This document shows, in pieces, positions 1 through 56,012 of a stretch of DNA of 56,012 nucleotides; the stretch's first letter is position 1, and every line of letters begins with the position of its first letter. The DNA comes from Clostridia bacterium. Lineage in GTDB: Bacteria; Bacillota; Clostridia; Oscillospirales; Acutalibacteraceae. Both the position numbers and the translations under genes were made by a program. Under the pieces are notes generated by a model that worked only from the letters and a program-made list of their open reading frames with translations, made no database searches and was not told where the DNA came from. Location of the stretch: NCBI GenBank assembly GCA_017441385.1, contig JAFRXY010000091.1, positions 1-56,012 on the forward strand. Reading direction: 5' to 3'.

Positions 1-295
1 ACATCTTTTCCGAGATCAGCTTGGTGTCGAAGATATCGCTGAGTGAGACATGGTCGGTATTGAAGTACATATCCTTCGACGCGCTGTAAAGGGTGTAGCA
101 GTTTTCGCTCACCGTATCCAGCCTGACTTCATCGTAGTCGATGCGGCTCTCTCGGATATTGCCCTTCACCTTGTTCCACAGAATCTGATCCGCCGTGAGC
201 AGGTACATCGCCGCCATGAGCCGGGTGTCTTTCTTGTCTTTCTTCCGGATTGCTTTCTTGAAGGTTGACTTGTGCTGCTGGCTTTTGAATCTCAT
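1..295 (-). CDS. Partial conserved protein of accessory/mobile-element type (C-terminus outside window)
   Basis: The frame reads from ATG at 295 to the window edge without a stop and gives 98 residues beginning MRFKSQQHKS, then a basic stretch, MAAMYLLTADQILW, and a segment ending DIFDTKLISEK. AGGAGAG lies 10 bases before the ATG. I recall similar short proteins as common hypotheticals in clostridial integrative elements, but I cannot name a function. Upstream is a hairpin with a T-run in the same direction, which could act as a leader attenuator. The neighbouring tRNA genes fit an integration site. The reading frame is solid; the mobile-element assignment is inference. Confidence 0.6.
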   Translation of the reverse strand, partial: MRFKSQQHKSTFKKAIRKKDKKDTRLMAAMYLLTADQILWNKVKGNIRESRIDYDEVRLDTVSENCYTLYSASKDMYFNTDHVSLSDIFDTKLISEKM

Positions 296-331
296 TTGGT
301 AATCACTCTCCTAAAATTTTTATTAGCAAAC

Positions 332-395
332 AAAAAAAGCCGACGATTTTTCTGTTGGACGCAGAGCAAGCGTCCTTCTTCTAATCATCGGCTTT
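332..395 (-). terminator. Hairpin plus T-run in the leader of the partial gene
   Basis: AAAGCCGACGATT (336-348) can pair with AATCATCGGCTTT (383-395) with one mismatch, and GGACGC/GCGTCC forms a second stem inside. Read on the minus strand, the outer stem is followed by seven Ts, 37 bases before the start codon at 295. It is either a terminator of upstream transcription or an attenuator in the leader of the partial gene. Confidence 0.5.
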
Positions 396-473
396 GTTGC
401 TTATCTACAAAAAAGCGCACAGATTTTCTACCTGCACGCTTGATTGACTGAGTATTGAATTTTCTTGAAAAAA

Positions 474-577
474 GGGGGAAGCAAGGCTCAAAAAAGATGC
501 AACAGGGGTTCGAGTCCGTACAAGGCGCAAAATCAGCCAAATGCATCTACGGAAAAACCTTGCCGTCTTTCGCCCCC
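474..577 (-). other. Long nested inverted repeat, structured RNA or terminator candidate
   Basis: Three nested pairings close one structure: GGGGG 474-478 with CCCCC 573-577, GCAAGG 481-486 with CCTTGC 558-563, and GATGCA 496-501 with TGCATC 542-547. On the minus strand the outer stem runs into TTTTTTC, as an intrinsic terminator would. The inner loop holds GGTTCGAGTCCGT (507-519), which is the inverted copy of the T-arm of the tRNA-Val at 656-668. I do not recognise a known RNA family. The stretch 396-585 holds no convincing gene. Confidence 0.35.
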
Positions 578-587
578 TAAAACCACG

Positions 588-611
588 AAAAGCCCCTAAA
601 ATAGGGGCTTT
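588..611 (-). terminator. Terminator downstream of the tRNA pair
   Basis: AAGCCCCTA (590-598) and TAGGGGCTT (602-610) form a tight stem with a three-base loop. On the minus strand it is followed by TTTTCGTGGTTTT. It lies 33 bases past the 3' end of tRNA-Val and would end the tRNA transcript. Confidence 0.6.
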
Positions 612-643
612 ACGGGAGGTGCATCTTTTTTGTTCACCTATTC

Positions 644-720
644 TGGTGGACGCAAACGGACTCGAACCGCCGACCTCCTGCGTGTGAAGCAGGCGCTCTA
701 ACCAGCTGAGCTATGCGTCC
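644..720 (-). tRNA. tRNA-Val (anticodon CAC)
   Basis: The minus strand folds as a full cloverleaf. The acceptor arm GGACGCA pairs with TGCGTCC and is followed by an encoded ACCA. The D-arm is GCTC/GAGC. The anticodon stem CCTGC/GCAGG encloses the loop TTCACAC, whose middle triplet CAC reads GTG. The T-loop is TTCGAGT. It is five bases downstream of tRNA-Thr and shares its promoter. Confidence 0.9.
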
Positions 721-725
721 GGAAA

Positions 726-801
726 TGGAGCTGATGAGGGGACTTGAACCCCTGACCTGCTGATTACGAATCAGCTGCTCTACCAACTGAGCCACATCAG
801 C
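726..801 (-). tRNA. tRNA-Thr (anticodon CGT)
   Basis: The minus strand folds as a cloverleaf with acceptor GCTGATG/CATCAGC, an encoded CCA end, D-arm GCTC/GAGC, anticodon stem GCTGA/TCAGC around loop TTCGTAA (anticodon CGT, codon ACG), and T-stem AGGGG/CCCCT with loop TTCAAGT. It is the first gene of a two-tRNA unit. Confidence 0.92.
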
Positions 802-831
802 AAATTGACTTTGCAACTCCGAACGAATGGC

Positions 832-860
832 ATTATACCATACATTCGGAGTCGTGTCAA
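832..860 (-). promoter_or_regulatory. Consensus sigma-A promoter of the tRNA pair
   Basis: On the minus strand TTGACA (855-860) is followed after exactly 17 bases by TATAAT (832-837), both perfect consensus hexamers, about 30 bases ahead of tRNA-Thr. This is what is expected for a strongly expressed stable RNA. Confidence 0.85.
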
Positions 861-938
861 GGGGTTTATTCATTTTTTTCGATAAATTCGCCCCTTTTTA
901 TTTTGCGACTTTTTATTTTGCGTGCATCTGTCATTCTC

Positions 939-1742
939 TCAATACTGAATATTATCCGCAGGCGTTACCTTTTTAATCAGGTGCGTCTTGGGAAGATAGT
1001 AAAAGGTGTACTTCTTGCCGGAACTGAACGATTTGCGGCTTCCGCCGTATCTGAGCGTAATCATTTCGCCGCTGGTACCCTTTATCCGTATTACGGATTT
1101 TCCCGGGCCGGATAAAAAGCCTGTATAGGAAGACGTCTGCACTACAGTTGCCGTAATGGCGGAAAGTTCATTTTCTCTGACAGACATGTCGCTGATCCCC
1201 GGAACAGCCGCGGTGATCATAATAAGAGCCAGGAAGCCCAACAAGCCTGACGCAATCCACGCGAAACGGCGGCGAATTTTATGTCTGATAACGGAAAACA
1301 GAAATATCACTGCGGCAATTATCAGAAAGACCGATGCAATGGCAAAAAGATTGACAACGTACATAGTAAGAATATCAAACATCAAGCCAAATCCCGTTCC
1401 GATCAGCACCATACTGAAAAGCACGCCGGCTGCCGCAATAATGATCGGAGGCAAAACAAACGAGCCGACAGTCAAAAATCTGTTGTCGCTGAGCGTATTG
1501 CCTTCGGAATCAACTACCCGTGTACGGGTAAAAAAAATGAAATATTTCAGAATAAATATGGAAGAAGCCAGCGAAAGCAGCAGCCCCAATACCGTAATTG
1601 CCAGACCGGGATAAAACAGCATGCCGTTGCTGTCCTGAAAGATCACGCCCATGCTTTTTCCAAAGCAGATGATCCCTAAAAGCACAGCAAACAGCATCGT
1701 TCCGCTTATTACCAGCAGGCTTTTAAAAAGCTTGTTGAGCAT
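939..1742 (-). CDS. Polytopic membrane protein with a C-terminal outer domain, function unknown
   Basis: 267 residues, starting at ATG 1742 with AAGGA about a dozen bases upstream. The first ~185 residues contain five hydrophobic segments (about 8-28, 42-68, 92-118, 127-152 and 163-183). A basic loop, RHKIRRRF, lies before the last one. The remaining ~80 residues are a soluble, beta-rich segment with GKSVIRIKGTSG and KKYTFYYLPKTH, which resembles the small barrel domains often attached to such membrane proteins. I do not recognise a named family. It is monocistronic, with the tRNA promoter on its downstream side and the glnA leader upstream in the opposite direction. Confidence 0.7.
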   Translation of the reverse strand: MLNKLFKSLLVISGTMLFAVLLGIICFGKSMGVIFQDSNGMLFYPGLAITVLGLLLSLASSIFILKYFIFFTRTRVVDSEGNTLSDNRFLTVGSFVLPPIIIAAAGVLFSMVLIGTGFGLMFDILTMYVVNLFAIASVFLIIAAVIFLFSVIRHKIRRRFAWIASGLLGFLALIMITAAVPGISDMSVRENELSAITATVVQTSSYTGFLSGPGKSVIRIKGTSGEMITLRYGGSRKSFSSGKKYTFYYLPKTHLIKKVTPADNIQY

Positions 1743-1923
1743 TCTTATTTTTCAAATCCTTTCAGACGTTTCACAGAAAGCCGGATATATCATGGAACCG
1801 TCATTGAATTACAATTTATATTAACACATTATTAACGCTTTGTCAACAATAATTTTAATTTCTTTTAAAAATCATCATGAAATTCCCATTCATTCCCTAC
1901 AGGGATAAAATAGCCAATTCGTG

Positions 1924-1953
1924 TTGGCTATTCATCGTTCTATATGGTATAAT
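1924..1953 (+). promoter_or_regulatory. Probable glnA promoter
   Basis: TTGGCT (1924-1929), an 18-base spacer and TATAAT (1948-1953). It would produce a leader of over 300 bases before glnA. The leader 1960-2160 contains several short pairings, such as CCCTTTC with GAAAGGG near 2050-2080, but no coding frame I trust and no riboswitch class I recognise. Confidence 0.5.
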
Positions 1954-2168
1954 TGACTGTCAAACGCACAGGGAGCCTGTGTTTACCGACGCAGCTGAAA
2001 ACAGGCTGACACTTCCTGAGAGAATACGCCAACTCTACCGGGTCCGACCCTTTCAATCACGCACGCCGTTTAGAAAGGGGGATATGTGATTTGCTCCAAA
2101 AAAATACTGCTGTTGCCATTCTTTTGGTTGAATGGGCAGAATTTGCCTGATTTGTGATGAAGCAATTG

Positions 2169-2253
2169 ACAGAACGGCCCTGTTGTGATAGAATTAATTC
2201 ATGCTTTGGAGAACAATGGCGTTCGGGAAGGTTGTTTTTCCTGACGCCTTTTT
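2169..2253 (+). promoter_or_regulatory. ANTAR-type tandem hexaloop hairpins overlapping a terminator in the glnA leader
   Basis: Two small hairpins carry six-base loops of the same form. ACAG 2169-2172 pairs with CTGT (one bulged C) around AACGGC 2173-2178. GAAC 2211-2214 pairs with GTTC 2221-2224 around AATGGC 2215-2220. Both loops have A at position 1 and G at position 4, the hallmark of ANTAR antiterminator targets. The second hairpin overlaps the 5' half of a strong terminator (GGCGT 2218-2222 with ACGCC 2244-2248, extended by GGGAA/TTTCC, then TTTTTC), so the two folds exclude each other. An ANTAR-domain protein binding the hexaloops would allow read-through into glnA. The arrangement is seen; the regulator is inferred and not in this window. 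Confidence 0.65.
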
Positions 2254-2289
2254 CTCATTTGTAAAGCAATTACGGAGGTTGATTTGTTT

Positions 2290-3630
2290 ATGGCAAAGTA
2301 CACCAGAGAGGACATTGTCAGAATCGTCAAGGAGGAAGACGTAAAATTCATCCGTCTTCAGTTCACTGACACATTCGGCCACATGAAGAACGTAGCCATC
2401 ACTGTGAGCCAGCTGGAAAAATGCCTCGATAATCAGTGCATGTTCGACGGCTCGTCCATCGAAGGCTTCGTGCGTATCGAGGAATCAGACATGTACCTGC
2501 GTCCCGATCTCGATTCCTTCGTGATCTTCCCGTGGAGGCCGCAGAACGGCAAGGTTGCCAGATTCATCTGCGACGTATACAAGCCGGACGGCACTCCCTT
2601 TGAAGGCGATCCCAGATATGTTCTCAAGCGGGTTCTGAAGGAAGCCGAGGAAATGGGTTACACCGTAAACATCGGTCCCGAAGCCGAATTCTTCCTTTTC
2701 GATACAGACGAGCACGGCCACGCCACCACCAACAGCTACGACGAAGCCAGCTACTTTGACCTCGCTCCCACCGATATGGGCGAGGACTGCCGCCGCGATA
2801 TCTGCACAACCCTCGGCCAGATGGGCTTTGAGATAGAGGCTTCCCATCACGAGGTGGCTGAAGCCCAACACGAGGTTGACTTCAAATACGACGACGCTCT
2901 CACCACCGCCGACAACATCATGACCTTCAAGCTGACGGTCAAGGCAGTCGCCTACCGTCACGGACTTTACGCGACCTTCATGCCTAAGCCGCGCTACGGT
3001 GTATGCGGTTCCGGAATGCATACCAATATATCCCTCTGTTCCCTCGACGGAAAGAACGCCTTCTGTGATCCTGACGATCCCAACGGACTGGGGCTTTCGG
3101 AAGTCGCCTACAACTTCATCGCCGGACTGATGAAGCACGTGAAGGGCATGGCCGCCATCACCAATCCTCTGGTCAATTCCTACAAGCGCCTTGTTCCCGG
3201 CTTTGAAGCCCCCTGCTACATCGCCTGGTCGGCGAGCAACCGTTCCGCCCTTATCCGGATTCCCGCCTCCAGAGGCGCCGGCACCCGCGTGGAACTTCGC
3301 AATCCCGACCCTGCCTGCAACCCCTACCTTGAACTGGCGGTCTGTATCGCGGCGGGTCTTGACGGTATCAGGAACAAAATGACCCCCGTCGATCAGATCA
3401 GCGACGACATTTACGCCATGACCAAGAAGGACAGAAAGGCCGTCGGAATCGAAAGCCTTCCCGGCAATCTGAAAGAAGCCCTTGAAGCCCTTGAAGCAGA
3501 CGAATATATCGTCGGCGTGCTGGGTGAACATGTCTACAAGAGCTATGTCGCCGGCAAGAAGGAAGAATGGAACAGCTTCCGCACTGCCGTCACCGAATGG
3601 GAAATAGACAGATACCTTTCTATATATTAA
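2290..3630 (+). CDS. glnA: Glutamine synthetase, type I
   Basis: Catalyses ATP-dependent amidation of glutamate to glutamine, the main ammonium assimilation step, as a cytoplasmic dodecamer. The 446-residue length fits the GSI-alpha class of Gram-positives. Visible landmarks are FDGSSIEGF and [10 protein letters not shown] in the N-terminal beta-grasp part, [10 protein letters not shown], the ATP-site motif [31 protein letters not shown], and the active-site loop [14 protein letters not shown] followed by [19 protein letters not shown] at 2274-2278 is 11 bases before ATG 2290; a TTG at 2284 is an in-frame alternative at better spacing. Expression is probably set by the leader hairpins at 2169-2253. 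purC follows after 48 bases. Confidence 0.96.
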
Positions 3631-3678
3631 GAGTTTCTGATTTTCATAAACATCAAAGACAAAGGAGAGTAAAAAATT

Positions 3679-4386
3679 ATGGAAAAGAAAGAACAGCTTT
3701 ACGAAGGCAAGGCAAAGAAGGTCTTTGCTACCGAAGATCCCGATTACTGCATCGTTTCCTACAAGGACGACGCCACCGCATTCAACGGCGAGAAGAAGGG
3801 TACCATTGCCGGCAAGGGCGTGGTGAACAACAGAATGTCCAACATGCTCTGCAAGCTGCTGGAGCAGAAGGGCGTCACAAACCATTATGTCGAGGAACTG
3901 AACGACCGAGAAACTCTCGTCAAGAAAGTGCAGATCGTACCGCTTGAAGTCATCATCAGGAACACCGCCGCAGGCAGTTTCTCCAAGCGCTTCGGCGTTG
4001 CGGAAGGTACAAAGCTCAACTGTCCCACACTGGAATACTGCCTGAAGGACGACGCGCTGGGCGATCCCATGATCAACGACAGCCAGATTCTCGCTATCGG
4101 CGCGGCCACGCAGGAAGAGCTTGACAAGATCGCGGCCATGGCTTACAAAGTGAATGAAGTTCTCATTGAATTCTTCAAGACCATCGGCATCGAGCTGATC
4201 GACTTCAAGATCGAGTTCGGCAGATTCCACGGCGACATCATTCTCGCCGACGAGATTTCACCCGACACCTGCCGCCTCTGGGACGTCGAAACCCACCAGA
4301 AACTCGACAAGGACAGATTCAGACGCGATATGGGCGGCGTGGAAGAAGCCTATGCGGAGGTTTTCAAAAGACTGAATCTCAACTGA
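3679..4386 (+). CDS. purC: Phosphoribosylaminoimidazole-succinocarboxamide synthase (SAICAR synthetase)
   Basis: Joins CAIR and aspartate with ATP in de novo purine synthesis. The 235-residue length is typical of the bacterial enzyme. Recognisable segments are [10 protein letters not shown] at the N-terminus, the nucleotide-site stretch [29 protein letters not shown], the aspartate/CAIR region [11 protein letters not shown], and [14 protein letters not shown] near the end. AAAGGAGAG precedes the ATG. It follows glnA closely with no terminator between them, so it may be co-transcribed with glnA, linking purine and glutamine supply. A strong terminator follows. Confidence 0.96.
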
Positions 4387-4421
4387 ATGCTGTCATTCAG
4401 CGGCATTATCCTGAAATCAGC

Positions 4422-4463
4422 AAAAAGTGTACGGCGGCCTTTTTCGGACGCGGTACACTTTTT
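4422..4463 (+). terminator. Terminator of glnA-purC
   Basis: AAAAAGTGTAC (4422-4432) and GTACACTTTTT (4453-4463) form a perfect 11-base stem ending in a T-run, 36 bases after the purC stop. Confidence 0.85.
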
Positions 4464-4482
4464 CTTTATCAATTATTTGCAC

Positions 4483-4518
4483 AAAAAAATGTGAGCGCCA
4501 GTCCCGAAGAACTGACGC
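4483..4518 (-). terminator. Terminator of the HD-GYP gene
   Basis: On the minus strand GCGTCAGTTC (4509-4518) pairs with GGACTGGCGC (4495-4504) across a TTCG tetraloop, and seven Ts follow (4483-4489). It lies about 30 bases past the stop of the HD-GYP gene. Confidence 0.85.
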
Positions 4519-4550
4519 CCAGCTTTAAAGAAAGGAATCGATGGAAAAGT

Positions 4551-6425
4551 CTAGATGGAAATAGGTGTGACAATGGCGGGATCGACATTGATCTTGGGCA
4601 GCGCCTTACGTCTCTGCGCTTCCTGATCATTGATCTTGTCATTTTCCGCAGTCGCTATCTGTGAATCGGCGGACAGGAGATTTTCTTCGTCGCTGTCGTC
4701 ATCCGGGAACTGATCCCTGATCTTGAGCATCTCGACGTAGCACTTCTTGAATGCCTCAACCGCCGAAGGATCGAACTGCCTGCCGCTCTGGGAGGTAATT
4801 TCCTCATACACCTTCTGTGCCGGCCATGGCGCCTTATAGCTTCTGCGGCTGAGCAGAGCGTCAAAAACGTCGCAAACCGAAACATATCTCGCGAATTTGT
4901 CTATATCTTCGCCCGAAACACCGAGGTATCCTGTGCCGTCCCAGCGCTCGTGATGGTGAAGGATAATATGCCGCGCCATCTCCATAACCTCGCCGGGTGC
5001 GTTGCCTATGATATCTCTGCCGTAGATGACGTGCTTCTTCATCACGCCGAATTCCTCGGCTGTCAGTCTGCCGGGCTTTTCTATGATTTCCTTGGGAATC
5101 ATCAGCTTGCCAATGTCATGAAGCATGGCGGCAATGCGGAATGTTTCAAGCTGCTCCGCGGTATCGCAGACATATTTGCCCATCACTCTGGCATATTCTG
5201 AAACGCGGCGGATATGCTGACCCGTTTCCTGAGAAGAATTTTCCGAAACGACAGCGAGCGAATAGGCCAGCTGCTCCTGTGTGCGGAACATGTCGAATGT
5301 CAGCATGGTGTTGTTGATGATACTGGTAGTGCTGTAGGTGTAGATATTCAGCACTTCCTTCATGCTGTAGTCGTCGGATTCTACATCCTGCCTGAACGAG
5401 GCAAAGCCCATCAGCTTTCCCTTGTCGTAAAAACGGATATTGACAAATCCTTCTCTCTCCTCGGAATAGCTGGTAGCGCCTTCAATATACTTACTGAGTC
5501 TGAATCGGGCATTATTGAATTCAAAACCGATATCATCGCCGAGGTCACGGCAGATATTGTTGGGATTGCCGTCGCTGTCAACGGTGTAGAAATGATCTCC
5601 GTCAAGCACCCCGACTGTACCGACCGGTTTCTTTTCGGGGGAAAGCATAAGGGTAAGCAGTTCTCCGAGGTTTAGCACCATACGTTCCGCCAGCACACTC
5701 ATGTCGCGTGTTCCCATCAATCCCTGTGTTTGACTCATGACCATCTGAATGCCGTTTGTCATTCTTCCGATTTCGTTGGAATTGTCAATGACGTTGGTCA
5801 GCATCTTGGACGCCTTTCTGGCAACCTGACGGGCAATGAAGGCAATGGGAAGAAAAACAATAATCCTCGGAAGCGCACCGTACAGCATGGCGGCCTTGAC
5901 GGTTCTGAGCGGGTCATCGCCCAGAAGCAGTAACGTCGCCGCAAGATAATGACCCAGCACGATCGCCGGAACGGTGGTGAAAATCGCGAAATGAACCAGC
6001 TTTTTATCAAAATAGATGATACTTGACACAAGAGGGAACAGCCAGAGCATCATTACATGGTATGACAATACCGAATAGAGCATGACCACGACAATAAGAA
6101 TATCCGTGATCATAAAGTATTTGACCCATTCGCCCTTGCATTTTAGCAAATAAGAGATGACAAACGGAATAAAGAAAAGGATGGTCGAAGCGATACAGAC
6201 GATCCTCATGATCACAGGCGCGATACGGAACACGCCCGATTCGTTAAGAATCAGACAGAACATAACAAGGAATCCGGCAAAAAGACATATCTTGCCGTAC
6301 AGTTTGTTTGCCCTTTCTTCGTTGTTATTCAGAAAATCAGCCTGCGACAGATTGATATTGAGCGTCCCGTGAACTTTTTTCTTTTTGTTTTTCTTTTTCA
6401 GGGTATCTTTATTATCATTTTTCAT
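4551..6425 (-). CDS. Membrane-bound HD-GYP domain protein, likely cyclic-di-GMP phosphodiesterase
   Basis: 624 residues from ATG 6425, which has GGGAGG 12 bases upstream. An in-frame ATG at 6482 exists, but the promoter at 6491-6518 would start transcription at about that codon, so it is unlikely. A Lys-rich head (~KKKNKKKK) is followed by about six membrane segments (residues 45-200), a sensor-like middle region, and an HD-GYP domain from ~390. The metal motif LHDIGK is at ~435, and HHHERWDGTGY at ~490. HD-GYP proteins hydrolyse c-di-GMP or related dinucleotides. The signature reads GTGYLGVSG where GYP.GL is usual, so the Pro is Leu and one residue is missing. Substrate specificity is therefore uncertain. 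Confidence 0.85.
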   Translation of the reverse strand: MKNDNKDTLKKKNKKKKVHGTLNINLSQADFLNNNEERANKLYGKICLFAGFLVMFCLILNESGVFRIAPVIMRIVCIASTILFFIPFVISYLLKCKGEWVKYFMITDILIVVVMLYSVLSYHVMMLWLFPLVSSIIYFDKKLVHFAIFTTVPAIVLGHYLAATLLLLGDDPLRTVKAAMLYGALPRIIVFLPIAFIARQVARKASKMLTNVIDNSNEIGRMTNGIQMVMSQTQGLMGTRDMSVLAERMVLNLGELLTLMLSPEKKPVGTVGVLDGDHFYTVDSDGNPNNICRDLGDDIGFEFNNARFRLSKYIEGATSYSEEREGFVNIRFYDKGKLMGFASFRQDVESDDYSMKEVLNIYTYSTTSIINNTMLTFDMFRTQEQLAYSLAVVSENSSQETGQHIRRVSEYARVMGKYVCDTAEQLETFRIAAMLHDIGKLMIPKEIIEKPGRLTAEEFGVMKKHVIYGRDIIGNAPGEVMEMARHIILHHHERWDGTGYLGVSGEDIDKFARYVSVCDVFDALLSRRSYKAPWPAQKVYEEITSQSGRQFDPSAVEAFKKCYVEMLKIRDQFPDDDSDEENLLSADSQIATAENDKINDQEAQRRKALPKINVDPAIVTPISI

Positions 6426-6490
6426 TGCCGGATAAAGCCTCCCGTTAAAAAAATCGTTGACTATCGGTTCTGATTCAACCATTTAAATAA

Positions 6491-6518
6491 ATTATATCAT
6501 ATATTCATTAAATTGCAA
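6491..6518 (-). promoter_or_regulatory. Promoter of the HD-GYP gene
   Basis: On the minus strand TTGCAA (6513-6518), a 16-base spacer and TATAAT (6491-6496). The expected start near 6484 supports translation from ATG 6425, not 6482. Confidence 0.65.
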
Positions 6519-6659
6519 CCTGTTTTTAATTTTTTTGAAAAAAAAATTTGAATTTAACTATTATTTTAGTGTAAAACGCAATAATTTTTTTATTGAATAT
6601 TGACAATGTCAGAAAATAGCTATATTATATCTTCCATCAATAGTCAGGAGTGTTTGAAG

Positions 6660-7238
6660 ATGAAGAAGCTGGCAACCGTGTTTTTTTCACTTGCAATCGT
6701 TTTAACGTCAGTCGTAACCGGCTGCAAGGCCGATAACAGTTCGTCCGTTTCTCCCGGCGACGCCCTCCCCTCTTCGGTCGTTGAAGTCAGCCGCATTGAC
6801 GTGACCGACGAGATCGGCATCTGTTTTGATCACGAGAAAAACGACGAGATTTTTATTCTGGAATATAAGTGGTACGGTGAGGAATTCGTTTCCGACGACA
6901 GTCTCAACAAGACCATGCTCGACCACTACGCGCCGAGACTGCACCACGCTCCCCGGGTTGATCAGGATACCGTCATCTCCGTGGTGTTTGAACCGTCCGA
7001 AAAGCTGCCGTCGGCCATAAACCTGACACAGTACGGCAACACGGTACGATCCGATTCCGGTCTTCCCTATGACACCATCGCCATCGAACTGGTAAATGAA
7101 GATGAAGATCCTTTTGCCTATTCTTTTCATCTTGATTACAGAAATCTCAAAATGTACTATTATCTGCTGGAATGTCAGTGGGAAAACGGTAACATGATCA
7201 AGATAGCGTTCGCGGTGGAAAAGCCCAAAAACCAATAG
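6660..7238 (+). CDS. Lipoprotein of unknown function
   Basis: 192 residues from ATG 6660, with AGGAG ten bases before. The N-terminus is a type II signal peptide: MKKLATVFFSLAIVLTSVV followed by TGC, with lipidation expected on Cys22. A Ser-rich tether leads to a ~160-residue globular part with acidic and aromatic residues (EKNDEIFILEYKWYGEEF, FHLDYRNLKMYYYLLECQW). I do not recognise the family. The surrounding 6483-6659 and 7239-7450 are AT-rich and hold only promoters and short poly-A/T tracts. Confidence 0.75.
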   Translation: MKKLATVFFSLAIVLTSVVTGCKADNSSSVSPGDALPSSVVEVSRIDVTDEIGICFDHEKNDEIFILEYKWYGEEFVSDDSLNKTMLDHYAPRLHHAPRVDQDTVISVVFEPSEKLPSAINLTQYGNTVRSDSGLPYDTIAIELVNEDEDPFAYSFHLDYRNLKMYYYLLECQWENGNMIKIAFAVEKPKNQ

Positions 7239-7333
7239 CCGGAGTGCCGCAGCGGATATCATTCATCAGATATATTTTTAAATTTTTAAAGTTTTTAACA
7301 TTTTAAAAAAAAACATATTTTTAAAAATTATAC

Positions 7334-7362
7334 TTGACTGATTCATGCGGAAATGATAACAT
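7334..7362 (+). promoter_or_regulatory. Promoter ahead of the 7451 gene cluster
   Basis: TTGACT (7334-7339), a 17-base spacer and TAACAT (7357-7362), about 90 bases before the gene at 7451. A short GGGCTTTTTTAAGCC palindrome follows at 7374-7388. Confidence 0.5.
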
Positions 7363-7450
7363 TTATTTATCGGGCTTTTTTAAGCCGACAATACAGGGGC
7401 GTCTGTAACCAGCCCGCTCTGTCTTTACATTCAGATGAAGGAGATTGTTT

Positions 7451-8164
7451 ATGGAAAATCAAAACATTTCGGGTAAGAAAAAGGCCGGAGGAATTATACT
7501 TGATATTCTCACCATCGGCTTGCTTTTCGCCTCATTTGCGGCTCTGTTCTATTCAGGTTTTATCATTCAGAGCGATTCGTTTCCGCTCGGCGCGCTTTGT
7601 GCCATTACAGCCGTCGGACTTCTGCTGCTTTTCCTGATCGGAGCCGTATCGTGTCTGTCTTCGAAAGTGAAAAACGACTCTCTGACTGCCGGCTTTCTCG
7701 CATTCTCGGCGGTTCAGCTCGTTGCGCTCATCGTAAACCTCGCGCTGCTGCTTGGCATTATGGTCAAGCTTTTCAGCGTTTCCGGGCTTCCGGCCAGAAT
7801 TACATATATAGTCACAACCGCAGTCGTTCTGATCGGATACGTTGCAAGCATCTTCTATTTCTCCGACGGCACAGTCGGTGAAATTTCCGAGGAAGACAAG
7901 GAAGACGACCAAGACGACGAAAACGAAGAAGCTGACGATGAAGACGATGAAGCCGATGAGGCCGCCGACGAAACCGATGAAACTGCCGATGAAGCCGATA
8001 AAGCTGACGATGAAGCAGAAGAAGTCGAGGAAATCGGGGAAGTCGGGGAAGTCGAGGAAATCGGGGAAGTCGGGGAAGTCGGGGAAGCAGAAGAAACCGG
8101 TGAGGCGGAAGAAATTGAAGAACCCGACGAGGCAGAAAGCACAGAAAAAACCGAAAGCATGTAA
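7451..8164 (+). CDS. Four-helix membrane protein with a long acidic low-complexity tail
   Basis: 237 residues from ATG 7451, with GAAGGAG eight bases upstream. Residues ~13-135 form four hydrophobic segments. From ~140 to the end the protein is almost only Glu, Asp, Ala, Val, Gly and Ile, in short runs such as EVGEVEEIGEVGEVGEAEE, and the DNA is correspondingly repetitive. A negatively charged cytoplasmic tail could bind cations or basic partners, but nothing identifies a function. It is followed after 41 bases by the lipoprotein at 8206 and then by the DUF1015 gene, so the three are likely co-transcribed. Confidence 0.75.
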   Translation: MENQNISGKKKAGGIILDILTIGLLFASFAALFYSGFIIQSDSFPLGALCAITAVGLLLLFLIGAVSCLSSKVKNDSLTAGFLAFSAVQLVALIVNLALLLGIMVKLFSVSGLPARITYIVTTAVVLIGYVASIFYFSDGTVGEISEEDKEDDQDDENEEADDEDDEADEAADETDETADEADKADDEAEEVEEIGEVGEVEEIGEVGEVGEAEETGEAEEIEEPDEAESTEKTESM

Positions 8165-8205
8165 CGCATGTTTTCCTGTCGGAGAGTAGCGAGGTATCAA
8201 AGGCG

Positions 8206-8922
8206 ATGATGAAATCTTTCTTGAAATATTCCGCGCTTATTGCGGCGGCAGCTTGCATAACGCTGCTTTTCGCTTCATGCAAGCGCATGTATATCACGGA
8301 GGATAACAATCCTACCGTGGCACTGAATACCTTCTGCGGGTTCGTTTCCGACGGAGATTATAAGGCTGCCTTTGAATTTACCGGCAGTGCTGTGGACATC
8401 AGCCCGAGTGATCTGAAAAACAGCATGGAAGGCGTTATTCTCTCCAAAATCATTCAGAGTGTTTCCATTACCCCTCTTTCGGAGCCGGAAGTCAGCGGCA
8501 GGTCGGCATGGCAGTCGGTCGAAATGACTCACCTCGATCTCAGACTTGCCGTCCGGAAGATGCTGGCGGGAGTCATGGAGGAAACAAGCGCCTACGAGTG
8601 GAAGCACGGCTCCTACAAAACCCGACAGGAGGTTGCCGACGCGGTATACGAATCGTTTCGCGCACAGCTGGACGGGGATCTGAGCGACTGCACGGTTACC
8701 GAAACAATCAAAATTACTTACCGATATAAAAACGGCGTATGGACGCCGGTCATGACAGAACCGCTCTATCAGGCATTGACAGGGTACGCTTCGGAAGCGG
8801 CTGAGAGCGTGGATGAATTTTTTGCCGGGTACCGTTCAAACAATGCGGCGGAATCACAAGACGCAGCAGGTTCTTCCGACCCTGACAGCGCAGAACAATC
8901 ACAAAACACGGAATCGGAGTAA
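8206..8922 (+). CDS. Lipoprotein of unknown function
   Basis: 238 residues. The signal peptide ends with a lipobox, LLFASC, so the mature protein should be lipidated on Cys25. The mature part has a segment of the type LNTFCGFVSDGDYKAAFEF, which resembles the small cone-shaped domains of Gram-positive lipoproteins (DUF4878/NTF2-like), and the last ~35 residues are Ser/Asp/Glu/Gln-rich. Starts at ATG 8206 or 8209; GAGG at 8191-8194 is compatible with either. It lies in a probable operon with its neighbours on both sides. Confidence 0.75.
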   Translation: MMKSFLKYSALIAAAACITLLFASCKRMYITEDNNPTVALNTFCGFVSDGDYKAAFEFTGSAVDISPSDLKNSMEGVILSKIIQSVSITPLSEPEVSGRSAWQSVEMTHLDLRLAVRKMLAGVMEETSAYEWKHGSYKTRQEVADAVYESFRAQLDGDLSDCTVTETIKITYRYKNGVWTPVMTEPLYQALTGYASEAAESVDEFFAGYRSNNAAESQDAAGSSDPDSAEQSQNTESE

Positions 8923-8967
8923 CAACCGTTTCTTATCAGCAATAACAGCTTGAAAGGATGTAATGCA

Positions 8968-10251
8968 ATGGCGGAAATCAAGCCCTTCAGAGGCGTTCGC
9001 TTCACGGAAAAGGCGGGAAAGATGGACGATCTGCTCTGTCCTCCCTATGACATTATCAATGAACAGCAAAGGCTGGGGTATCTCAGCAAAAATCCCAACA
9101 ACATCGTAAAGATAGAACTTCCCGTGGAGGAGGACGGCGTGGAAGACCGTTACGCCGCCGCCGCCATGACGCTCGACGGGTGGATGAAGGAAGGTATCAT
9201 GCAGCGCGATGCCAAGCCGGCGCTCTACATCTACGAGGAGGCGTACAGAACCCCCGAAGGCGCGGCCAAAAGTGTGAAAGGCATTATCAGCCTTGTCAAG
9301 ATAGAGGAATTCGAAAAAGGCGTGATCATGCCGCATGAATTCACCCTTTCCAAGCCGAAGGCGGACAGACTCCATCTGATTCAGGCGACCCATGCCAACA
9401 TCAGCACCATCTATTCGCTCTACACCGACAGCGGAAGGCGCACGGGTTCCAAGCTGGAGCTTCTGACCGCGCGTAAGCCCGATATGGAGGCGGTGGAAGG
9501 CGACTGCACCCACCGTCTCTGGGTGGTGGACGATGAAGTGGACGTGGCCGCGCTCTGCCGCGATTTTGACAAGAGAAATCTTTACATCGCCGACGGTCAT
9601 CACAGATACGAAACTTCGCTCAAATACCGCAACATGTGCCGCGAAGCCGGCGCTCCCGAAGGTTCCCCCTGCGATTATGTCATGATGCTTCTGGTCAATA
9701 TGGACGAAGATCAGTTCACCCTCTTCCCCACCCACCGTCTCATCAAGAACTGCGAGGGTTTTGATGTGGACGCGTTCCTAAAGGACATCGGGGAAAATTT
9801 CCATATTCACAAGCACGAAGGCGTAAGCGGCATAAAGCCGACCCTCGCTGAATATTATGAACAGGGCAAGAAAGTCACAGCGTGGTATGTCGGCCATGAC
9901 ACATGGTATCTTCTCAGGCTCAGAAGCGCCAGCACCGCCATGGAAAAGGCTATGCCCGACAGCAGCAAGGCGCTCAAGAATCTCGACATCAGCATTCTTC
10001 ACCAGCTCATCATTGACAGGGTTATGCACTGCAACAATGAGGACTGCGTCAATTACACCCGCAGTTTCACCGAAGCCATTGCCTCAGTGGACGAAGGCAG
10101 ATACCAGTGCTGCTTCATCCTCAATCCCACCAGAATTCAGGACATCAAGGATATCGTCGACGCGGACGAGAAAATGCCCCAGAAATCCACCTACTTCTAT
10201 CCCAAGCCCACCACCGGCCTTGTCATGAATGTGTACGAGAAAGAGGACTGA
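8968..10251 (+). CDS. DUF1015 family protein (possible serine kinase-like enzyme)
   Basis: 427 residues from ATG 8968, with GAAAGGA nine bases upstream. The N-terminal IKPFRGVRFTEKAGKMDDLL, CPPYDIINEQQR, and the central YIADGHHRYETSLKYRN are characteristic of the DUF1015 family (COG4198). This family is often found near serine biosynthesis genes in Clostridia and is related to SerK-type serine kinases, so a role in phosphoserine metabolism is possible but not shown here. No signal peptide, so cytoplasmic. No ser genes lie beside it in this window. Confidence 0.85.
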   Translation: MAEIKPFRGVRFTEKAGKMDDLLCPPYDIINEQQRLGYLSKNPNNIVKIELPVEEDGVEDRYAAAAMTLDGWMKEGIMQRDAKPALYIYEEAYRTPEGAAKSVKGIISLVKIEEFEKGVIMPHEFTLSKPKADRLHLIQATHANISTIYSLYTDSGRRTGSKLELLTARKPDMEAVEGDCTHRLWVVDDEVDVAALCRDFDKRNLYIADGHHRYETSLKYRNMCREAGAPEGSPCDYVMMLLVNMDEDQFTLFPTHRLIKNCEGFDVDAFLKDIGENFHIHKHEGVSGIKPTLAEYYEQGKKVTAWYVGHDTWYLLRLRSASTAMEKAMPDSSKALKNLDISILHQLIIDRVMHCNNEDCVNYTRSFTEAIASVDEGRYQCCFILNPTRIQDIKDIVDADEKMPQKSTYFYPKPTTGLVMNVYEKED

Positions 10252-10339
10252 CATTCCGCCAAGTCAATTAACGTCAAATTGACATGTAAAAAAGTGGCAT
10301 ATTTGTATAAAATTTTACCAAATTCGTCAGACAAAATAC

Positions 10340-10368
10340 TTGCTTTTTTGCATTCAATGTGATATAAT
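10340..10368 (+). promoter_or_regulatory. Promoter of the ferredoxin gene
   Basis: TTGCTT (10340-10345), a 17-base spacer and TATAAT (10363-10368), 32 bases before the ferredoxin start. Confidence 0.7.
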
Positions 10369-10400
10369 GAATCTGCAAAAAATTTTATGGAGGTGCTATT

Positions 10401-10568
10401 ATGGCATACAAAATCAGTGAAGATTGCATCGGCTGCGGCGCTTGCGCAGCAGGCTGCCCCGTAGAGGCTATCTCTGAGGGTACACCTTACGTCATCAATC
10501 CCGACGTCTGCATCGACTGCGGCGCTTGCGCTGACACATGCCCTGTCGGAGCTCCCTCTGCTGAGTAA
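10401..10568 (+). CDS. 2[4Fe-4S] ferredoxin, clostridial type
   Basis: 55 residues, starting MAYKISEDCIGCGACAAGCP. The two cluster motifs C-x2-C-x2-C-x3-CP are at residues ~9-20 and ~37-48 (CIDCGACADTCP), separated by EAISEGTPYVINPDV. This is the classic small clostridial ferredoxin that carries low-potential electrons for hydrogenase and pyruvate:ferredoxin oxidoreductase reactions. GGAGGTG lies ten bases before the ATG. It has its own promoter and terminator, so it is monocistronic and probably strongly expressed. Confidence 0.96.
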   Translation: MAYKISEDCIGCGACAAGCPVEAISEGTPYVINPDVCIDCGACADTCPVGAPSAE

Positions 10569-10617
10569 TTGTACTTAATTTACTTCGGCACAGAGTCACG
10601 TTCTGAAAAGTACATTC

Positions 10618-10660
10618 GGCGGAACGCAACCCGCTTGGGAGGCGTTCCGCCGTTTGATTT
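10618..10660 (+). terminator. Terminator of the ferredoxin gene
   Basis: GGCGGAACGC (10618-10627) and GCGTTCCGCC (10642-10651) form a perfect ten-base stem followed by GTTTGATTTATTT. It also shows that the following methyltransferase cannot start far upstream. Confidence 0.8.
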
Positions 10661-10697
10661 ATTTCGCGGCAGTGAGTTGATAGCTATCAATAATGAA

Positions 10698-11447
10698 ATG
10701 TTTGAATATTCCATAGAACCCCTCGCGGGCAACAGGGTCATCTATGTCAGCCCGCATTCCCGCTTCGGCACCGACGCTGTGCTGCTCGCCGACTTCGCTT
10801 CCCCCAGGCGGAACGACATTGCCGCCGACCTCTGCACCGGCGGAGGCATCATTCCCCTGCTCTGGCTGAGCGGCGACGCCCCCCGCGCGAAGGTAACGGG
10901 GTTGGAATTACAGGGGGAATGCTGTGCGCTGGCCCGCATGAGCATTGAGGCGAACGGTGACAGCGACCGGTTTGAAGTCATCGAAGGGGATCTGCGTGAA
11001 GCGGAAAAATATCTGCCGAGGGAAAAATGCAGCCTTGTCACCTGCAATCCCCCTTACTTCCCGGCCGGTTCCGGCTTCGCCAACAAGAGCGAGGAACGCA
11101 CCATCGCCCGCAGCGAAGTGATGTGCGATTCCTACGACGTATGCCGCGCGGCAAGGTACCTGCTGAAATACGGCGGCAGGCTCTGCCTGTGCCAGCGCCC
11201 GGAACGGCTGACCGACGTGATCTGCGCCATGCGGGAGCAGGGTATCGAACCGAAGAAACTTCGCCTTGTGCAGCAGCGTGCGGGATCGGAGCCTTGGCTG
11301 GTGCTGGCGGAAGGGCGCAGAGGCGGCAAACCGGGAGTCAAATTTCTTCCGGTGCTTACGGTAGAGGACGGAAATGGGAATTATTCCGACGAAATGAGAA
11401 ATATTTACGGAAGGTACGGTGACAAATCCAAATGGCAGGACAACTGA
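10698..11447 (+). CDS. trmN6: tRNA1(Val) A37 N6-methyltransferase family protein
   Basis: 249 residues from ATG 10698. The open frame extends further upstream, but that part lies in the ferredoxin terminator. The start is tentative because no good ribosome site is visible. HSRFGTDAVLLADFA and ADLCTGGGIIPLL form the S-adenosylmethionine site, and CNPPYF is the NPPY catalytic motif of amino-group methylases. In E. coli the homologue (YfiC) methylates A37 of tRNA-Val. The gene overlaps rsmI by 16 bases, an arrangement common in Firmicutes (tRNA methylase upstream of rsmI). Confidence 0.85.
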   Translation: MFEYSIEPLAGNRVIYVSPHSRFGTDAVLLADFASPRRNDIAADLCTGGGIIPLLWLSGDAPRAKVTGLELQGECCALARMSIEANGDSDRFEVIEGDLREAEKYLPREKCSLVTCNPPYFPAGSGFANKSEERTIARSEVMCDSYDVCRAARYLLKYGGRLCLCQRPERLTDVICAMREQGIEPKKLRLVQQRAGSEPWLVLAEGRRGGKPGVKFLPVLTVEDGNGNYSDEMRNIYGRYGDKSKWQDN

Positions 11448-12280
11448 TTCTGGTGGGCACTCCCATCGGCAATCTCGGCGACATCAGCCCGCGTGCGCTG
11501 GAAGCGATGGAGCAATGCGATTTTATCGCCGCCGAGGACACACGCGTGACCTTGAAGCTGCTCAATCACTTCGGGATCAAAAAGCCGCTGATCAGCTATT
11601 ACGAGCACAACAAGCGTTCCAGCGGAGAAGTGATTACGGCGCGGCTCCTTTCGGGCGAGAACTGCGTGCTGGTGACCGACGCCGGCATGCCGGCCATCAG
11701 CGACCCGGGCGAGAACATCGTCGACAAGTGTCACGAACTGGGCATTCCCGTCACCTGCGTTCCGGGGCCAAGCGCGGTGGTAACGGCGCTGGCGGTTTCC
11801 GGAATGCCTTCCGGACGATTCGCCTTCGAGGGCTTTCTCAGCGTCAACAAAAAAAGCCGCCGGGAACACCTTCTGGAAATCAAAGACGAGAAGCGCACCC
11901 TGATTTTCTACGAGGCGCCCCACAAGCTGCCTGCCATGCTGTCCGACATGTATGACGCGCTTGGCGACCGGAAAATCGCCATTGTCAGGGAACTCACCAA
12001 GCTGCACGAGGAAGTCATCCGCACCACCCTGTCGCAGGCGGCGGAGAGATATTCCGCCGAAGACGGGGAAATTCCGCGGGGGGAATTTGTCATTATTGTC
12101 GAGGGCGCGGCACCGTCGGATTCCGAAGGACATTACACTCCCGGTCAGGCGGCGGAAATGGCGCGTTCCCTCATGGCGGAAGGAATGTCACGCAGCGAAG
12201 CGGCCAAGCAGGCGGCCAAAGCCACCGGGCTGAAAAAAGGCGAGATCTATAAGCGGCTGGTAAGCGGCGAGGAAGCATAA
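11432..12280 (+). CDS. rsmI: 16S rRNA (cytidine1402-2'-O)-methyltransferase
   Basis: 282 residues with the tetrapyrrole-methylase fold. LILVGTPIGNLGDIS is the N-terminal signature, followed by AAEDTR, the glycine-rich TDAGMPAISDPG loop and CVPGPSAVVTALAVSG. A C-terminal helical region, ARSLMAEGMSRSEAAKQAA, matches the usual RsmI tail. It methylates C1402 in the ribosomal decoding centre. Translation is probably coupled to trmN6, whose last 16 bases it overlaps. Confidence 0.95.
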   Translation: MAGQLILVGTPIGNLGDISPRALEAMEQCDFIAAEDTRVTLKLLNHFGIKKPLISYYEHNKRSSGEVITARLLSGENCVLVTDAGMPAISDPGENIVDKCHELGIPVTCVPGPSAVVTALAVSGMPSGRFAFEGFLSVNKKSRREHLLEIKDEKRTLIFYEAPHKLPAMLSDMYDALGDRKIAIVRELTKLHEEVIRTTLSQAAERYSAEDGEIPRGEFVIIVEGAAPSDSEGHYTPGQAAEMARSLMAEGMSRSEAAKQAAKATGLKKGEIYKRLVSGEEA

Positions 12281-12415
12281 TTTCAAAAAAATATATAAAA
12301 TTAATAGAAAATTATTTTGATTTGTTCACCATTTGTTCGTTTTTATGTGTTATAATTATTCTTGACCTGAATGGAAGGTTCTGATTTATAAAATTTTCTG
12401 AAGGGAAATGGTATT

Positions 12416-12826
12416 ATGAGCAATTTCTGGAAATTGGTTGCCATGGGCGTAACGGCCGCCGCCGCGTTTGTGATTGCCAAAGAAGTGGTCGAGAGACACG
12501 AAAAAGGCGAGGACATTTCTCCCAAGGCTGTACTGAAAGGTTTGGGCAGGAAGGCCAGCAAGTTCTTCGAGGAGAAGTGCGGCTGCTACTATGAGGACGA
12601 TTTCGACGATTTCGACGATTTTGAGGATTTCGAGCTTGACGACGATGACGACGACATCCTTGAATTCGGCACCGACGACATGGAGAGCGACCAGCTGACC
12701 GACGACGGCTACATTCTCGAATTCAGCGCCGAAGAGGAGGAGAAGCCCGCGGAGACTCCCGCTCCCGAAGCCGCTCCTGAGAACGCCGGGGAAGCACCCG
12801 AAGCAGAAGCGGAGGACGAGGAGTAA
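12416..12826 (+). CDS. Small membrane-anchored acidic protein, unknown function
   Basis: 136 residues. An N-terminal hydrophobic helix (residues ~5-21) is followed by a short basic stretch (KAVLKGLGRKASKFFEEKCG) and then a strongly acidic tail, DDFDDFDDFEDFELDDDDDD, ending in an Ala/Pro/Glu-rich run. GAAGGGA lies about ten bases before the ATG. A TATAAT box is present at 12351-12356 without a clear -35. The tail composition is like those of the 7451 gene and the sugar-transport proteins further right. No family recognised. Confidence 0.7.
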   Translation: MSNFWKLVAMGVTAAAAFVIAKEVVERHEKGEDISPKAVLKGLGRKASKFFEEKCGCYYEDDFDDFDDFEDFELDDDDDDILEFGTDDMESDQLTDDGYILEFSAEEEEKPAETPAPEAAPENAGEAPEAEAEDEE

Positions 12827-12866
12827 TTCTCTCCCTGCCCTGCAAGGCAGATAACGGAATCAATAC

Positions 12867-12912
12867 GGCCTTCGCCATTGGAAGGATTCTTCCTTGGCGA
12901 AGGTCTTTTTTT
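12867..12912 (+). terminator. Terminator after the small acidic protein
   Basis: GGCCTTCGCC (12867-12876) pairs with GGCGAAGGTC (12896-12905), with an inner GGAAG/CTTCC, and a run of seven Ts follows. Confidence 0.85.
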
Positions 12913-12972
12913 GTGCGCCGTCCTGCATATTGGATAAAATAGATAAAAGAATAAATAATAATTAAATACTAA

Positions 12973-13001
12973 TTGCAAATTTGGCAGATATATGATATAA
13001 T
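12973..13001 (+). promoter_or_regulatory. Promoter of the ybjQ-like gene
   Basis: TTGCAA (12973-12978), a 17-base spacer and TATAAT (12996-13001), about 60 bases before the start codon. Confidence 0.65.
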
Positions 13002-13063
13002 AATAAAAGTTGAGCGGAAAAACGGTTTCCGCTTGTATAGAAATCATTAAGGAGTTTATCAAA

Positions 13064-13378
13064 ATGGTACTTGTCAATACGGATTACATTTCAGGTCAGA
13101 AGCTGCAAACACTTTCCATCGTCAGGGGAAGCGTGGTCATGACCAAAAACTTCGGTTCCGACCTCGGAGCTTCCTTCAAGACACTTGTCGGAGGCGAGAT
13201 CAAGGCCTATACGGATATGCTCAACAACGCCCGCGAAATAGCCACCGCCAGAATGATTGAGGACGCCTCCCGCTTCGGCGCGGACGCTATCGTAAATGTG
13301 AGATATACCACATCCTCCGTCATGCAGGGCGCGTCAGAAATACTTGCCACCGGTACGGCGGTGAAATTCATCCGATAA
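13064..13378 (+). CDS. YbjQ/UPF0145 family protein
   Basis: 104 residues from ATG 13064, with AAGGAG about ten bases upstream. The whole length matches the YbjQ fold: an initial strand ending TDYISGQ, then LSIVRGSVVMTKNFG, the helix with REIATARMIEDASRFGADAIVNVRY, and the closing GTAVKFI. Members are small pentameric cytoplasmic proteins once called heavy-metal binding; their real role is unknown. The gtrA and CPBP genes follow within 20 bases of each other, so it may be the first gene of an operon. Confidence 0.85.
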   Translation: MVLVNTDYISGQKLQTLSIVRGSVVMTKNFGSDLGASFKTLVGGEIKAYTDMLNNAREIATARMIEDASRFGADAIVNVRYTTSSVMQGASEILATGTAVKFIR

Positions 13379-13397
13379 AGCGATGGGAGGACGCTCA

Positions 13398-13889
13398 ATG
13401 TCCGAAAATAAAAAGAACGACCTTTGTGTCAAATTAAAAGAATTTCTGACCAGTGAAGTTTTTTCATACCTCTTTTTCGGAGTCTGCACCACTGTTGTGA
13501 ATATTGTCGTGTTTCAGCTCTGCTGTTCCGCATTAGGCATTCACGCCTTGATTTCCAATGTCATCGCATGGATATTCGCGGTGGCTTTTGCGTATATTAC
13601 CAACAGGATTTTTGTGTTCAGAAGTAATGAAAATTCACTCACCGGCATTGCCCGTGAGGTCGGTTCGTTTGTCGCCGCCAGACTTTTTTCGCTGCTGGTG
13701 GACGAGCTGATCATATGGCTGATGGTAGACGTTATGGGATATATCGCCATTGAACGCCTGCTCGCCGATATTCTTGACTGCCCTCTCAAGGACGCCAAAT
13801 CGCTCTTTGCAAAGCTCTGCTCGAACGTAGTCGTCGTTATTCTGAACTACATTCTGAGCAAATTGATCATTTTCAAAAAAGGGGAGTAA
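13398..13889 (+). CDS. GtrA family membrane protein
   Basis: 163 residues from ATG 13398, with GGGAGG seven bases upstream. Four hydrophobic segments and the motifs YLFFGVCTTVVNIVVF and AYITNRIFVF are typical of GtrA. GtrA proteins are thought to help flip or position polyprenyl-linked sugars for modification of cell-surface polymers. Three bases separate it from the CPBP gene. Confidence 0.88.
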   Translation: MSENKKNDLCVKLKEFLTSEVFSYLFFGVCTTVVNIVVFQLCCSALGIHALISNVIAWIFAVAFAYITNRIFVFRSNENSLTGIAREVGSFVAARLFSLLVDELIIWLMVDVMGYIAIERLLADILDCPLKDAKSLFAKLCSNVVVVILNYILSKLIIFKKGE

Positions 13890-13892
13890 CAC

Positions 13893-15467
13893 ATGGACAA
13901 TCCATTCAACGGTCAGACGCCGGAATATGAAGTCCAACAGACGGCCGGAAATACCGTGCCCGCTTTTTCAGGGGCATTTGACGACGACAGCGCTCTGCCG
14001 GCTATGAACACCGACGGTCATCCTGTCGAGCAATATATTCCCCAGATGTACGGACAGCCGGCGCCCCAGCCGTACATGCCGCCCATGTACGGACAGCCGG
14101 TACAGCAGCAGTATGTGCCGCCCATGTACGGACAGCCGGTCGGACAGTACGTTCAGCCCGTCTACGGACAGCCGGTGCAACAGCAGTATGTGCCGCCCAT
14201 GTATGGACAGCCGGTGCAACAGCAGTATGTGCCGCTCATGTACGGACAGCCGGCGCAACAGCAGTATGTGCCGCCCATGTACGGACAGCCGGTCGGACAG
14301 TACGTTCAGCCCGTCTACGGACAGCCGGTACAGCCTGTATATCTTCCCAAAAAAGACATGGACAGAATGACCTTCCGCAAGCACTGTTCCCGCGTGGGAC
14401 TCATGCTGATGGCGGATACGGGTCTGATGCTGGCTGTACAGCTTGTGGTAATCATCGTCGCCGCTATCATCATTTTGATTATCAACCCGGAAATGGTTTC
14501 GTCGGCAGCCGATAATACCGAAAAATTTGTCGCCTATCTTATGTCTCCGCTTATGTTTGCCGGAGGGCTTTCGGCGATTGTCGGCAATATGCTGCCCGCC
14601 TCCCTTCATCTCCGCAAGTGGCGATACAAATTCACCGACCCCTTCAAAGGCGACAAGCTCAGCCCTGCGTTCACCCTTACCGCGCTCCTCACCGCGCTCG
14701 GCCTCAACTGCGCGTGGTACCTTATCTATTATTACCTCAGAATCTGGTTCGGGGATTTCATGGGCTATACACCCGAAAGCTCAGAAACGCTCTATACGCC
14801 CTACAATATGCCGCTGGTGGGAATGATCTGCTATCTGGTCTGGGTCTGCCTGATCGCTCCGGTCACCGAGGAATACATCTTCCGCGGCGCTGTCCTCCGC
14901 ACGCTTTCCAAATACGGTTCAGGCTTCGGAATCGTCGCTTCCGCCCTGACGTTCGGGCTGATGCACGGCAACATGGGACAGACGCCTATGGCCTTCCTGA
15001 TCGGGCTTGTACTTGGCTATGTTGCCGCCAAGTCGGGCAATATCCGCCAGACGGTATTTATTCACATGGCGAACAACATTTTCGCCTCCGTGCCGCAGAT
15101 ACTCAACTACTTCCTGCCCGAATGGCTGGATACCTATGAGTATTACATCGAATATTTTGACTACGCAACAATGGCGTTCGCCGCGCTGACGTTGATTTAC
15201 TTCATTTTCAGAAGGATAAGAGGTCTCAGCGCCCGCAGGAAGAGACTTGCGGCCGACTCCGAAACCGTAACGAACGCGGAACGCGCATGGATAAAGCTGG
15301 AAGTGCCCGACGACAGAAGGCTGCCGCAGTTCGACTCGGTCAGGCACAAGTTCTGTCACTTCGTCACATCGGGCGGCATGGTATTCTTTATTCTTGTATG
15401 TCTGCTGGAAATTTTCATTGTCAGTTTTATGCCCTATTTAACACATCAGTCGATTCCCGGCATATGA
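13893..15467 (+). CDS. CPBP-family intramembrane protease with a Tyr/Gln/Pro-rich repeat N-terminus
   Basis: 524 residues. Residues ~45-150 consist of repeated MYGQPVQQQYVPP and VYGQPV units. The rest is a polytopic domain with the CPBP (CAAX protease/bacteriocin-processing) motifs: TEEYIFRG (EExxxR), FGLMHGN (FxxxH) and HMANN (HxxxN), the glutamates and histidines expected to bind the catalytic metal. Such proteases sit in the membrane and cleave membrane-embedded substrates; some give self-immunity to bacteriocins. No substrate gene is adjacent. The repeat arm is outside the known fold and is unusual. Confidence 0.85.
   Translation: MDNPFNGQTPEYEVQQTAGNTVPAFSGAFDDDSALPAMNTDGHPVEQYIPQMYGQPAPQPYMPPMYGQPVQQQYVPPMYGQPVGQYVQPVYGQPVQQQYVPPMYGQPVQQQYVPLMYGQPAQQQYVPPMYGQPVGQYVQPVYGQPVQPVYLPKKDMDRMTFRKHCSRVGLMLMADTGLMLAVQLVVIIVAAIIILIINPEMVSSAADNTEKFVAYLMSPLMFAGGLSAIVGNMLPASLHLRKWRYKFTDPFKGDKLSPAFTLTALLTALGLNCAWYLIYYYLRIWFGDFMGYTPESSETLYTPYNMPLVGMICYLVWVCLIAPVTEEYIFRGAVLRTLSKYGSGFGIVASALTFGLMHGNMGQTPMAFLIGLVLGYVAAKSGNIRQTVFIHMANNIFASVPQILNYFLPEWLDTYEYYIEYFDYATMAFAALTLIYFIFRRIRGLSARRKRLAADSETVTNAERAWIKLEVPDDRRLPQFDSVRHKFCHFVTSGGMVFFILVCLLEIFIVSFMPYLTHQSIPGI
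14041..14338 (+). repeat. Tandem repeats coding the MYGQPV units
   Basis: Imperfect coding repeats built on TACGGACAGCCGGT occur eight or more times, alternating with CAGCAGTATGTGCCGCCC and CAGTACGTTCAGCCCGT. Units are multiples of three bases, so copy-number change would keep the frame. Confidence 0.85.
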
Positions 15468-15532
15468 TGGATAAGGCATCGCGGCGGACAGACCGTCAAT
15501 CACATTATTAATTCATCAGGGAAGTGACTTTT

Positions 15533-16894
15533 GTGTCAGAATCAGAGGAAAAGACCGCAAAAACCGAAACAACCGTCAAGAAAACCGGCACCGACCAAAA
15601 AATCGAAAAGCAAAAAAAGAAAAAACCGGAAAAGAAATACAATCTTCCCCGGCATAAATTCTGGTTTGGCATAGGAAGACCCTTGACAATGGCCTTCCTC
15701 AAGTACAAGGCGAATTTCAAACGCACCAAAAACGATCTGACCAATCGGCCTTACATGATCCTCTGCAATCACGCCTGCGATCTTGACCCGCTCATGGTGA
15801 TCAACTCCGTTCCGGGCATCGTTCACGCGCTGGCAAGCGATCATTTATTCAAGCACCCTGTCTTCGGCAAATTCGTCGCCCATATCGCAGGGCCTATTCC
15901 CATTGTACGGGCGCAGGTGGATCTCAAATCCATCAAGGAGGCCATGCAGGTCAGAAAGGACGGCGGCAGCCTGCTGATCTTCCCGGAGGCCAACTGCTGC
16001 TATTCCGCCAAGACAAGCTACATTGCCCCCGCGACCGCCAAGCTGGTCAAGCAGTTCAAGATGCCGCTCGCCCTCTTCAACGTGAAGGGAAGCTATCTGA
16101 CCAAGCCCCGCTGGAGCAATTCATGGCGCAGAGGCCGAACCACCTGCGAGCTTGTCCGTGTCATAGAGCCGGAACAGCTTGCGGCAATGTCGGTGGACGA
16201 AATCTACGAGGCCATCTGCGAGGCGCTCAGCTTCAACGAGATGGAATATCAGCGTGCAATGCACGTTTCCTTCAAAGGGCACGACCTGCTCGACGGCGCG
16301 GAGCGGATGCTCTTCCAATGCCCGAAGTGCGGAAAACTGATGACCATGAAAAGCGAAGGCGACAGCGTTTACTGCACCGGCTGCGGCTACAGGGTCACCA
16401 TGAACAGCGAGGGATTCCTGGAAGGGGACGACGTTGTGTTCGATTCCCTCGACAGGTGGGACGACTGGCAGCGCGAACAGGCGGCAAAGCTGGTGAGCGA
16501 AGGACGTTACGACACCACCGGACAGGAGCCTGTCCTGATCACGCCCGTAAACGAACTGTACAAGACCAAACGCGCCTCAAAGAACGTGCTGATCGGCGAG
16601 GGAAGCTTTGCTCTCTACAGCGACAGAATGGAATTTGTCACCGACAACGCGCTGGAAACCGACGAGGAAGGCAATTCCGTCAGTACCGGCGCAAAGACAT
16701 TTGTCTGGAACTTTGAGGATATCACCAAGATGAGCTGCGTCCACAAGAACCGCGTGCAGATAGCGGTGGGCGAAAAGGATTATTACGAAATCCACTCCAA
16801 GAATACCTACCGCTCGGCCTACGCCTATATGATCTACTTCTATTGCCTGAAACGTCACGCGCAGGGCAAGGAGCTTGATTTCTTCGGAATGTAA
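15533..16894 (+). CDS. PlsC-like acyltransferase fused to a zinc-ribbon domain
   Basis: 453 residues from GTG 15533, with AGGGAAG eight bases upstream; a GTG at 15524 is an alternative. After a Lys-rich head comes a glycerophosphate-acyltransferase domain with CNHACDLDP (the HX4D catalytic motif), GPIPIVR and FPEANC (usual form FPEG). From ~260 the protein has CPKCGKLM and CTGCGYRV, two CxxC pairs of a zinc ribbon, then ~170 residues of unknown fold. The acyltransferase part probably makes phosphatidic acid or a related lipid. The fusion to a zinc ribbon is not part of standard PlsC. Confidence 0.8.
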   Translation: MSESEEKTAKTETTVKKTGTDQKIEKQKKKKPEKKYNLPRHKFWFGIGRPLTMAFLKYKANFKRTKNDLTNRPYMILCNHACDLDPLMVINSVPGIVHALASDHLFKHPVFGKFVAHIAGPIPIVRAQVDLKSIKEAMQVRKDGGSLLIFPEANCCYSAKTSYIAPATAKLVKQFKMPLALFNVKGSYLTKPRWSNSWRRGRTTCELVRVIEPEQLAAMSVDEIYEAICEALSFNEMEYQRAMHVSFKGHDLLDGAERMLFQCPKCGKLMTMKSEGDSVYCTGCGYRVTMNSEGFLEGDDVVFDSLDRWDDWQREQAAKLVSEGRYDTTGQEPVLITPVNELYKTKRASKNVLIGEGSFALYSDRMEFVTDNALETDEEGNSVSTGAKTFVWNFEDITKMSCVHKNRVQIAVGEKDYYEIHSKNTYRSAYAYMIYFYCLKRHAQGKELDFFGM

Positions 16895-16911
16895 TTTTTT
16901 AAAAAATATAA

Positions 16912-17805
16912 TCACTTTGTGCAAAGCTGCACAAACCACAGGCACCACAAATGCAAGGGGTAAAACGCGTAGAACAGATATTTTACGCATTTACCCCTTT
17001 TGTCGCCCCTTTTTCCGTTGTAGAGCAGACACGGAATAAACGCGAGCGGCGCGTACATCTGCCTCTGCTTGAAATAATACAGCTCCGCGTCCGGATTGTT
17101 CACCAGATTGGTCGCGACATTATGCAGATTGATACGGATATATTCGACCCCGCCGGATTCATTCCTGACGGCGATAAAGAAACAGAAGAACACAAAGGTC
17201 AGCAAAGTAAATCCGATCCATGCGTCGGCAGGCCGCTTTCTCAGCAGCCAGAACAGCAGAATCGCCGCCACGCCGTATTCGCCGTAATCGGTGCCCATCC
17301 AGTAGGCGGCGTAATAGCAGAAGGCGCAGAGCGGCAGCCCGAAGACAACGCAGGCCGCCCTGTTCTCCGCCCATTTTTCTTTCCCCAGCCTGCGAAAAAC
17401 CCCCTGCGGGAGTCCGCTGATCGAATAGACCGCCGCCAGCCCGAGAAACAGCGTAAAGAACACATTGACATTGTCAGGCGAATACCACGGACTGCCGTGC
17501 ACCAGATTGTAGGGAGGCGTGCTGATCAAGGCAAACAGGGCAAGATTGGCGAGATATTTCGGCATGGAACGCGTGTAGTACGCCCCCTCCGCCAACAGAT
17601 AGCAGAAGATGGGGAAGGCCAGCCTTCCGACCGAACGCACCGGCCAGTAGGCGGGGTCGCTCTGTTGGAGCAGAAACGCGCCGATGTGATCGATCAGCAT
17701 AATCGCCATTGCCAGCGTTTTCAGCATGTCGGCATTGCATGCGGTGTTAAGCCGCATGACCCCGCCCTGCTTTGAAAGGATATTTCCGTTCAATCTTTCT
17801 TCCAT
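16912..17805 (-). CDS. TraX family membrane protein
   Basis: 297 residues from ATG 17805, with GAAGGAG eight bases upstream inside the end of the asparaginase gene. DMLKTLAMAIMLIDHIGAFL near the N-terminus, RLAFPIFCYLLAEGAYYTR, and FYPLHLWCLW at the end are TraX features. Eight or so hydrophobic segments. TraX of plasmid F acetylates pilin, but chromosomal members in Firmicutes occur away from conjugation genes and probably acetylate surface molecules. Translation is likely coupled to the upstream asparaginase. The 18-base gap to the convergent acyltransferase leaves little room for a terminator. Confidence 0.85.
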   Translation of the reverse strand: MEERLNGNILSKQGGVMRLNTACNADMLKTLAMAIMLIDHIGAFLLQQSDPAYWPVRSVGRLAFPIFCYLLAEGAYYTRSMPKYLANLALFALISTPPYNLVHGSPWYSPDNVNVFFTLFLGLAAVYSISGLPQGVFRRLGKEKWAENRAACVVFGLPLCAFCYYAAYWMGTDYGEYGVAAILLFWLLRKRPADAWIGFTLLTFVFFCFFIAVRNESGGVEYIRINLHNVATNLVNNPDAELYYFKQRQMYAPLAFIPCLLYNGKRGDKRGKCVKYLFYAFYPLHLWCLWFVQLCTK

Positions 17806-17818
17806 CCCTTCCACTCCT

Positions 17819-18877
17819 TCAACCGTTGTGTCTGCCGATCATTTCATACCAGACACAGCTCTTCATGAATTCATCCGGGTCGGCTGCCGGCAGATTATAG
17901 GCCAGCACCGCCTTGGCATAGGCCGCTTCGGGGGACATGTCGTAGAATCGCCTGATTCCCAGCCCTTCCATACCTGCCTGTGTGGAATAAATCTCGCTTT
18001 CGCCGCTCTTGAAGGAGCCGAGCCACAGAATGGCGCCGCAATCGCGGCATCTGAGGGCGAATGCAGACAGCGATGTATTCTCCCCCACAGTGCATGCCGT
18101 CGCGCAGTGATATCCGTAATGCACCACCGCCGCAAAGCCGCGCGGGTCAACGGCCGTGTAATCCATTCCGGGATAGGAACGCAGCAGCATGATTTTTTTC
18201 GCCGCGAGATCTACCCCTTCTCCGGCGATCGGCCGCCATCCGCCTTGGAAGGAAGCGGGCGCGGGATTCACCGGCGACAGTTCCGGAAGAAATTGTCCTT
18301 CCTCCACCCTGCCGAAGCAGCCTCCGCCGAAGGACGAAAATTCGTCTGCATAGCAGTCCGCCGAGAGCAGCCTCGTGGCTAGATAAAAAACCTGTGCGCC
18401 GTCGGAATTCCTGCGGTAGGAAACAAATACTCCCTTCCATCCGCCGGTAAGGATAAAGTCCACCGCCGCGCGGAAATTGGGCATGGCGTTGCTAGCCGGG
18501 TCATCCACCGGACGGTCGGCGGCTGTCAGCACGATCGGGCATTCCGTGTGTCGCAGGAGCATTCCCATGGCCGCCGCCGTGTAGGCAAGGGTGTCCGAGC
18601 CGTGGGTCATGATAATTCCGTCATAGGAGGAAGTATCCACGGAATAAAGCGAATGATACAGCACATTCCACACATCGCAGGTGAGATTTTCGCTGAGAAT
18701 GCTGCACGGGTTGATGACTTCCAGCTCACAGCCGGCATATTCCGGGTATTTTTTCCGAAACGCCCGAATCAATCTATATGGAGAATCCCCTTCGATTCCC
18801 CTGACTCCGTCGCTGCATCTGCTTCCGATGGTTCCGCCCGTCAGCACGACAAGAATGTTTCCTTTTCTTTCCGTCAA
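17819..18877 (-). CDS. Type I L-asparaginase family protein
   Basis: 352 residues from a TTG start at 18877 with GGAG eight bases upstream. VVLTGGTIGS near the N-terminus holds the first catalytic Thr and MTHGSDTLAYTAAAM the second Thr with Asp, the two asparaginase signatures. It converts asparagine to aspartate and ammonia. No signal peptide, so it is cytoplasmic. It forms a two-gene unit with the TraX gene. Confidence 0.87.
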   Translation of the reverse strand: MTERKGNILVVLTGGTIGSRCSDGVRGIEGDSPYRLIRAFRKKYPEYAGCELEVINPCSILSENLTCDVWNVLYHSLYSVDTSSYDGIIMTHGSDTLAYTAAAMGMLLRHTECPIVLTAADRPVDDPASNAMPNFRAAVDFILTGGWKGVFVSYRRNSDGAQVFYLATRLLSADCYADEFSSFGGGCFGRVEEGQFLPELSPVNPAPASFQGGWRPIAGEGVDLAAKKIMLLRSYPGMDYTAVDPRGFAAVVHYGYHCATACTVGENTSLSAFALRCRDCGAILWLGSFKSGESEIYSTQAGMEGLGIRRFYDMSPEAAYAKAVLAYNLPAADPDEFMKSCVWYEMIGRHNG

Positions 18878-18973
18878 GCTAATTTCTCCTTTTGTGTTTT
18901 TACTGAATCTATTTTATAATACTTTTTTTATTTAGTCAAGTCAACAAAAAGACCTGAAACTTCCCGATTATGC

Positions 18974-19002
18974 TTGACGAACGGCAAAAAATATGATAGA
19001 CT
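18974..19002 (+). promoter_or_regulatory. Promoter of the mntP riboswitch transcript
   Basis: TTGACG (18974-18979), a 17-base spacer and TAGACT (18997-19002), just before the riboswitch core. Confidence 0.5.
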
Positions 19003-19007
19003 TGTCC

Positions 19008-19150
19008 TTGGTTAAGGGAGTAGTCGGCACGCGGCCCCGATAAAGGCTGTGTGTGATAAAGTCGACATACTGAAACGGAAGTTTCCGGCTTTGTACGAAA
19101 CGGCGAGACTTATCTGCTTTTTTTCGAGGCAGGTAGGTTTCGCCTTTTTT
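19008..19150 (+). promoter_or_regulatory. yybP-ykoY manganese riboswitch with terminator
   Basis: GGTTAAGGGAGTAG opens the aptamer and GTACGAAACGGCGAGACTT closes it, the two conserved halves of the yybP-ykoY class, which binds Mn2+. The 3' half continues into a 16-base stem (19102-19117 with 19129-19144, three G-U pairs) followed by TTTTTT, so ligand binding can disrupt termination. It sits 40 bases before an MntP-type exporter, the expected target. Confidence 0.9.
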
Positions 19151-19190
19151 GTTTGCTTTCTTAACAATTCATCTCACGGAGGAATCAGCA

Positions 19191-19757
19191 ATGAATTGGT
19201 TTGATCTGTTCGTCATCGCAGTTGGGCTTTCCATGGACGCCTTCGCCGTCTCGGTGTGCAAGGGGCTTGCCGTTCCGAAAATCGGCAAGCGGCACGTCAT
19301 GACCGTAGGAATGTATTTCGGCGGATTTCAGGCGCTCATGCCGGTCATCGGTTATCTTCTGGGCAGGCAGTTTGAATCCATGATCACCAGCATCGACCAC
19401 TGGATTGCCTTTGCGCTTCTCGCCGTCATCGGCGGCAACATGGCGCGTGAAGCTCTTGGCGGCGGCGACGACGAGGAACCCGACGGTTCCTTCGATTTCA
19501 AAACCATGCTTCCGCTGGCGGTGGCCACCAGCATCGACGCACTGGCGATCGGCGTGACCTTCGCTTTTCTCAATGTCAATATCATTCCCGCCGTCCTGCT
19601 TATCGGCGCCACCACCTTCGTCCTGTCCGCCGGAGGTCTTCAGGTCGGCAACGTCTTCGGCACCCGTTACAAGTCCAAGGCGGAGCTTGTCGGGGGAATT
19701 ATTCTGATCTGCCTCGGCGGCAAGATTCTCGTGGAACACATATTCTTCGGCGGCTGA
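19191..19757 (+). CDS. mntP: Manganese efflux pump
   Basis: 188 residues from ATG 19191, with ACGGAGG upstream. MNWFDLFVIAVGLSMDAFAV and, in the second half, LPLAVATSIDALAIGV are the paired halves of the MntP (DUF204) fold, each with a conserved Asp in the membrane. About six transmembrane segments with the central acidic loop GGGDDEEPDG. It exports Mn2+ when levels are high. Control by the manganese riboswitch directly upstream supports the assignment. Confidence 0.95.
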   Translation: MNWFDLFVIAVGLSMDAFAVSVCKGLAVPKIGKRHVMTVGMYFGGFQALMPVIGYLLGRQFESMITSIDHWIAFALLAVIGGNMAREALGGGDDEEPDGSFDFKTMLPLAVATSIDALAIGVTFAFLNVNIIPAVLLIGATTFVLSAGGLQVGNVFGTRYKSKAELVGGIILICLGGKILVEHIFFGG

Positions 19758-19832
19758 TATCTTTCATTGATTGACATCTGATTTTTGACAGTTGTATCAA
19801 CCTATAGTTGACGATACTTGCCCAAACATTGA

Positions 19833-19862
19833 TTGACATTCCACTCCGGAATGGTATATACT
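19833..19862 (+). promoter_or_regulatory. Promoter of ilvC
   Basis: TTGACA (19833-19838) with TATACT (19857-19862) at 18 bases, or TATATA (19855-19860) at 16. The leader has a perfect small hairpin, GGAATTC-GGGT-GAATTCC (19875-19892), and ACAGCT/AGCTGT at about 19901-19918. No T-box or leader peptide is evident. Confidence 0.6.
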
Positions 19863-19913
19863 GGACACATCGCACGGAATTCGGGTGAATTCCACCGGAT
19901 ACAGCTTGGATGA

Positions 19914-20975
<1,062 letters not shown>

Positions 20976-21005
20976 TTCTTTCTTCATCAATAATTGACGC
21001 GCTTC

Positions 21006-21058
21006 GCCGCTGTTCCTTTGCGAATGTGAGTTTATCGCACGGGAGCAGCGGCTTTTTT
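21006..21058 (+). terminator. Terminator of ilvC
   Basis: GCCGCTGTTCC (21006-21016) pairs with GGGAGCAGCGGC (21041-21052), then TTTTTT. Confidence 0.85.
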
Positions 21059-21239
21059 GTATTTTTTTACTTAAATTTCTTCCTCATTTTACCCTATTAC
21101 TTTCAACATTTCATCCGGGACTTGACAAAACAATCGAAAAAACATATAATGAAAAGAGAATACCCACGCAGGCAAAACGGCTTTCAAGAAGGATTGGTTT
21201 ATCCGACGTTAAAATTTTAAATGAAGGGGCTTGATAAAA

Positions 21240-23366
21240 ATGAAAAACCGTCAACTTACACTCGCCCTGCGTACACTGCTTACTTCGGCAGTGATCATCG
21301 CTTTGCTCTCGGTTTCCGTCGGAGCGGTAACGGCCGGAGCTTCCGGCATGAAAACCAACGGCGGCGGCAAAGACATTCTGACCTGCAAGACCGAAACGAT
21401 CGATAACGGTAATGCGGAGCTGAATATCGGCATTGCCAAAAACCGTGACAGCAGTATGTTTTACTTCTACGCCACGCCTCTTACATACGGGAATAATTAC
21501 AAGAGCGAGCTGGACGATTCCGTTTCGATCAATGTATATGACGGGTATGTCGCCAACTTTATCAGCGGTGCGGGCAATATGACCTTTGATGTTACGCTCA
21601 ATCCCCCTATAGTAGTGGAAGGCGCATGCATCATCGAAAACAATCAGGTTTCGGTTGACCTTACTAATGAAAATTTTATTAATGCCAAAAAAGAATGCGA
21701 CCGCAGCGTGGCGTACGGTTCCTGCTGCTTCTGCTACGATCACCCTGAGATTTTCTGGATAAGGGATTATTCGTCCCAGTCTACCATCACATGTCTGGAA
21801 GACGGAAACGGCGGCTACAACGCCGCCATCACCAAAGTCACCGTTACCGCATCGGAAGCCTATTCCGGCGCGGTCAATGAAATAAGCACCGTCCGGGAGG
21901 GTATCGAAAACGCCGTCGATGAAATTACCGTGGGAAATACCAGATATGAAACGGTTAAGAATATCCACGATTATATCTGCACAAATTCCACTTATAACCA
22001 TGCGGCTGCGTCACAGAATGTCGCTTCGGACGCTCATACAATCGCTCCGCTTTTCAACGGTACAAAGAAATTTGTCTGCGAAGGCTATTCCAAATCCTTT
22101 AAGGTGCTTTGCGACAGATTCAACATTCCCTGTGCCCTCGTCATCGGCCAAGGAGGCTCGGAGGCGCACATGTGGACATATGTGAAGATGGACGACAACA
22201 AGTGGTACGCCGTAGACGTTACTTGGGATGACACCGACCAGACTCCTATCTCCGACACCTATTTCCTCAAAGGTTCCAACAACTTTCCCAACCATACTCC
22301 CAATGGCTATGTGACAGTAGACGAAAGCGTGTTCCTGAAATTCCCCGATCTATGCACGTCTGATTATGACGTCAACTGGAATCAGGGAAATACTTCCTCC
22401 ACAGAAAGTTCCTCTTCGTCGGCTTCAAGTTCTTCCTCGTCGGCTTCGAGTTCTTCCTCGTCGGCTTCAAGTTCTTCCTCGTCGGCTTCAAGTTCTTCCT
22501 CGTCGGCTTCAAGTTCTTCCTCGTCGGCTTCGAGTTCTTCCTCGTCGGCTTCAAGTTCTTCCTCGTCGGCTTCAAGTTCTTCCTCGTCGCCTTCAAGTTC
22601 TTCCTCGTCGGCCTCGAGTTCTTCCTCGTCGGCATCGGGTTCCACTTCCAACACTTCGGCATCGGGTTCCACTTCCGATACGTCGGCTTCGCAGTCTTCC
22701 ACAACCCAGACTTCTGCTACACAGCCGCAAACGAATGACATTGCCGTCAAGCTCGACGATCCCAACAACGGCTTCGTAAAATCGGCGCAGATTCCTGAAA
22801 CAGCCAAGGCAAAGGCCGGCAACGACGATGTTGCGCTGGATAAGATCAGAATTATCGTTGAAAAACTTGACGCCACAAAGAAAAAGACTTTCAGCGACGG
22901 CATCAGAAAAATCAATAACAGCTTTGACCCGGACAACTCCATTCTTGAAGTGTATGACATCAAGCTGGTGGACGGCAGCGGCAACACCATCACCATCACG
23001 GAAGGCAAGCTCAAGCTGTGCCTTGTTTTCCCGTCATCACAGACAAAGGCCTACACCAATTATGTCTACTCTGTCTACCATCAGAAGAACGACGGCAATC
23101 TCGAGCGTATTACACCGGTCGCTTACAACGCGCAGGGCGTGTGGTTTGAAAACGACAAGTTCAGCCCCATCGGTCTGGTCAGCATTGAAAAGTCGGGCGG
23201 CAGCGAGCCTTCTCCCGGTACCGGCGAAACGCTTCTCATGACAGTAGTCGCGGTGATTATGCTTGCGCTTGCCACCTGTGCCATCGCGTTTGTCGTGATC
23301 CGGAACAGAAAGTCAGACAGCAAAGACGAACCGGCGGAAACCAAAAACAGCGAAAGCGAAGAATAA
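21240..23366 (+). CDS. Surface-anchored transglutaminase-like protein with Ser-rich stalk and SPGTGE anchor
   Basis: 708 residues from ATG 21240, with AAGGGG ten bases upstream. Signal peptide (residues 1-35). A transglutaminase-like domain at ~235-345 shows the Cys-His-Asp triad: FVCEGYSKSF (Cys280), EAHMW (His310) and AVDVTWDD (Asp326). A stalk of about eleven SSSSSSA units follows at ~390-465. Next is a ~145-residue domain (ending near DKFSPIGLVS) shared with the proteins at 28679 and 31194. The C-terminus is GGSEPSPGTGE, a membrane helix and a basic tail, an LPXTG-like sorting signal with Ser in place of Leu. It probably acts outside the cell as a protease or cross-linker on the wall or on host or diet proteins. 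Confidence 0.85.
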   Translation: MKNRQLTLALRTLLTSAVIIALLSVSVGAVTAGASGMKTNGGGKDILTCKTETIDNGNAELNIGIAKNRDSSMFYFYATPLTYGNNYKSELDDSVSINVYDGYVANFISGAGNMTFDVTLNPPIVVEGACIIENNQVSVDLTNENFINAKKECDRSVAYGSCCFCYDHPEIFWIRDYSSQSTITCLEDGNGGYNAAITKVTVTASEAYSGAVNEISTVREGIENAVDEITVGNTRYETVKNIHDYICTNSTYNHAAASQNVASDAHTIAPLFNGTKKFVCEGYSKSFKVLCDRFNIPCALVIGQGGSEAHMWTYVKMDDNKWYAVDVTWDDTDQTPISDTYFLKGSNNFPNHTPNGYVTVDESVFLKFPDLCTSDYDVNWNQGNTSSTESSSSSASSSSSSASSSSSSASSSSSSASSSSSSASSSSSSASSSSSSASSSSSSASSSSSSPSSSSSSASSSSSSASGSTSNTSASGSTSDTSASQSSTTQTSATQPQTNDIAVKLDDPNNGFVKSAQIPETAKAKAGNDDVALDKIRIIVEKLDATKKKTFSDGIRKINNSFDPDNSILEVYDIKLVDGSGNTITITEGKLKLCLVFPSSQTKAYTNYVYSVYHQKNDGNLERITPVAYNAQGVWFENDKFSPIGLVSIEKSGGSEPSPGTGETLLMTVVAVIMLALATCAIAFVVIRNRKSDSKDEPAETKNSESEE
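22409..22640 (+). repeat. 21-bp tandem repeats encoding the Ser-rich stalk
   Basis: About eleven copies of the 21-base unit TCGGCTTCAAGTTCTTCCTCG with few differences. Each encodes seven residues, one Ala and six Ser. Near-identity suggests recent expansion; unit length keeps the frame. Confidence 0.9.
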
Positions 23367-23402
23367 TCCTTTGGGTTACTCTCACCTTATAAAACAATAC
23401 TA

Positions 23403-23450
23403 CAGGCGGCAGAGTGTTTCTGAGAATTTTCAGAAGGACTCCGCCGCCTG
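23403..23450. terminator. Bidirectional terminator between the surface protein gene and spoIID
   Basis: CAGGCGGC (23403-23410) pairs with GCCGCCTG (23443-23450), with inner CTGA/TCAG. It lies between two convergent genes; the + side continues TTTATTTCTTTT. Confidence 0.75.
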
Positions 23451-23451
23451 T

Positions 23452-24408
23452 TTATTTCTTTTGCAGCTCTGTGCCTTTGTAGTAATGCGCAAGTATCTCG
23501 CGGTAGCTCTTTCCGTCCAGCGCCATCAGGTTGGCGCCGAACTGGCTCATTCCGGCGCCGTGTCCGATTCCTTTCACGTCAAAGACAAACTCATTGCCCT
23601 CGTGTTTCAGGGTGAAGCATGCCGACCGCAGGCCGAAGGCATTCCGCAGCTTCTGGCCGGTGAATGGCTTCCCGCACAGATATTGGCTCATGACATACCC
23701 GGAGTCGGAACGCACACATTCCCCCAGCCATTCCCGCGCGGCCTTGTCGGGCGAAATTCCCAGCTTTTCCCGGCATACGGACGAGAATGCATCCTCCGTC
23801 AGTCTGAGGGCGCTGCGGTATTCCTCGGCGCAGAGATCGCCGCGGCTTTCCACCGGCGCAAGGTAGGGGAATGCGCCTTCCCAGATATTCCCGCCGTATT
23901 CCGTCAGCCCACAGGAAATTTCATGATACGCCGCGAGAATCGGCTCTCCTTCATAGGCGATGTACTCCCCGTACACCTGCCCGACCAGTCTTTCGATACG
24001 GGAATAAGTTTGCGTGTAATTGCTTCCCCATTTTTGTTTCATCTGTTCTCCGGTTAAAAAACTCTGTTCTTCTTGAGGAAAACCGTGGCGCCTGCGGTAT
24101 TGCAGCAGGGTGTATGAAACGACCGCCTGTGCCTTGATCGCCTCGTCGTCGTATTCCGGCGGCATCTGTGAAGCGACGATTCCGCAGAGGAATTCCGCTT
24201 CGCTCACCACTTTCCTCTCCCCCGTTTCCGGAACCGTCACGGTGACAACAGGATTTCTCTCACTCCGCAAACTCAGGCTGCACTGCGAAAGCAGCCTTCC
24301 GATGGAATTGTCCTTCACGTCAAACATCGCAAGCGACACGGCCGGAAGCAATGTCAGGGTCACTGTAAACAAAACGAACAGCGCGATTACCTTTTTCAGT
24401 CTTGCCAT
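23452..24408 (-). CDS. spoIID: SpoIID/LytB-domain protein
   Basis: 318 residues with an N-terminal membrane anchor (residues ~7-27). CGIVASQMPPEYDDEAIKAQ and the C-terminal GIGHGAGMSQFGANLMA with ILAHYYKGTEL are the SpoIID signatures. SpoIID is a lytic transglycosylase acting on glycan strands during engulfment of the forespore, with SpoIIP and SpoIIM. It implies that the lineage forms, or descends from organisms forming, endospores. GGAAGG precedes the ATG. No other sporulation gene is adjacent, so a paralogue of other use is possible. Confidence 0.88.
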   Translation of the reverse strand: MARLKKVIALFVLFTVTLTLLPAVSLAMFDVKDNSIGRLLSQCSLSLRSERNPVVTVTVPETGERKVVSEAEFLCGIVASQMPPEYDDEAIKAQAVVSYTLLQYRRRHGFPQEEQSFLTGEQMKQKWGSNYTQTYSRIERLVGQVYGEYIAYEGEPILAAYHEISCGLTEYGGNIWEGAFPYLAPVESRGDLCAEEYRSALRLTEDAFSSVCREKLGISPDKAAREWLGECVRSDSGYVMSQYLCGKPFTGQKLRNAFGLRSACFTLKHEGNEFVFDVKGIGHGAGMSQFGANLMALDGKSYREILAHYYKGTELQKK

Positions 24409-24443
24409 ATATTTCCTTCCTTTGTTCTATTGCTACGGTGCAA

Positions 24444-24469
24444 CCCAAATCGGGGAAAACCGATTTGGG
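24444..24469. repeat. Perfect inverted repeat upstream of spoIID
   Basis: CCCAAATCGG-GGAAAA-CCGATTTGGG: ten paired bases and a six-base loop, 36 bases before the spoIID start, with no T-run on either strand. It could be an RNA hairpin in the leader or a protein-binding site. The rest of 24409-24719 is AT-rich and holds the promoter listed next. Confidence 0.6.
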
Positions 24470-24541
24470 ATTGGATACTTTATCTGATGCGCACTTACCT
24501 TTTTTTAAAATCTGATTTCCCTGCTGTAAGTTTTTTATCTC

Positions 24542-24570
24542 TTGACTTTATTTGCATATTGGGATAAAAT
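24542..24570 (+). promoter_or_regulatory. Promoter ahead of the gene at 24720
   Basis: TTGACT (24542-24547), a 17-base spacer and TAAAAT (24565-24570). A second TATAAT lies at 24646-24651 without a good -35. Confidence 0.5.
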
Positions 24571-24719
24571 ATAAAGTGATTATTTAACGACCGAACAGTC
24601 CACGCATTATTGTGTCTGTTTTATGTATTTTATGCCGTTTGCTGTTATAATATTCCAGTCAGAAGGAAACCAATATCTCAAATAGCAATGTGCCACATAT
24701 TTTTTTGGGAGGGAACCGG

Positions 24720-26357
24720 ATGAAAATAAGACGTTCGATGGTGGTTTTATTTATAATCGCCTCTCTTGTCATACCTATTTCTTTATATCGCAATATATTT
24801 TCCGAAAACGCTTCGGAGGAATTCGTCAGCACGGTGGGAATTATCAGCAATGTGCTGATGACGGTTTTTCTCATGCTGGTCGTCGCCTTTTCGATTTTCA
24901 GTGACGACTTTCCCCATTCCTACGCGGCCCGGAAGTCGGGAGGACTGGGACTCGTTTCCATGCTGGCAGCTGGCGCGTGCGGATTTTCATCTATTCTGGG
25001 AATGATCAGCGACAATTCGCCCATGTACAGCGGCACAGGCGGCATTGTCTTCCTGCTGCTCGGGCTTCTCACCGTACTGGCGATGATGTTCTATTCCGTA
25101 GGCTTCTTCAAGGGCGAAAACCTGATTCTCTCCTTCCCGGTCGTTCCCATATTGCCGGCGCTGTGGTACGGTTACAGAATGCTCACCGCCTTTCTGCGGT
25201 CGGCTTCCATGGCGGACATCAGCGCGGAACTGCCCGTCATCGCGATGTGTTGTTCCTTCACTATATTTTTCCTGACCATCGGCAAACTCTTCTGCTGCAT
25301 CAATTCCAATTCCATCAAATGGGGCTTTGCCGCCGGGTGTATCGGCATCATGACATCCCTTCTCTACAGCGTGAACTGGCTGGTCAAAGACTGCAAGTCA
25401 ACGGAAGACCTGCTGAGCAATCCGCTGGTGTTTACCGATATCTTCATGGCGCTCTTTGCCATCGGCTCGCTTTTCCACGTTTCCAACCCCGCCGAATATT
25501 TTGACGACGAGGAATGGGACGATTATTTCTATGAAACCTACGACCTTCCCAAGCCCAATCTGATATTGCACACACCTGTCGAGGAGCTGGAGGAAAACAG
25601 CCTTCTGGATTCCGACATCAACGAATCCCCCTACATTCCGGTCAACACATCTATCGGCACGGGCAGAAGGGATCCTCAGAGCAGCTATCCCCCGCAGGCG
25701 GGAGAGCCGCGTCAGCAGCAGCCGCCGAGAAACGCCGTGCCTTCCTACATTGCCAATCCTGCCGCCTATTACGGGCAGTATGCTCAACCCGTCCAGCAGC
25801 AGCCCTATTATCCTCCGGCTTATCCTTCCTATCCGGTTTATCCCTATCAGGGTGTTGTACCCCCCAATGCCGGATACGGCGCGGGATATCCCGCTCAGCC
25901 GCAACCGGTGGAATACGTCAATCCCTACGACGCGGCTGCCGCTCAGTATCAGTACGAACGCAGGCGCTCCGAATTGCAGAGCCGCGAGCTGGAAAAGCTG
26001 ACCGGCGAGGTGGACAATTCCATCGCGCGGCTGCAAAGCAATGTTACCCGCAGCCAGCCGCCTTCCAATCAGTACGTCAACGCCGCGCCGGACGAACGGC
26101 TGAAAGACCGTCCTTCCCCGGCACAGAGCAACACGCGGAATGTCCGTCTGGCGCAGGGCTACAGCCAATCGGGCGAAAGGCTGACCGACCACGTCGACCG
26201 GCTGGAACAGCAGAACCGCCGCGTTCCGACCCAGACCGCCGACGATGACGACGAATACACCTACGAGTATTACTACCCGACCGACATCTCCCGCTACAGC
26301 CCCAATCAATTCAATCCCACCGACAGCGGGCGCGGCAACCAGAGCGGCCGGCGGTAA
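24720..26357 (+). CDS. Polytopic membrane protein with a Tyr/Pro/Gln-rich cytoplasmic tail
   Basis: 545 residues from ATG 24720, with GGGAGGG upstream. About seven hydrophobic segments fill residues 1-250. The tail begins with an acidic DDEEWDDYFYETYD, then becomes Tyr/Pro/Gln-rich at ~300-405 (YGQYAQPVQQQPYY, YPSYPVYPYQG), then includes a probable coiled-coil (YERRRSELQSRELEKLTGEV) and a polar end with DDDDEYTYEYYYP. No family recognised. The tail composition is like the repeat arm of the CPBP protein at 13893, though the membrane parts are unrelated. Confidence 0.75.
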   Translation: MKIRRSMVVLFIIASLVIPISLYRNIFSENASEEFVSTVGIISNVLMTVFLMLVVAFSIFSDDFPHSYAARKSGGLGLVSMLAAGACGFSSILGMISDNSPMYSGTGGIVFLLLGLLTVLAMMFYSVGFFKGENLILSFPVVPILPALWYGYRMLTAFLRSASMADISAELPVIAMCCSFTIFFLTIGKLFCCINSNSIKWGFAAGCIGIMTSLLYSVNWLVKDCKSTEDLLSNPLVFTDIFMALFAIGSLFHVSNPAEYFDDEEWDDYFYETYDLPKPNLILHTPVEELEENSLLDSDINESPYIPVNTSIGTGRRDPQSSYPPQAGEPRQQQPPRNAVPSYIANPAAYYGQYAQPVQQQPYYPPAYPSYPVYPYQGVVPPNAGYGAGYPAQPQPVEYVNPYDAAAAQYQYERRRSELQSRELEKLTGEVDNSIARLQSNVTRSQPPSNQYVNAAPDERLKDRPSPAQSNTRNVRLAQGYSQSGERLTDHVDRLEQQNRRVPTQTADDDDEYTYEYYYPTDISRYSPNQFNPTDSGRGNQSGRR

Positions 26358-26381
26358 TTTTCTCCCAATCAACAGAAACAT

Positions 26382-26417
26382 CCCCCGATTTCGTGTGATA
26401 TCGCGTGAAATCGGGGG
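26382..26417. terminator. Bidirectional terminator
   Basis: CCCCCGATTTC (26382-26392) and GAAATCGGGGG (26407-26417) form a perfect 11-base stem. The + side continues ATTGTATTTTG. Confidence 0.75.
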
Positions 26418-26446
26418 ATTGTATTTTGTATCGTTGAAGGGTAATT

Positions 26447-26697
26447 CTAATCCGTTTCCTCGCCGGTAATGAGGGTGCTTTCCTCCCACGAGGCGGAATG
26501 CTGTTGATGATGTTGCATGTCACGCGGATAAACCATGCCTTTGCGTGCTGCTCGTCCCTGAAACGCGGCTCCTTGTCTATGTATCGGTAAAATACCTCCT
26601 GATATACGTCGTCCGCGTCAGAATAACTGACACGCGACCTGGCTAGATTCATCACCAGCGTGGAATACTGAGCGATGATTTCTTCGGGTGTTGTCAT
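26447..26697 (-). pseudogene. Remnant of an ECF sigma factor gene (region 2 only)
   Basis: From ATG 26697 (AAGGAGG 11 bases upstream) the frame gives MTTPEEIIAQYSTLVMNLAR, then DADDVYQEVFYRYI and HAKAWFIRVTCNIIN, a clear sigma-70 region 2 with its -10-binding helix. After that the homology stops. A shifted frame continues SASWEESTLITGEETD to a stop at 26447, and region 4 (-35 recognition) is absent. The best reading is an internal deletion with frameshift, leaving the two ends of the gene. Without a shift the frame runs on to 26311 through the neighbouring terminator. A region-2-only product could still bind core polymerase, but decay is more likely. Confidence 0.65.
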
Positions 26698-26885
26698 GGC
26701 AATGAATACCTCCTTACACAGATAACACGCTTGAGAAAACAAAAATGTATGAATAAATTGTAAATCATTCCCGGAAGTTTCCCCCCATTTTTATGTGAAC
26801 TGATGTATATTCCACGAGAAATCACAAATACCGATGATATGATGTGGTTTTTAAAAAATATTTATCTGGTTTTTAAAACTAGGTA

Positions 26886-26914
26886 TTGACATTTTGATAT
26901 TGTCATGATATAAT
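26886..26914 (+). promoter_or_regulatory. Consensus promoter of the hemolysin III gene
   Basis: TTGACA (26886-26891), 17 bases, TATAAT (26909-26914): perfect sigma-A hexamers and spacing, about 50 bases before the start codon. Confidence 0.85.
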
Positions 26915-26961
26915 CTAGTCATATAGAAAAAGCTGCTCTTGCAAAAAGGAGATAACGATAC

Positions 26962-27684
26962 ATGAATATGTCCATCAACGATTACAGAATGCTGTACGCA
27001 CAGCACGAGGTCAGCCGTCAGAGACAGATCAAAGCGCTGAGCCTGCCGACCTACACCTTCAATGAGGAATTGCTCAACTGTGCCACCCACGCGCTCGGTG
27101 CGCTGCTGGGCGTAGCGGGCTGGATCATGAGCATGAAGCTGCTGCTTGCCGCGGGCAATCCCGTCGCCACTCTCTCCATGTGCGTGTTCTTTGTCACCAT
27201 GATCGTGCTGTATGCCAATTCCGCCATTTATCACGGCTGGGAACTGACAAAGGCAAAGAAGAAATTTCAGATCATGGATCACTGCTCGATCTTCCTGCTG
27301 ATCACCGGCACCTACGCCCCCTATACGCTGATGGTCATGAACAATCTCGCCGGCAGAATCATCTTTGCCATCGTTGCGCTGACCGCTGTTGTCGGCATCA
27401 CGCTCAATATCATTGACCTGAAAAAATACAGCAAGATTTCCATGGCATGCTATCTGATTTCCGGCTGGTGCATTATCTTCGCTTACCGAGACATCTCGGC
27501 AGCGCTCTCGCATGAGCAGCTTCTCATGCTGGTGGCCGGAGGCGTGATCTACACCGTCGGCGCCATTCTCTACGGACTCGGCGTGAAGGTCAGATACATG
27601 CACACCCTCTGGCACCTCTTTGTGCTGGGCGGCAGCCTGCTTCACTTCGCCAGTCTCTACAGCTTCATTCTTTACAATCTATAG
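26962..27684 (+). CDS. Hemolysin III/PAQR family membrane protein
   Basis: 240 residues with seven hydrophobic segments. LLNCATHALGALLGV, NSAIYHGW, MDHCSIFLLITGTYAPYT and YMHTLWHLFVLGGSLLHF carry the Ser/His/Asp and HxxxH residues that bind zinc in the PAQR fold, to which adiponectin receptors belong. The family was named for a Bacillus cereus haemolysin; in most bacteria the role is probably in lipid or membrane homeostasis. GGAG lies ten bases before ATG 26962. Confidence 0.88.
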   Translation: MNMSINDYRMLYAQHEVSRQRQIKALSLPTYTFNEELLNCATHALGALLGVAGWIMSMKLLLAAGNPVATLSMCVFFVTMIVLYANSAIYHGWELTKAKKKFQIMDHCSIFLLITGTYAPYTLMVMNNLAGRIIFAIVALTAVVGITLNIIDLKKYSKISMACYLISGWCIIFAYRDISAALSHEQLLMLVAGGVIYTVGAILYGLGVKVRYMHTLWHLFVLGGSLLHFASLYSFILYNL

Positions 27685-27721
27685 ACTACGCCGCATATCA
27701 TTTATGCCAATATACAAACAA

Positions 27722-27767
27722 CCCCAGAACAGCCGCGCCGGCTTGATCGGACGCGGCTGTTCTGGGG
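27722..27767. terminator. Bidirectional terminator between hemolysin III and LysR genes
   Basis: CCCCAGAACAGCCGCG (27722-27737) and CGCGGCTGTTCTGGGG (27752-27767) form a perfect 16-base stem; TTTACGGTTATTT follows on + and TTGTTTGTAT on minus. Confidence 0.85.
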
Positions 27768-27774
27768 TTTACGG

Positions 27775-28668
27775 TTATTTCTTGTTTTTCTCTATCCATT
27801 CGGTGGTGAATGTGCGGAAGCTCTCCTGTGCGCGGCTCATCTTCTGTCCCCTGCGGTGAACGAGGAAGACATGACGCACAAAGGTTTCGTCCTCAAAGGG
27901 GATGATCTTCACCTGCGCATCGGCGTATTCCTCCGCAAGGAAGGTGGCGGAAATGCCCACTCCCCTCTTCTGCCGCGCCGCCTCCACAATGAGCGAATCA
28001 TCGCTGATTTCCAGAAGTATCTCCGGGTTCAGCCCGCCCTTGACAAATCGGGTGATATTGTGGGGATAAAGGGAGAAATCGCGCCCTTTGAGAATGATCG
28101 GATAGCCGTTGAGATCGGGATAGCGAATAATACTGCGTTCCGCCAGCGGGTGATCCTTATGGACAATGGCGCGGAAGTCGTGGGAAAAACAGAAATCCGC
28201 TTCGTAATTGATGAGGTCAATCGGCTGCGGAAGGAAGGCAAAATCCACACGCCCGCTTTGCAGCATATCATAGATCGGGTATTCGGGATATTCCACCAGA
28301 TCGAGATGCACATCGGGGTAGGTATCGTAAAAGTCCGTGACAAATCGCAGCGTCAGGTACTTCGGAACGCCGTAGGTCGTCGCAATGTGCAGCGTGGAAA
28401 GGGCGTTGATGCTCTCCTCGGTGAATTCGCTCTTGATGCGGCTGCACTCGCTGAGAATGACATTCGCGGTGGAATACAGCTTGTGTGCGTAGACCGTGGG
28501 ATTGAGTCCCTGCGTCGATCGGGTGAAAAGACTGCGTCCCAGCTCTTCCTCCAGCTTCTTGATCATCTTGCTCACGGCCTGCGGCGTCACGAAAATCTTC
28601 TCCGCCGCCTTGTGTATGCTCCCCAGCTCGTACACCTTCACAAAACAGCCCAGCAGTCTTTCATCCAT
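27775..28668 (-). CDS. LysR-type transcriptional regulator
   Basis: 297 residues. The N-terminal winged helix-turn-helix is CFVKVYELGSIHKAAEKIFV with TPQAVSKMIKKLEEELGR, and the rest is the periplasmic-binding-like effector domain (VPKYLTLRFVTDFYDTYPDV). LysR proteins usually act on a divergent or adjacent gene. Here the start lies ten bases after the stop of the large surface protein on the same strand and has no clear ribosome site, so it is probably the second gene of that transcript and could autoregulate it. Effector unknown. Confidence 0.9.
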   Translation of the reverse strand: MDERLLGCFVKVYELGSIHKAAEKIFVTPQAVSKMIKKLEEELGRSLFTRSTQGLNPTVYAHKLYSTANVILSECSRIKSEFTEESINALSTLHIATTYGVPKYLTLRFVTDFYDTYPDVHLDLVEYPEYPIYDMLQSGRVDFAFLPQPIDLINYEADFCFSHDFRAIVHKDHPLAERSIIRYPDLNGYPIILKGRDFSLYPHNITRFVKGGLNPEILLEISDDSLIVEAARQKRGVGISATFLAEEYADAQVKIIPFEDETFVRHVFLVHRRGQKMSRAQESFRTFTTEWIEKNKK

Positions 28669-28678
28669 AGTATTTCAT

Positions 28679-30958
28679 TCAATACTGCTCGGCTTTGTTC
28701 TTGGCGTACACGCCGGCAAAGCTCACCATGGAAAGCAGCGCCAGCAGCAGGGCAATGTTGGAAGAAACATTCGCTTCGCCTGTACCGGGATTGTCGCTGC
28801 CGCCCGATGTCTTCAACGTGCTGGACACGGCGAACAGGCTGAATCCGTCGGTGGTGATCATGATACCGTCACCCGTACCGACCGCCACCTGCTTGGTATC
28901 GACGCTCTTGTCGGACTTCTGATGGTAAACGGCGTAATTGTACTTGGCGTTGTCCTTCTTCACTGTGTCATTGGGATAAGCAAGGGTGAAATCGACCCTG
29001 CCGGCGTCAAGCGCCGCCGCCTTGTCTGCGGAAATGCATTTGAGACTGATCTTGTAGACCATCAGGTTCTTGTCTTTCTCGTTGAAATTCTTATCCGCCT
29101 TCTTGATCGCGGTGAGGAATTCAGCCTTTTCCTCGTCCGAAGGAGCAGACGCGGCAATCTGAATATCGTCCCCGCCGTACTCATTGCCGTTTTCAATGGA
29201 GAAAGCCGCGTTCTCGTGCGCTCTGGCCGCCTTGATGATATTCTTGCTGTCGTCGGCGATCACCATGTCGAGGTAATTCATTGCCTTCCTCGTGGAGGAA
29301 ACGGCAAACAGGCTGAAGCTGTCCGTTGCGAACGCAATACCGTTATCGGAGTTGTAGGCTTCTATGCTTGTATCAACCGACTTGTCGTCGTTCTGATGAT
29401 AAACCTTGTAGTCAAAAATGTCATGCAGTGTGCTGACTTCCGTTGACGGGTAAGCGAGTGTCACAATGACGGAGGATTTGCCCTTGACAGATACCTTTTT
29501 GCCCTTGGCGTTCACCAGATAAATGTCGTACACCATCAGGTTGGCATCCGTGTCGCTGAATTTGTTGTCGGTTTCCTTGATTTTGGCAAGGAATGTCTTC
29601 TTGTCCGAAGCGGAAGGCGCTTTGGCGACGATCTTGAGATTTTTGTCATCCACATCGTCGTTCTTTTCTATTTCCGCCTTTTTGATGATGTTCTTGCTGC
29701 CGCTGTCAATTGCCAGTTCGGTAAACGTCGAAGCATTTTCGTCGTCGGCACCGTCCGTATCTGTACCGGTATTGCCCGTTTCAGTGTTGTCAGTCTGGTT
29801 GTTGCCGGTCTGGGTATCGTCGGTCTGGTTGTTGCCGGTCTGGGAATTGCCGGTTTCGGTGCTGCCTGTGTCGGTTCCGCTGCCTGTGTCGGTTCCGCTG
29901 CCTGTGTCGGTTCCGCTGCCTGTGTCGGTTCCGCTGCCCGAAGCCGGAGCCAGAATCACGCCGTCGGGCAGATCTTCCTTCAACACGTCAATGAAGAATG
30001 TCGCGCTCGGTTTGGCGGAGTTGGATACCTGCATAAAAATGGTTCCCCGCTCGCTGTATATCCTTCTCAGGGTGCTGTTGGACACGGTGTATTTATCGCC
30101 GTCGGGCAATACCTCCGTTCCGTCGTTCAGAGTGACCGTCAGATCCTTCGAATCGCCCAGTCCGTCAAGCGAAAGCTCAATGCAGTCTTCGCCCGCGGTG
30201 TAAGCGGGAGGATTGACCGAAATGGCACAACCGTCGGGGTTGCTCGTTTCCAGAGCGTAAGCGTTGGCCAGTGTCGCAAACGGAGTGTGTATCACATTGA
30301 TATAGCCGAGGGAAGTAAGACCGCTCACGTCCAGACTGCTGATATCGGTGTCTTTGAGATAGAGCGATTGCAGCCCCTTGCATTTGCTGACGTCTATGCT
30401 GCGAAGTCCTGACGAATTGCCGTCAATGACCGAGATGACCTCTGCGCCGTCCCCGAATGAGGCGGCCGTAATGGGAGCGGTCGAGTCAATGACAAATTCC
30501 GTTTCGTCATTCAGTGAAACGTCAAACGTCACTGTGCCGTCATCGGGATTAACCGTCTTGGCGGCGCTTTCGCCCGGAAGCTCGATTCCTGTGGCATCCC
30601 CGCCGGTCACTGTAAGGCTGTAGGAGCCGGCAGAAGAAGTGACCTTAATGGTATATCCGCCTTTATCGGAAGCAAACGCGTCAAAGACGGACCCCGGGAT
30701 AACGGCGGATGCCGCAAAGAGAACCGCCGCCATCATGGTGGCGATAGGGAACCAATAGGATCTGCGCGGCTGCGGCTTCATCTGCTGCGGCTGCCTCGGG
30801 CGAAACGCCTGACGGCTCACCGCCGCAGGAGCGGTGCGATATTCACGAGAAGCACGAGAAGCACGAGAAACACGAGAAACACGATATTCCTGACTCATAT
30901 AACGCCGTGGCTGCGCCGGACGGCCGTGAGGAACAAATCTGGTGTACGACCTGTTCAT
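28679..30958 (-). CDS. Surface protein with leucine-rich repeats, two copies of a shared domain and an NPGTGE anchor
   Basis: 759 residues from ATG 30958, with AAAGGA ten bases upstream. An unusual Arg-rich head (~67 residues, with RVSRVSRASRASREYR) precedes the signal helix WFPIATMMAAVLFAASAVIP. Then a beta-rich region with short leucine-rich repeats (LRSIDVSKCKGLQSLYL) at ~180-225, a linker of GSGTDT and TGNNQTDN repeats at ~338-408, and two copies (~418-555 and ~566-713) of the domain also found in the 21240 and 31194 proteins, each ending TD.FSLFAVSS. The C-terminus GGSDNPGTGE, membrane helix and basic tail form an NPXTG-type sorting signal. Probably an adhesin or other wall-anchored protein. 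Confidence 0.85.
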   Translation of the reverse strand: MNRSYTRFVPHGRPAQPRRYMSQEYRVSRVSRASRASREYRTAPAAVSRQAFRPRQPQQMKPQPRRSYWFPIATMMAAVLFAASAVIPGSVFDAFASDKGGYTIKVTSSAGSYSLTVTGGDATGIELPGESAAKTVNPDDGTVTFDVSLNDETEFVIDSTAPITAASFGDGAEVISVIDGNSSGLRSIDVSKCKGLQSLYLKDTDISSLDVSGLTSLGYINVIHTPFATLANAYALETSNPDGCAISVNPPAYTAGEDCIELSLDGLGDSKDLTVTLNDGTEVLPDGDKYTVSNSTLRRIYSERGTIFMQVSNSAKPSATFFIDVLKEDLPDGVILAPASGSGTDTGSGTDTGSGTDTGSGTDTGSTETGNSQTGNNQTDDTQTGNNQTDNTETGNTGTDTDGADDENASTFTELAIDSGSKNIIKKAEIEKNDDVDDKNLKIVAKAPSASDKKTFLAKIKETDNKFSDTDANLMVYDIYLVNAKGKKVSVKGKSSVIVTLAYPSTEVSTLHDIFDYKVYHQNDDKSVDTSIEAYNSDNGIAFATDSFSLFAVSSTRKAMNYLDMVIADDSKNIIKAARAHENAAFSIENGNEYGGDDIQIAASAPSDEEKAEFLTAIKKADKNFNEKDKNLMVYKISLKCISADKAAALDAGRVDFTLAYPNDTVKKDNAKYNYAVYHQKSDKSVDTKQVAVGTGDGIMITTDGFSLFAVSSTLKTSGGSDNPGTGEANVSSNIALLLALLSMVSFAGVYAKNKAEQY

Positions 30959-31048
30959 TAGCAATCAGTCCTTTCAATCATTCCTTACGGAATGTTCTGT
31001 TACTCAAACACAAACACAAACGATACTCATCTGCATATATACACTATT

Positions 31049-31077
31049 ATTATACCGCCTCACAGAGGGAATGTCAA
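31049..31077 (-). promoter_or_regulatory. Promoter of the LRR surface protein gene
   Basis: On the minus strand TTGACA (31072-31077), 17 bases, TATAAT (31049-31054): perfect hexamers, with a leader of about 85 bases before ATG 30958. Confidence 0.8.
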
Positions 31078-31138
31078 TCTCTATTCGCCCGAAACAACCA
31101 ACATATGAAAAAATTTACAAGTTTCATGAATAACGGCG

Positions 31139-31182
31139 AAAAATCCGGCCTTCACCCGGAACAAACCGGGAAAAAGCCGGAT
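31139..31182 (-). terminator. Terminator of the 31194 gene
   Basis: On the minus strand ATCCGGC pairs with GCCGGAT, with inner CCCGG/CCGGG, followed by a T-run (31139-31143), just after the stop codon at 31194. Confidence 0.75.
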
Positions 31183-31193
31183 ATTGTGATTGT

Positions 31194-31820
31194 TTATTTC
31201 GCCCAGAAAAGCTCGCCTCTGCGCTTGGCGATAACGCCGGTAATGCCGGCAACGGAAATCAGAATAATGAGCAGCACGACGTTGAGCGAGACGCTGGATT
31301 CGCCTGTGCCGGGAGAATCGGAACCGCCGCTCTTGGGGGTGATGGAAATCGCATACCGGCTGAATCCCGGAGCGGTGATGTGTATGCCGTTCTTATCGGC
31401 GGTGCATTTGATTTCCTCCACTTTGGCAGGATCGAGCAACGCAAGCTTGTCGTAATCAAAATCGGCTAAATGGTAGACCTTGTAATTGTACTTATTCCAT
31501 TCCTTCGCCATGTCGGAAGGATACTTGAGGGTGAGATTGATGCCGTTCTTGAGCTTGAAGCGATCGCAGGTGTCGCTGGAAAGGCTGATATCGTATGCAA
31601 CCAGTCTGGATTTGTCTTTGTTGAAATTCTTGTCGGCTTTCGCAATCTGGCTGTAAAGAGCTTCGCCGGAAGAAGCCGGGGAAATGCTGAGCTTGAGGTC
31701 ATTCTTATTCACCTTTTCGCCCAGCTTATATTTTTCCTCGTCAAGGTCAAAGATAACTTCCTGCGCTTCAAAATCCTTGGCGGATTCGGCGGAGGTAATG
31801 GTTCCGGAATCATCGTCCAT
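31194..31820 (-). CDS. Short SPGTGE-anchored protein lacking a signal peptide
   Basis: 208 residues starting MDDDSGTITS. Residues ~15-155 are one copy of the domain shared with the 21240 and 28679 proteins (VAYDISL, YPSDMAKEWNKYNYKVYH, GIHITAPGFSRYAIS), then GGSDSPGTGE, a membrane helix and the basic tail KRRGELFWAK. There is no signal peptide and no ribosome site, and TATAAT of a good promoter ends three bases before the ATG. A stop codon lies six codons upstream in frame. Either it is a truncated remnant that lost its N-terminus or it is translated from a leaderless mRNA. Confidence 0.6.
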   Translation of the reverse strand: MDDDSGTITSAESAKDFEAQEVIFDLDEEKYKLGEKVNKNDLKLSISPASSGEALYSQIAKADKNFNKDKSRLVAYDISLSSDTCDRFKLKNGINLTLKYPSDMAKEWNKYNYKVYHLADFDYDKLALLDPAKVEEIKCTADKNGIHITAPGFSRYAISITPKSGGSDSPGTGESSVSLNVVLLIILISVAGITGVIAKRRGELFWAK

Positions 31821-31823
31821 AGT

Positions 31824-31852
31824 ATTATAATCATTCTATTTTTGAAAGTCAA
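31824..31852 (-). promoter_or_regulatory. Promoter-like sequence abutting the 31194 gene start
   Basis: On the minus strand TTGACT (31847-31852), 17 bases, TATAAT (31824-31829). Initiation would fall on or inside the first codon of the gene at 31820. Confidence 0.55.
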
Positions 31853-31904
31853 TATTAATTATAGCGCAAAAATTGTATAAAATTTCTAACCAGGCTACAA
31901 AAAA

Positions 31905-31941
31905 AGCCCCGGAAAGTGAGATAATGCCGCTTTCCGGAGCT
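31905..31941. terminator. Terminator of leuCD
   Basis: AGCCCCGGAAAG (31905-31916) pairs with CTTTCCGGAGCT (31930-31941), one mismatch. On the minus strand it is followed by TTTTTTTG, 25 bases after the leuD stop. Confidence 0.8.
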
Positions 31942-31965
31942 TTTTGAAAATGATGATACCGACAA

Positions 31966-32454
31966 TTACAGTCTGTCCTTGATGGAACTCATCAGACCGC
32001 CGGAGGTGATGATGTTCTGGATAAAGGGCGGGAAGGGCTGTGCCTGATAGCTCTTCCCGGTGGTGATGTTGGTGATCACGCCTGTGTCAAAATCCACCTT
32101 CACCTCGTCGCCGTTCTTGATGTCCTCCGCGGCTTCTTCGCATTCCAGAATGGCGAGCCCGATATTGAGGGCATTGCGGTAGAAAATCCGCGCGAAGGTG
32201 GAGGCGATCACGCAGGAAATGCCGGAAGCCTTGATGGCGATGGGTGCGTGTTCGCGGGAGGAACCGCAGCCGAAATTCTTGCCGGCCACCATGATTTCAC
32301 CCGGCTGCACCTTCCTGACGAAATCGGCGTCTATGTCCTCCATGCAGTGAGCCGCCAGCTCTGCGTGGGACGATGTATTGAGATAACGGGCGGGAATGAT
32401 GACGTCGGTGTCAACATTGTCCCCGTACTTGTGAACTCTGCCTTGTGCCTGCAT
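31966..32454 (-). CDS. leuD: 3-isopropylmalate dehydratase small subunit
   Basis: 162 residues from ATG 32454, with GGGAG upstream. The open frame continues upstream into the out-of-frame leuC end, which is not part of the gene. [32 protein letters not shown] and [17 protein letters not shown] are LeuD signatures. With LeuC it isomerises 2- to 3-isopropylmalate in leucine synthesis. Twenty bases separate it from leuC. Confidence 0.96.
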
Positions 32455-32473
32455 ATTTTTTATTTTTCTCCCT

Positions 32474-33754
32474 TCAACTGTTTCTATTAGCGAGCGCTTC
32501 TGGGTCCGTGATGTAGCCTGTGACTGCGCTGGCTGCCGCGACGGCGGGACTGGCAAGGTAGATCTCGCTGGTGATGTGTCCCATTCTGCCGATGAAATTG
32601 CGGTTGGTGGTGCTGACAGCCTTCTCGTTCTCGGCGAGAATGCCCATGTGTCCGCCCAGACAGGGGCCGCAGGTGGGCGTGGAAACCACCGCGCCGGCTT
32701 CAATGAAGATTTCCAGCAGACCTTCGCGCATGGCCTGCAAATAGATGGTCTGGGTGCCGGGGAAGATAATGCAGCGCACGTCCTTGGCCACCTTGCGGCC
32801 TTTGAGGATGGCGGCGGCGGCTCTGAGGTCTTCCAGTCTGCCGTTGGTGCAGCTGCCGATCACGCTCTGGTCGATTTTGACTTCCTTCTCCCCGATCTCG
32901 TCCACCGTGCGGGTATTTTCAGGAAGGTGGGGAAATGCCACAGTCGGACGCAGTGCGGAAAGGTCAACGGTGTAGGTTTCGTCATATTCCGCGTCCTCGT
33001 CGGCGGTGTAAACCACAGGGGTGCGCTGGCATCTGCCGTTGCAGTATTCCTCGGTAATCTCGTCCACCGGGAAAATACCGTTCTTCGCGCCGGCTTCTAT
33101 CGCCATATTGGCAATGCAGAGGCGGGAATCCATGGAAAGGTGCTTCACACCTTCGCCCGTGAATTCCATCGACTTGTATCTCGCGCCGTCCACGCCGATC
33201 ATACCGATGATGTGAAGTATCACGTCCTTGCCGGTGACCCAGCCCTGCGGATTGCCGGTAAGCACAAATCTGATCGCGGAAGGCACCTTGAACCATGTCT
33301 TGCCGGTGGCCATACCTGCCGCCATGTCGGTGGAACCCACGCCTGTGCTGAACGCGCCGAGTGCGCCGTAGGTGCAGGTGTGGCTGTCCGCGCCGATCAC
33401 ACAGTCGCCCGGGCCGACCAATCCCTGTTCGGGAAGCAGCGCGTGCTCTATGCCCATCTGCCCCACGTCAAAATAATTCAGCACGTCGTACTTGCGGGCG
33501 AACGTCCGCACCTTCTTTACCTGTTCGGCGGCTTTGATGTCCTTGTTGGGAGTGAAGTGATCCATCACAAGGGCGATTCTTTCCCTGTCAAAGATCTTGT
33601 CCACGCCCGCTTTTTCCAGCTCGTTGATGGCAACGGGCGAGGTGATATCATTGCCCAGCACCAGATCCAGCTTTGCTTCGATGAGCTGTCCGGCCGTCAC
33701 GCTTTCCAGCCCGGCGTGCGCCGCCAGTATCTTCTGAGTCATCGTCATACCCAT
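32474..33754 (-). CDS. leuC: 3-isopropylmalate dehydratase large subunit
   Basis: 426 residues from ATG 33754, with AAGGAGG upstream. [35 protein letters not shown] and [12 protein letters not shown] hold the cysteines that bind the [4Fe-4S] cluster of the aconitase family. The length matches the two-subunit, HacA-like type of Clostridia and archaea. No leuA or leuB is in the window. Confidence 0.96.
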
Positions 33755-33790
33755 AGAGAGTATTCCTCCTTGTCGAAATTGATAAACTGT

Positions 33791-33819
33791 ATTATAGCAT
33801 ATATCTTCGGGTTTGTAAA
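33791..33819 (-). promoter_or_regulatory. Promoter of leuCD
   Basis: On the minus strand TTTACA (33814-33819), 17 bases, TATAAT (33791-33796), about 35 bases before leuC. Confidence 0.75.
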
Positions 33820-33882
33820 TCAGTAATTTGCAAAAAGAGGAATTTTTTCATGAGGCAAGTCAGGGAAGTTCCGGTTGTCCGT

Positions 33883-36800
33883 TTACTCCACAACCGCTCC
33901 GTACTGCCGAAGCGCTTCTCTGTCAACGGTGCTTTCCTCATGCAGATCGCGCATATCGCAGCCGGTTATATGCAGTCCCGGATAATTGCGGATCACACGG
34001 AGACATTCGCCGGTTTCGGTTGACCATAAGCACAGGGTGCCGTCTTCTGCTCCCGAGAGAATTGTCCTGCCGTCGGGCGCGTAGACTACCGTGTTGACGC
34101 TTCCTTTATGTCCCTCATAGGTATGCAGGCACTCCCCCGTGATCCTGTCCCATTCCCTGACCGTCTTATCGGCAGAGACGGAAAGGAATGTCTTTCCGTC
34201 CGGCGAACAGGCTACGCTCAATACCGCTCCGTTATGGCCTTGGAATACTCTGATACACTGCCCTGAAGCTATGTCCCATTCCCTGACCGATTTATCGGAA
34301 GAGCCGGAAAGCACGCTTTTCCCGTCTGTAAAGCAGTCGGCGCAATTGACTTCACCGCTGTGTCCCTGGCAGACACAGATGCATCGTCCTGTGAATCTAT
34401 TCCACAGTTTGACGCTGTTTCTGTCCGCCGAAAGCACAATCCTTCCGTCCGGCGAATAGGCGGCTTCTCTGACTTCTCCGCCGCGTTCCCTCATTCTATG
34501 CGGCGGCTGTTCCGCCGCCCGGTTTGCTTCACGGTTTCTCGTAAACCTTGATTTTGAAAAGGATCTCCTTCCGGCGGGGGAAAAGGCCGCCGGACAGATG
34601 TCATTTCCAAAGGAATCATAGGTGCATACGCACTGTCCGGCAGCCCGATCCCATTCCATCACGGCGTTATCCCCGCCCGCCGAAAGAATCGTATTCCCTT
34701 CCGGAGAGAAGGCAACGGATTTCACCTCGCCGCCGCAGCCTTCGTATGTGCGGATACAGCGGCATGTGGCAACATCCCATTCCCTGACGGTATTGTCAGC
34801 GGATCCCGAAATGACGGTGCATCCGTCGGGCGCATAGGCGACGGAATTCACCTGTCCGCCGTGTCCTTCATATGTACGGACGCACCGGCCGGTTGCCGTG
34901 TCCCATTCTCTTACCGTATGCTCAACCGTGCCGGTGAGGAATGTGGCGCCGTCCGGAGAAAACGCCGCGGAACAGACCGCGCCATTATACCTATCAAATT
35001 TTCTGATACACCGTCCTGAGAATCTGTCCCATTCCATGACGGTACCATCCATGCCGCCCGAAAGCAATGTCCTTCCGTCGGGCGCATACGCCACGGAATT
35101 GACAAAATGACTGTGTCCGTTATATCTTCTTATGCACTGTCCGGCAGCGATATCCCATTCCAGAACGGATTTATAGGACTCCGAAACGAAGCTCCTGCCG
35201 TTCGGCGAATAAGCGACTGAATTCACAAAACTGCCGTGTCCGTTATATACGCAAATGCACTGTCCGGTCGATCTGTCCCATTCCCGGACGGTGTTATCAT
35301 TGGAGCCGGAAAGGAATGTCCTGCCGTCGGGAGAACAGGCGACGGTATTGACCCAATCGGTATGTCCTGAATAGGTGCGGATACACTCGCCGGACAACAA
35401 ATCCCATTCCATGACCGTTCCGTCAACCGCTCCCGAAAGGAATGTCATACCGTCGGGGGAATAGGCCACGGAATACACCGAGCCGGTATGTCCCGCGAAC
35501 GTAAACACACACTGTCCGGTTTGGGTGTCCCATTGCCTGACGGTTTTATCGACAGAGGCCGAAAGGAATGTCCTGCCGTCAGGCGAACAGGCGACGGCCG
35601 TGACCGCTCTGCTGTGTCCCGTATAGGTGCGTATACGCCTCCCCGTCACTCTGTCCCACTCTCTGACGGTATTATCTCTTGAGCCTGAAAGGAATGTCCG
35701 GCCGTCAGGGAAAAAGGCAACGGAATTCACCCAATCGCTGTGCCCTGCATAGGTGCGCACACACTGTCCCGTCAGCCTGTCCCATTCCTTTACGGTGCCG
35801 TCATGCGACCCCGAAATGATTCTCCTGCCGTCAGGGGAACAGGCTACGGATTCCACCGTATCGCTGTGTCCCTGACAAACAAGATTATCCATACTGATCT
35901 TCGCCCCCTGCAAACAAGCCCCCTCCGCCCCGGCACGTCCGAGACGGAGACCGTTGAAGGAAACAAGAGAAAGGTCAAGATAGGAAAGGTCAACCTCCGA
36001 CAATTCCTTCCCCGTCAGTTTTATCATTTCTATCAGGTTGTATACCCCGTATCCGACTTCATCATCAAATCTTCCCCGAAAAACAGTAAGTGCATGCTCC
36101 ATCTGTATGGGAGCTTTTTCCGGGTCGGGGGCGTTTTTTTTCCGTTTTTTGCCAAGGAAGTTTCCGGCTTTGTCATTGACGCCGAACTGCTCAACCATCC
36201 ATTCCGTTTTTTCCCGATCATTCACACGTCCCGTAAATGAAGCAAGGCTGGTCAGGGCGAGGTCATAATTGCATTTGGAGGCCGCCTGTATGGCAATACG
36301 CAATCGATTCACATCATAAACCGACGCAAAATAATCACGAAAGCAGCAATGGATAAATCCGAACGCATTCCCGGCGTCGCGGTACAGGAGTCCCAGCACA
36401 TCGGTTGACGCCTTCAGCACAAATTCAGCTACTTCCGCCATCTCCCCGTTCACTTCAAGAATGGAACGGGCGATAGCCGGAAGGCCTTCGCTGCCCTTGT
36501 AGTCCGGAAAGCATTTCCGGCCGTATTCACCCAGAACCGAACACTGGCAGACCGAATTGTCCGGCCCATTGCCCTGTTCCTCCCGGCCGGACAGAATCGG
36601 CTCGATGACGCCTGCCGCTTCATCAGGAGAAATCTTTACACTCCCTGTGCGTTCCATATGGGAACCTATCGCGGGCAGCAGAAAATCAAGCATGAACCAC
36701 AGCTGCCATTTCGTTACCCATTCTTTTGTACCGCTGTCCATGGGGCTTTCACGTATGTATTCCGTCTGCAATTTTTCTCTGCGTTCGTTCAAAAAGCGGC

Positions 36801-38163
36801 TGATGATTTCACTGCGGTTGGACACGCCTTCCGTATTTTTTAACGAACCGAACAGGGAGAGAAACAGCGGCTTTGCAATGCAGTCCGCCAGACCGCTTCT
36901 CGACATGACATCATTGATTTCGCGGGATGAGTATTTCTTCCCTCCCAGATATCCGGCCGCCGATTCGGGTTTCAGACCGGTAAAACAGAGTTTTTTAACC
37001 CCGTATTCGCTCCAGTTGATGTCGGTTTTTTCGGCATTGCCTGTGAACATGACACGCACATTCGGGCATCGGGTGAGAAGATAGATGATTTCATCGGTGA
37101 GCAGAGAGCGGATGGAGCGGGAATTGCCATTGTCATTGTCATTGTCATCGCTCACTGATTCCGTGGAAGTTTCGTCCAGACCGTCCAAAAGAAGCAGGTA
37201 TTCCGGAAAACGGTTCCTCCTGCCGAACAATGCGTTTATGTTGCTGACATAATCCTTCGGAACTTTCGCGGCGCTGTCCAGTCCCAGAAACAATCTGGCG
37301 ATTTCGCACAGGATAAATCCGGATGGCAGACCCTCCTCGCCGGAATAACAGCCGCCGCGCCGGGGGGCGCCGGTCAGATCGACAAATATGGGCAGTTCGG
37401 TGTGTTCGCTGTAGTAATTGCCTTTGTAGGTGCTTTCCATGATCCCGAGCAGAGCGGTTGTTTTTCCTGTTCCCTTCCCGCCGATAAGACAGAAACTGTA
37501 ATTCCGCGCCTGCACAGCATCGTTAATAGAGATTTCCTCTCTGTGCGGGCCGAATGTCACGCAGACGGGAAGAAGGCTTCCGCTTGCTTTGGGCTTTTTT
37601 TCATTCCTGTTCAGCGGCATGATGCGTTCGTCCGCACAGGGCGGGAAGAATCTGCTGCCTTCCACCGAACACTCTTTCAGAAAACGGTGCCCCGCTCTCT
37701 CCATTCTGCGGCGGTTCACCCGGCAGACAGCCCTTGCAAGACAGTGAAGTTCGGCTTCTGACGGCGCCACGCTCTTCAGATTGATTCTGCTGAAGCGCGG
37801 CAGATCTTCGAGCCCTTTCGGCAGTCCGTATCCCGGAAACGCCGTTATTGCCGGCACCAACGGAATGACGGAACGGTCGCGGGGATTTTTTTTGAATTCA
37901 TTGACCGCTATAGTCATTTCATAACGAACCCAGTCATCTTCTCTGCGGAAGCGGAAAACGTCGGGAGTGGCAATCAGCACAAAATGGGGTGTTGTGAGCA
38001 GTGTCCTCCGTATCTGCGTATAAAAGATTTTGCCGTCGGTCAGATCATTGGTATTGAGAAATACGCGCAGCCCGCGCGACGTCAGATAATCACAAACAAC
38101 CTTTGCCAATTCCGTTCCGTCGCTGGGGCGGTAGGAAATAAATACGTCAAATATCTGATTCAT
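33883..38163 (-). CDS. TIR-NACHT-WD40 protein, candidate NLR-like (STAND) immune receptor
   Basis: 1426 residues from ATG 38163, with AAGGAGC upstream. Order of parts: a TIR domain (~4-140; FDVFISYRPSDG, DLTDGK, EDDWVRYEM); a NACHT-type STAND NTPase with Walker A GGKGTGKTT (~228) and Walker B LLLLDGLDE (~323), and the FIHCCFRDYFAS helix (~603) typical of these ATPases; a short pentapeptide-like stretch (~720-760; VDLSYLDLSLVSFNGLRLG); and ~15 WD40 repeats (~764-1392). This resembles bacterial antiphage NLRs: the repeats sense a ligand, the NTPase oligomerises, and the TIR may consume NAD+ and kill the infected cell. The catalytic Glu of the TIR cannot be assigned with certainty by eye. No partner gene is adjacent. 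Signalling in development instead of defence is possible. Confidence 0.88.
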   Translation of the reverse strand: MNQIFDVFISYRPSDGTELAKVVCDYLTSRGLRVFLNTNDLTDGKIFYTQIRRTLLTTPHFVLIATPDVFRFRREDDWVRYEMTIAVNEFKKNPRDRSVIPLVPAITAFPGYGLPKGLEDLPRFSRINLKSVAPSEAELHCLARAVCRVNRRRMERAGHRFLKECSVEGSRFFPPCADERIMPLNRNEKKPKASGSLLPVCVTFGPHREEISINDAVQARNYSFCLIGGKGTGKTTALLGIMESTYKGNYYSEHTELPIFVDLTGAPRRGGCYSGEEGLPSGFILCEIARLFLGLDSAAKVPKDYVSNINALFGRRNRFPEYLLLLDGLDETSTESVSDDNDNDNGNSRSIRSLLTDEIIYLLTRCPNVRVMFTGNAEKTDINWSEYGVKKLCFTGLKPESAAGYLGGKKYSSREINDVMSRSGLADCIAKPLFLSLFGSLKNTEGVSNRSEIISRFLNERREKLQTEYIRESPMDSGTKEWVTKWQLWFMLDFLLPAIGSHMERTGSVKISPDEAAGVIEPILSGREEQGNGPDNSVCQCSVLGEYGRKCFPDYKGSEGLPAIARSILEVNGEMAEVAEFVLKASTDVLGLLYRDAGNAFGFIHCCFRDYFASVYDVNRLRIAIQAASKCNYDLALTSLASFTGRVNDREKTEWMVEQFGVNDKAGNFLGKKRKKNAPDPEKAPIQMEHALTVFRGRFDDEVGYGVYNLIEMIKLTGKELSEVDLSYLDLSLVSFNGLRLGRAGAEGACLQGAKISMDNLVCQGHSDTVESVACSPDGRRIISGSHDGTVKEWDRLTGQCVRTYAGHSDWVNSVAFFPDGRTFLSGSRDNTVREWDRVTGRRIRTYTGHSRAVTAVACSPDGRTFLSASVDKTVRQWDTQTGQCVFTFAGHTGSVYSVAYSPDGMTFLSGAVDGTVMEWDLLSGECIRTYSGHTDWVNTVACSPDGRTFLSGSNDNTVREWDRSTGQCICVYNGHGSFVNSVAYSPNGRSFVSESYKSVLEWDIAAGQCIRRYNGHSHFVNSVAYAPDGRTLLSGGMDGTVMEWDRFSGRCIRKFDRYNGAVCSAAFSPDGATFLTGTVEHTVREWDTATGRCVRTYEGHGGQVNSVAYAPDGCTVISGSADNTVREWDVATCRCIRTYEGCGGEVKSVAFSPEGNTILSAGGDNAVMEWDRAAGQCVCTYDSFGNDICPAAFSPAGRRSFSKSRFTRNREANRAAEQPPHRMRERGGEVREAAYSPDGRIVLSADRNSVKLWNRFTGRCICVCQGHSGEVNCADCFTDGKSVLSGSSDKSVREWDIASGQCIRVFQGHNGAVLSVACSPDGKTFLSVSADKTVREWDRITGECLHTYEGHKGSVNTVVYAPDGRTILSGAEDGTLCLWSTETGECLRVIRNYPGLHITGCDMRDLHEESTVDREALRQYGAVVE
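33988..35874 (-). repeat. 126-bp WD40 repeat array
   Basis: About fifteen coding repeats of ~126 bases, each giving the pattern GHS..VNSVA.SPDGRTFLSGS.DNTVREWD..TGQCIRTY. One (about the eleventh) has lost the pattern, reading FTRNREANRAAEQPPHRMR. Several neighbouring copies are very similar, which suggests internal duplication or recombination. Confidence 0.9.
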
Positions 38164-38218
38164 ATGCAAAAAAGCTCCTTGGGTCTTTGTGTTTGACTTC
38201 CTGTTTGGCAGATAAATT

Positions 38219-38247
38219 ATTATACAATTATTTGCCTTTTTTGTCAA
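38219..38247 (-). promoter_or_regulatory. Consensus promoter of the TIR-NACHT-WD40 gene
   Basis: On the minus strand TTGACA (38242-38247), 17 bases, TATAAT (38219-38224): perfect sigma-A promoter, leader of about 50 bases. The receptor therefore appears to be constitutively transcribed. Confidence 0.85.
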
Positions 38248-38312
38248 CAATGCTAAACGTACCCAAATTATTCAAACCCAGCAATGTGGTATGACCCTTA
38301 TTCAAAATAAAA

Positions 38313-38352
38313 CAGCAGCAGGATTTCTGTACCTTGCGTCATCCTGCCGCTG
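38313..38352 (-). terminator. Terminator of the sucrose operon
   Basis: On the minus strand CAGCGGCAGGAT (38341-38352) pairs with ATCCTGCTGCTG (38313-38324), then TTTTATTTTG. It lies ~70 bases past the scrB stop. Confidence 0.8.
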
Positions 38353-38420
38353 TGTTGCTGTGATTGGGTTGTCGGTTTCCGGAAGGATGCTTCCTCAAAG
38401 GACTCCTATGAATATTACTC

Positions 38421-39887
38421 TCAGTCTACCGCGAAACTCTCTTCCACCGCCCTGTTAAGCTCCCAAAGATGAATCGACGCGTCGCCCTGCACAATCAGCC
38501 TTTCTTCCCCTTCAGTGGGGAAAATGCGGGAAGAAAAAACCGCGTCGCCGTCGTTGACAAAGATTTCCACCGAGCTGCGGTCGATGAAAATCCGCAGATG
38601 GAACAGTCCCTTGGGCAGGGGGCGGGTGCGCCGCTCGCCCTGATCGGTATTGAACCGGCGTTTAAGCCCCGAACGGTCGACCGTGATCTCCCTTGCGCCG
38701 TCGTCATAGGCAATTGTCATGCCGCCGGAACCGTCCCCGGCCGCGAACAGTTGCAAGGTCAGGTCTCCGCCGCGGCTGATCAGCTCCATCTCGCACACGC
38801 GGGGGAGAAGGTCGGTGGATTCGAGGTCGATTTTCTTCCCACGGAGCGCCCGCAGCTCGTCGATCGGCTGCTGAATGAGCCGGTGGTCGCGCACCCTCAG
38901 CTCGCGCGGCAGGGTCAGGCAGCCCGACCAGTCTTCCTCATCGGTGGGATAGGACGCGTCGGGCAGTCCCATCCACGCCACCAGCGTCGCCTTGTTTCTG
39001 TCGTTCGGATTGGCGGCGCACTCGGCGGCATAAGAATCGAAGCCGAAGTCCAGCACATGAAAGCGGGTATTGTCGGGGGTGAAGGTCAGGGTGTCCCAGT
39101 CCATATGCCCCAGCAGATAGCCGTTGTGGTGAACCGAGCCGCCTCTTCCCGGCAATGTGAGATGCTGCGGGCAGAAGATCAGCACGTCGTAGCCGCTGAC
39201 GGTTTCAATAGACGGGCATTCCCACATGTCGCCGAAATCCTCAAACCCCGGCACATTGAGCTGCCCCGCGAAATTCCAGCCTTCCGTCGGTGAATCGGAG
39301 CTGTAAATAATACAGCAGCCCTTTTTCTCCTTGGTCTGCGCACCGATGATGATGTAATACTTCCCGTTCTGCTCATTGTGAATGATCTTCGGGTCGCGCT
39401 GGTGCTCGGTGTAATCCTCATTCATGCCGAAGAGCGGCGGGAGCTTCACGGCGGTGCCTCCGTCCTTCAGATCCACCAGACAGGTATAGGGCCTTCGCGT
39501 CCAGTCTTCGTCGCGGTGATTGCCGGTGTAGTAAAGATAGAGATTGTCTTCCAGCGGAAGGGCGGAACCGGAATAGGCGCCCTTGTTGTCGTACTCCGTG
39601 TCGGGCTTTATACATACACCGACATTCTTCCATTTTACCAGATCCTCCGAAACGGTATGGTACCAGTATTTCAGTCCGTGCACCGCTCCCCACGGACACC
39701 ACTGGTAGAACAAATGCCATACGCCGTCATGAAAGACGAATCCGTTGGGGTCGTTGAGCAGCCCCGTGACGCTCTGAATATGATAGTGCTGCCGGTAATC
39801 CGACTGAATTGTCTTCTCGTGAAGCGCACGGATTTCCTCGCCGCTTTGCAGCACACGGTAGCGCTCTTCCTTCGTCCATGTTTTCAA
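38421..39887 (-). CDS. scrB: GH32 sucrose-6-phosphate hydrolase
   Basis: 488 residues from a TTG start at 39887 with GGGAGG nine bases upstream. LLNDPNGF (nucleophile Asp46), YSGSA, QRDPKI (Asp165) and MWECPS (acid/base Glu223) are the GH32 active-site motifs, followed by a C-terminal beta-sandwich. No signal peptide, so it works in the cytoplasm, cleaving the sucrose-6-phosphate imported by the PTS into glucose-6-phosphate and fructose. It is the last gene of the unit; the acylphosphatase ends 15 bases upstream. Confidence 0.93.
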   Translation of the reverse strand: MKTWTKEERYRVLQSGEEIRALHEKTIQSDYRQHYHIQSVTGLLNDPNGFVFHDGVWHLFYQWCPWGAVHGLKYWYHTVSEDLVKWKNVGVCIKPDTEYDNKGAYSGSALPLEDNLYLYYTGNHRDEDWTRRPYTCLVDLKDGGTAVKLPPLFGMNEDYTEHQRDPKIIHNEQNGKYYIIIGAQTKEKKGCCIIYSSDSPTEGWNFAGQLNVPGFEDFGDMWECPSIETVSGYDVLIFCPQHLTLPGRGGSVHHNGYLLGHMDWDTLTFTPDNTRFHVLDFGFDSYAAECAANPNDRNKATLVAWMGLPDASYPTDEEDWSGCLTLPRELRVRDHRLIQQPIDELRALRGKKIDLESTDLLPRVCEMELISRGGDLTLQLFAAGDGSGGMTIAYDDGAREITVDRSGLKRRFNTDQGERRTRPLPKGLFHLRIFIDRSSVEIFVNDGDAVFSSRIFPTEGEERLIVQGDASIHLWELNRAVEESFAVD

Positions 39888-39902
39888 GGTTTCATTCCTC
39901 CC

Positions 39903-40196
39903 TCAGAATCCCCGCTTGATCCGGAAATTTTTTTCGTCAGGGTTTGTTTCGAGCCATTTGGTTTCCAACCGCTCGATACGGATGTAGGGGTCGCGGTCGA
40001 TTTCCGCCACCACCTCGTTGATCTGCCGTTCGGTGCCCTGAATCTCCATGGTCACCGAGCCGTCGTATTCATTATGCACCCAGCCGGTCACGCCGTTCTT
40101 TCTGGCGGCCTGCTGTGCCTGAAAGCGGAAGCCCACCGCCTGCACCCTGCCGTAGAAGCAGATGCGTTTCCGCAGTATTTCACTCTCATGATTCAT
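39903..40196 (-). CDS. Acylphosphatase
   Basis: 97 residues from ATG 40196, with a weak AGGA ten bases upstream. ICFYGRVQAVGFRFQ contains the phosphate-binding loop with its Arg, and VTGWVHNEYDGSV the catalytic Asn. It hydrolyses acyl phosphates such as 1,3-bisphosphoglycerate or acetyl phosphate, possibly limiting these during rapid sugar flux. Position before scrB suggests co-transcription, although a hairpin lies between it and ptsI. Confidence 0.9.
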   Translation of the reverse strand: MNHESEILRKRICFYGRVQAVGFRFQAQQAARKNGVTGWVHNEYDGSVTMEIQGTERQINEVVAEIDRDPYIRIERLETKWLETNPDEKNFRIKRGF

Positions 40197-40223
40197 CAAT
40201 ATCAAATCCTATACAGCATACAA

Positions 40224-40253
40224 CAAAACCGACAGTCAAGCCTGCCGGTTTTG
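40224..40253. terminator. Hairpin between ptsI and acylphosphatase gene
   Basis: CAAAACCGACAG (40224-40235) pairs with CCTGCCGGTTTTG (40241-40253), imperfectly. On the minus strand it is followed by TTGTTG only, so it is probably a partial terminator that lowers expression of the two downstream genes. Confidence 0.5.
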
Positions 40254-40304
40254 CTTTTATGGGGAAAGAATGTTCATGTCACCGCAGTGTACATTCAGAT
40301 GCCG

Positions 40305-42089
40305 TTATTTGTTTTTGTTTTTTCCGAAAAGGGAAAACCTGCCCTTTTTGGCCTGTTTCTCCGGTTCGGGTTCCGGCGATTCCACGGGAGCGGCGGGGTT
40401 TTCTTCCGCGGGCGCTTCTGCCGGAGCGGCGGGTTTTTCCTCCGCGGGAGCTTCGGTTTCGGGTTCCTGTGCGCCGCCGAGGTCAAGCTCACGGATGACC
40501 TTTCTCAGCCCGAGAATTCCTCCGGGATTCACGCTGAGTTCGTCAAGACCCATGCGCAGGAAGGTCTCGGTCAGGGTGGTGTCCGCGCCGAGTTCGCCGC
40601 AGATACCGACCCAGCAGTTGTGCCGGTGGCCGGCCTGTACGGTCATGTCGATCAGGCGGAGCACGGCGGGATGATGGGAATCATAGAAATGATCGAGCTT
40701 GGGATTCTGACGGTCGATGGCCAGCGTGTACTGCGTCAGGTCGTTGGTGCCGATGGAGAAGAATTCCACTTCCTCCGCCAGTTCGTCGGCCACCATGACG
40801 GCGGCGGGCGTTTCGATCATGATGCCGATTTCGACCTCGCCGACTTCCTTGCCCTCCGCGAGAAGCTCCTTGCGGCATTCCTCCAGAATCGCCTTTGCTT
40901 CTTTCACTTCGCTGACGGAAATGATCATCGGGAACATGATGCTCACCTTACCGTAAGCGGCCGCGCGGAGAATGGCTCTGATCTGCGCCTTGAATATCTC
41001 GTGCTGCATCAGGCAGATGCGGATGGCACGGTAGCCCAGCGCGGGATTTTCTTCCTTGGGAAGGTTGAAATAATCCGCCTGCTTATCCGCGCCGATATCC
41101 AGCGTGCGGATAATGACCTTCTTGCCGCCCATCATTTCGGCGACCTTCTTATAGATGGCGAACTGCTCATCTTCCGTCGGGAAGGTCTTGGAATTCAGAT
41201 AGATGAATTCCGAACGGAACAGGCCGATGCCGCCCGCGTCGTTGTCCAGCACCATGCCCACGTCGGACACATTGCCGATGTTGGCGTAGACATTGATTTC
41301 CCTGCCGTCCAGCGTGACGTTGGGCTGCCCCTTGAGCTGTTGCAGCATGGCGCGCTGCTCCAGATCACGCACGCGCTTCTCGTCGAGCGTCCTGAGCAAT
41401 TCCTCTTCCGGCTCGATGTAAATGCAGCTGTTGTAGCCGTCGATGATGGCCGTCTTGCCGTCCCATTCCTCGCTGATTTCGGTGCCGATCAGAGCGGGAA
41501 TATTCATATTGCGGGCCAGAATCGCGGTGTGGCTGTTGGTGCTGCCCAGACGGGTGACAAAGCCGAGCAGCTTGCTCTTGTCCAACTGAACGGTTTCGGA
41601 GGGCGCGAGATCCTCCGCGACGATGATGAACGGCTCGTCGCTGCCGGCGGGGCCGGTTTCGGCGCCGGTGAGGATATTCACCATGCGGCCGGAAATATCC
41701 CGCACATCGGCGGCGCGTGCCTTCATGTATTCGTCGTCCATCGAAGCGAAGGTTTCCGCGAACTGCTCGCCGGTGGTCTTGACGGCAAATTCCGCGGTTT
41801 TGCCCTCGGAATTGATCAGCTCGGTGATGGAATCGTTGTAGTCGTCGTCGTCCAGCATCATCATGTGAATTTCAAAGATCGCGGCGTGTTCTTCGCCCGC
41901 CTCCACAACCGCCTTGTCATACAGCCCTTGAAGCTGCTCGGTGGCCAGCGCCTTCGCGTCTTCATACCGTTTCAGTTCGGCGGCTGGGTCGGCGGCGGTC
42001 TCTTTGATTTCCGCCTGCTTTTTGGCTAGAAATCTGACTTTTCCGATGGCAATGCCTTTGAGAATCGACTTACCTGTCGCTGTTATCAT
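40305..42089 (-). CDS. ptsI: PTS enzyme I with an Ala/Glu/Pro-rich C-terminal extension
   Basis: 594 residues from ATG 42089, with AGGAGG upstream. Transfers phosphate from phosphoenolpyruvate to HPr. GSTNSHTAILARNMNIPALIG contains the phosphorylated His187. GLFRSEFIYL, FFSIGTNDLTQYTLAIDR and CGELGADTT are PEP-domain motifs. Enzyme I normally ends near residue 535-575. Here ~59 residues follow, with AEEKPAAPAEAPAEENPAAP and a basic end, KKGRFSLFGKNKNK. The EII protein of the same cluster ends in a similar tail. Lying within a sucrose operon, it may be the dedicated or only EI of the cell. Confidence 0.95.
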   Translation of the reverse strand: MITATGKSILKGIAIGKVRFLAKKQAEIKETAADPAAELKRYEDAKALATEQLQGLYDKAVVEAGEEHAAIFEIHMMMLDDDDYNDSITELINSEGKTAEFAVKTTGEQFAETFASMDDEYMKARAADVRDISGRMVNILTGAETGPAGSDEPFIIVAEDLAPSETVQLDKSKLLGFVTRLGSTNSHTAILARNMNIPALIGTEISEEWDGKTAIIDGYNSCIYIEPEEELLRTLDEKRVRDLEQRAMLQQLKGQPNVTLDGREINVYANIGNVSDVGMVLDNDAGGIGLFRSEFIYLNSKTFPTEDEQFAIYKKVAEMMGGKKVIIRTLDIGADKQADYFNLPKEENPALGYRAIRICLMQHEIFKAQIRAILRAAAYGKVSIMFPMIISVSEVKEAKAILEECRKELLAEGKEVGEVEIGIMIETPAAVMVADELAEEVEFFSIGTNDLTQYTLAIDRQNPKLDHFYDSHHPAVLRLIDMTVQAGHRHNCWVGICGELGADTTLTETFLRMGLDELSVNPGGILGLRKVIRELDLGGAQEPETEAPAEEKPAAPAEAPAEENPAAPVESPEPEPEKQAKKGRFSLFGKNKNK

Positions 42090-42125
42090 AGAGCATACCT
42101 CCTATTCAGCGATTGAAGAATGGAA

Positions 42126-42383
42126 TCAGAGGTTCTCCTTGAAGAATTTCTCGATGGTTTCGGCCGCGACGTCTTCGTCGGCGCCTTCGATGGTGACTTC
42201 CACGGTGTCGCCGCACTTGATGCCCATGCCCATGAGCGCCATGAGCTTTCTGAGGTCAACCGATTTGTCCCCCTTGGTAATGGTGCAGGTGCTGGCAAAG
42301 GGCTTGACCGCCTTGACGAGAACGCCCGCGGGACGTGCGTGAATACCTACCGGATCGGTGATGGTGTAAGAAAACTTTTTCAT
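42126..42383 (-). CDS. ptsH: HPr phosphocarrier with Lys at position 46
   Basis: 85 residues. DPVGIHARPAG carries the active-site His15 that passes phosphate from enzyme I to EIIA. The region around residue 46 reads SVDLRKLMALMGMG, whereas Gram-positive HPr has the form KSIMGVMSLG with Ser46, the target of HPr kinase. Here residue 46 is Lys, so the protein cannot be phosphorylated at that site. It should therefore serve only in transport and not act as CcpA corepressor. AAAGGAG precedes the ATG, and ptsI follows after 36 bases. Confidence 0.95.
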   Translation of the reverse strand: MKKFSYTITDPVGIHARPAGVLVKAVKPFASTCTITKGDKSVDLRKLMALMGMGIKCGDTVEVTIEGADEDVAAETIEKFFKENL

Positions 42384-42415
42384 AGAGCATACTCCTTTAA
42401 TTCAGTGTGGAATTT

Positions 42416-42460
42416 GAAGGGTGAAGTGTGAAGTTGTTTGATTTTCATGCCTCACCCTTC
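42416..42460 (-). other. Inverted repeat between scrA and ptsH
   Basis: GAAGGGTGA (42416-42424) and TCACCCTTC (42452-42460) are perfectly paired around a 27-base loop, without a T-run. It could be an mRNA-stability or processing element that lets ptsH-ptsI be expressed at a different level from scrA. Confidence 0.4.
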
Positions 42461-42505
42461 GATTTAGATGATGCGATTGACCGGATATGAATCAGTGTAT
42501 TTGAA

Positions 42506-44554
42506 TTACACTTCAACAGGGGCGTCCTCTGCGGGAGCTTCTTCTGCGGGAGCTTCCTCTGCGGGAGCTTCCTCTGCGGGAGCTTCCTCTGCGGGAGCTT
42601 CCTCTGCGGGAGCTTCCTCTGCGGGAGCTTCCTCTGCGGGAGCTTCGGCGCCTTCTTCCGGCTTGCTTTCTTCATTGCTGACGGTAATCACGCAATCGAG
42701 CGGATCGCATCCGCCTTCGTTGATTTCAAGATTTGCGTAGTCGTCGCTGTTGGTAACCAGCACGGCGGTGGTGGTGGAATAGCCCGCCGCCTTGATCTTT
42801 TCAATATCAAAGGTCATCAGCTTCTGTCCCGCCTTGACCTGATCGCCTTCGGCGCAGAAAAGCTCGAATCCGTCGCCTTCCATCGCAACGGTGTTGACGC
42901 CGACATGAATGAGCAGCTCCATGCCGTCGGGAGAGGAAATGCCGATCGCGTGCTTGGTGTCGGTGGTGGAGGAAATTTCACCGTCGAAGGGGGCGTACAC
43001 CACGCCTTCCGCGGGTTCGATGCCGATGCCTTCGCCCAGCACACCGGCGGCGAAGGTTTCATCGGGAATTTCGGCGGAGGGAATGACGTTGCCCTTGATG
43101 GGAGCGTAGACCTTGCCGGGTTCGCAGGTGATTTCGGGAGCGGCGGTTTCTTCCGCCACCGCTTCGCCTTCGTCTTCTTCTGTCTTATCGCTGTGCATAA
43201 ACCATGAAAGAACAAATGAAACAGCAAACGATACCGCCAGCATAATGGCATACTGCCAGATGAAATCGGCGCAGGTGAGGAATCCGAACAGACCCGTCAC
43301 GCCGTAGGCGGTCGCCCCGATGCCCAGCATGGCACCCACAGCCGCGCCGCAGGCGCCGCCGATCATGCCGCAGACAAGCGGCTTGACCAGACGGAGGTTG
43401 ACACCGAAGATGGCAGGCTCGGTAATTCCTAAGAACGCTGAGAGAGAAGACGGCAGAGCCAGATTCTTGAACTTGTGGTTCTTGGTCTTGAGAGCCACCG
43501 CAAAGCAGGCGGCGCCCTGTGCGAAGTTGGCGGAGGAGGCGATGGGCATCCATGTATTGTAGCCGCTGCCCAGCATTCTCGCTTCAACCGTGTTGTACAT
43601 ATGATGTACGCCGGCGACCACCGTCAGCGGATAAATCGCGCCCGCGACAGCCGCGCCGAGTCCGTAGGGAATGGTGATGATCCACTGAACGGCAATGAGA
43701 ATCCATTCTTCCAAGGTGGAGAACACGGGTCCGAAAATTGTGAGTGTGAGATAACCTGTCACGAGAACCGTTACCAGCGGGGTGACAAAGAGATCGATCA
43801 TCTCGGGAACCTTCTCATGCAGCTTCTTCTCGAGGAAGCACATGAACCACACGGCAATGATGACCGGAATGACGTGTCCCTGATAGCCGGTCAGGTTGAT
43901 ATGATACAGACCGAACCAGACGGAAGCCTGCGGAATCTTTTCCCCGGCTTCGAGCATACCCGCCACGCTCCACGCGTTGGTGAGGTCGGGATGCACCATG
44001 ATCATGCCGATGACGGCTCCGAGGAAGATGTTGCCGCCGAACACCCTCGCGGCGGAAACGGCGATCAGGACGGGAAGGAATACGAAAGCCGCGTTGCTGA
44101 ACAGATGGAAGATCTGATAGGTGCCGGAATTGGCCATATCCGGCCAGATCTTGGTCATGCCTTCCAGCAGACCCATCATAAGACCGGCGGCGACGATGGC
44201 CGGCAGGATGGGAACGAACACATCGCCCAGCGCCTTGATCATGCGGAAGGGCAGGGGCTGCTTGGCGGCGGCGGCGGCCTTGACGTCCGCCTTGGTGGCG
44301 GCGGTCATGCCGCTGATCGAGAGGAATTCGTCATACACCTTGTTGACGGCGCCTGTGCCGATAATGATCTGGAGCTGGCCGTTGGAGCTGAAAACGCCCT
44401 TGACGCCGTCCACATCTTCGAGCTTTTTCATATCTACCTTGCTGTTGTCATTGGTCACCAGACGAAGTCTTGTGGCGCAATGCGCGGCAGATACGAGGTT
44501 TTCACGCTTACCCACGAGATCGTAGATCTCTTGCGCGCATTTTCTGTAATCCAT
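42506..44554 (-). CDS. scrA: Sucrose-type PTS permease EIIBCA
   Basis: 682 residues from ATG 44554, with AAAGGAG upstream. EIIB domain with SAAHCATRLRLV (phosphorylated Cys26); EIIC with about ten membrane segments and GITEPAIFGVNLRLVKP, a motif of the sucrose/beta-glucoside family; EIIA with MELLIHVGVNTV (phosphorylated His550). It imports and phosphorylates the sugar. Clustering with GH32, fructokinase and a LacI regulator points to sucrose. The last ~48 residues are eight AEEAP units, absent from standard EII. The operator at 44603 implies local repression. Confidence 0.93.
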   Translation of the reverse strand: MDYRKCAQEIYDLVGKRENLVSAAHCATRLRLVTNDNSKVDMKKLEDVDGVKGVFSSNGQLQIIIGTGAVNKVYDEFLSISGMTAATKADVKAAAAAKQPLPFRMIKALGDVFVPILPAIVAAGLMMGLLEGMTKIWPDMANSGTYQIFHLFSNAAFVFLPVLIAVSAARVFGGNIFLGAVIGMIMVHPDLTNAWSVAGMLEAGEKIPQASVWFGLYHINLTGYQGHVIPVIIAVWFMCFLEKKLHEKVPEMIDLFVTPLVTVLVTGYLTLTIFGPVFSTLEEWILIAVQWIITIPYGLGAAVAGAIYPLTVVAGVHHMYNTVEARMLGSGYNTWMPIASSANFAQGAACFAVALKTKNHKFKNLALPSSLSAFLGITEPAIFGVNLRLVKPLVCGMIGGACGAAVGAMLGIGATAYGVTGLFGFLTCADFIWQYAIMLAVSFAVSFVLSWFMHSDKTEEDEGEAVAEETAAPEITCEPGKVYAPIKGNVIPSAEIPDETFAAGVLGEGIGIEPAEGVVYAPFDGEISSTTDTKHAIGISSPDGMELLIHVGVNTVAMEGDGFELFCAEGDQVKAGQKLMTFDIEKIKAAGYSTTTAVLVTNSDDYANLEINEGGCDPLDCVITVSNEESKPEEGAEAPAEEAPAEEAPAEEAPAEEAPAEEAPAEEAPAEEAPAEDAPVEV
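42524..42647 (-). repeat. 15-bp tandem repeats encoding the AEEAP tail of EIIBCA
   Basis: About eight copies of GGGAGCTTCCTCTGC in the + orientation, almost identical, each encoding five residues. Units keep the frame, so tail length can vary freely. Confidence 0.9.
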
Positions 44555-44602
44555 AAAAACACTCCTTTGTTTTATATATTTTTCAAGATTTTTGAACACT
44601 CT

Positions 44603-44616
44603 TGAAATCGATTACA
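44603..44616 (-). promoter_or_regulatory. LacI-type operator of the EII operon
   Basis: TGAAATCGATTACA, a match to the general LacI/cre pattern TGWAANCGNTTNCA and the exact reverse complement of the site at 49461. It begins five bases after the -10 box of the EII promoter, where a bound repressor would block initiation. Confidence 0.75.
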
Positions 44617-44621
44617 ATATT

Positions 44622-44650
44622 ATTGTAATGCTTTTTTTCATTGTTGTAAA
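44622..44650 (-). promoter_or_regulatory. Promoter of scrA-ptsH-ptsI
   Basis: On the minus strand TTTACA (44645-44650), 17 bases, TACAAT (44622-44627), with the operator at 44603-44616 immediately downstream. Confidence 0.65.
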
Positions 44651-44693
44651 TTGACAATAATTACAAACATAACGCTAAAAAATAGGTATATTT

Positions 44694-45521
44694 TCAGATA
44701 AGCCCCAGCTTTTCAAAGGCCTTGTACAGTCCGTCGTCTCCGACTGCCGGACAGATATAGTCCGCCATCTCCTTCATAGCGGGATGACCGTTCTCCATAC
44801 ATACGCTGTATCCCACCGCTTCGAACATTTCCCTGTCGTTCATGCTGTCGCCGAAGCCGACGGTGTCGGAAATGTCCTTGCCGAGATAGTCGCAGAGCTT
44901 CTGAATGCCGATGCCCTTGTTGAAGTCCAGTCCGAACACCTCGCCGTTGAGACATCCCACCGCCTCCAGATTCTGCACGCAGAAGACGAAATGCTCCTTC
45001 AGGACTTCCATCGGCTCGTCGAGCTGTTTCCGGTCGGTGCACATGAAGACGATCTTGTAGACGGGAGCGCCGTTGTATTCGCTCATGGGACGGATGTCCA
45101 GCGATTCGCTGAGCTGGCGGCGGAACCGCAGCAGCTCGGAATTGGAAAATGCATCCGCGCCCTCCAGCAGGTCTTCCAGACCGTTGTCCCCGTAGGTGCC
45201 GTCCAGACATTCCACCGTGCGGAAGACATGGTTGCGCCCGAATACATCCATCGCCAGACGGAAGACCTCCGGCTTCATCGGGCGGTCAAACACCACCTCG
45301 CCGTCGCATACGACATACCCGCCGGCACTGGCGACATATCCGTCAAAATTGTATTTGAGCAGCGGCCGGAGCATGGCCAGATTCCTTCCGGTGCAGAGAA
45401 AGACCTTGTGACCGTTGGCCTGCGCCTTCCGGATAGCCTCCAGCGCCGAATCGGGCGGAATATTGTACCCCGGTTCGGTCAGAGTGCCGTCAATGTCCAG
45501 CAGCAGTATTTTTTCATTCAT
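44694..45521 (-). CDS. Cof-type HAD-superfamily phosphatase
   Basis: 275 residues from ATG 45521, with AAGGAGG upstream. LLLDIDGTLTEPG is the nucleophile motif, FLCTGRN follows the second Thr motif, and GFGDSMNDREMFEAVG is the metal-binding motif, with a C2-type cap between. These enzymes dephosphorylate sugar phosphates. In this cluster it could act on sucrose-6-phosphate, giving free sucrose for the GH13 enzyme, or remove sugar-phosphate stress. Last gene of the scrK unit; the repressor gene ends 23 bases upstream. Confidence 0.88.
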   Translation of the reverse strand: MNEKILLLDIDGTLTEPGYNIPPDSALEAIRKAQANGHKVFLCTGRNLAMLRPLLKYNFDGYVASAGGYVVCDGEVVFDRPMKPEVFRLAMDVFGRNHVFRTVECLDGTYGDNGLEDLLEGADAFSNSELLRFRRQLSESLDIRPMSEYNGAPVYKIVFMCTDRKQLDEPMEVLKEHFVFCVQNLEAVGCLNGEVFGLDFNKGIGIQKLCDYLGKDISDTVGFGDSMNDREMFEAVGYSVCMENGHPAMKEMADYICPAVGDDGLYKAFEKLGLI

Positions 45522-45544
45522 GGCTGTCCCTCCTTATATTGGGA

Positions 45545-46543
45545 TTACACAGATTCACGTTCAATCAGCCTGTAGCCGAGCATGGTGTGGGTGAGCGGCA
45601 GCTTTTCGCCCGAATGCTCCCGGCTGTATTCGATCATGGAGAGCAGGAGCTGGGCGGCCTTTTCGCCGCTTTCCTTGTGGAAGAGCTGCACCGTCGTCAG
45701 GGCGGGGGAAATGATGGCGCCCGCCATGCCTCCGCCGATGCCGCCCACGCTGATGTCCTCCGGAATGCGGAATCCCCGTTCCTTCAGGGCTTGGATCGCC
45801 CCCACCGCAAGGGTGTCGGTCGCGCAGACAACCCCGTCGGGAACGAAACCGCCCTCCAGAATCTCATTCATTCCTCTGCTGCCCTCGTTCAGGGTGAAGC
45901 GCACCTGCGTCCTCGCCAGTTCTTCGGGATTCAGACCCGCTTCCCGCATGGCCTCCTCCACCCCCAGACGCCGGTTCAGCCCGACGCTGACGTCAGCTTC
46001 CACCGCGCCGACAAAGGCCAGCTTCCGCCTGCCTTTGCGGATGATATGCCGCGCCATTTCACGCGCCGCGCGGCGGTCATCATGGTAAATACAGCTCACC
46101 GAGGAATGATTCTGCCCGCAAACCACGATGGGAATTTCGCTTTCCTTAAAGAAGCTGATGTGCGCCGGCGTCAGCACCGTACCCATGAGAATAATGCCCG
46201 CAAGCCTGACCTCCTGCATCATGCGCAGGTAGTCAAGCTCCTGTTTTTTGTCGTTGCCGGCGTTGCCGAATATCGTGAGATAGCCCGACCGGCTCAGCAC
46301 CGACGAAACGCCTTCCATCAGATTGCTGACCGAATCGGAATTGATCTTGGGCACGATCACGCCTATGCTGTTGCTGCGCTGCTGCCGCAGCGAACGTGCC
46401 GCGACATTCGGCACATAGCCGGTTTCCTCAATGACCTGCCTGATTTTCTGCTTTTTTTCTTCGCTTATGCTGCCTCCGTTCAGATAACGACTGACCGCGG
46501 CGGGCGAAACGCCTGCAAGAGCGGCAATTTCACTAATTTTCAT
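45545..46543 (-). CDS. scrR: LacI-family repressor, probable sucrose regulator
   Basis: 332 residues. The N-terminal helix-turn-helix is MKISEIAALAGVSPAAVSRY with the hinge YVPNVAARSLRQQRS, then the sugar-binding core (SIGVIVPKINSDSVSNLMEG; DGVVCATDTLAVGAIQALKE). It lies inside one of the two units that carry the shared operator, so it likely represses both and itself, releasing on a sucrose-derived sugar. The gene symbol is by context. Only a weak ribosome site is visible. Confidence 0.88.
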   Translation of the reverse strand: MKISEIAALAGVSPAAVSRYLNGGSISEEKKQKIRQVIEETGYVPNVAARSLRQQRSNSIGVIVPKINSDSVSNLMEGVSSVLSRSGYLTIFGNAGNDKKQELDYLRMMQEVRLAGIILMGTVLTPAHISFFKESEIPIVVCGQNHSSVSCIYHDDRRAAREMARHIIRKGRRKLAFVGAVEADVSVGLNRRLGVEEAMREAGLNPEELARTQVRFTLNEGSRGMNEILEGGFVPDGVVCATDTLAVGAIQALKERGFRIPEDISVGGIGGGMAGAIISPALTTVQLFHKESGEKAAQLLLSMIEYSREHSGEKLPLTHTMLGYRLIERESV

Positions 46544-46580
46544 TCTGCATCATCTCTGCTGTGAGATCGGTTTGGTTTCG

Positions 46581-48431
46581 TCAGGATTCCAGCGCCCACA
46601 CAAATCCGTAAGGAGGCAGCGCAATGGAATGAACCGCGTGCTTCTTTCCCGTCATCAGATCGGTGTAGGAGAGCCTGTGCCCGAAGGACAGCTTCCGCTC
46701 TTCCTCACAGAAATTGAAAAGCGCCAGCAGCTTCTGCTTTCCGTACTGGCGGAAAAGCCCCAGCACATTGGCCGAACCGGTTTCGATGGGATAGAATTCC
46801 GCCTGCGCCATAAAGACTTCGTTGGCCGCGCGGGTTTCCTCCAGCTTTCTGAGAGCCGAGAAGATCCTGCCCTGATAGCTTTCGGGGTCGCGGCGGTTTT
46901 CGGCGAGCTTCCAGTCGAATCTGCCGCGGTGGAGGTAACGGCTGTCGAATTTCTTGTTGATGTCGGCGTGATACCGGTAGTCGTTGAGCTGCCCCACCTC
47001 GTCGCCGCTGTAAATGACGGGAATGCCGCTCTGGGTAAACATATAGGCGTGCAGCATGATGTCCGCGTCCACCGCCAGTGCCAGCGCGTCGTCATCGTCA
47101 TTCCACACCGCCGCCTCAATGCCGCAAAGGCTGGCGGTAGTGCCGCAAAGACGGGCGTCCTGCAAAATCTGGTCTTCGTTATACAGCTCGCCGCGTGAAA
47201 CGCTGCCGGGGTATTTGCCGGTGAAATAATCGTTGAGGTACCGCTTGTGTGGAATTTCTTCCATCTGGCGCTCTTTCAGCCAGTCGTAATCCAGACCCCA
47301 GCCGATGTCGTCGTGACACCGCAGATAATTGAGAAAGACATAATTCTTGGGCAGCTCGGCGAGCTTTTCCATCTGACGGTTGAGCAGGTCAACCTCGCGG
47401 GTCGCGACGGTATTCCATGTGCTCGCCATGGTGGTTACGTTGTAAAGCATATGGCATTCCGGCTTCTGCGTGGAACCGAAATAGGGAACCACCTTGGACG
47501 GCTCCATCACCACTTCGCCCAGCAGCAGCACCGACGGACAGGCGATCTCGCAGATCATGCGCATCATACGCACGATGTTGTGCACCTGCGGCAGATTGCG
47601 GCAGGGCGTGCCAAGCTCTTTCCAGATATAGGGCACCGCGTCCAGACGGATGACGTCAATGCCCGCGTTGGCCAGATAAAGAAGGTTCTCCGTCATGTCG
47701 TTGAAGACCATCGGATTGGCGTAATTCAGATCCCACTGATAGGGATAGAAGGTGGTCATCACGATATCGCCGCTCGGCAGCTTGGTGAAATTGCCGGGGG
47801 CGGTGGTGGGAAAGACCTGCGGCACGGTGCGTTCGTACTCACTGGGGATATCCCAGCTGTCGAAGAAGAAATAGCGGCTCTTGGCCTGCTCGTCACCCTT
47901 CCGGGCGGCTTTGGCCCATTCGTGCTCGTCGCTGGTGTGGTTCATCACGAAGTCCAGACAGCAGCTGATGCCGCGTTCGTGGCAGAGCGCGGTAAGCTCT
48001 CTCAGGTCGTCCATCGTGCCCAGTTCCGGCTGCACCTTGCGGAAGTCCGCCACCGCGTAACCGCCGTCGCTGTGCTCCTTGGGGCTTTCCAGCAGCGGCA
48101 TGAAATGAATGTAATTCACGCCGCTTTCGGTGAAGTAGTCGATCTTTTTGATCACGCCGTTTAAATTCCCCGCGAAATTGTCCACATAGAGCATCATACC
48201 CACAATATCGTTGCTCCGGTACCAGTCGGGATTGGCTTCACGCTCCCGGTCGATGGCTTTCAGCGAGTCGTTCCGCTTGGCATAGTATTCCCGGATCAGC
48301 TTGCAAAGGTAATCAAAGCCCTTTCTATCGTTGTTGTAAAGCTCACAGTAGAGCCATTTCAGCTCGTCATAACGCGCGTTCAGGCGCTGTTCCAGTTCGT
48401 TTGCGTTTGGATTTGCTTTGGTTTCGGCCAT
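46581..48431 (-). CDS. Amylosucrase-like GH13 enzyme
   Basis: 616 residues from ATG 48431, with AAAGGAGG upstream. NPDWYRSNDIVGMMLYVDNF, MPLLESPKEHSDGGYAV and FVMNHTSDEHEW follow Neisseria amylosucrase closely. Nucleophile Asp264 is in IRLDAVPYIW, acid/base Glu306 in LLLGEVV and Asp374 in CHDDIGW. Amylosucrase makes an alpha-1,4-glucan from sucrose and releases fructose, which the adjacent fructokinase would capture. No signal peptide, so it would act inside the cell, where the PTS delivers sucrose-6-phosphate. Use of phosphorylated sucrose, or sucrose made by the HAD phosphatase, are both possible; sucrose hydrolase or phosphorylase activity is an alternative. Confidence 0.88.
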   Translation of the reverse strand: MAETKANPNANELEQRLNARYDELKWLYCELYNNDRKGFDYLCKLIREYYAKRNDSLKAIDREREANPDWYRSNDIVGMMLYVDNFAGNLNGVIKKIDYFTESGVNYIHFMPLLESPKEHSDGGYAVADFRKVQPELGTMDDLRELTALCHERGISCCLDFVMNHTSDEHEWAKAARKGDEQAKSRYFFFDSWDIPSEYERTVPQVFPTTAPGNFTKLPSGDIVMTTFYPYQWDLNYANPMVFNDMTENLLYLANAGIDVIRLDAVPYIWKELGTPCRNLPQVHNIVRMMRMICEIACPSVLLLGEVVMEPSKVVPYFGSTQKPECHMLYNVTTMASTWNTVATREVDLLNRQMEKLAELPKNYVFLNYLRCHDDIGWGLDYDWLKERQMEEIPHKRYLNDYFTGKYPGSVSRGELYNEDQILQDARLCGTTASLCGIEAAVWNDDDDALALAVDADIMLHAYMFTQSGIPVIYSGDEVGQLNDYRYHADINKKFDSRYLHRGRFDWKLAENRRDPESYQGRIFSALRKLEETRAANEVFMAQAEFYPIETGSANVLGLFRQYGKQKLLALFNFCEEERKLSFGHRLSYTDLMTGKKHAVHSIALPPYGFVWALES

Positions 48432-48454
48432 GGTTGTACCTCCTTTAGTATTTT

Positions 48455-49417
48455 TCAGTTTATCTCTTTCAGCTTTTCGCTCAGTTCCTCTGCGTCCGGC
48501 ATCGCCGGAATCGCTCCGTGCCGCGAGGTTGTGAGCGACGCCGCCAGATTCGCGGTACGGACGCTTTCATAAAGCTGCTCCGGGCTGAGTCCGTCCGGGC
48601 GGTAAATCCCCAGCGCCGCCATTCTGTTCAGGAACGCCCCGAAGAAGGTGTCTCCCGCGCCGTTGGTGTCGGCTACCTTCACTTTGCATCCGTCCGCTTT
48701 GCCGGTTTCCTCTCCGCGGCGGTAATAGGCGCCGTCCGCCCCGAGGGTCAGCAGGATCAGCGGAATGCCGTACGCGTCATAGAGCTTCTTGGTACCCGCT
48801 TCCCAGTCGTCCGTTCCGGTCAGAAGGGGAAGCTCCTCGTCGGAAATCTTGAGGATGTCCACCATTCCGAGCACGGATTTCATCTGCTCCACCGCCTGTG
48901 CCTCGCTCTTCCAGAGGTTGGCGCGGTAGTTGGGGTCATAGGTGACCGTCGCGCCGTATGCCTTTGCCTTCTCCGCCGCGTAGACCGTCGCCGAACGGGA
49001 AGGCTCGTCGGTCAGGCTGACCGAACCGAAATGAAGAATATGCGTGTCGGACAGCATGTCCAGATTGATTTCATCGCTGCGCAGCAGCACGTCGGCGCAG
49101 TTCCGGCGGTAGAAGGAAAAGCTGCGTTCCCCCGTTTCCGACACCGAAACCACCGCCATGGTAGTGCGGGCATCGCTGTCAGTGAGCATACCGGAAACGT
49201 CAACCCCCTGCTCTTGCAGCGTATGGCGGAGAAAGTCGCCGAAATAATCCCTTCCCACCTTGCCGATGAAGGCCGTTTCCGCCCCCAGCCTTGACGCGGC
49301 GACGGCGACATTGGCGGGCGCGCCGCCGGGATTGGCGGTGTAGAGGGGAATTCCGTCCTTCCGGCCGCTGTAGGTCATGTCGATAAGGATTTCTCCTACG
49401 GTTACTATATCTTTCAT
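48455..49417 (-). CDS. scrK: Fructokinase, PfkB family
   Basis: 320 residues from ATG 49417, with GCGAGG seven bases upstream. GEILIDMTYSG and NPGGAPANVAVAASRLG at the N-terminus and DTNGAGDTFFGAF near the end (catalytic Asp, anion hole) are PfkB signatures of bacterial fructokinases. It phosphorylates fructose released by the GH32 and GH13 enzymes to fructose-6-phosphate. First gene of its unit, directly under an operator-bearing promoter. Confidence 0.93.
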   Translation of the reverse strand: MKDIVTVGEILIDMTYSGRKDGIPLYTANPGGAPANVAVAASRLGAETAFIGKVGRDYFGDFLRHTLQEQGVDVSGMLTDSDARTTMAVVSVSETGERSFSFYRRNCADVLLRSDEINLDMLSDTHILHFGSVSLTDEPSRSATVYAAEKAKAYGATVTYDPNYRANLWKSEAQAVEQMKSVLGMVDILKISDEELPLLTGTDDWEAGTKKLYDAYGIPLILLTLGADGAYYRRGEETGKADGCKVKVADTNGAGDTFFGAFLNRMAALGIYRPDGLSPEQLYESVRTANLAASLTTSRHGAIPAMPDAEELSEKLKEIN

Positions 49418-49460
49418 AGCAGCACCTCGCTTCATAGAATTTCATAAAATTGAAATTGAT

Positions 49461-49474
49461 TGTAATCGATTTCA
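49461..49474 (-). promoter_or_regulatory. LacI-type operator of the scrK operon
   Basis: TGTAATCGATTTCA on the + strand, the exact reverse complement of the EII operator. Overlapping it, TGAAATTGATTGTA (49451-49464) is a weaker second copy. It lies eight bases after the -10 box. Confidence 0.75.
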
Positions 49475-49482
49475 TCACTATT

Positions 49483-49511
49483 ACTATACCACACGGAATG
49501 AGAATTTTCAA
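49483..49511 (-). promoter_or_regulatory. Promoter of the scrK operon
   Basis: On the minus strand TTGAAA (49506-49511), 17 bases, TATAGT (49483-49488), followed by the operator. Confidence 0.7.
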
Positions 49512-49611
49512 TGTGTTTTACAGGCATCTGATAGAGAATTTAGCCATAATTATTTGTCAATTCTCAACAGCGGATTCTCCGTAATCATTCAAAGATTTAT
49601 TGCGCACAAAC

Positions 49612-49648
49612 AAAAATCCGTAAATGCAGCTGCATCTACGGATTTTTT
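49612..49648. terminator. Terminator of the SGNH hydrolase unit
   Basis: An almost perfect palindrome centred on TGCAGCTGCA, with arms AAAAATCCGTAAA and TCTACGGATTTTTT, giving T-runs on both strands. It is 38 bases after the stop at 49686. The stretch 49512-49611 holds nothing I can identify. Confidence 0.8.
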
Positions 49649-49685
49649 CCTGAATCGCCTTGCCCGACAGCAAAAGAGTCATGCG

Positions 49686-50795
49686 TCATTCAAACAGTTC
49701 CGGCACATCCATCAGTGCCCTTTCAAAAATGAGTCGATGACCTTCTATCGTCGGGTGAACTCCGTCGTCAATAAATAAGTCGCTGTCAAATGTGACTCCG
49801 TCGTTGTTTTTTGAACAGGCTTTTGCCGCGTCAATGTATTTTCTTCCCGAAGAACGGATATAGTCATTCATTTTCATATGTTCTTCATATGCGCAATTCT
49901 CATTGGAAGAAGGCGTGACGGTAACAAGCACGGGAATAATATCATTCTTTTCCAATATGCTGCACATTTTATTCATGTTGTTCCGCCAGACAAACAGTTT
50001 ACGGTCGTTCATTCCGAAAGCCAGTATCATATACTTTGGCTTAACTGCGCCGAGAAGATAGGAATTTATCCATTTGACTCCGTCGGCGGAACGCGCTCCG
50101 CCCTTTCCGTTAATAAATACATCTCCGTCAAGGCGATTTTTTATGAGGAAAGGATACCGGTTATCTCTTTCATCCAGCAGCGAATTCCCTTCGACAAAGC
50201 TGTCGCCGATAATCGCGAGCCTTGCATGATACGGCTGATCGCTCAGGTCAAAAAACTCCTTTATCAGGATATCCCCGGAAACAACTTTGCAGGAACGCTT
50301 TCCCCAGCCTATTCCCGCTACCGTCGTATTGCTCCGCACTTCCACCGATCGGCCGGAATAATCGTCAACCAGCGTCAGATGCAATTCATAAGAATTCTCC
50401 TTGGCGAAATAGGCGGAATATGGACGACCCTTGGCGGAAATGCCCGCGATATCGCACTTTGCCGCCACTTCCTGATACTGATCCGGCAAACACGCTTTAT
50501 AAATTCCCATTTCATTCCGGGAAAAATCAATGTAAGCGCCGCACGCCACTTCGTAATCCGAAGAATCCGGCTGCCTTTTCATTTCCAGTCTGGCGTCCGG
50601 ATCCTTCAGAATAAACCTTGCGACGACTGTATCGCTATCGGCAAAGATATCGGTGTCAGCGGCTAATCGGGGGACATCGGAGGCTGACACTACCTTCTGT
50701 TCCGTAGAAAGATTGCTGACCAGACAAACGCTCAGGGCCACTGCCGCTATGGCCGCCAAAACGATCAGCGACACTGTTATTTTTCTGTTTTTCAA
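49686..50795 (-). CDS. SGNH/GDSL-family hydrolase, membrane anchored
   Basis: 369 residues from a TTG start at 50795, with AGGTGG close upstream. N-terminal membrane anchor (~6-28), a beta-rich region, then an SGNH domain: IIGDSFVEGNS (Ser nucleophile), GKGGARS, LAFGMNDRK (oxyanion Asn) and DDGVHPT (Asp-His). Such enzymes remove or transfer acyl groups on carbohydrates. Its operon partner is a large polytopic protein 48 bases upstream, so the substrate is probably an extracytoplasmic glycan or polymer. Confidence 0.85.
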   Translation of the reverse strand: MKNRKITVSLIVLAAIAAVALSVCLVSNLSTEQKVVSASDVPRLAADTDIFADSDTVVARFILKDPDARLEMKRQPDSSDYEVACGAYIDFSRNEMGIYKACLPDQYQEVAAKCDIAGISAKGRPYSAYFAKENSYELHLTLVDDYSGRSVEVRSNTTVAGIGWGKRSCKVVSGDILIKEFFDLSDQPYHARLAIIGDSFVEGNSLLDERDNRYPFLIKNRLDGDVFINGKGGARSADGVKWINSYLLGAVKPKYMILAFGMNDRKLFVWRNNMNKMCSILEKNDIIPVLVTVTPSSNENCAYEEHMKMNDYIRSSGRKYIDAAKACSKNNDGVTFDSDLFIDDGVHPTIEGHRLIFERALMDVPELFE

Positions 50796-50843
50796 AATAC
50801 CACCTGTTTCCGTAATTTTCTTCTGAAAAGAGAAGGCAAAAAG

Positions 50844-52928
50844 TTATCTGATCCTGTAAACATCCGTGCAGCCGTTGGAAAAGACCCTCTCGACCAGCTG
50901 CCCGTCAGGTTGAAACTCCGGGAAGTCATCAACATTGCACACGATATAATCTACGCCCTCCGATTTGATCTGCCTCAACGCATCGGTATCGTTATGATAC
51001 ATATCATACAGAAGGTCAAGACGGCGATGTACTTCTTTCAGCATTTTCGGTTCCTGCACATAATGGAAGCCTTCCATATAGATGATGCGTTCAGTAAAAA
51101 TAGACGAATACATATAGGCGTCCTTGTTATTGCCCTGCTCTTTCGTCACGCTGGCCGATGTTGCAATGATACTGTCCTTATCCGTGTTGCCGCGAATCCA
51201 GTCGAGCGCTTCAATTGCAGCTCTGCTGATTTTGCCGGTGTCGGCGGTGTTTTCACTTACGCCCTGTGAGTGCACGGTGATAATTCTTTTTGCACCCTTG
51301 CACATGTCCAGAAAACAGCCGTCACCGTATCCGATAAAAAAGAAGATATACATTTCAAAAAACAGTATGACGGAAAGTATGCCGGCTATGCTTCTGGCCG
51401 GCAGGGGCTTCAACTGACTGAATTCTTTGTCATACAGGCAGACGCCGAACAAGACGGACAGCACTCTCGCTGTCATGGAATAATACATATTGCTCGTTCC
51501 CGCATGCGCCCAGAACAGGCCCATAAACATTCCGAAGACAATGCTGACGGCAAATCCAAGATAGATGGAATTGCGGGCTTTTTTCCATTTGACAATGCGA
51601 AGAATACCGGTCATGCCGAAAAAAAACATCAGCGGATCCGCCAGAAGTTGCAGCAGCACCATTGTAGGATATGCCAGAAACGACGGAAAGATATTGATAA
51701 TGAAATTATTATAGATGAATGATGTGAGATAGGAGTACCACAGTAACTGTGTAGGAGCAAATCCACCCATTCTTACGGAATCCGAAGGGTCTTCATAGAC
51801 AAATACCATCATGACAGTTATAAACGCCGCAAGAAGTCCCAAGCCAAACGAAAAGGCTTTTTTATATTCCCTGCCGAACAGCCATCCAAAACATATGATG
51901 CCGGCGGCAACAATAAATATCATAGCGGCCGGCGCCTTTGTTCCGGTAGCGGCGGCCATGAAGATGACACAGCCGGCGCAGAGTTCCGCTCTGAAGGCCG
52001 GACGGCGGTACTGTTCAATAATATAATACAGCATCCAGCAGGCACAGCCTATTCCCACGTCAAAACCGAAGGGCATCTCCATCATATGGGAGACATAGGT
52101 CTGTACCGTGATCAGTTCAATACCGGTTGAAAAAGCAATCGCGACCATGCCGAATACGATGCTTTTTTTGTTGAGTTTAAGACTGCTGAGAACAGCGTAA
52201 ATGCCGCCTGTCAGCAAAAGGGTTTTGGGGAGGGCATAAAAGACCGTTCCCAGAGAGTATATCCTCATTCCAAGCGCATTTCCCTGAAAAGCCAGCGGTA
52301 TGCAGGAGAAATAATAATATCGCAAAGGATAGCCGGAAAGCCTTGGATTACCGGGAAGAAGTGAAACCGAGAGTGAAGAAGCGTTATTGAACCATGTCGC
52401 GTTATCGGTAATCATGAAGCTGGCGCTTGCGTGGAACGCACCCCCGTTTTTGGCCGAAAAGCAAAAAAACGACACAATTAACACAGCGAAGAAGACAATG
52501 ACAATTCCTTTTGGAATTTTTTGATCGGGATAAGGGGTAAGAATTTCCGTCCTTTTCTTCCAAAGCACCGCACAGGAAAGCAGAAACACCAGCAAGGAAA
52601 CAGGCAGCGAAAGCCATCTTCCCAAAGGCATTGCCATCAGGTATTCCGCAATAATAATGACATATCCCCACGCATAAGACATGACCCCGGTCAGCAGAGG
52701 GTCACGCTTTTCACCGAAAAACAACGCCGTCACCGCAAGTCCCGGAACTGTCATGAGAAAAAACTGAAAAAATATATTCAGCAGAATCTCGTACAGGGGA
52801 GACATCAACAGCAGTCCCGCAAGGAGAGAATAGGCTGTGTTCAAAATCAACATCCAGACGCCGACAGAGAAGAGGGATTTCTCCCGCACTGCTTTCTTCA
52901 CATAATCCGCCGAAAAATAAGATAGCAT
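50844..52928 (-). CDS. Large polytopic membrane protein, likely GT-C type glycosyltransferase
   Basis: 694 residues. About twelve to thirteen hydrophobic segments fill residues 20-540, and a ~150-residue soluble C-terminal part follows (AIEALDWIRGNTDKDSIIAT, FTERIIYMEGFHY, VDYIVCNVDDFPEF). This layout, with a terminal domain of the kind found in DUF2298/YfhO-like proteins, suggests transfer of a sugar from a polyprenyl carrier outside the membrane. The usual first-loop Asp motif is not obvious. It is co-transcribed with the SGNH hydrolase. AAAGGA precedes the ATG. Confidence 0.65.
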   Translation of the reverse strand: MLSYFSADYVKKAVREKSLFSVGVWMLILNTAYSLLAGLLLMSPLYEILLNIFFQFFLMTVPGLAVTALFFGEKRDPLLTGVMSYAWGYVIIIAEYLMAMPLGRWLSLPVSLLVFLLSCAVLWKKRTEILTPYPDQKIPKGIVIVFFAVLIVSFFCFSAKNGGAFHASASFMITDNATWFNNASSLSVSLLPGNPRLSGYPLRYYYFSCIPLAFQGNALGMRIYSLGTVFYALPKTLLLTGGIYAVLSSLKLNKKSIVFGMVAIAFSTGIELITVQTYVSHMMEMPFGFDVGIGCACWMLYYIIEQYRRPAFRAELCAGCVIFMAAATGTKAPAAMIFIVAAGIICFGWLFGREYKKAFSFGLGLLAAFITVMMVFVYEDPSDSVRMGGFAPTQLLWYSYLTSFIYNNFIINIFPSFLAYPTMVLLQLLADPLMFFFGMTGILRIVKWKKARNSIYLGFAVSIVFGMFMGLFWAHAGTSNMYYSMTARVLSVLFGVCLYDKEFSQLKPLPARSIAGILSVILFFEMYIFFFIGYGDGCFLDMCKGAKRIITVHSQGVSENTADTGKISRAAIEALDWIRGNTDKDSIIATSASVTKEQGNNKDAYMYSSIFTERIIYMEGFHYVQEPKMLKEVHRRLDLLYDMYHNDTDALRQIKSEGVDYIVCNVDDFPEFQPDGQLVERVFSNGCTDVYRIR

Positions 52929-52998
52929 AGTCTTCCATATCCTTTCCCGTCAAAACCTTCTGGCAATACCGGAAGCTTTTACAGGTAATATTGCAATT

Positions 52999-53027
52999 AG
53001 TGTATCACAAAAAATAACGAAAATCAA
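52999..53027 (-). promoter_or_regulatory. Promoter of the polytopic protein-SGNH unit
   Basis: On the minus strand TTGATT (53022-53027), 17 bases, TACACT (52999-53004), 70 bases before the start. The rest of the ~300-base divergent region is AT-rich with no gene. Confidence 0.5.
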
Positions 53028-53226
53028 TATTTATTTTGGCTATTTTATTGCGACGGTTTTTATGTTTTTATCAGGGAATAGAACATCGAAATAATGATTG
53101 TTTTTTCAGAATTTTTTCAGTTTTTTTAAAATACATCGATTTCTTCAGATAATCTTCAGATGGGCATGTTATCCTTTATACATCAGCCAGTCAAAGATAC
53201 AGATTATCAATCGGAGGTAATGCAAA

Positions 53227-54405
53227 ATGGAAAACATGGAAGAAAAGAAGATCACCGTCACGGAAGAAACGTCAGAGAAATCCGTCAACGAATCAGAAGC
53301 ACAAGCCAAGGAACCGCCAAAGAAGAAAAAGAGAATCTGGCTCAGAGTGCTGCTTGGAATCATTCTCACGCCGATTCTTCTGGCGCTTGTCGCGGCGATT
53401 GCGGTGTTTGTCATACTCTACGGCAGGCTCACCACCATGGCAAGCGCGGAACAGGTGGGACACAATCTCTATAAGATACACTATCAGCAGGATTACGCGC
53501 TGGACAAGGCGCTGGCAGCGGATATCAAAACCGAACAGGATCTGCTGAATTTCATCAATGAGGAAATGTACTTCGGCTACGGCATTGACGCCAATATCGA
53601 CAAGTACGCATGCAGCGGCTTCCTCTCCAGAACCGACGGGGGCAAGTACCTCACCGGACGCAGTTTCGGCCTTGGAGGAACCGACAAGCTGGCGGTCTAT
53701 TCCACACCGAGAAAGGGCTACAAGTCGCTTTCCATGGTGTCGCTGGACATGCTTGGCGTGGGAGGTAAAGACGGCCCCGAAGCGCTCAGCACCGAGGGAA
53801 GAATTGCCATGCTGGCCGCCCCCTATATCTGCATGGACGGCGTGAACGAGAAGGGCGTGTTTGCAGCATTGATGGACGTCGATACCGTGGAAATCCATGA
53901 CGATACCGAAAGACCGGAACTGATCGTGACGCTGGCGGTGCGTCTGATTCTCGACCGCGCCGCCTCGGTGGATGAAGCCATCGAGCTGCTGCGTCAGTAT
54001 GACATTCACACAGGTCACGGATGGGTGCAGCACATTTTCATCACTGACGCGACAGGCGACGCGGCAGTCGTCGAATGGGCAAGGGACGATACATGGCCCA
54101 TCACAAAAAAGAGTGTGATGCATGTAACAAGAAGCAAGATGTGTACCAATTTCTTTATGTATCAGTTTGAGGGAAAGACCGAAGGCATCTGCGAGAGATA
54201 CGACGCTATGACAGAGGCGCTGGAAGGCAAAGAAGAAATCACCCACGAGTACGCCATGGATATTCTGGAATCGGTCTATCAGTACATCGATGAATATACC
54301 TTTACAGACTGGTCTGTAATCTATTACCAGACCGACTTCACCATGGACGTTGCCACCAACAGGGACTTTGACACGATCTATCACCTTGAACCGGGAGATT
54401 TTTGA
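53227..54405 (+). CDS. Membrane-anchored Ntn-hydrolase (choloylglycine hydrolase/C45-like), first paralogue
   Basis: 392 residues from ATG 53227, with GGAGG nine bases upstream. A Lys/Glu-rich head and one membrane helix (~38-66) precede the enzyme domain. KYACSGFL places the presumed N-terminal nucleophile at Cys129, and GRSFG puts Arg145 16 residues later, the spacing of Cys2-Arg18 in bile salt hydrolases. The residue equivalent to Asp21 is Gly148. To act, the chain would have to be cut just before Cys129, releasing or retaining the outer domain. Substrates of the family are amides such as penicillin V, bile salts and acyl amino acids. Confidence 0.82.
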   Translation: MENMEEKKITVTEETSEKSVNESEAQAKEPPKKKKRIWLRVLLGIILTPILLALVAAIAVFVILYGRLTTMASAEQVGHNLYKIHYQQDYALDKALAADIKTEQDLLNFINEEMYFGYGIDANIDKYACSGFLSRTDGGKYLTGRSFGLGGTDKLAVYSTPRKGYKSLSMVSLDMLGVGGKDGPEALSTEGRIAMLAAPYICMDGVNEKGVFAALMDVDTVEIHDDTERPELIVTLAVRLILDRAASVDEAIELLRQYDIHTGHGWVQHIFITDATGDAAVVEWARDDTWPITKKSVMHVTRSKMCTNFFMYQFEGKTEGICERYDAMTEALEGKEEITHEYAMDILESVYQYIDEYTFTDWSVIYYQTDFTMDVATNRDFDTIYHLEPGDF

Positions 54406-54451
54406 AGCAGGTAGAAGGTAGCAATATTATCTTATGAGAGGAAGTAACAGT

Positions 54452-55600
54452 ATGGAAGAAAACAAGACTGCCGTTGCCGCGGCGGAAAATACGCCGGCGG
54501 AGAACGAAGAATCTGTTTCCGTCTTTACGGAGAAGAAGCCGGAGAAAAAGGGAAAGTGGGGCAGGAGAATCTTCGGCACGCTGGGTATTCTGCTGCTTGT
54601 ATTGGTCGTCGCCGCCGCGGTGCTGCTCTACGGGCCGGTCAAAACCATCTCCACCATTGAACGGATAGATGACGGCATCTATAAGATCACTTATTCTCAG
54701 GATTATAAACTTGACAAGGCACTGAAAGCCAATATCCGGACGGAAGATGAGTTTTTGAAATTCGTTTCCGACAATTTCTACTTTGGCATTCCGGTAAAGG
54801 CCAATCAGGACTATGTCGCTTGCAGCACCTTCCTTACAGAGAACCCCGGCGGCGGGTACATCGCCGGACGCAATTTCGATTATTCCGAGACCGATCTGCT
54901 GACGGTCTACACCAAGCCGGACAAGGGGTACGCTTCCATCGGCATGGTTCCTCTTGGCTCGGTGAATATCGGAATAAAGGACGGAATCCAAGCGGAAAGC
55001 ACTATGGGCAAATTCCTGATGCTGGCAGCCCCGTATCTGTGCGTTGACGGAATGAACGAAAAGGGGCTGATGGTGGCCGTGCTGGATCTCAATCCTCCTT
55101 CCATCCGGCAGGACACCGGCAAACCCAAAATCAACACCATGATCGCCGTCCGTATGCTGCTTGACCGCGCGGCCAATGTGGAAGAAGCCATTCACATGCT
55201 GGAACAGTACGATTTCAATTCCATGTCCAGAATGGCCCAGCATATTTATCTTGCGGATGCGCAGGGAGGTTCCGCCGTGGTGGAATGGCGTTTTACCAAC
55301 GAGTGGGGCCAAAAAAACGGATTTGAGAGGAAGATCACCAGAAGCCCGGTCTGCACGAATTTCTGGCTCTGCGACGGCGAAACGGAAGGCAAGTGCAACA
55401 GATTCGATACCCTCACAAAGCGTCTGACAGAAAAGCCGGTGAATACGCCCGAGGACGCGATGCAAAACCTTGACGCGGCAAGCGTAAGCTGGACACAGTG
55501 GTCATGCGTCTATCAGCTGTCCGATTTCTCGGTAAATATTGTTCTGGACAACAATCACAGCAAGGTTTTCAGCATTTCCCCCGATGATTTCAGGAAATAA
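54452..55600 (+). CDS. Membrane-anchored Ntn-hydrolase (choloylglycine hydrolase/C45-like), second paralogue
   Basis: 382 residues from ATG 54452, with GAGGAAG nine bases upstream. Same plan as its neighbour, from which it is separated by 46 bases: charged head, one membrane helix (~40-62), then YVACSTFL with Cys124 and GRNFDYS with Arg140 and Asp143, which match Cys2, Arg18 and Asp21 of bile salt hydrolases in spacing. Later segments (CVDGMNEKGLMVAVLDL, RMLLDRAANVEEAIHML) also align with the first copy. This copy keeps the full N-terminal active-site set. Acylase on an extracellular amide is the likely activity. Confidence 0.84.
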   Translation: MEENKTAVAAAENTPAENEESVSVFTEKKPEKKGKWGRRIFGTLGILLLVLVVAAAVLLYGPVKTISTIERIDDGIYKITYSQDYKLDKALKANIRTEDEFLKFVSDNFYFGIPVKANQDYVACSTFLTENPGGGYIAGRNFDYSETDLLTVYTKPDKGYASIGMVPLGSVNIGIKDGIQAESTMGKFLMLAAPYLCVDGMNEKGLMVAVLDLNPPSIRQDTGKPKINTMIAVRMLLDRAANVEEAIHMLEQYDFNSMSRMAQHIYLADAQGGSAVVEWRFTNEWGQKNGFERKITRSPVCTNFWLCDGETEGKCNRFDTLTKRLTEKPVNTPEDAMQNLDAASVSWTQWSCVYQLSDFSVNIVLDNNHSKVFSISPDDFRK

Positions 55601-55677
55601 ATAATCATTTACCGTTCCGGATCCGGAATCCCACTGTTCCGACTGTTCGGATGGCACAGCGTTTTTACTTTTATTAT

Positions 55678-55705
55678 TGATTTTGGGAAGAGATTGAGTT
55701 ATAAT
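55678..55705 (+). promoter_or_regulatory. Promoter-like sequence near the right end
   Basis: TTGATT (55678-55683), 16 bases, TATAAT (55700-55705). Its target is unclear. Confidence 0.5.
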
Positions 55706-55722
55706 ACATAGGCTTGTTTACA

Positions 55723-55851
55723 ATGAACCGCAGAAAAATTGCTTGCCGGGTCTTCGGATGTACGCAGCAGGTTCAGAGCCTGTTCAGAATCTCCGCGTGT
55801 GCGGATGGCGCTGCTGAACTTGTTCAGCTAGCAGATATTTTCGCCAGATGA
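55723..55851 (+). CDS. Possible 42-residue peptide, uncertain
   Basis: An ATG 18 bases after the TATAAT opens a frame of 42 codons (MNRRKIACRVFGCTQQVQSL and so on). There is no ribosome-binding site and I recognise no family. The same segment contains short inverted GTTCAG/CTGAAC motifs, so it may be non-coding. Confidence 0.15.
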   Translation: MNRRKIACRVFGCTQQVQSLFRISACADGAAELVQLADIFAR

Positions 55852-55900
55852 AGCCAAAATCGCAGGCAATACTTTGTGTATTAACTAGTGTACAGGCATA

Positions 55901-55929
55901 TTGAAAAATAAACTAAAATATGATATACT
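55901..55929 (+). promoter_or_regulatory. Promoter of the transposase gene
   Basis: TTGAAA (55901-55906), 17 bases, TATACT (55924-55929). The 32 bases to the start codon contain CTCGTA/TACGAG. Confidence 0.6.
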
Positions 55930-55960
55930 TCTCGTAGCACATACGAGAGGAAGTAGAGAT

Positions 55961-56012
55961 ATGGGAAGACGCAAGAAAAACGTGGTAAGACTCACAGATG
56001 AAGAAGTCAAAT
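55961..56012 (+). CDS. N-terminus of a probable IS630-type transposase (runs off the window)
   Basis: The ATG at 55961, with GAGAGGAAG seven bases upstream, opens MGRRKKNVVRLTDEEVK, which continues past the window edge. This start, a basic patch followed by VRLTDEE, resembles the N-terminal helix-turn-helix of IS630-type transposases. Seventeen residues are too few for certainty. The left end of the element should lie between about 55855 and 55900. Confidence 0.5.
   Translation, partial: MGRRKKNVVRLTDEEVK

Follow-up and report, generated by a model that had tools for sequence, protein, structure and literature searches.

We find that a gene in the window (the whole 56,012-nucleotide stretch of clostridial DNA analyzed here) joins TIR, NACHT and WD40 domains in a single protein, and that it probably encodes a cytoplasmic STAND/NACHT receptor of the NLR type that would activate an NADase; this copy of it is diverging fast. 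The gene lies on the minus strand at positions 33883-38163, from an ATG at 38163 to a stop codon at 33883-33885. The open reading frame, Pfam and the structure models bear out the 1426-residue TIR, NACHT and WD40 protein given in the preliminary description; an alternative TTG start 87 bases upstream of the ATG would yield 1455 residues. An AAGGAG ribosome-binding-like site, read from the sequence, stands 11 bases before the ATG (38175-38180, minus strand), and the consensus promoter attributed to the gene is indeed its own: a sigma-70-type TTGACA-17-TATAAT at 38247-38219 (minus strand), matching at 12 of 12 positions.

The effector is a TIR_2 domain at residues 7-105 (37849-38145, minus strand), matched by PF13676 with an E value of 1.4e-12 and a score of 48.6 bits (cut-off 28). 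The nearest PDB sequences are those of the tir-1/SARM1 NAD hydrolases, and in the structure model the domain matches the SARM1 TIR fold with a TM score of 0.78-0.87 by target. Glu82 aligns with the Glu of the SARM1 motif DWVHKE, the catalytic residue of SARM1. The window protein thus shares with SARM1 and tir-1 the TIR fold and the Glu column; SARM1 carries ARM-SAM where the window protein has NACHT-WD40.

The NACHT module, including its helical part, extends over residues 189-661 (36181-37599, minus strand; borders approximate, from the model), and its Pfam match lies at 37096-37491 (minus strand). Cut out alone, the domain scores 24.5 bits against PF05729, under the 26.7 cut-off; scored with its neighboring domains in frame it reaches 28 bits, and the sister copy scores 34.8 bits. 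Both nucleotide-binding motifs named beforehand are present in the sequence, Walker A (GGKGTGKTT) at residue 228 and Walker B (LLLLDGLDE) at residue 323, and residues K234, T235, T236, D327 and E331 are invariant across 18 aligned rows. The best five Foldseek matches to the TIR-NACHT structure model (pLDDT 79.8, pTM 0.78) are NLRP3, NLRC4 and NOD2, with E values of 2.3e-9 to 7.2e-9 and a probability of 1.00 over about 600 columns, at a large rmsd (10-14 for the best five). This model and that of the WD40 array were based on 18 and 9 sequences. Arg376, the sensor-1 arginine, is nearly invariant over the 18 aligned rows; in the alignment with 8 other rows, all of which keep it, the window gene has Asn. 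Three P-loop neighbor residues are altered as well, and with these changes in its NACHT core the gene may have a switch set otherwise than in its kin.

A bridge resembling pentapeptide repeats, at about residues 721-754 (35902-36003, minus strand), leads from the NACHT module to the sensor; it can be seen by eye (ELSEVDLSYLDLSLVSFNG), as had been described, but it has no Pfam pentapeptide match. The WD40 array occupies residues 755-1390 (33994-35901, minus strand). Pfam finds 13 separate WD40 stretches, a 42-column matrix finds 13 blades and misses two more, and the structure model (pTM 0.60) has 60 strands, that is, 15 blades, so the earlier estimate of about 15 repeats is correct. A compensated frameshift within the odd blade at residues 1176-1265 was considered and is unsupported, since the other two frames contain stops and, by eye, no WD40 motif. 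The array is followed by a C-terminal cap (PGLHITGCDMRDLH...LRQYGAVVE; 33886-33993, minus strand) that is similar in the complete kin inspected. In the fold comparison 2ymu ranks first and full-length Apaf-1 fifth, the latter over 630 columns with a TM score of 0.52 by query, and the modeled array resembles the Apaf-1 double propeller. Both proteins place a STAND NTPase before a WD40 array, which forms two propellers in Apaf-1 and may do so in the window protein; Apaf-1 has CARD and NB-ARC where the window protein has TIR and NACHT.

The Pfam domains and the folds (NLRP3, NLRC4 and NOD2, SARM1 TIR, Apaf-1) support the sensor-switch-effector plan proposed for this protein, and several known systems share it. 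As described in the sections of PMC12169576 drawn on here, bNACHT antiphage proteins likewise have an N-terminal effector, a central NACHT and a C-terminal sensor, an order found in the window protein by Pfam and in the model; their effectors are DNases or of unknown type and their further domains SNaCT or NCH1, whereas the window protein carries TIR and a probable double WD40 propeller. Compared by domain plan, human TEP1, NWD1 and NWD2 (DUF4062-NACHT-WD40) also combine an NADase-type domain with NACHT and WD40, with DUF4062 in place of TIR_2 in the portion of PMC13174449 used. The fungal HNWD proteins HET-E, HET-D and HET-R show the same effector-NACHT-WD40 order, and their HET effector domain has been proposed to be TIR-related. 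In contrast to HNWD, the window gene has a bacterial TIR, its array is old and not homogenized, and there is no fusion biology.

In a working sequence of events, the two predicted WD40 propellers would keep the NACHT NTPase closed in the resting state. A ligand, either a foreign protein (from a phage or elsewhere) or a host protein in a disturbed state, would bind the propellers at their variable top faces; nucleotide exchange and oligomerization of the NACHT module would follow, and the gathered TIR domains would consume NAD+ and halt the cell, presumably as antiphage defense.

The gene is solitary locally, as first described, but not at the level of the genome, which holds a TIR-NACHT-WD40 paralogue 55% identical to it on another contig (C1) and 11 TIR_2 places. 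The family is present in 12 of 18 genomes of the genus, its own included, and the N-terminal effectors are exchanged among kin; the kin in genome G009 lie near a phage-type integrase, and a PriCT-2 primase/helicase pair is found close to those in G006. Carriage by phages or plasmids was considered and rejected: there was one weak record among 50,697 phage records, none among 72,556 plasmid records, and one weak viral contig. Nor could the gene be assigned to a named defense system: no NCBIfam model scores above its cut-off (the Thoeris model ThcB4 gives 34.1 bits where 220 are required, and Retron_TIR 19.1 where 600 are), and PADLOC matches TIR or WD40 segments only. To this extent the combination is little described, as had been suggested, but its kind is already known from bacterial NACHT proteins and highly repetitive bacterial WD40 proteins.

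Pfam verified the reported position between leuCD and a sucrose regulon, with leuC and leuD (aconitase families), GH32, PTS enzyme I, PTS EII, HAD, LacI, alpha-amylase and PfkB genes as neighbors. The comparison with a cargo gene was not borne out, and mobile cargo at this site was set aside: 16 distinct neighboring ORFs (10 with a Pfam match and 6 without) include no integrase or transposase, and the only tRNAs in the whole window are at 644-801, not nearby. No other defense gene was recognized by Pfam among the scanned neighbors, and no Rfam element reached its gathering score between 30000 and 40000. The leuC/GH32 site is common to no congener examined, although in one a WD40 fragment adjoins GH32; since leuC and GH32 are apart in every congener examined, insertion at a conserved empty site is unsupported. 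The patchy distribution and unshared site support the conclusion that this is an accessory gene.

We calculated blade identity and variability, treating tandem repeats as independent in arrays of few blades. According to the main text of PMC5587647 (Hu 2017), in which NACHT and TIR were not found, the arrays of highly repetitive bacterial WD40 proteins are young, reach 0.7 or more in internal identity and have diverse hotspot sites. With a mean of 0.80, the G017 array fits this class; that of the window, at 0.49, is below the 0.7 mark and only moderately repetitive by comparison. The C1 paralogue stands at 0.75 (3 blades) and G013 at 0.69 (4 blades). In the young kin arrays, variability is concentrated at blade positions 6, 7, 8, 10, 26 and 28. 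Columns 6 and 7 were included post hoc; 8, 10, 26 and 28, from the Paoletti paper, are the positively selected positions of fungal HET-E/HET-D (HNWD codons 7, 9, 25 and 27, with an offset of one), and each variable pair flanks a conserved site, V9 and D27 in the young arrays, as in HNWD. In the window array, too, all four belong to the 7 columns of 42 that vary most; the other three are columns 3, 6 and 36. At these four positions pN/pS is 1.35 in three young arrays picked by us (bootstrap 0.92-2.18, which spans 1) and 0.99 in the window array (0.71-1.41, not above 1); it is 0.80 in G013 and 0.62-0.97 in the other old arrays. Adding G013, a broken copy excluded from the pools, keeps the same six top columns and lowers 1.35 to 1.28. 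Contigs C1 and C98 both end inside an array, and we pooled these two arrays on the inference that they belong to one gene; kept separate, they give 1.29. The out-of-register window blade at residue 972, one G006 blade and both G001 blades were excluded from the variability and pN/pS counts; one separate pool of 16 blades retained the out-of-register G006 and G001 blades.

Judged by sequence comparison, the window gene is a fast-diverging outlier of its family. Its end branch measures 0.86, whereas those of the C1 paralogue and the G006 copy are 0.025 and 0.024 long. Slow, uniform divergence at one site in all relatives, the pattern set against an immune role in the preliminary description, is absent. 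The window gene also breaks 45 of 165 columns kept by the other rows, 36 radically, including Arg376, His606 and His607. Such changes, together with a GC3 of 0.58-0.60 against 0.69-0.75 in the neighbors and a badly degraded blade around residues 1190-1230, could mark a copy that lost selection on its switch after duplication and is heading for a pseudogene while the C1 paralogue does the work. We consider this unlikely, because the 4281-base frame is free of stops (none in 754 TIR-NACHT codons, where a null of random substitutions, set at an assumed 0.40 changes per site, gives a mean of 25.4), the Walker A Lys and Thr, Walker B and Glu82 are retained, pN/pS is 0.37 at blade codons outside the variable columns, and the consensus promoter is intact. 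A dN/dS test of the window branch was set aside since synonymous sites are near saturation (dS 1.5 or more). Paired NLRs operate in plants, and the genome likewise holds two family members, both with TIR and WD40, one canonical and one with an altered NACHT core. That the latter is a specialized sensor or helper working with the C1 paralogue is nevertheless distinctly unlikely: the copies lie on separate contigs and nothing marks them as a gene pair, and the search of G006 found the canonical copy only.

Could the receptor instead recognize self and kin, so that a non-self variant of some conserved host protein, rather than a phage, prompts it to stop or kill cells? In favor, it shares the architecture class of HET-NACHT-WD40, and young kin arrays vary at the same four positions, but two old kin arrays, G010 and G015, lack the pattern: the four are not their variable positions (columns 8, 10, 26 and 28 rank 22, 13, 2 and 36 of 42 in G010, and 25, 13, 2 and 35 in G015). 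In addition, no candidate partner gene was recognized among the scanned neighbors, and we know of no fungal-style cell fusion in bacteria, which makes this explanation very improbable. Regulation of the adjoining sucrose or leucine genes, between which the gene lies in the same orientation, can be almost dismissed: the gene has its own promoter, an 11/12 promoter-like site precedes leuC at 33819-33791, and in no congener examined does the gene adjoin leuC (present in 17 of 18 genus genomes) or GH32 (in 10 of 18).

The reading of the window gene as a diverging NLR-type receptor also bears on its family. It has been proposed that eukaryotic NACHT proteins derive from bacterial ones (in the part of PMC12169576 consulted). 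The host clostridium probably comes from ruminant guts, and we suggest, tentatively and with more doubt than conviction, that its genus may run a bacterial counterpart of the HNWD repertoire. In this repertoire TIR-NACHT-WD40 receptors would arise, lose or swap effectors and rebuild the sensor by duplicating and exchanging its repeats, while diversifying selection acts on blade positions 8, 10, 26 and 28 as in HET-E/HET-D; the window gene would be an aged, rewired member with an altered NTPase switch. Within this one genus the same receptor occurs in old and young versions, with effectors swapped, and the sensors of the young versions vary at four positions familiar from fungal non-self recognition, so that the diversification of a bacterial NLR sensor through its repeats becomes directly testable.

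The gene at 33883–38163 on the minus strand encodes a protein of 1426 residues (start ATG at 38163), which the preliminary description proposed as a candidate NLR-like immune receptor. This plan is borne out by Pfam matches to TIR_2, NACHT and WD40, by the Walker A and B motifs and by the predicted folds: what the gene encodes is indeed an NLR-like receptor. TIR_2 matches within the N-terminal 188 residues (E 1.4e-12), the closest solved sequences are those of the NAD(+) hydrolase tir-1 and SARM1, and Glu82 in the motif DWVRYE shares an alignment column with the Glu of DWVHKE in SARM1, which we take to be the catalytic Glu642. The Walker motifs lie mid-protein; the NACHT score is 24.5 bits alone and 28 bits with neighbours in frame (cut-off 26.7), and WD40 makes up the C-terminal half (13 Pfam stretches). 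The receptor is most likely an NAD+-consuming immune switch, and an antiphage role would fit what is known of the family.

The model of residues 1–754, built from 18 aligned sequences (pLDDT 79.8, pTM 0.78), has chains of NLRP3, NLRC4 and NOD2 as its best five Foldseek matches (E 2.3e-9 to 7.2e-9, probability 1.00), with rmsd values of 10–14 indicating that the domain placement differs from that in these chains. SARM1 TIR domains match the same model with TM 0.78–0.87, normalised by target. The model of residues 745–1426, built from 9 sequences (pLDDT 81.6, pTM 0.60), contains 60 strands, forming 15 four-stranded blades; its top structural match is the highly repetitive propeller 2ymu, and full-length murine Apaf-1 ranks fifth, over 630 columns. 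The fold matches and blade count therefore point to a predicted TIR–NACHT–propeller architecture in which the propeller is a probable double one.

The consensus promoter attributed to this gene was also found, as a sigma-70-type site with 12/12 matches 5′ of the gene, and AAGGAG lies 11 bases 5′ of the ATG. On one side the gene is flanked by leuC, which has its own promoter-like site (11/12, 33819–33791), and leuD; on the other lie genes for GH32, PTS enzyme I, PTS EII, HAD, LacI, alpha-amylase and PfkB. Pfam matched 10 of the 16 distinct neighbouring ORFs scanned, and none of the 16 looked mobile or defensive. Among the 18 genomes of the genus, leuC is present at ≥94% identity in 17 (the exception, G005, has only paralogues at 38–40%) and GH32 was found in 10. 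Neither GH32 nor the receptor gene occurs on the leuC 5′ side in the 14 congeners from which it was taken, 12 of them with at least 1.7 kb. The GH32 3′ side, taken from six of nine congeners (at least ~4 kb in five and 0.9 kb in G010), holds in G001 alone a WD40 frame of 137 residues and three blades immediately 3′ of GH32 (locus L100, 3505–3918), which is probably a remnant. In G006 a family member shares a contig with GH32, ~15 kb away and beyond the opposite, 5′ side.

Queried with this G006 copy, 12 of the 18 genus genomes, the source genome included, match at E ≤ 0.001, G004 and G011 partially or weakly; queried with the window copy, 13 of 60 genomes match, 12 within the genus and one, very weakly, outside it. 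When the species-genome collection was scanned by pattern, 25 loci matched, 10 of them genus genomes again; the titles name Clostridia groups (22), Sporofaciens musculi (one), Bacillota only (one) and Anaerolineaceae (one), and in four a ruminant gut site. A cap following the WD40 array and ending near LRQYGAIVD is common to the complete genus copies read, with a looser version in several distant copies among the matches listed. In these assemblies the copies of G009, G013, G016 and G017 are broken or truncated, whether for biological reasons or through faulty assembly. One phage record (MT836118.1, bases 1342–2406), obtained from human faecal samples, encodes a match with 26% identity to the NACHT region. 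In G009 (contig C29, 11662–13068) a phage-type integrase follows the family member at ~1 kb, and a DnaB/Toprim-type helicase gene lies beyond it; in G006 (contig C10, 11028–14933) ResIII/DEAD helicase and PriCT-2 primase-ATPase genes precede the member, which suggests a mobile element.

The N-termini are exchanged among family members. In G010 and G015, ~150 other residues replace TIR on a NACHT that shares 53–55% identity with the G006 one. In two congeners (loci L061 and L070) the module that stands in for TIR, in the first 140 codons of the gene, gave no Pfam or PADLOC match and is possibly an unrecognised effector. Two weakly related proteins begin with a protein kinase (L081) and a trypsin-like peptidase (L082). 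The latter, at 4272–8156 of a contig classed as viral, has ATPase motifs resembling those of NACHT and a C-terminus that, by eye, looks like a propeller and ends in the manner of the family cap. By eye, L076 (from a record titled plasmid), L079 and L080 have a mutually similar N-terminus of ~200 residues instead of TIR, with no Pfam match in the two scanned (L076 and L079). The source genome (2.66 Mb) has eleven TIR_2 places (loci L032 and L046–L050), with partners that resemble, by eye, leucine-rich repeats, an extracellular-binding domain, Sel1 repeats and long PE repeats. A STAND-rich cluster in G013 (contig C22, 1976–16542) comprises large adjoining genes on one strand, encoding a TPR-array protein (1461 residues, weak NACHT match), a kinase–pentapeptide protein (1483 residues, weak NPHP3_N match) and a TPR–NPHP3_N protein (1274 residues).

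The window gene is an outlier of its family. A paralogue in the same genome (contig C1, 6100–8343) shares 55% identity with it and 95% with the G006 copy; its array reaches the contig end and probably continues on contig C98, where similar blades stand at the contig end and the cap is present. A tree of 16 TIR-NACHT rows groups the window copy with these two canonical copies (support 100/98) and gives it an end branch of 0.86, versus 0.025 and 0.024 for theirs. Nine rows were also compared by leaving out one at a time, using columns filled in at least six of the others. Of the 165 columns kept by all other rows, the window copy breaks 45, of which 36 radically, followed by G005 (32 of 152) and the remaining rows (0 to 16). 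The changes include R376N, at what we take to be the sensor-1 arginine, the P-loop neighbours E229G, G230K and I232T, and H606C with H607C. GC3 is 0.58–0.60, versus 0.69–0.75 in neighbours and 0.68 in the paralogue. The main rival reading of such changes is a decaying copy. The 754 codons of the window copy that were examined contain no stop, versus a mean of 25.4 (minimum 14 in 200 trials) under random substitution at an assumed 0.40 changes per site. Compared with the paralogue, the window copy has a pN/pS of 0.43, at nearly saturated synonymous sites; the value between the canonical copies is 0.11. On our reading the window copy is functional and diverging fast.

Blades of the window array have a mean identity of 0.49, compared with 0.75 over 3 blades of the C1 paralogue and 0.80 over 8 blades of G017. 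We pooled 17 blades from three young arrays (C1 plus C98 of the source genome, G017 and G006). Of the 42 blade columns, the six most variable are 8, 7, 26, 28, 10 and 6, with a gap beneath (0.58 to 0.38). The pN/pS is 1.35 (bootstrap 0.92–2.18) at columns 8, 10, 26 and 28 and 1.47 (1.13–2.27) at all six, a value reached by 13 of 1000 random six-column sets, versus 0.22 (0.14–0.29) outside the variable columns. Adding G013 (identity 0.69; 0.80 at the four columns by itself) leaves the six columns unchanged, with pN/pS of 1.28 (four), 1.37 (six) and 0.25 (elsewhere). The four-residue combinations differ in all 17 young blades and in all 12 window blades in register. In the window array the four columns fall within the seven most variable, alongside 3, 6 and 36 (chance 3e-4, not corrected for the choice of seven), with pN/pS of 0.99 (0.71–1.41) versus 0.37 elsewhere. 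In the older arrays, columns 8, 10, 26 and 28 rank 2, 1, 9 and 5 in G009, and 8, 10 and 28 rank 13 to 36 in G010 and G015, where the four columns give pN/pS values of 0.71 and 0.62. The pattern therefore belongs to the young arrays, and partly to the window and G009 arrays.

The principle is already known, since Hu 2017 (PMC5587647) notes variation at interaction hotspots in highly repetitive WD40s. In the open-access literature searched, no bacterial TIR-NACHT family was found described as having such blade variability. For the fungal NACHT-WD repeat family, Paoletti 2007 (PMC1805685) reports strong positive selection at codons 7, 9, 25 and 27, in pairs flanking conserved codons 8 and 26, in the d-a loop and b-c turn of the top face. 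These codons correspond to our columns 8, 10, 26 and 28, around V9 and D27. The sensor of the young kin appears to diversify as in fungi, and these kin are more remarkable than the window gene itself.
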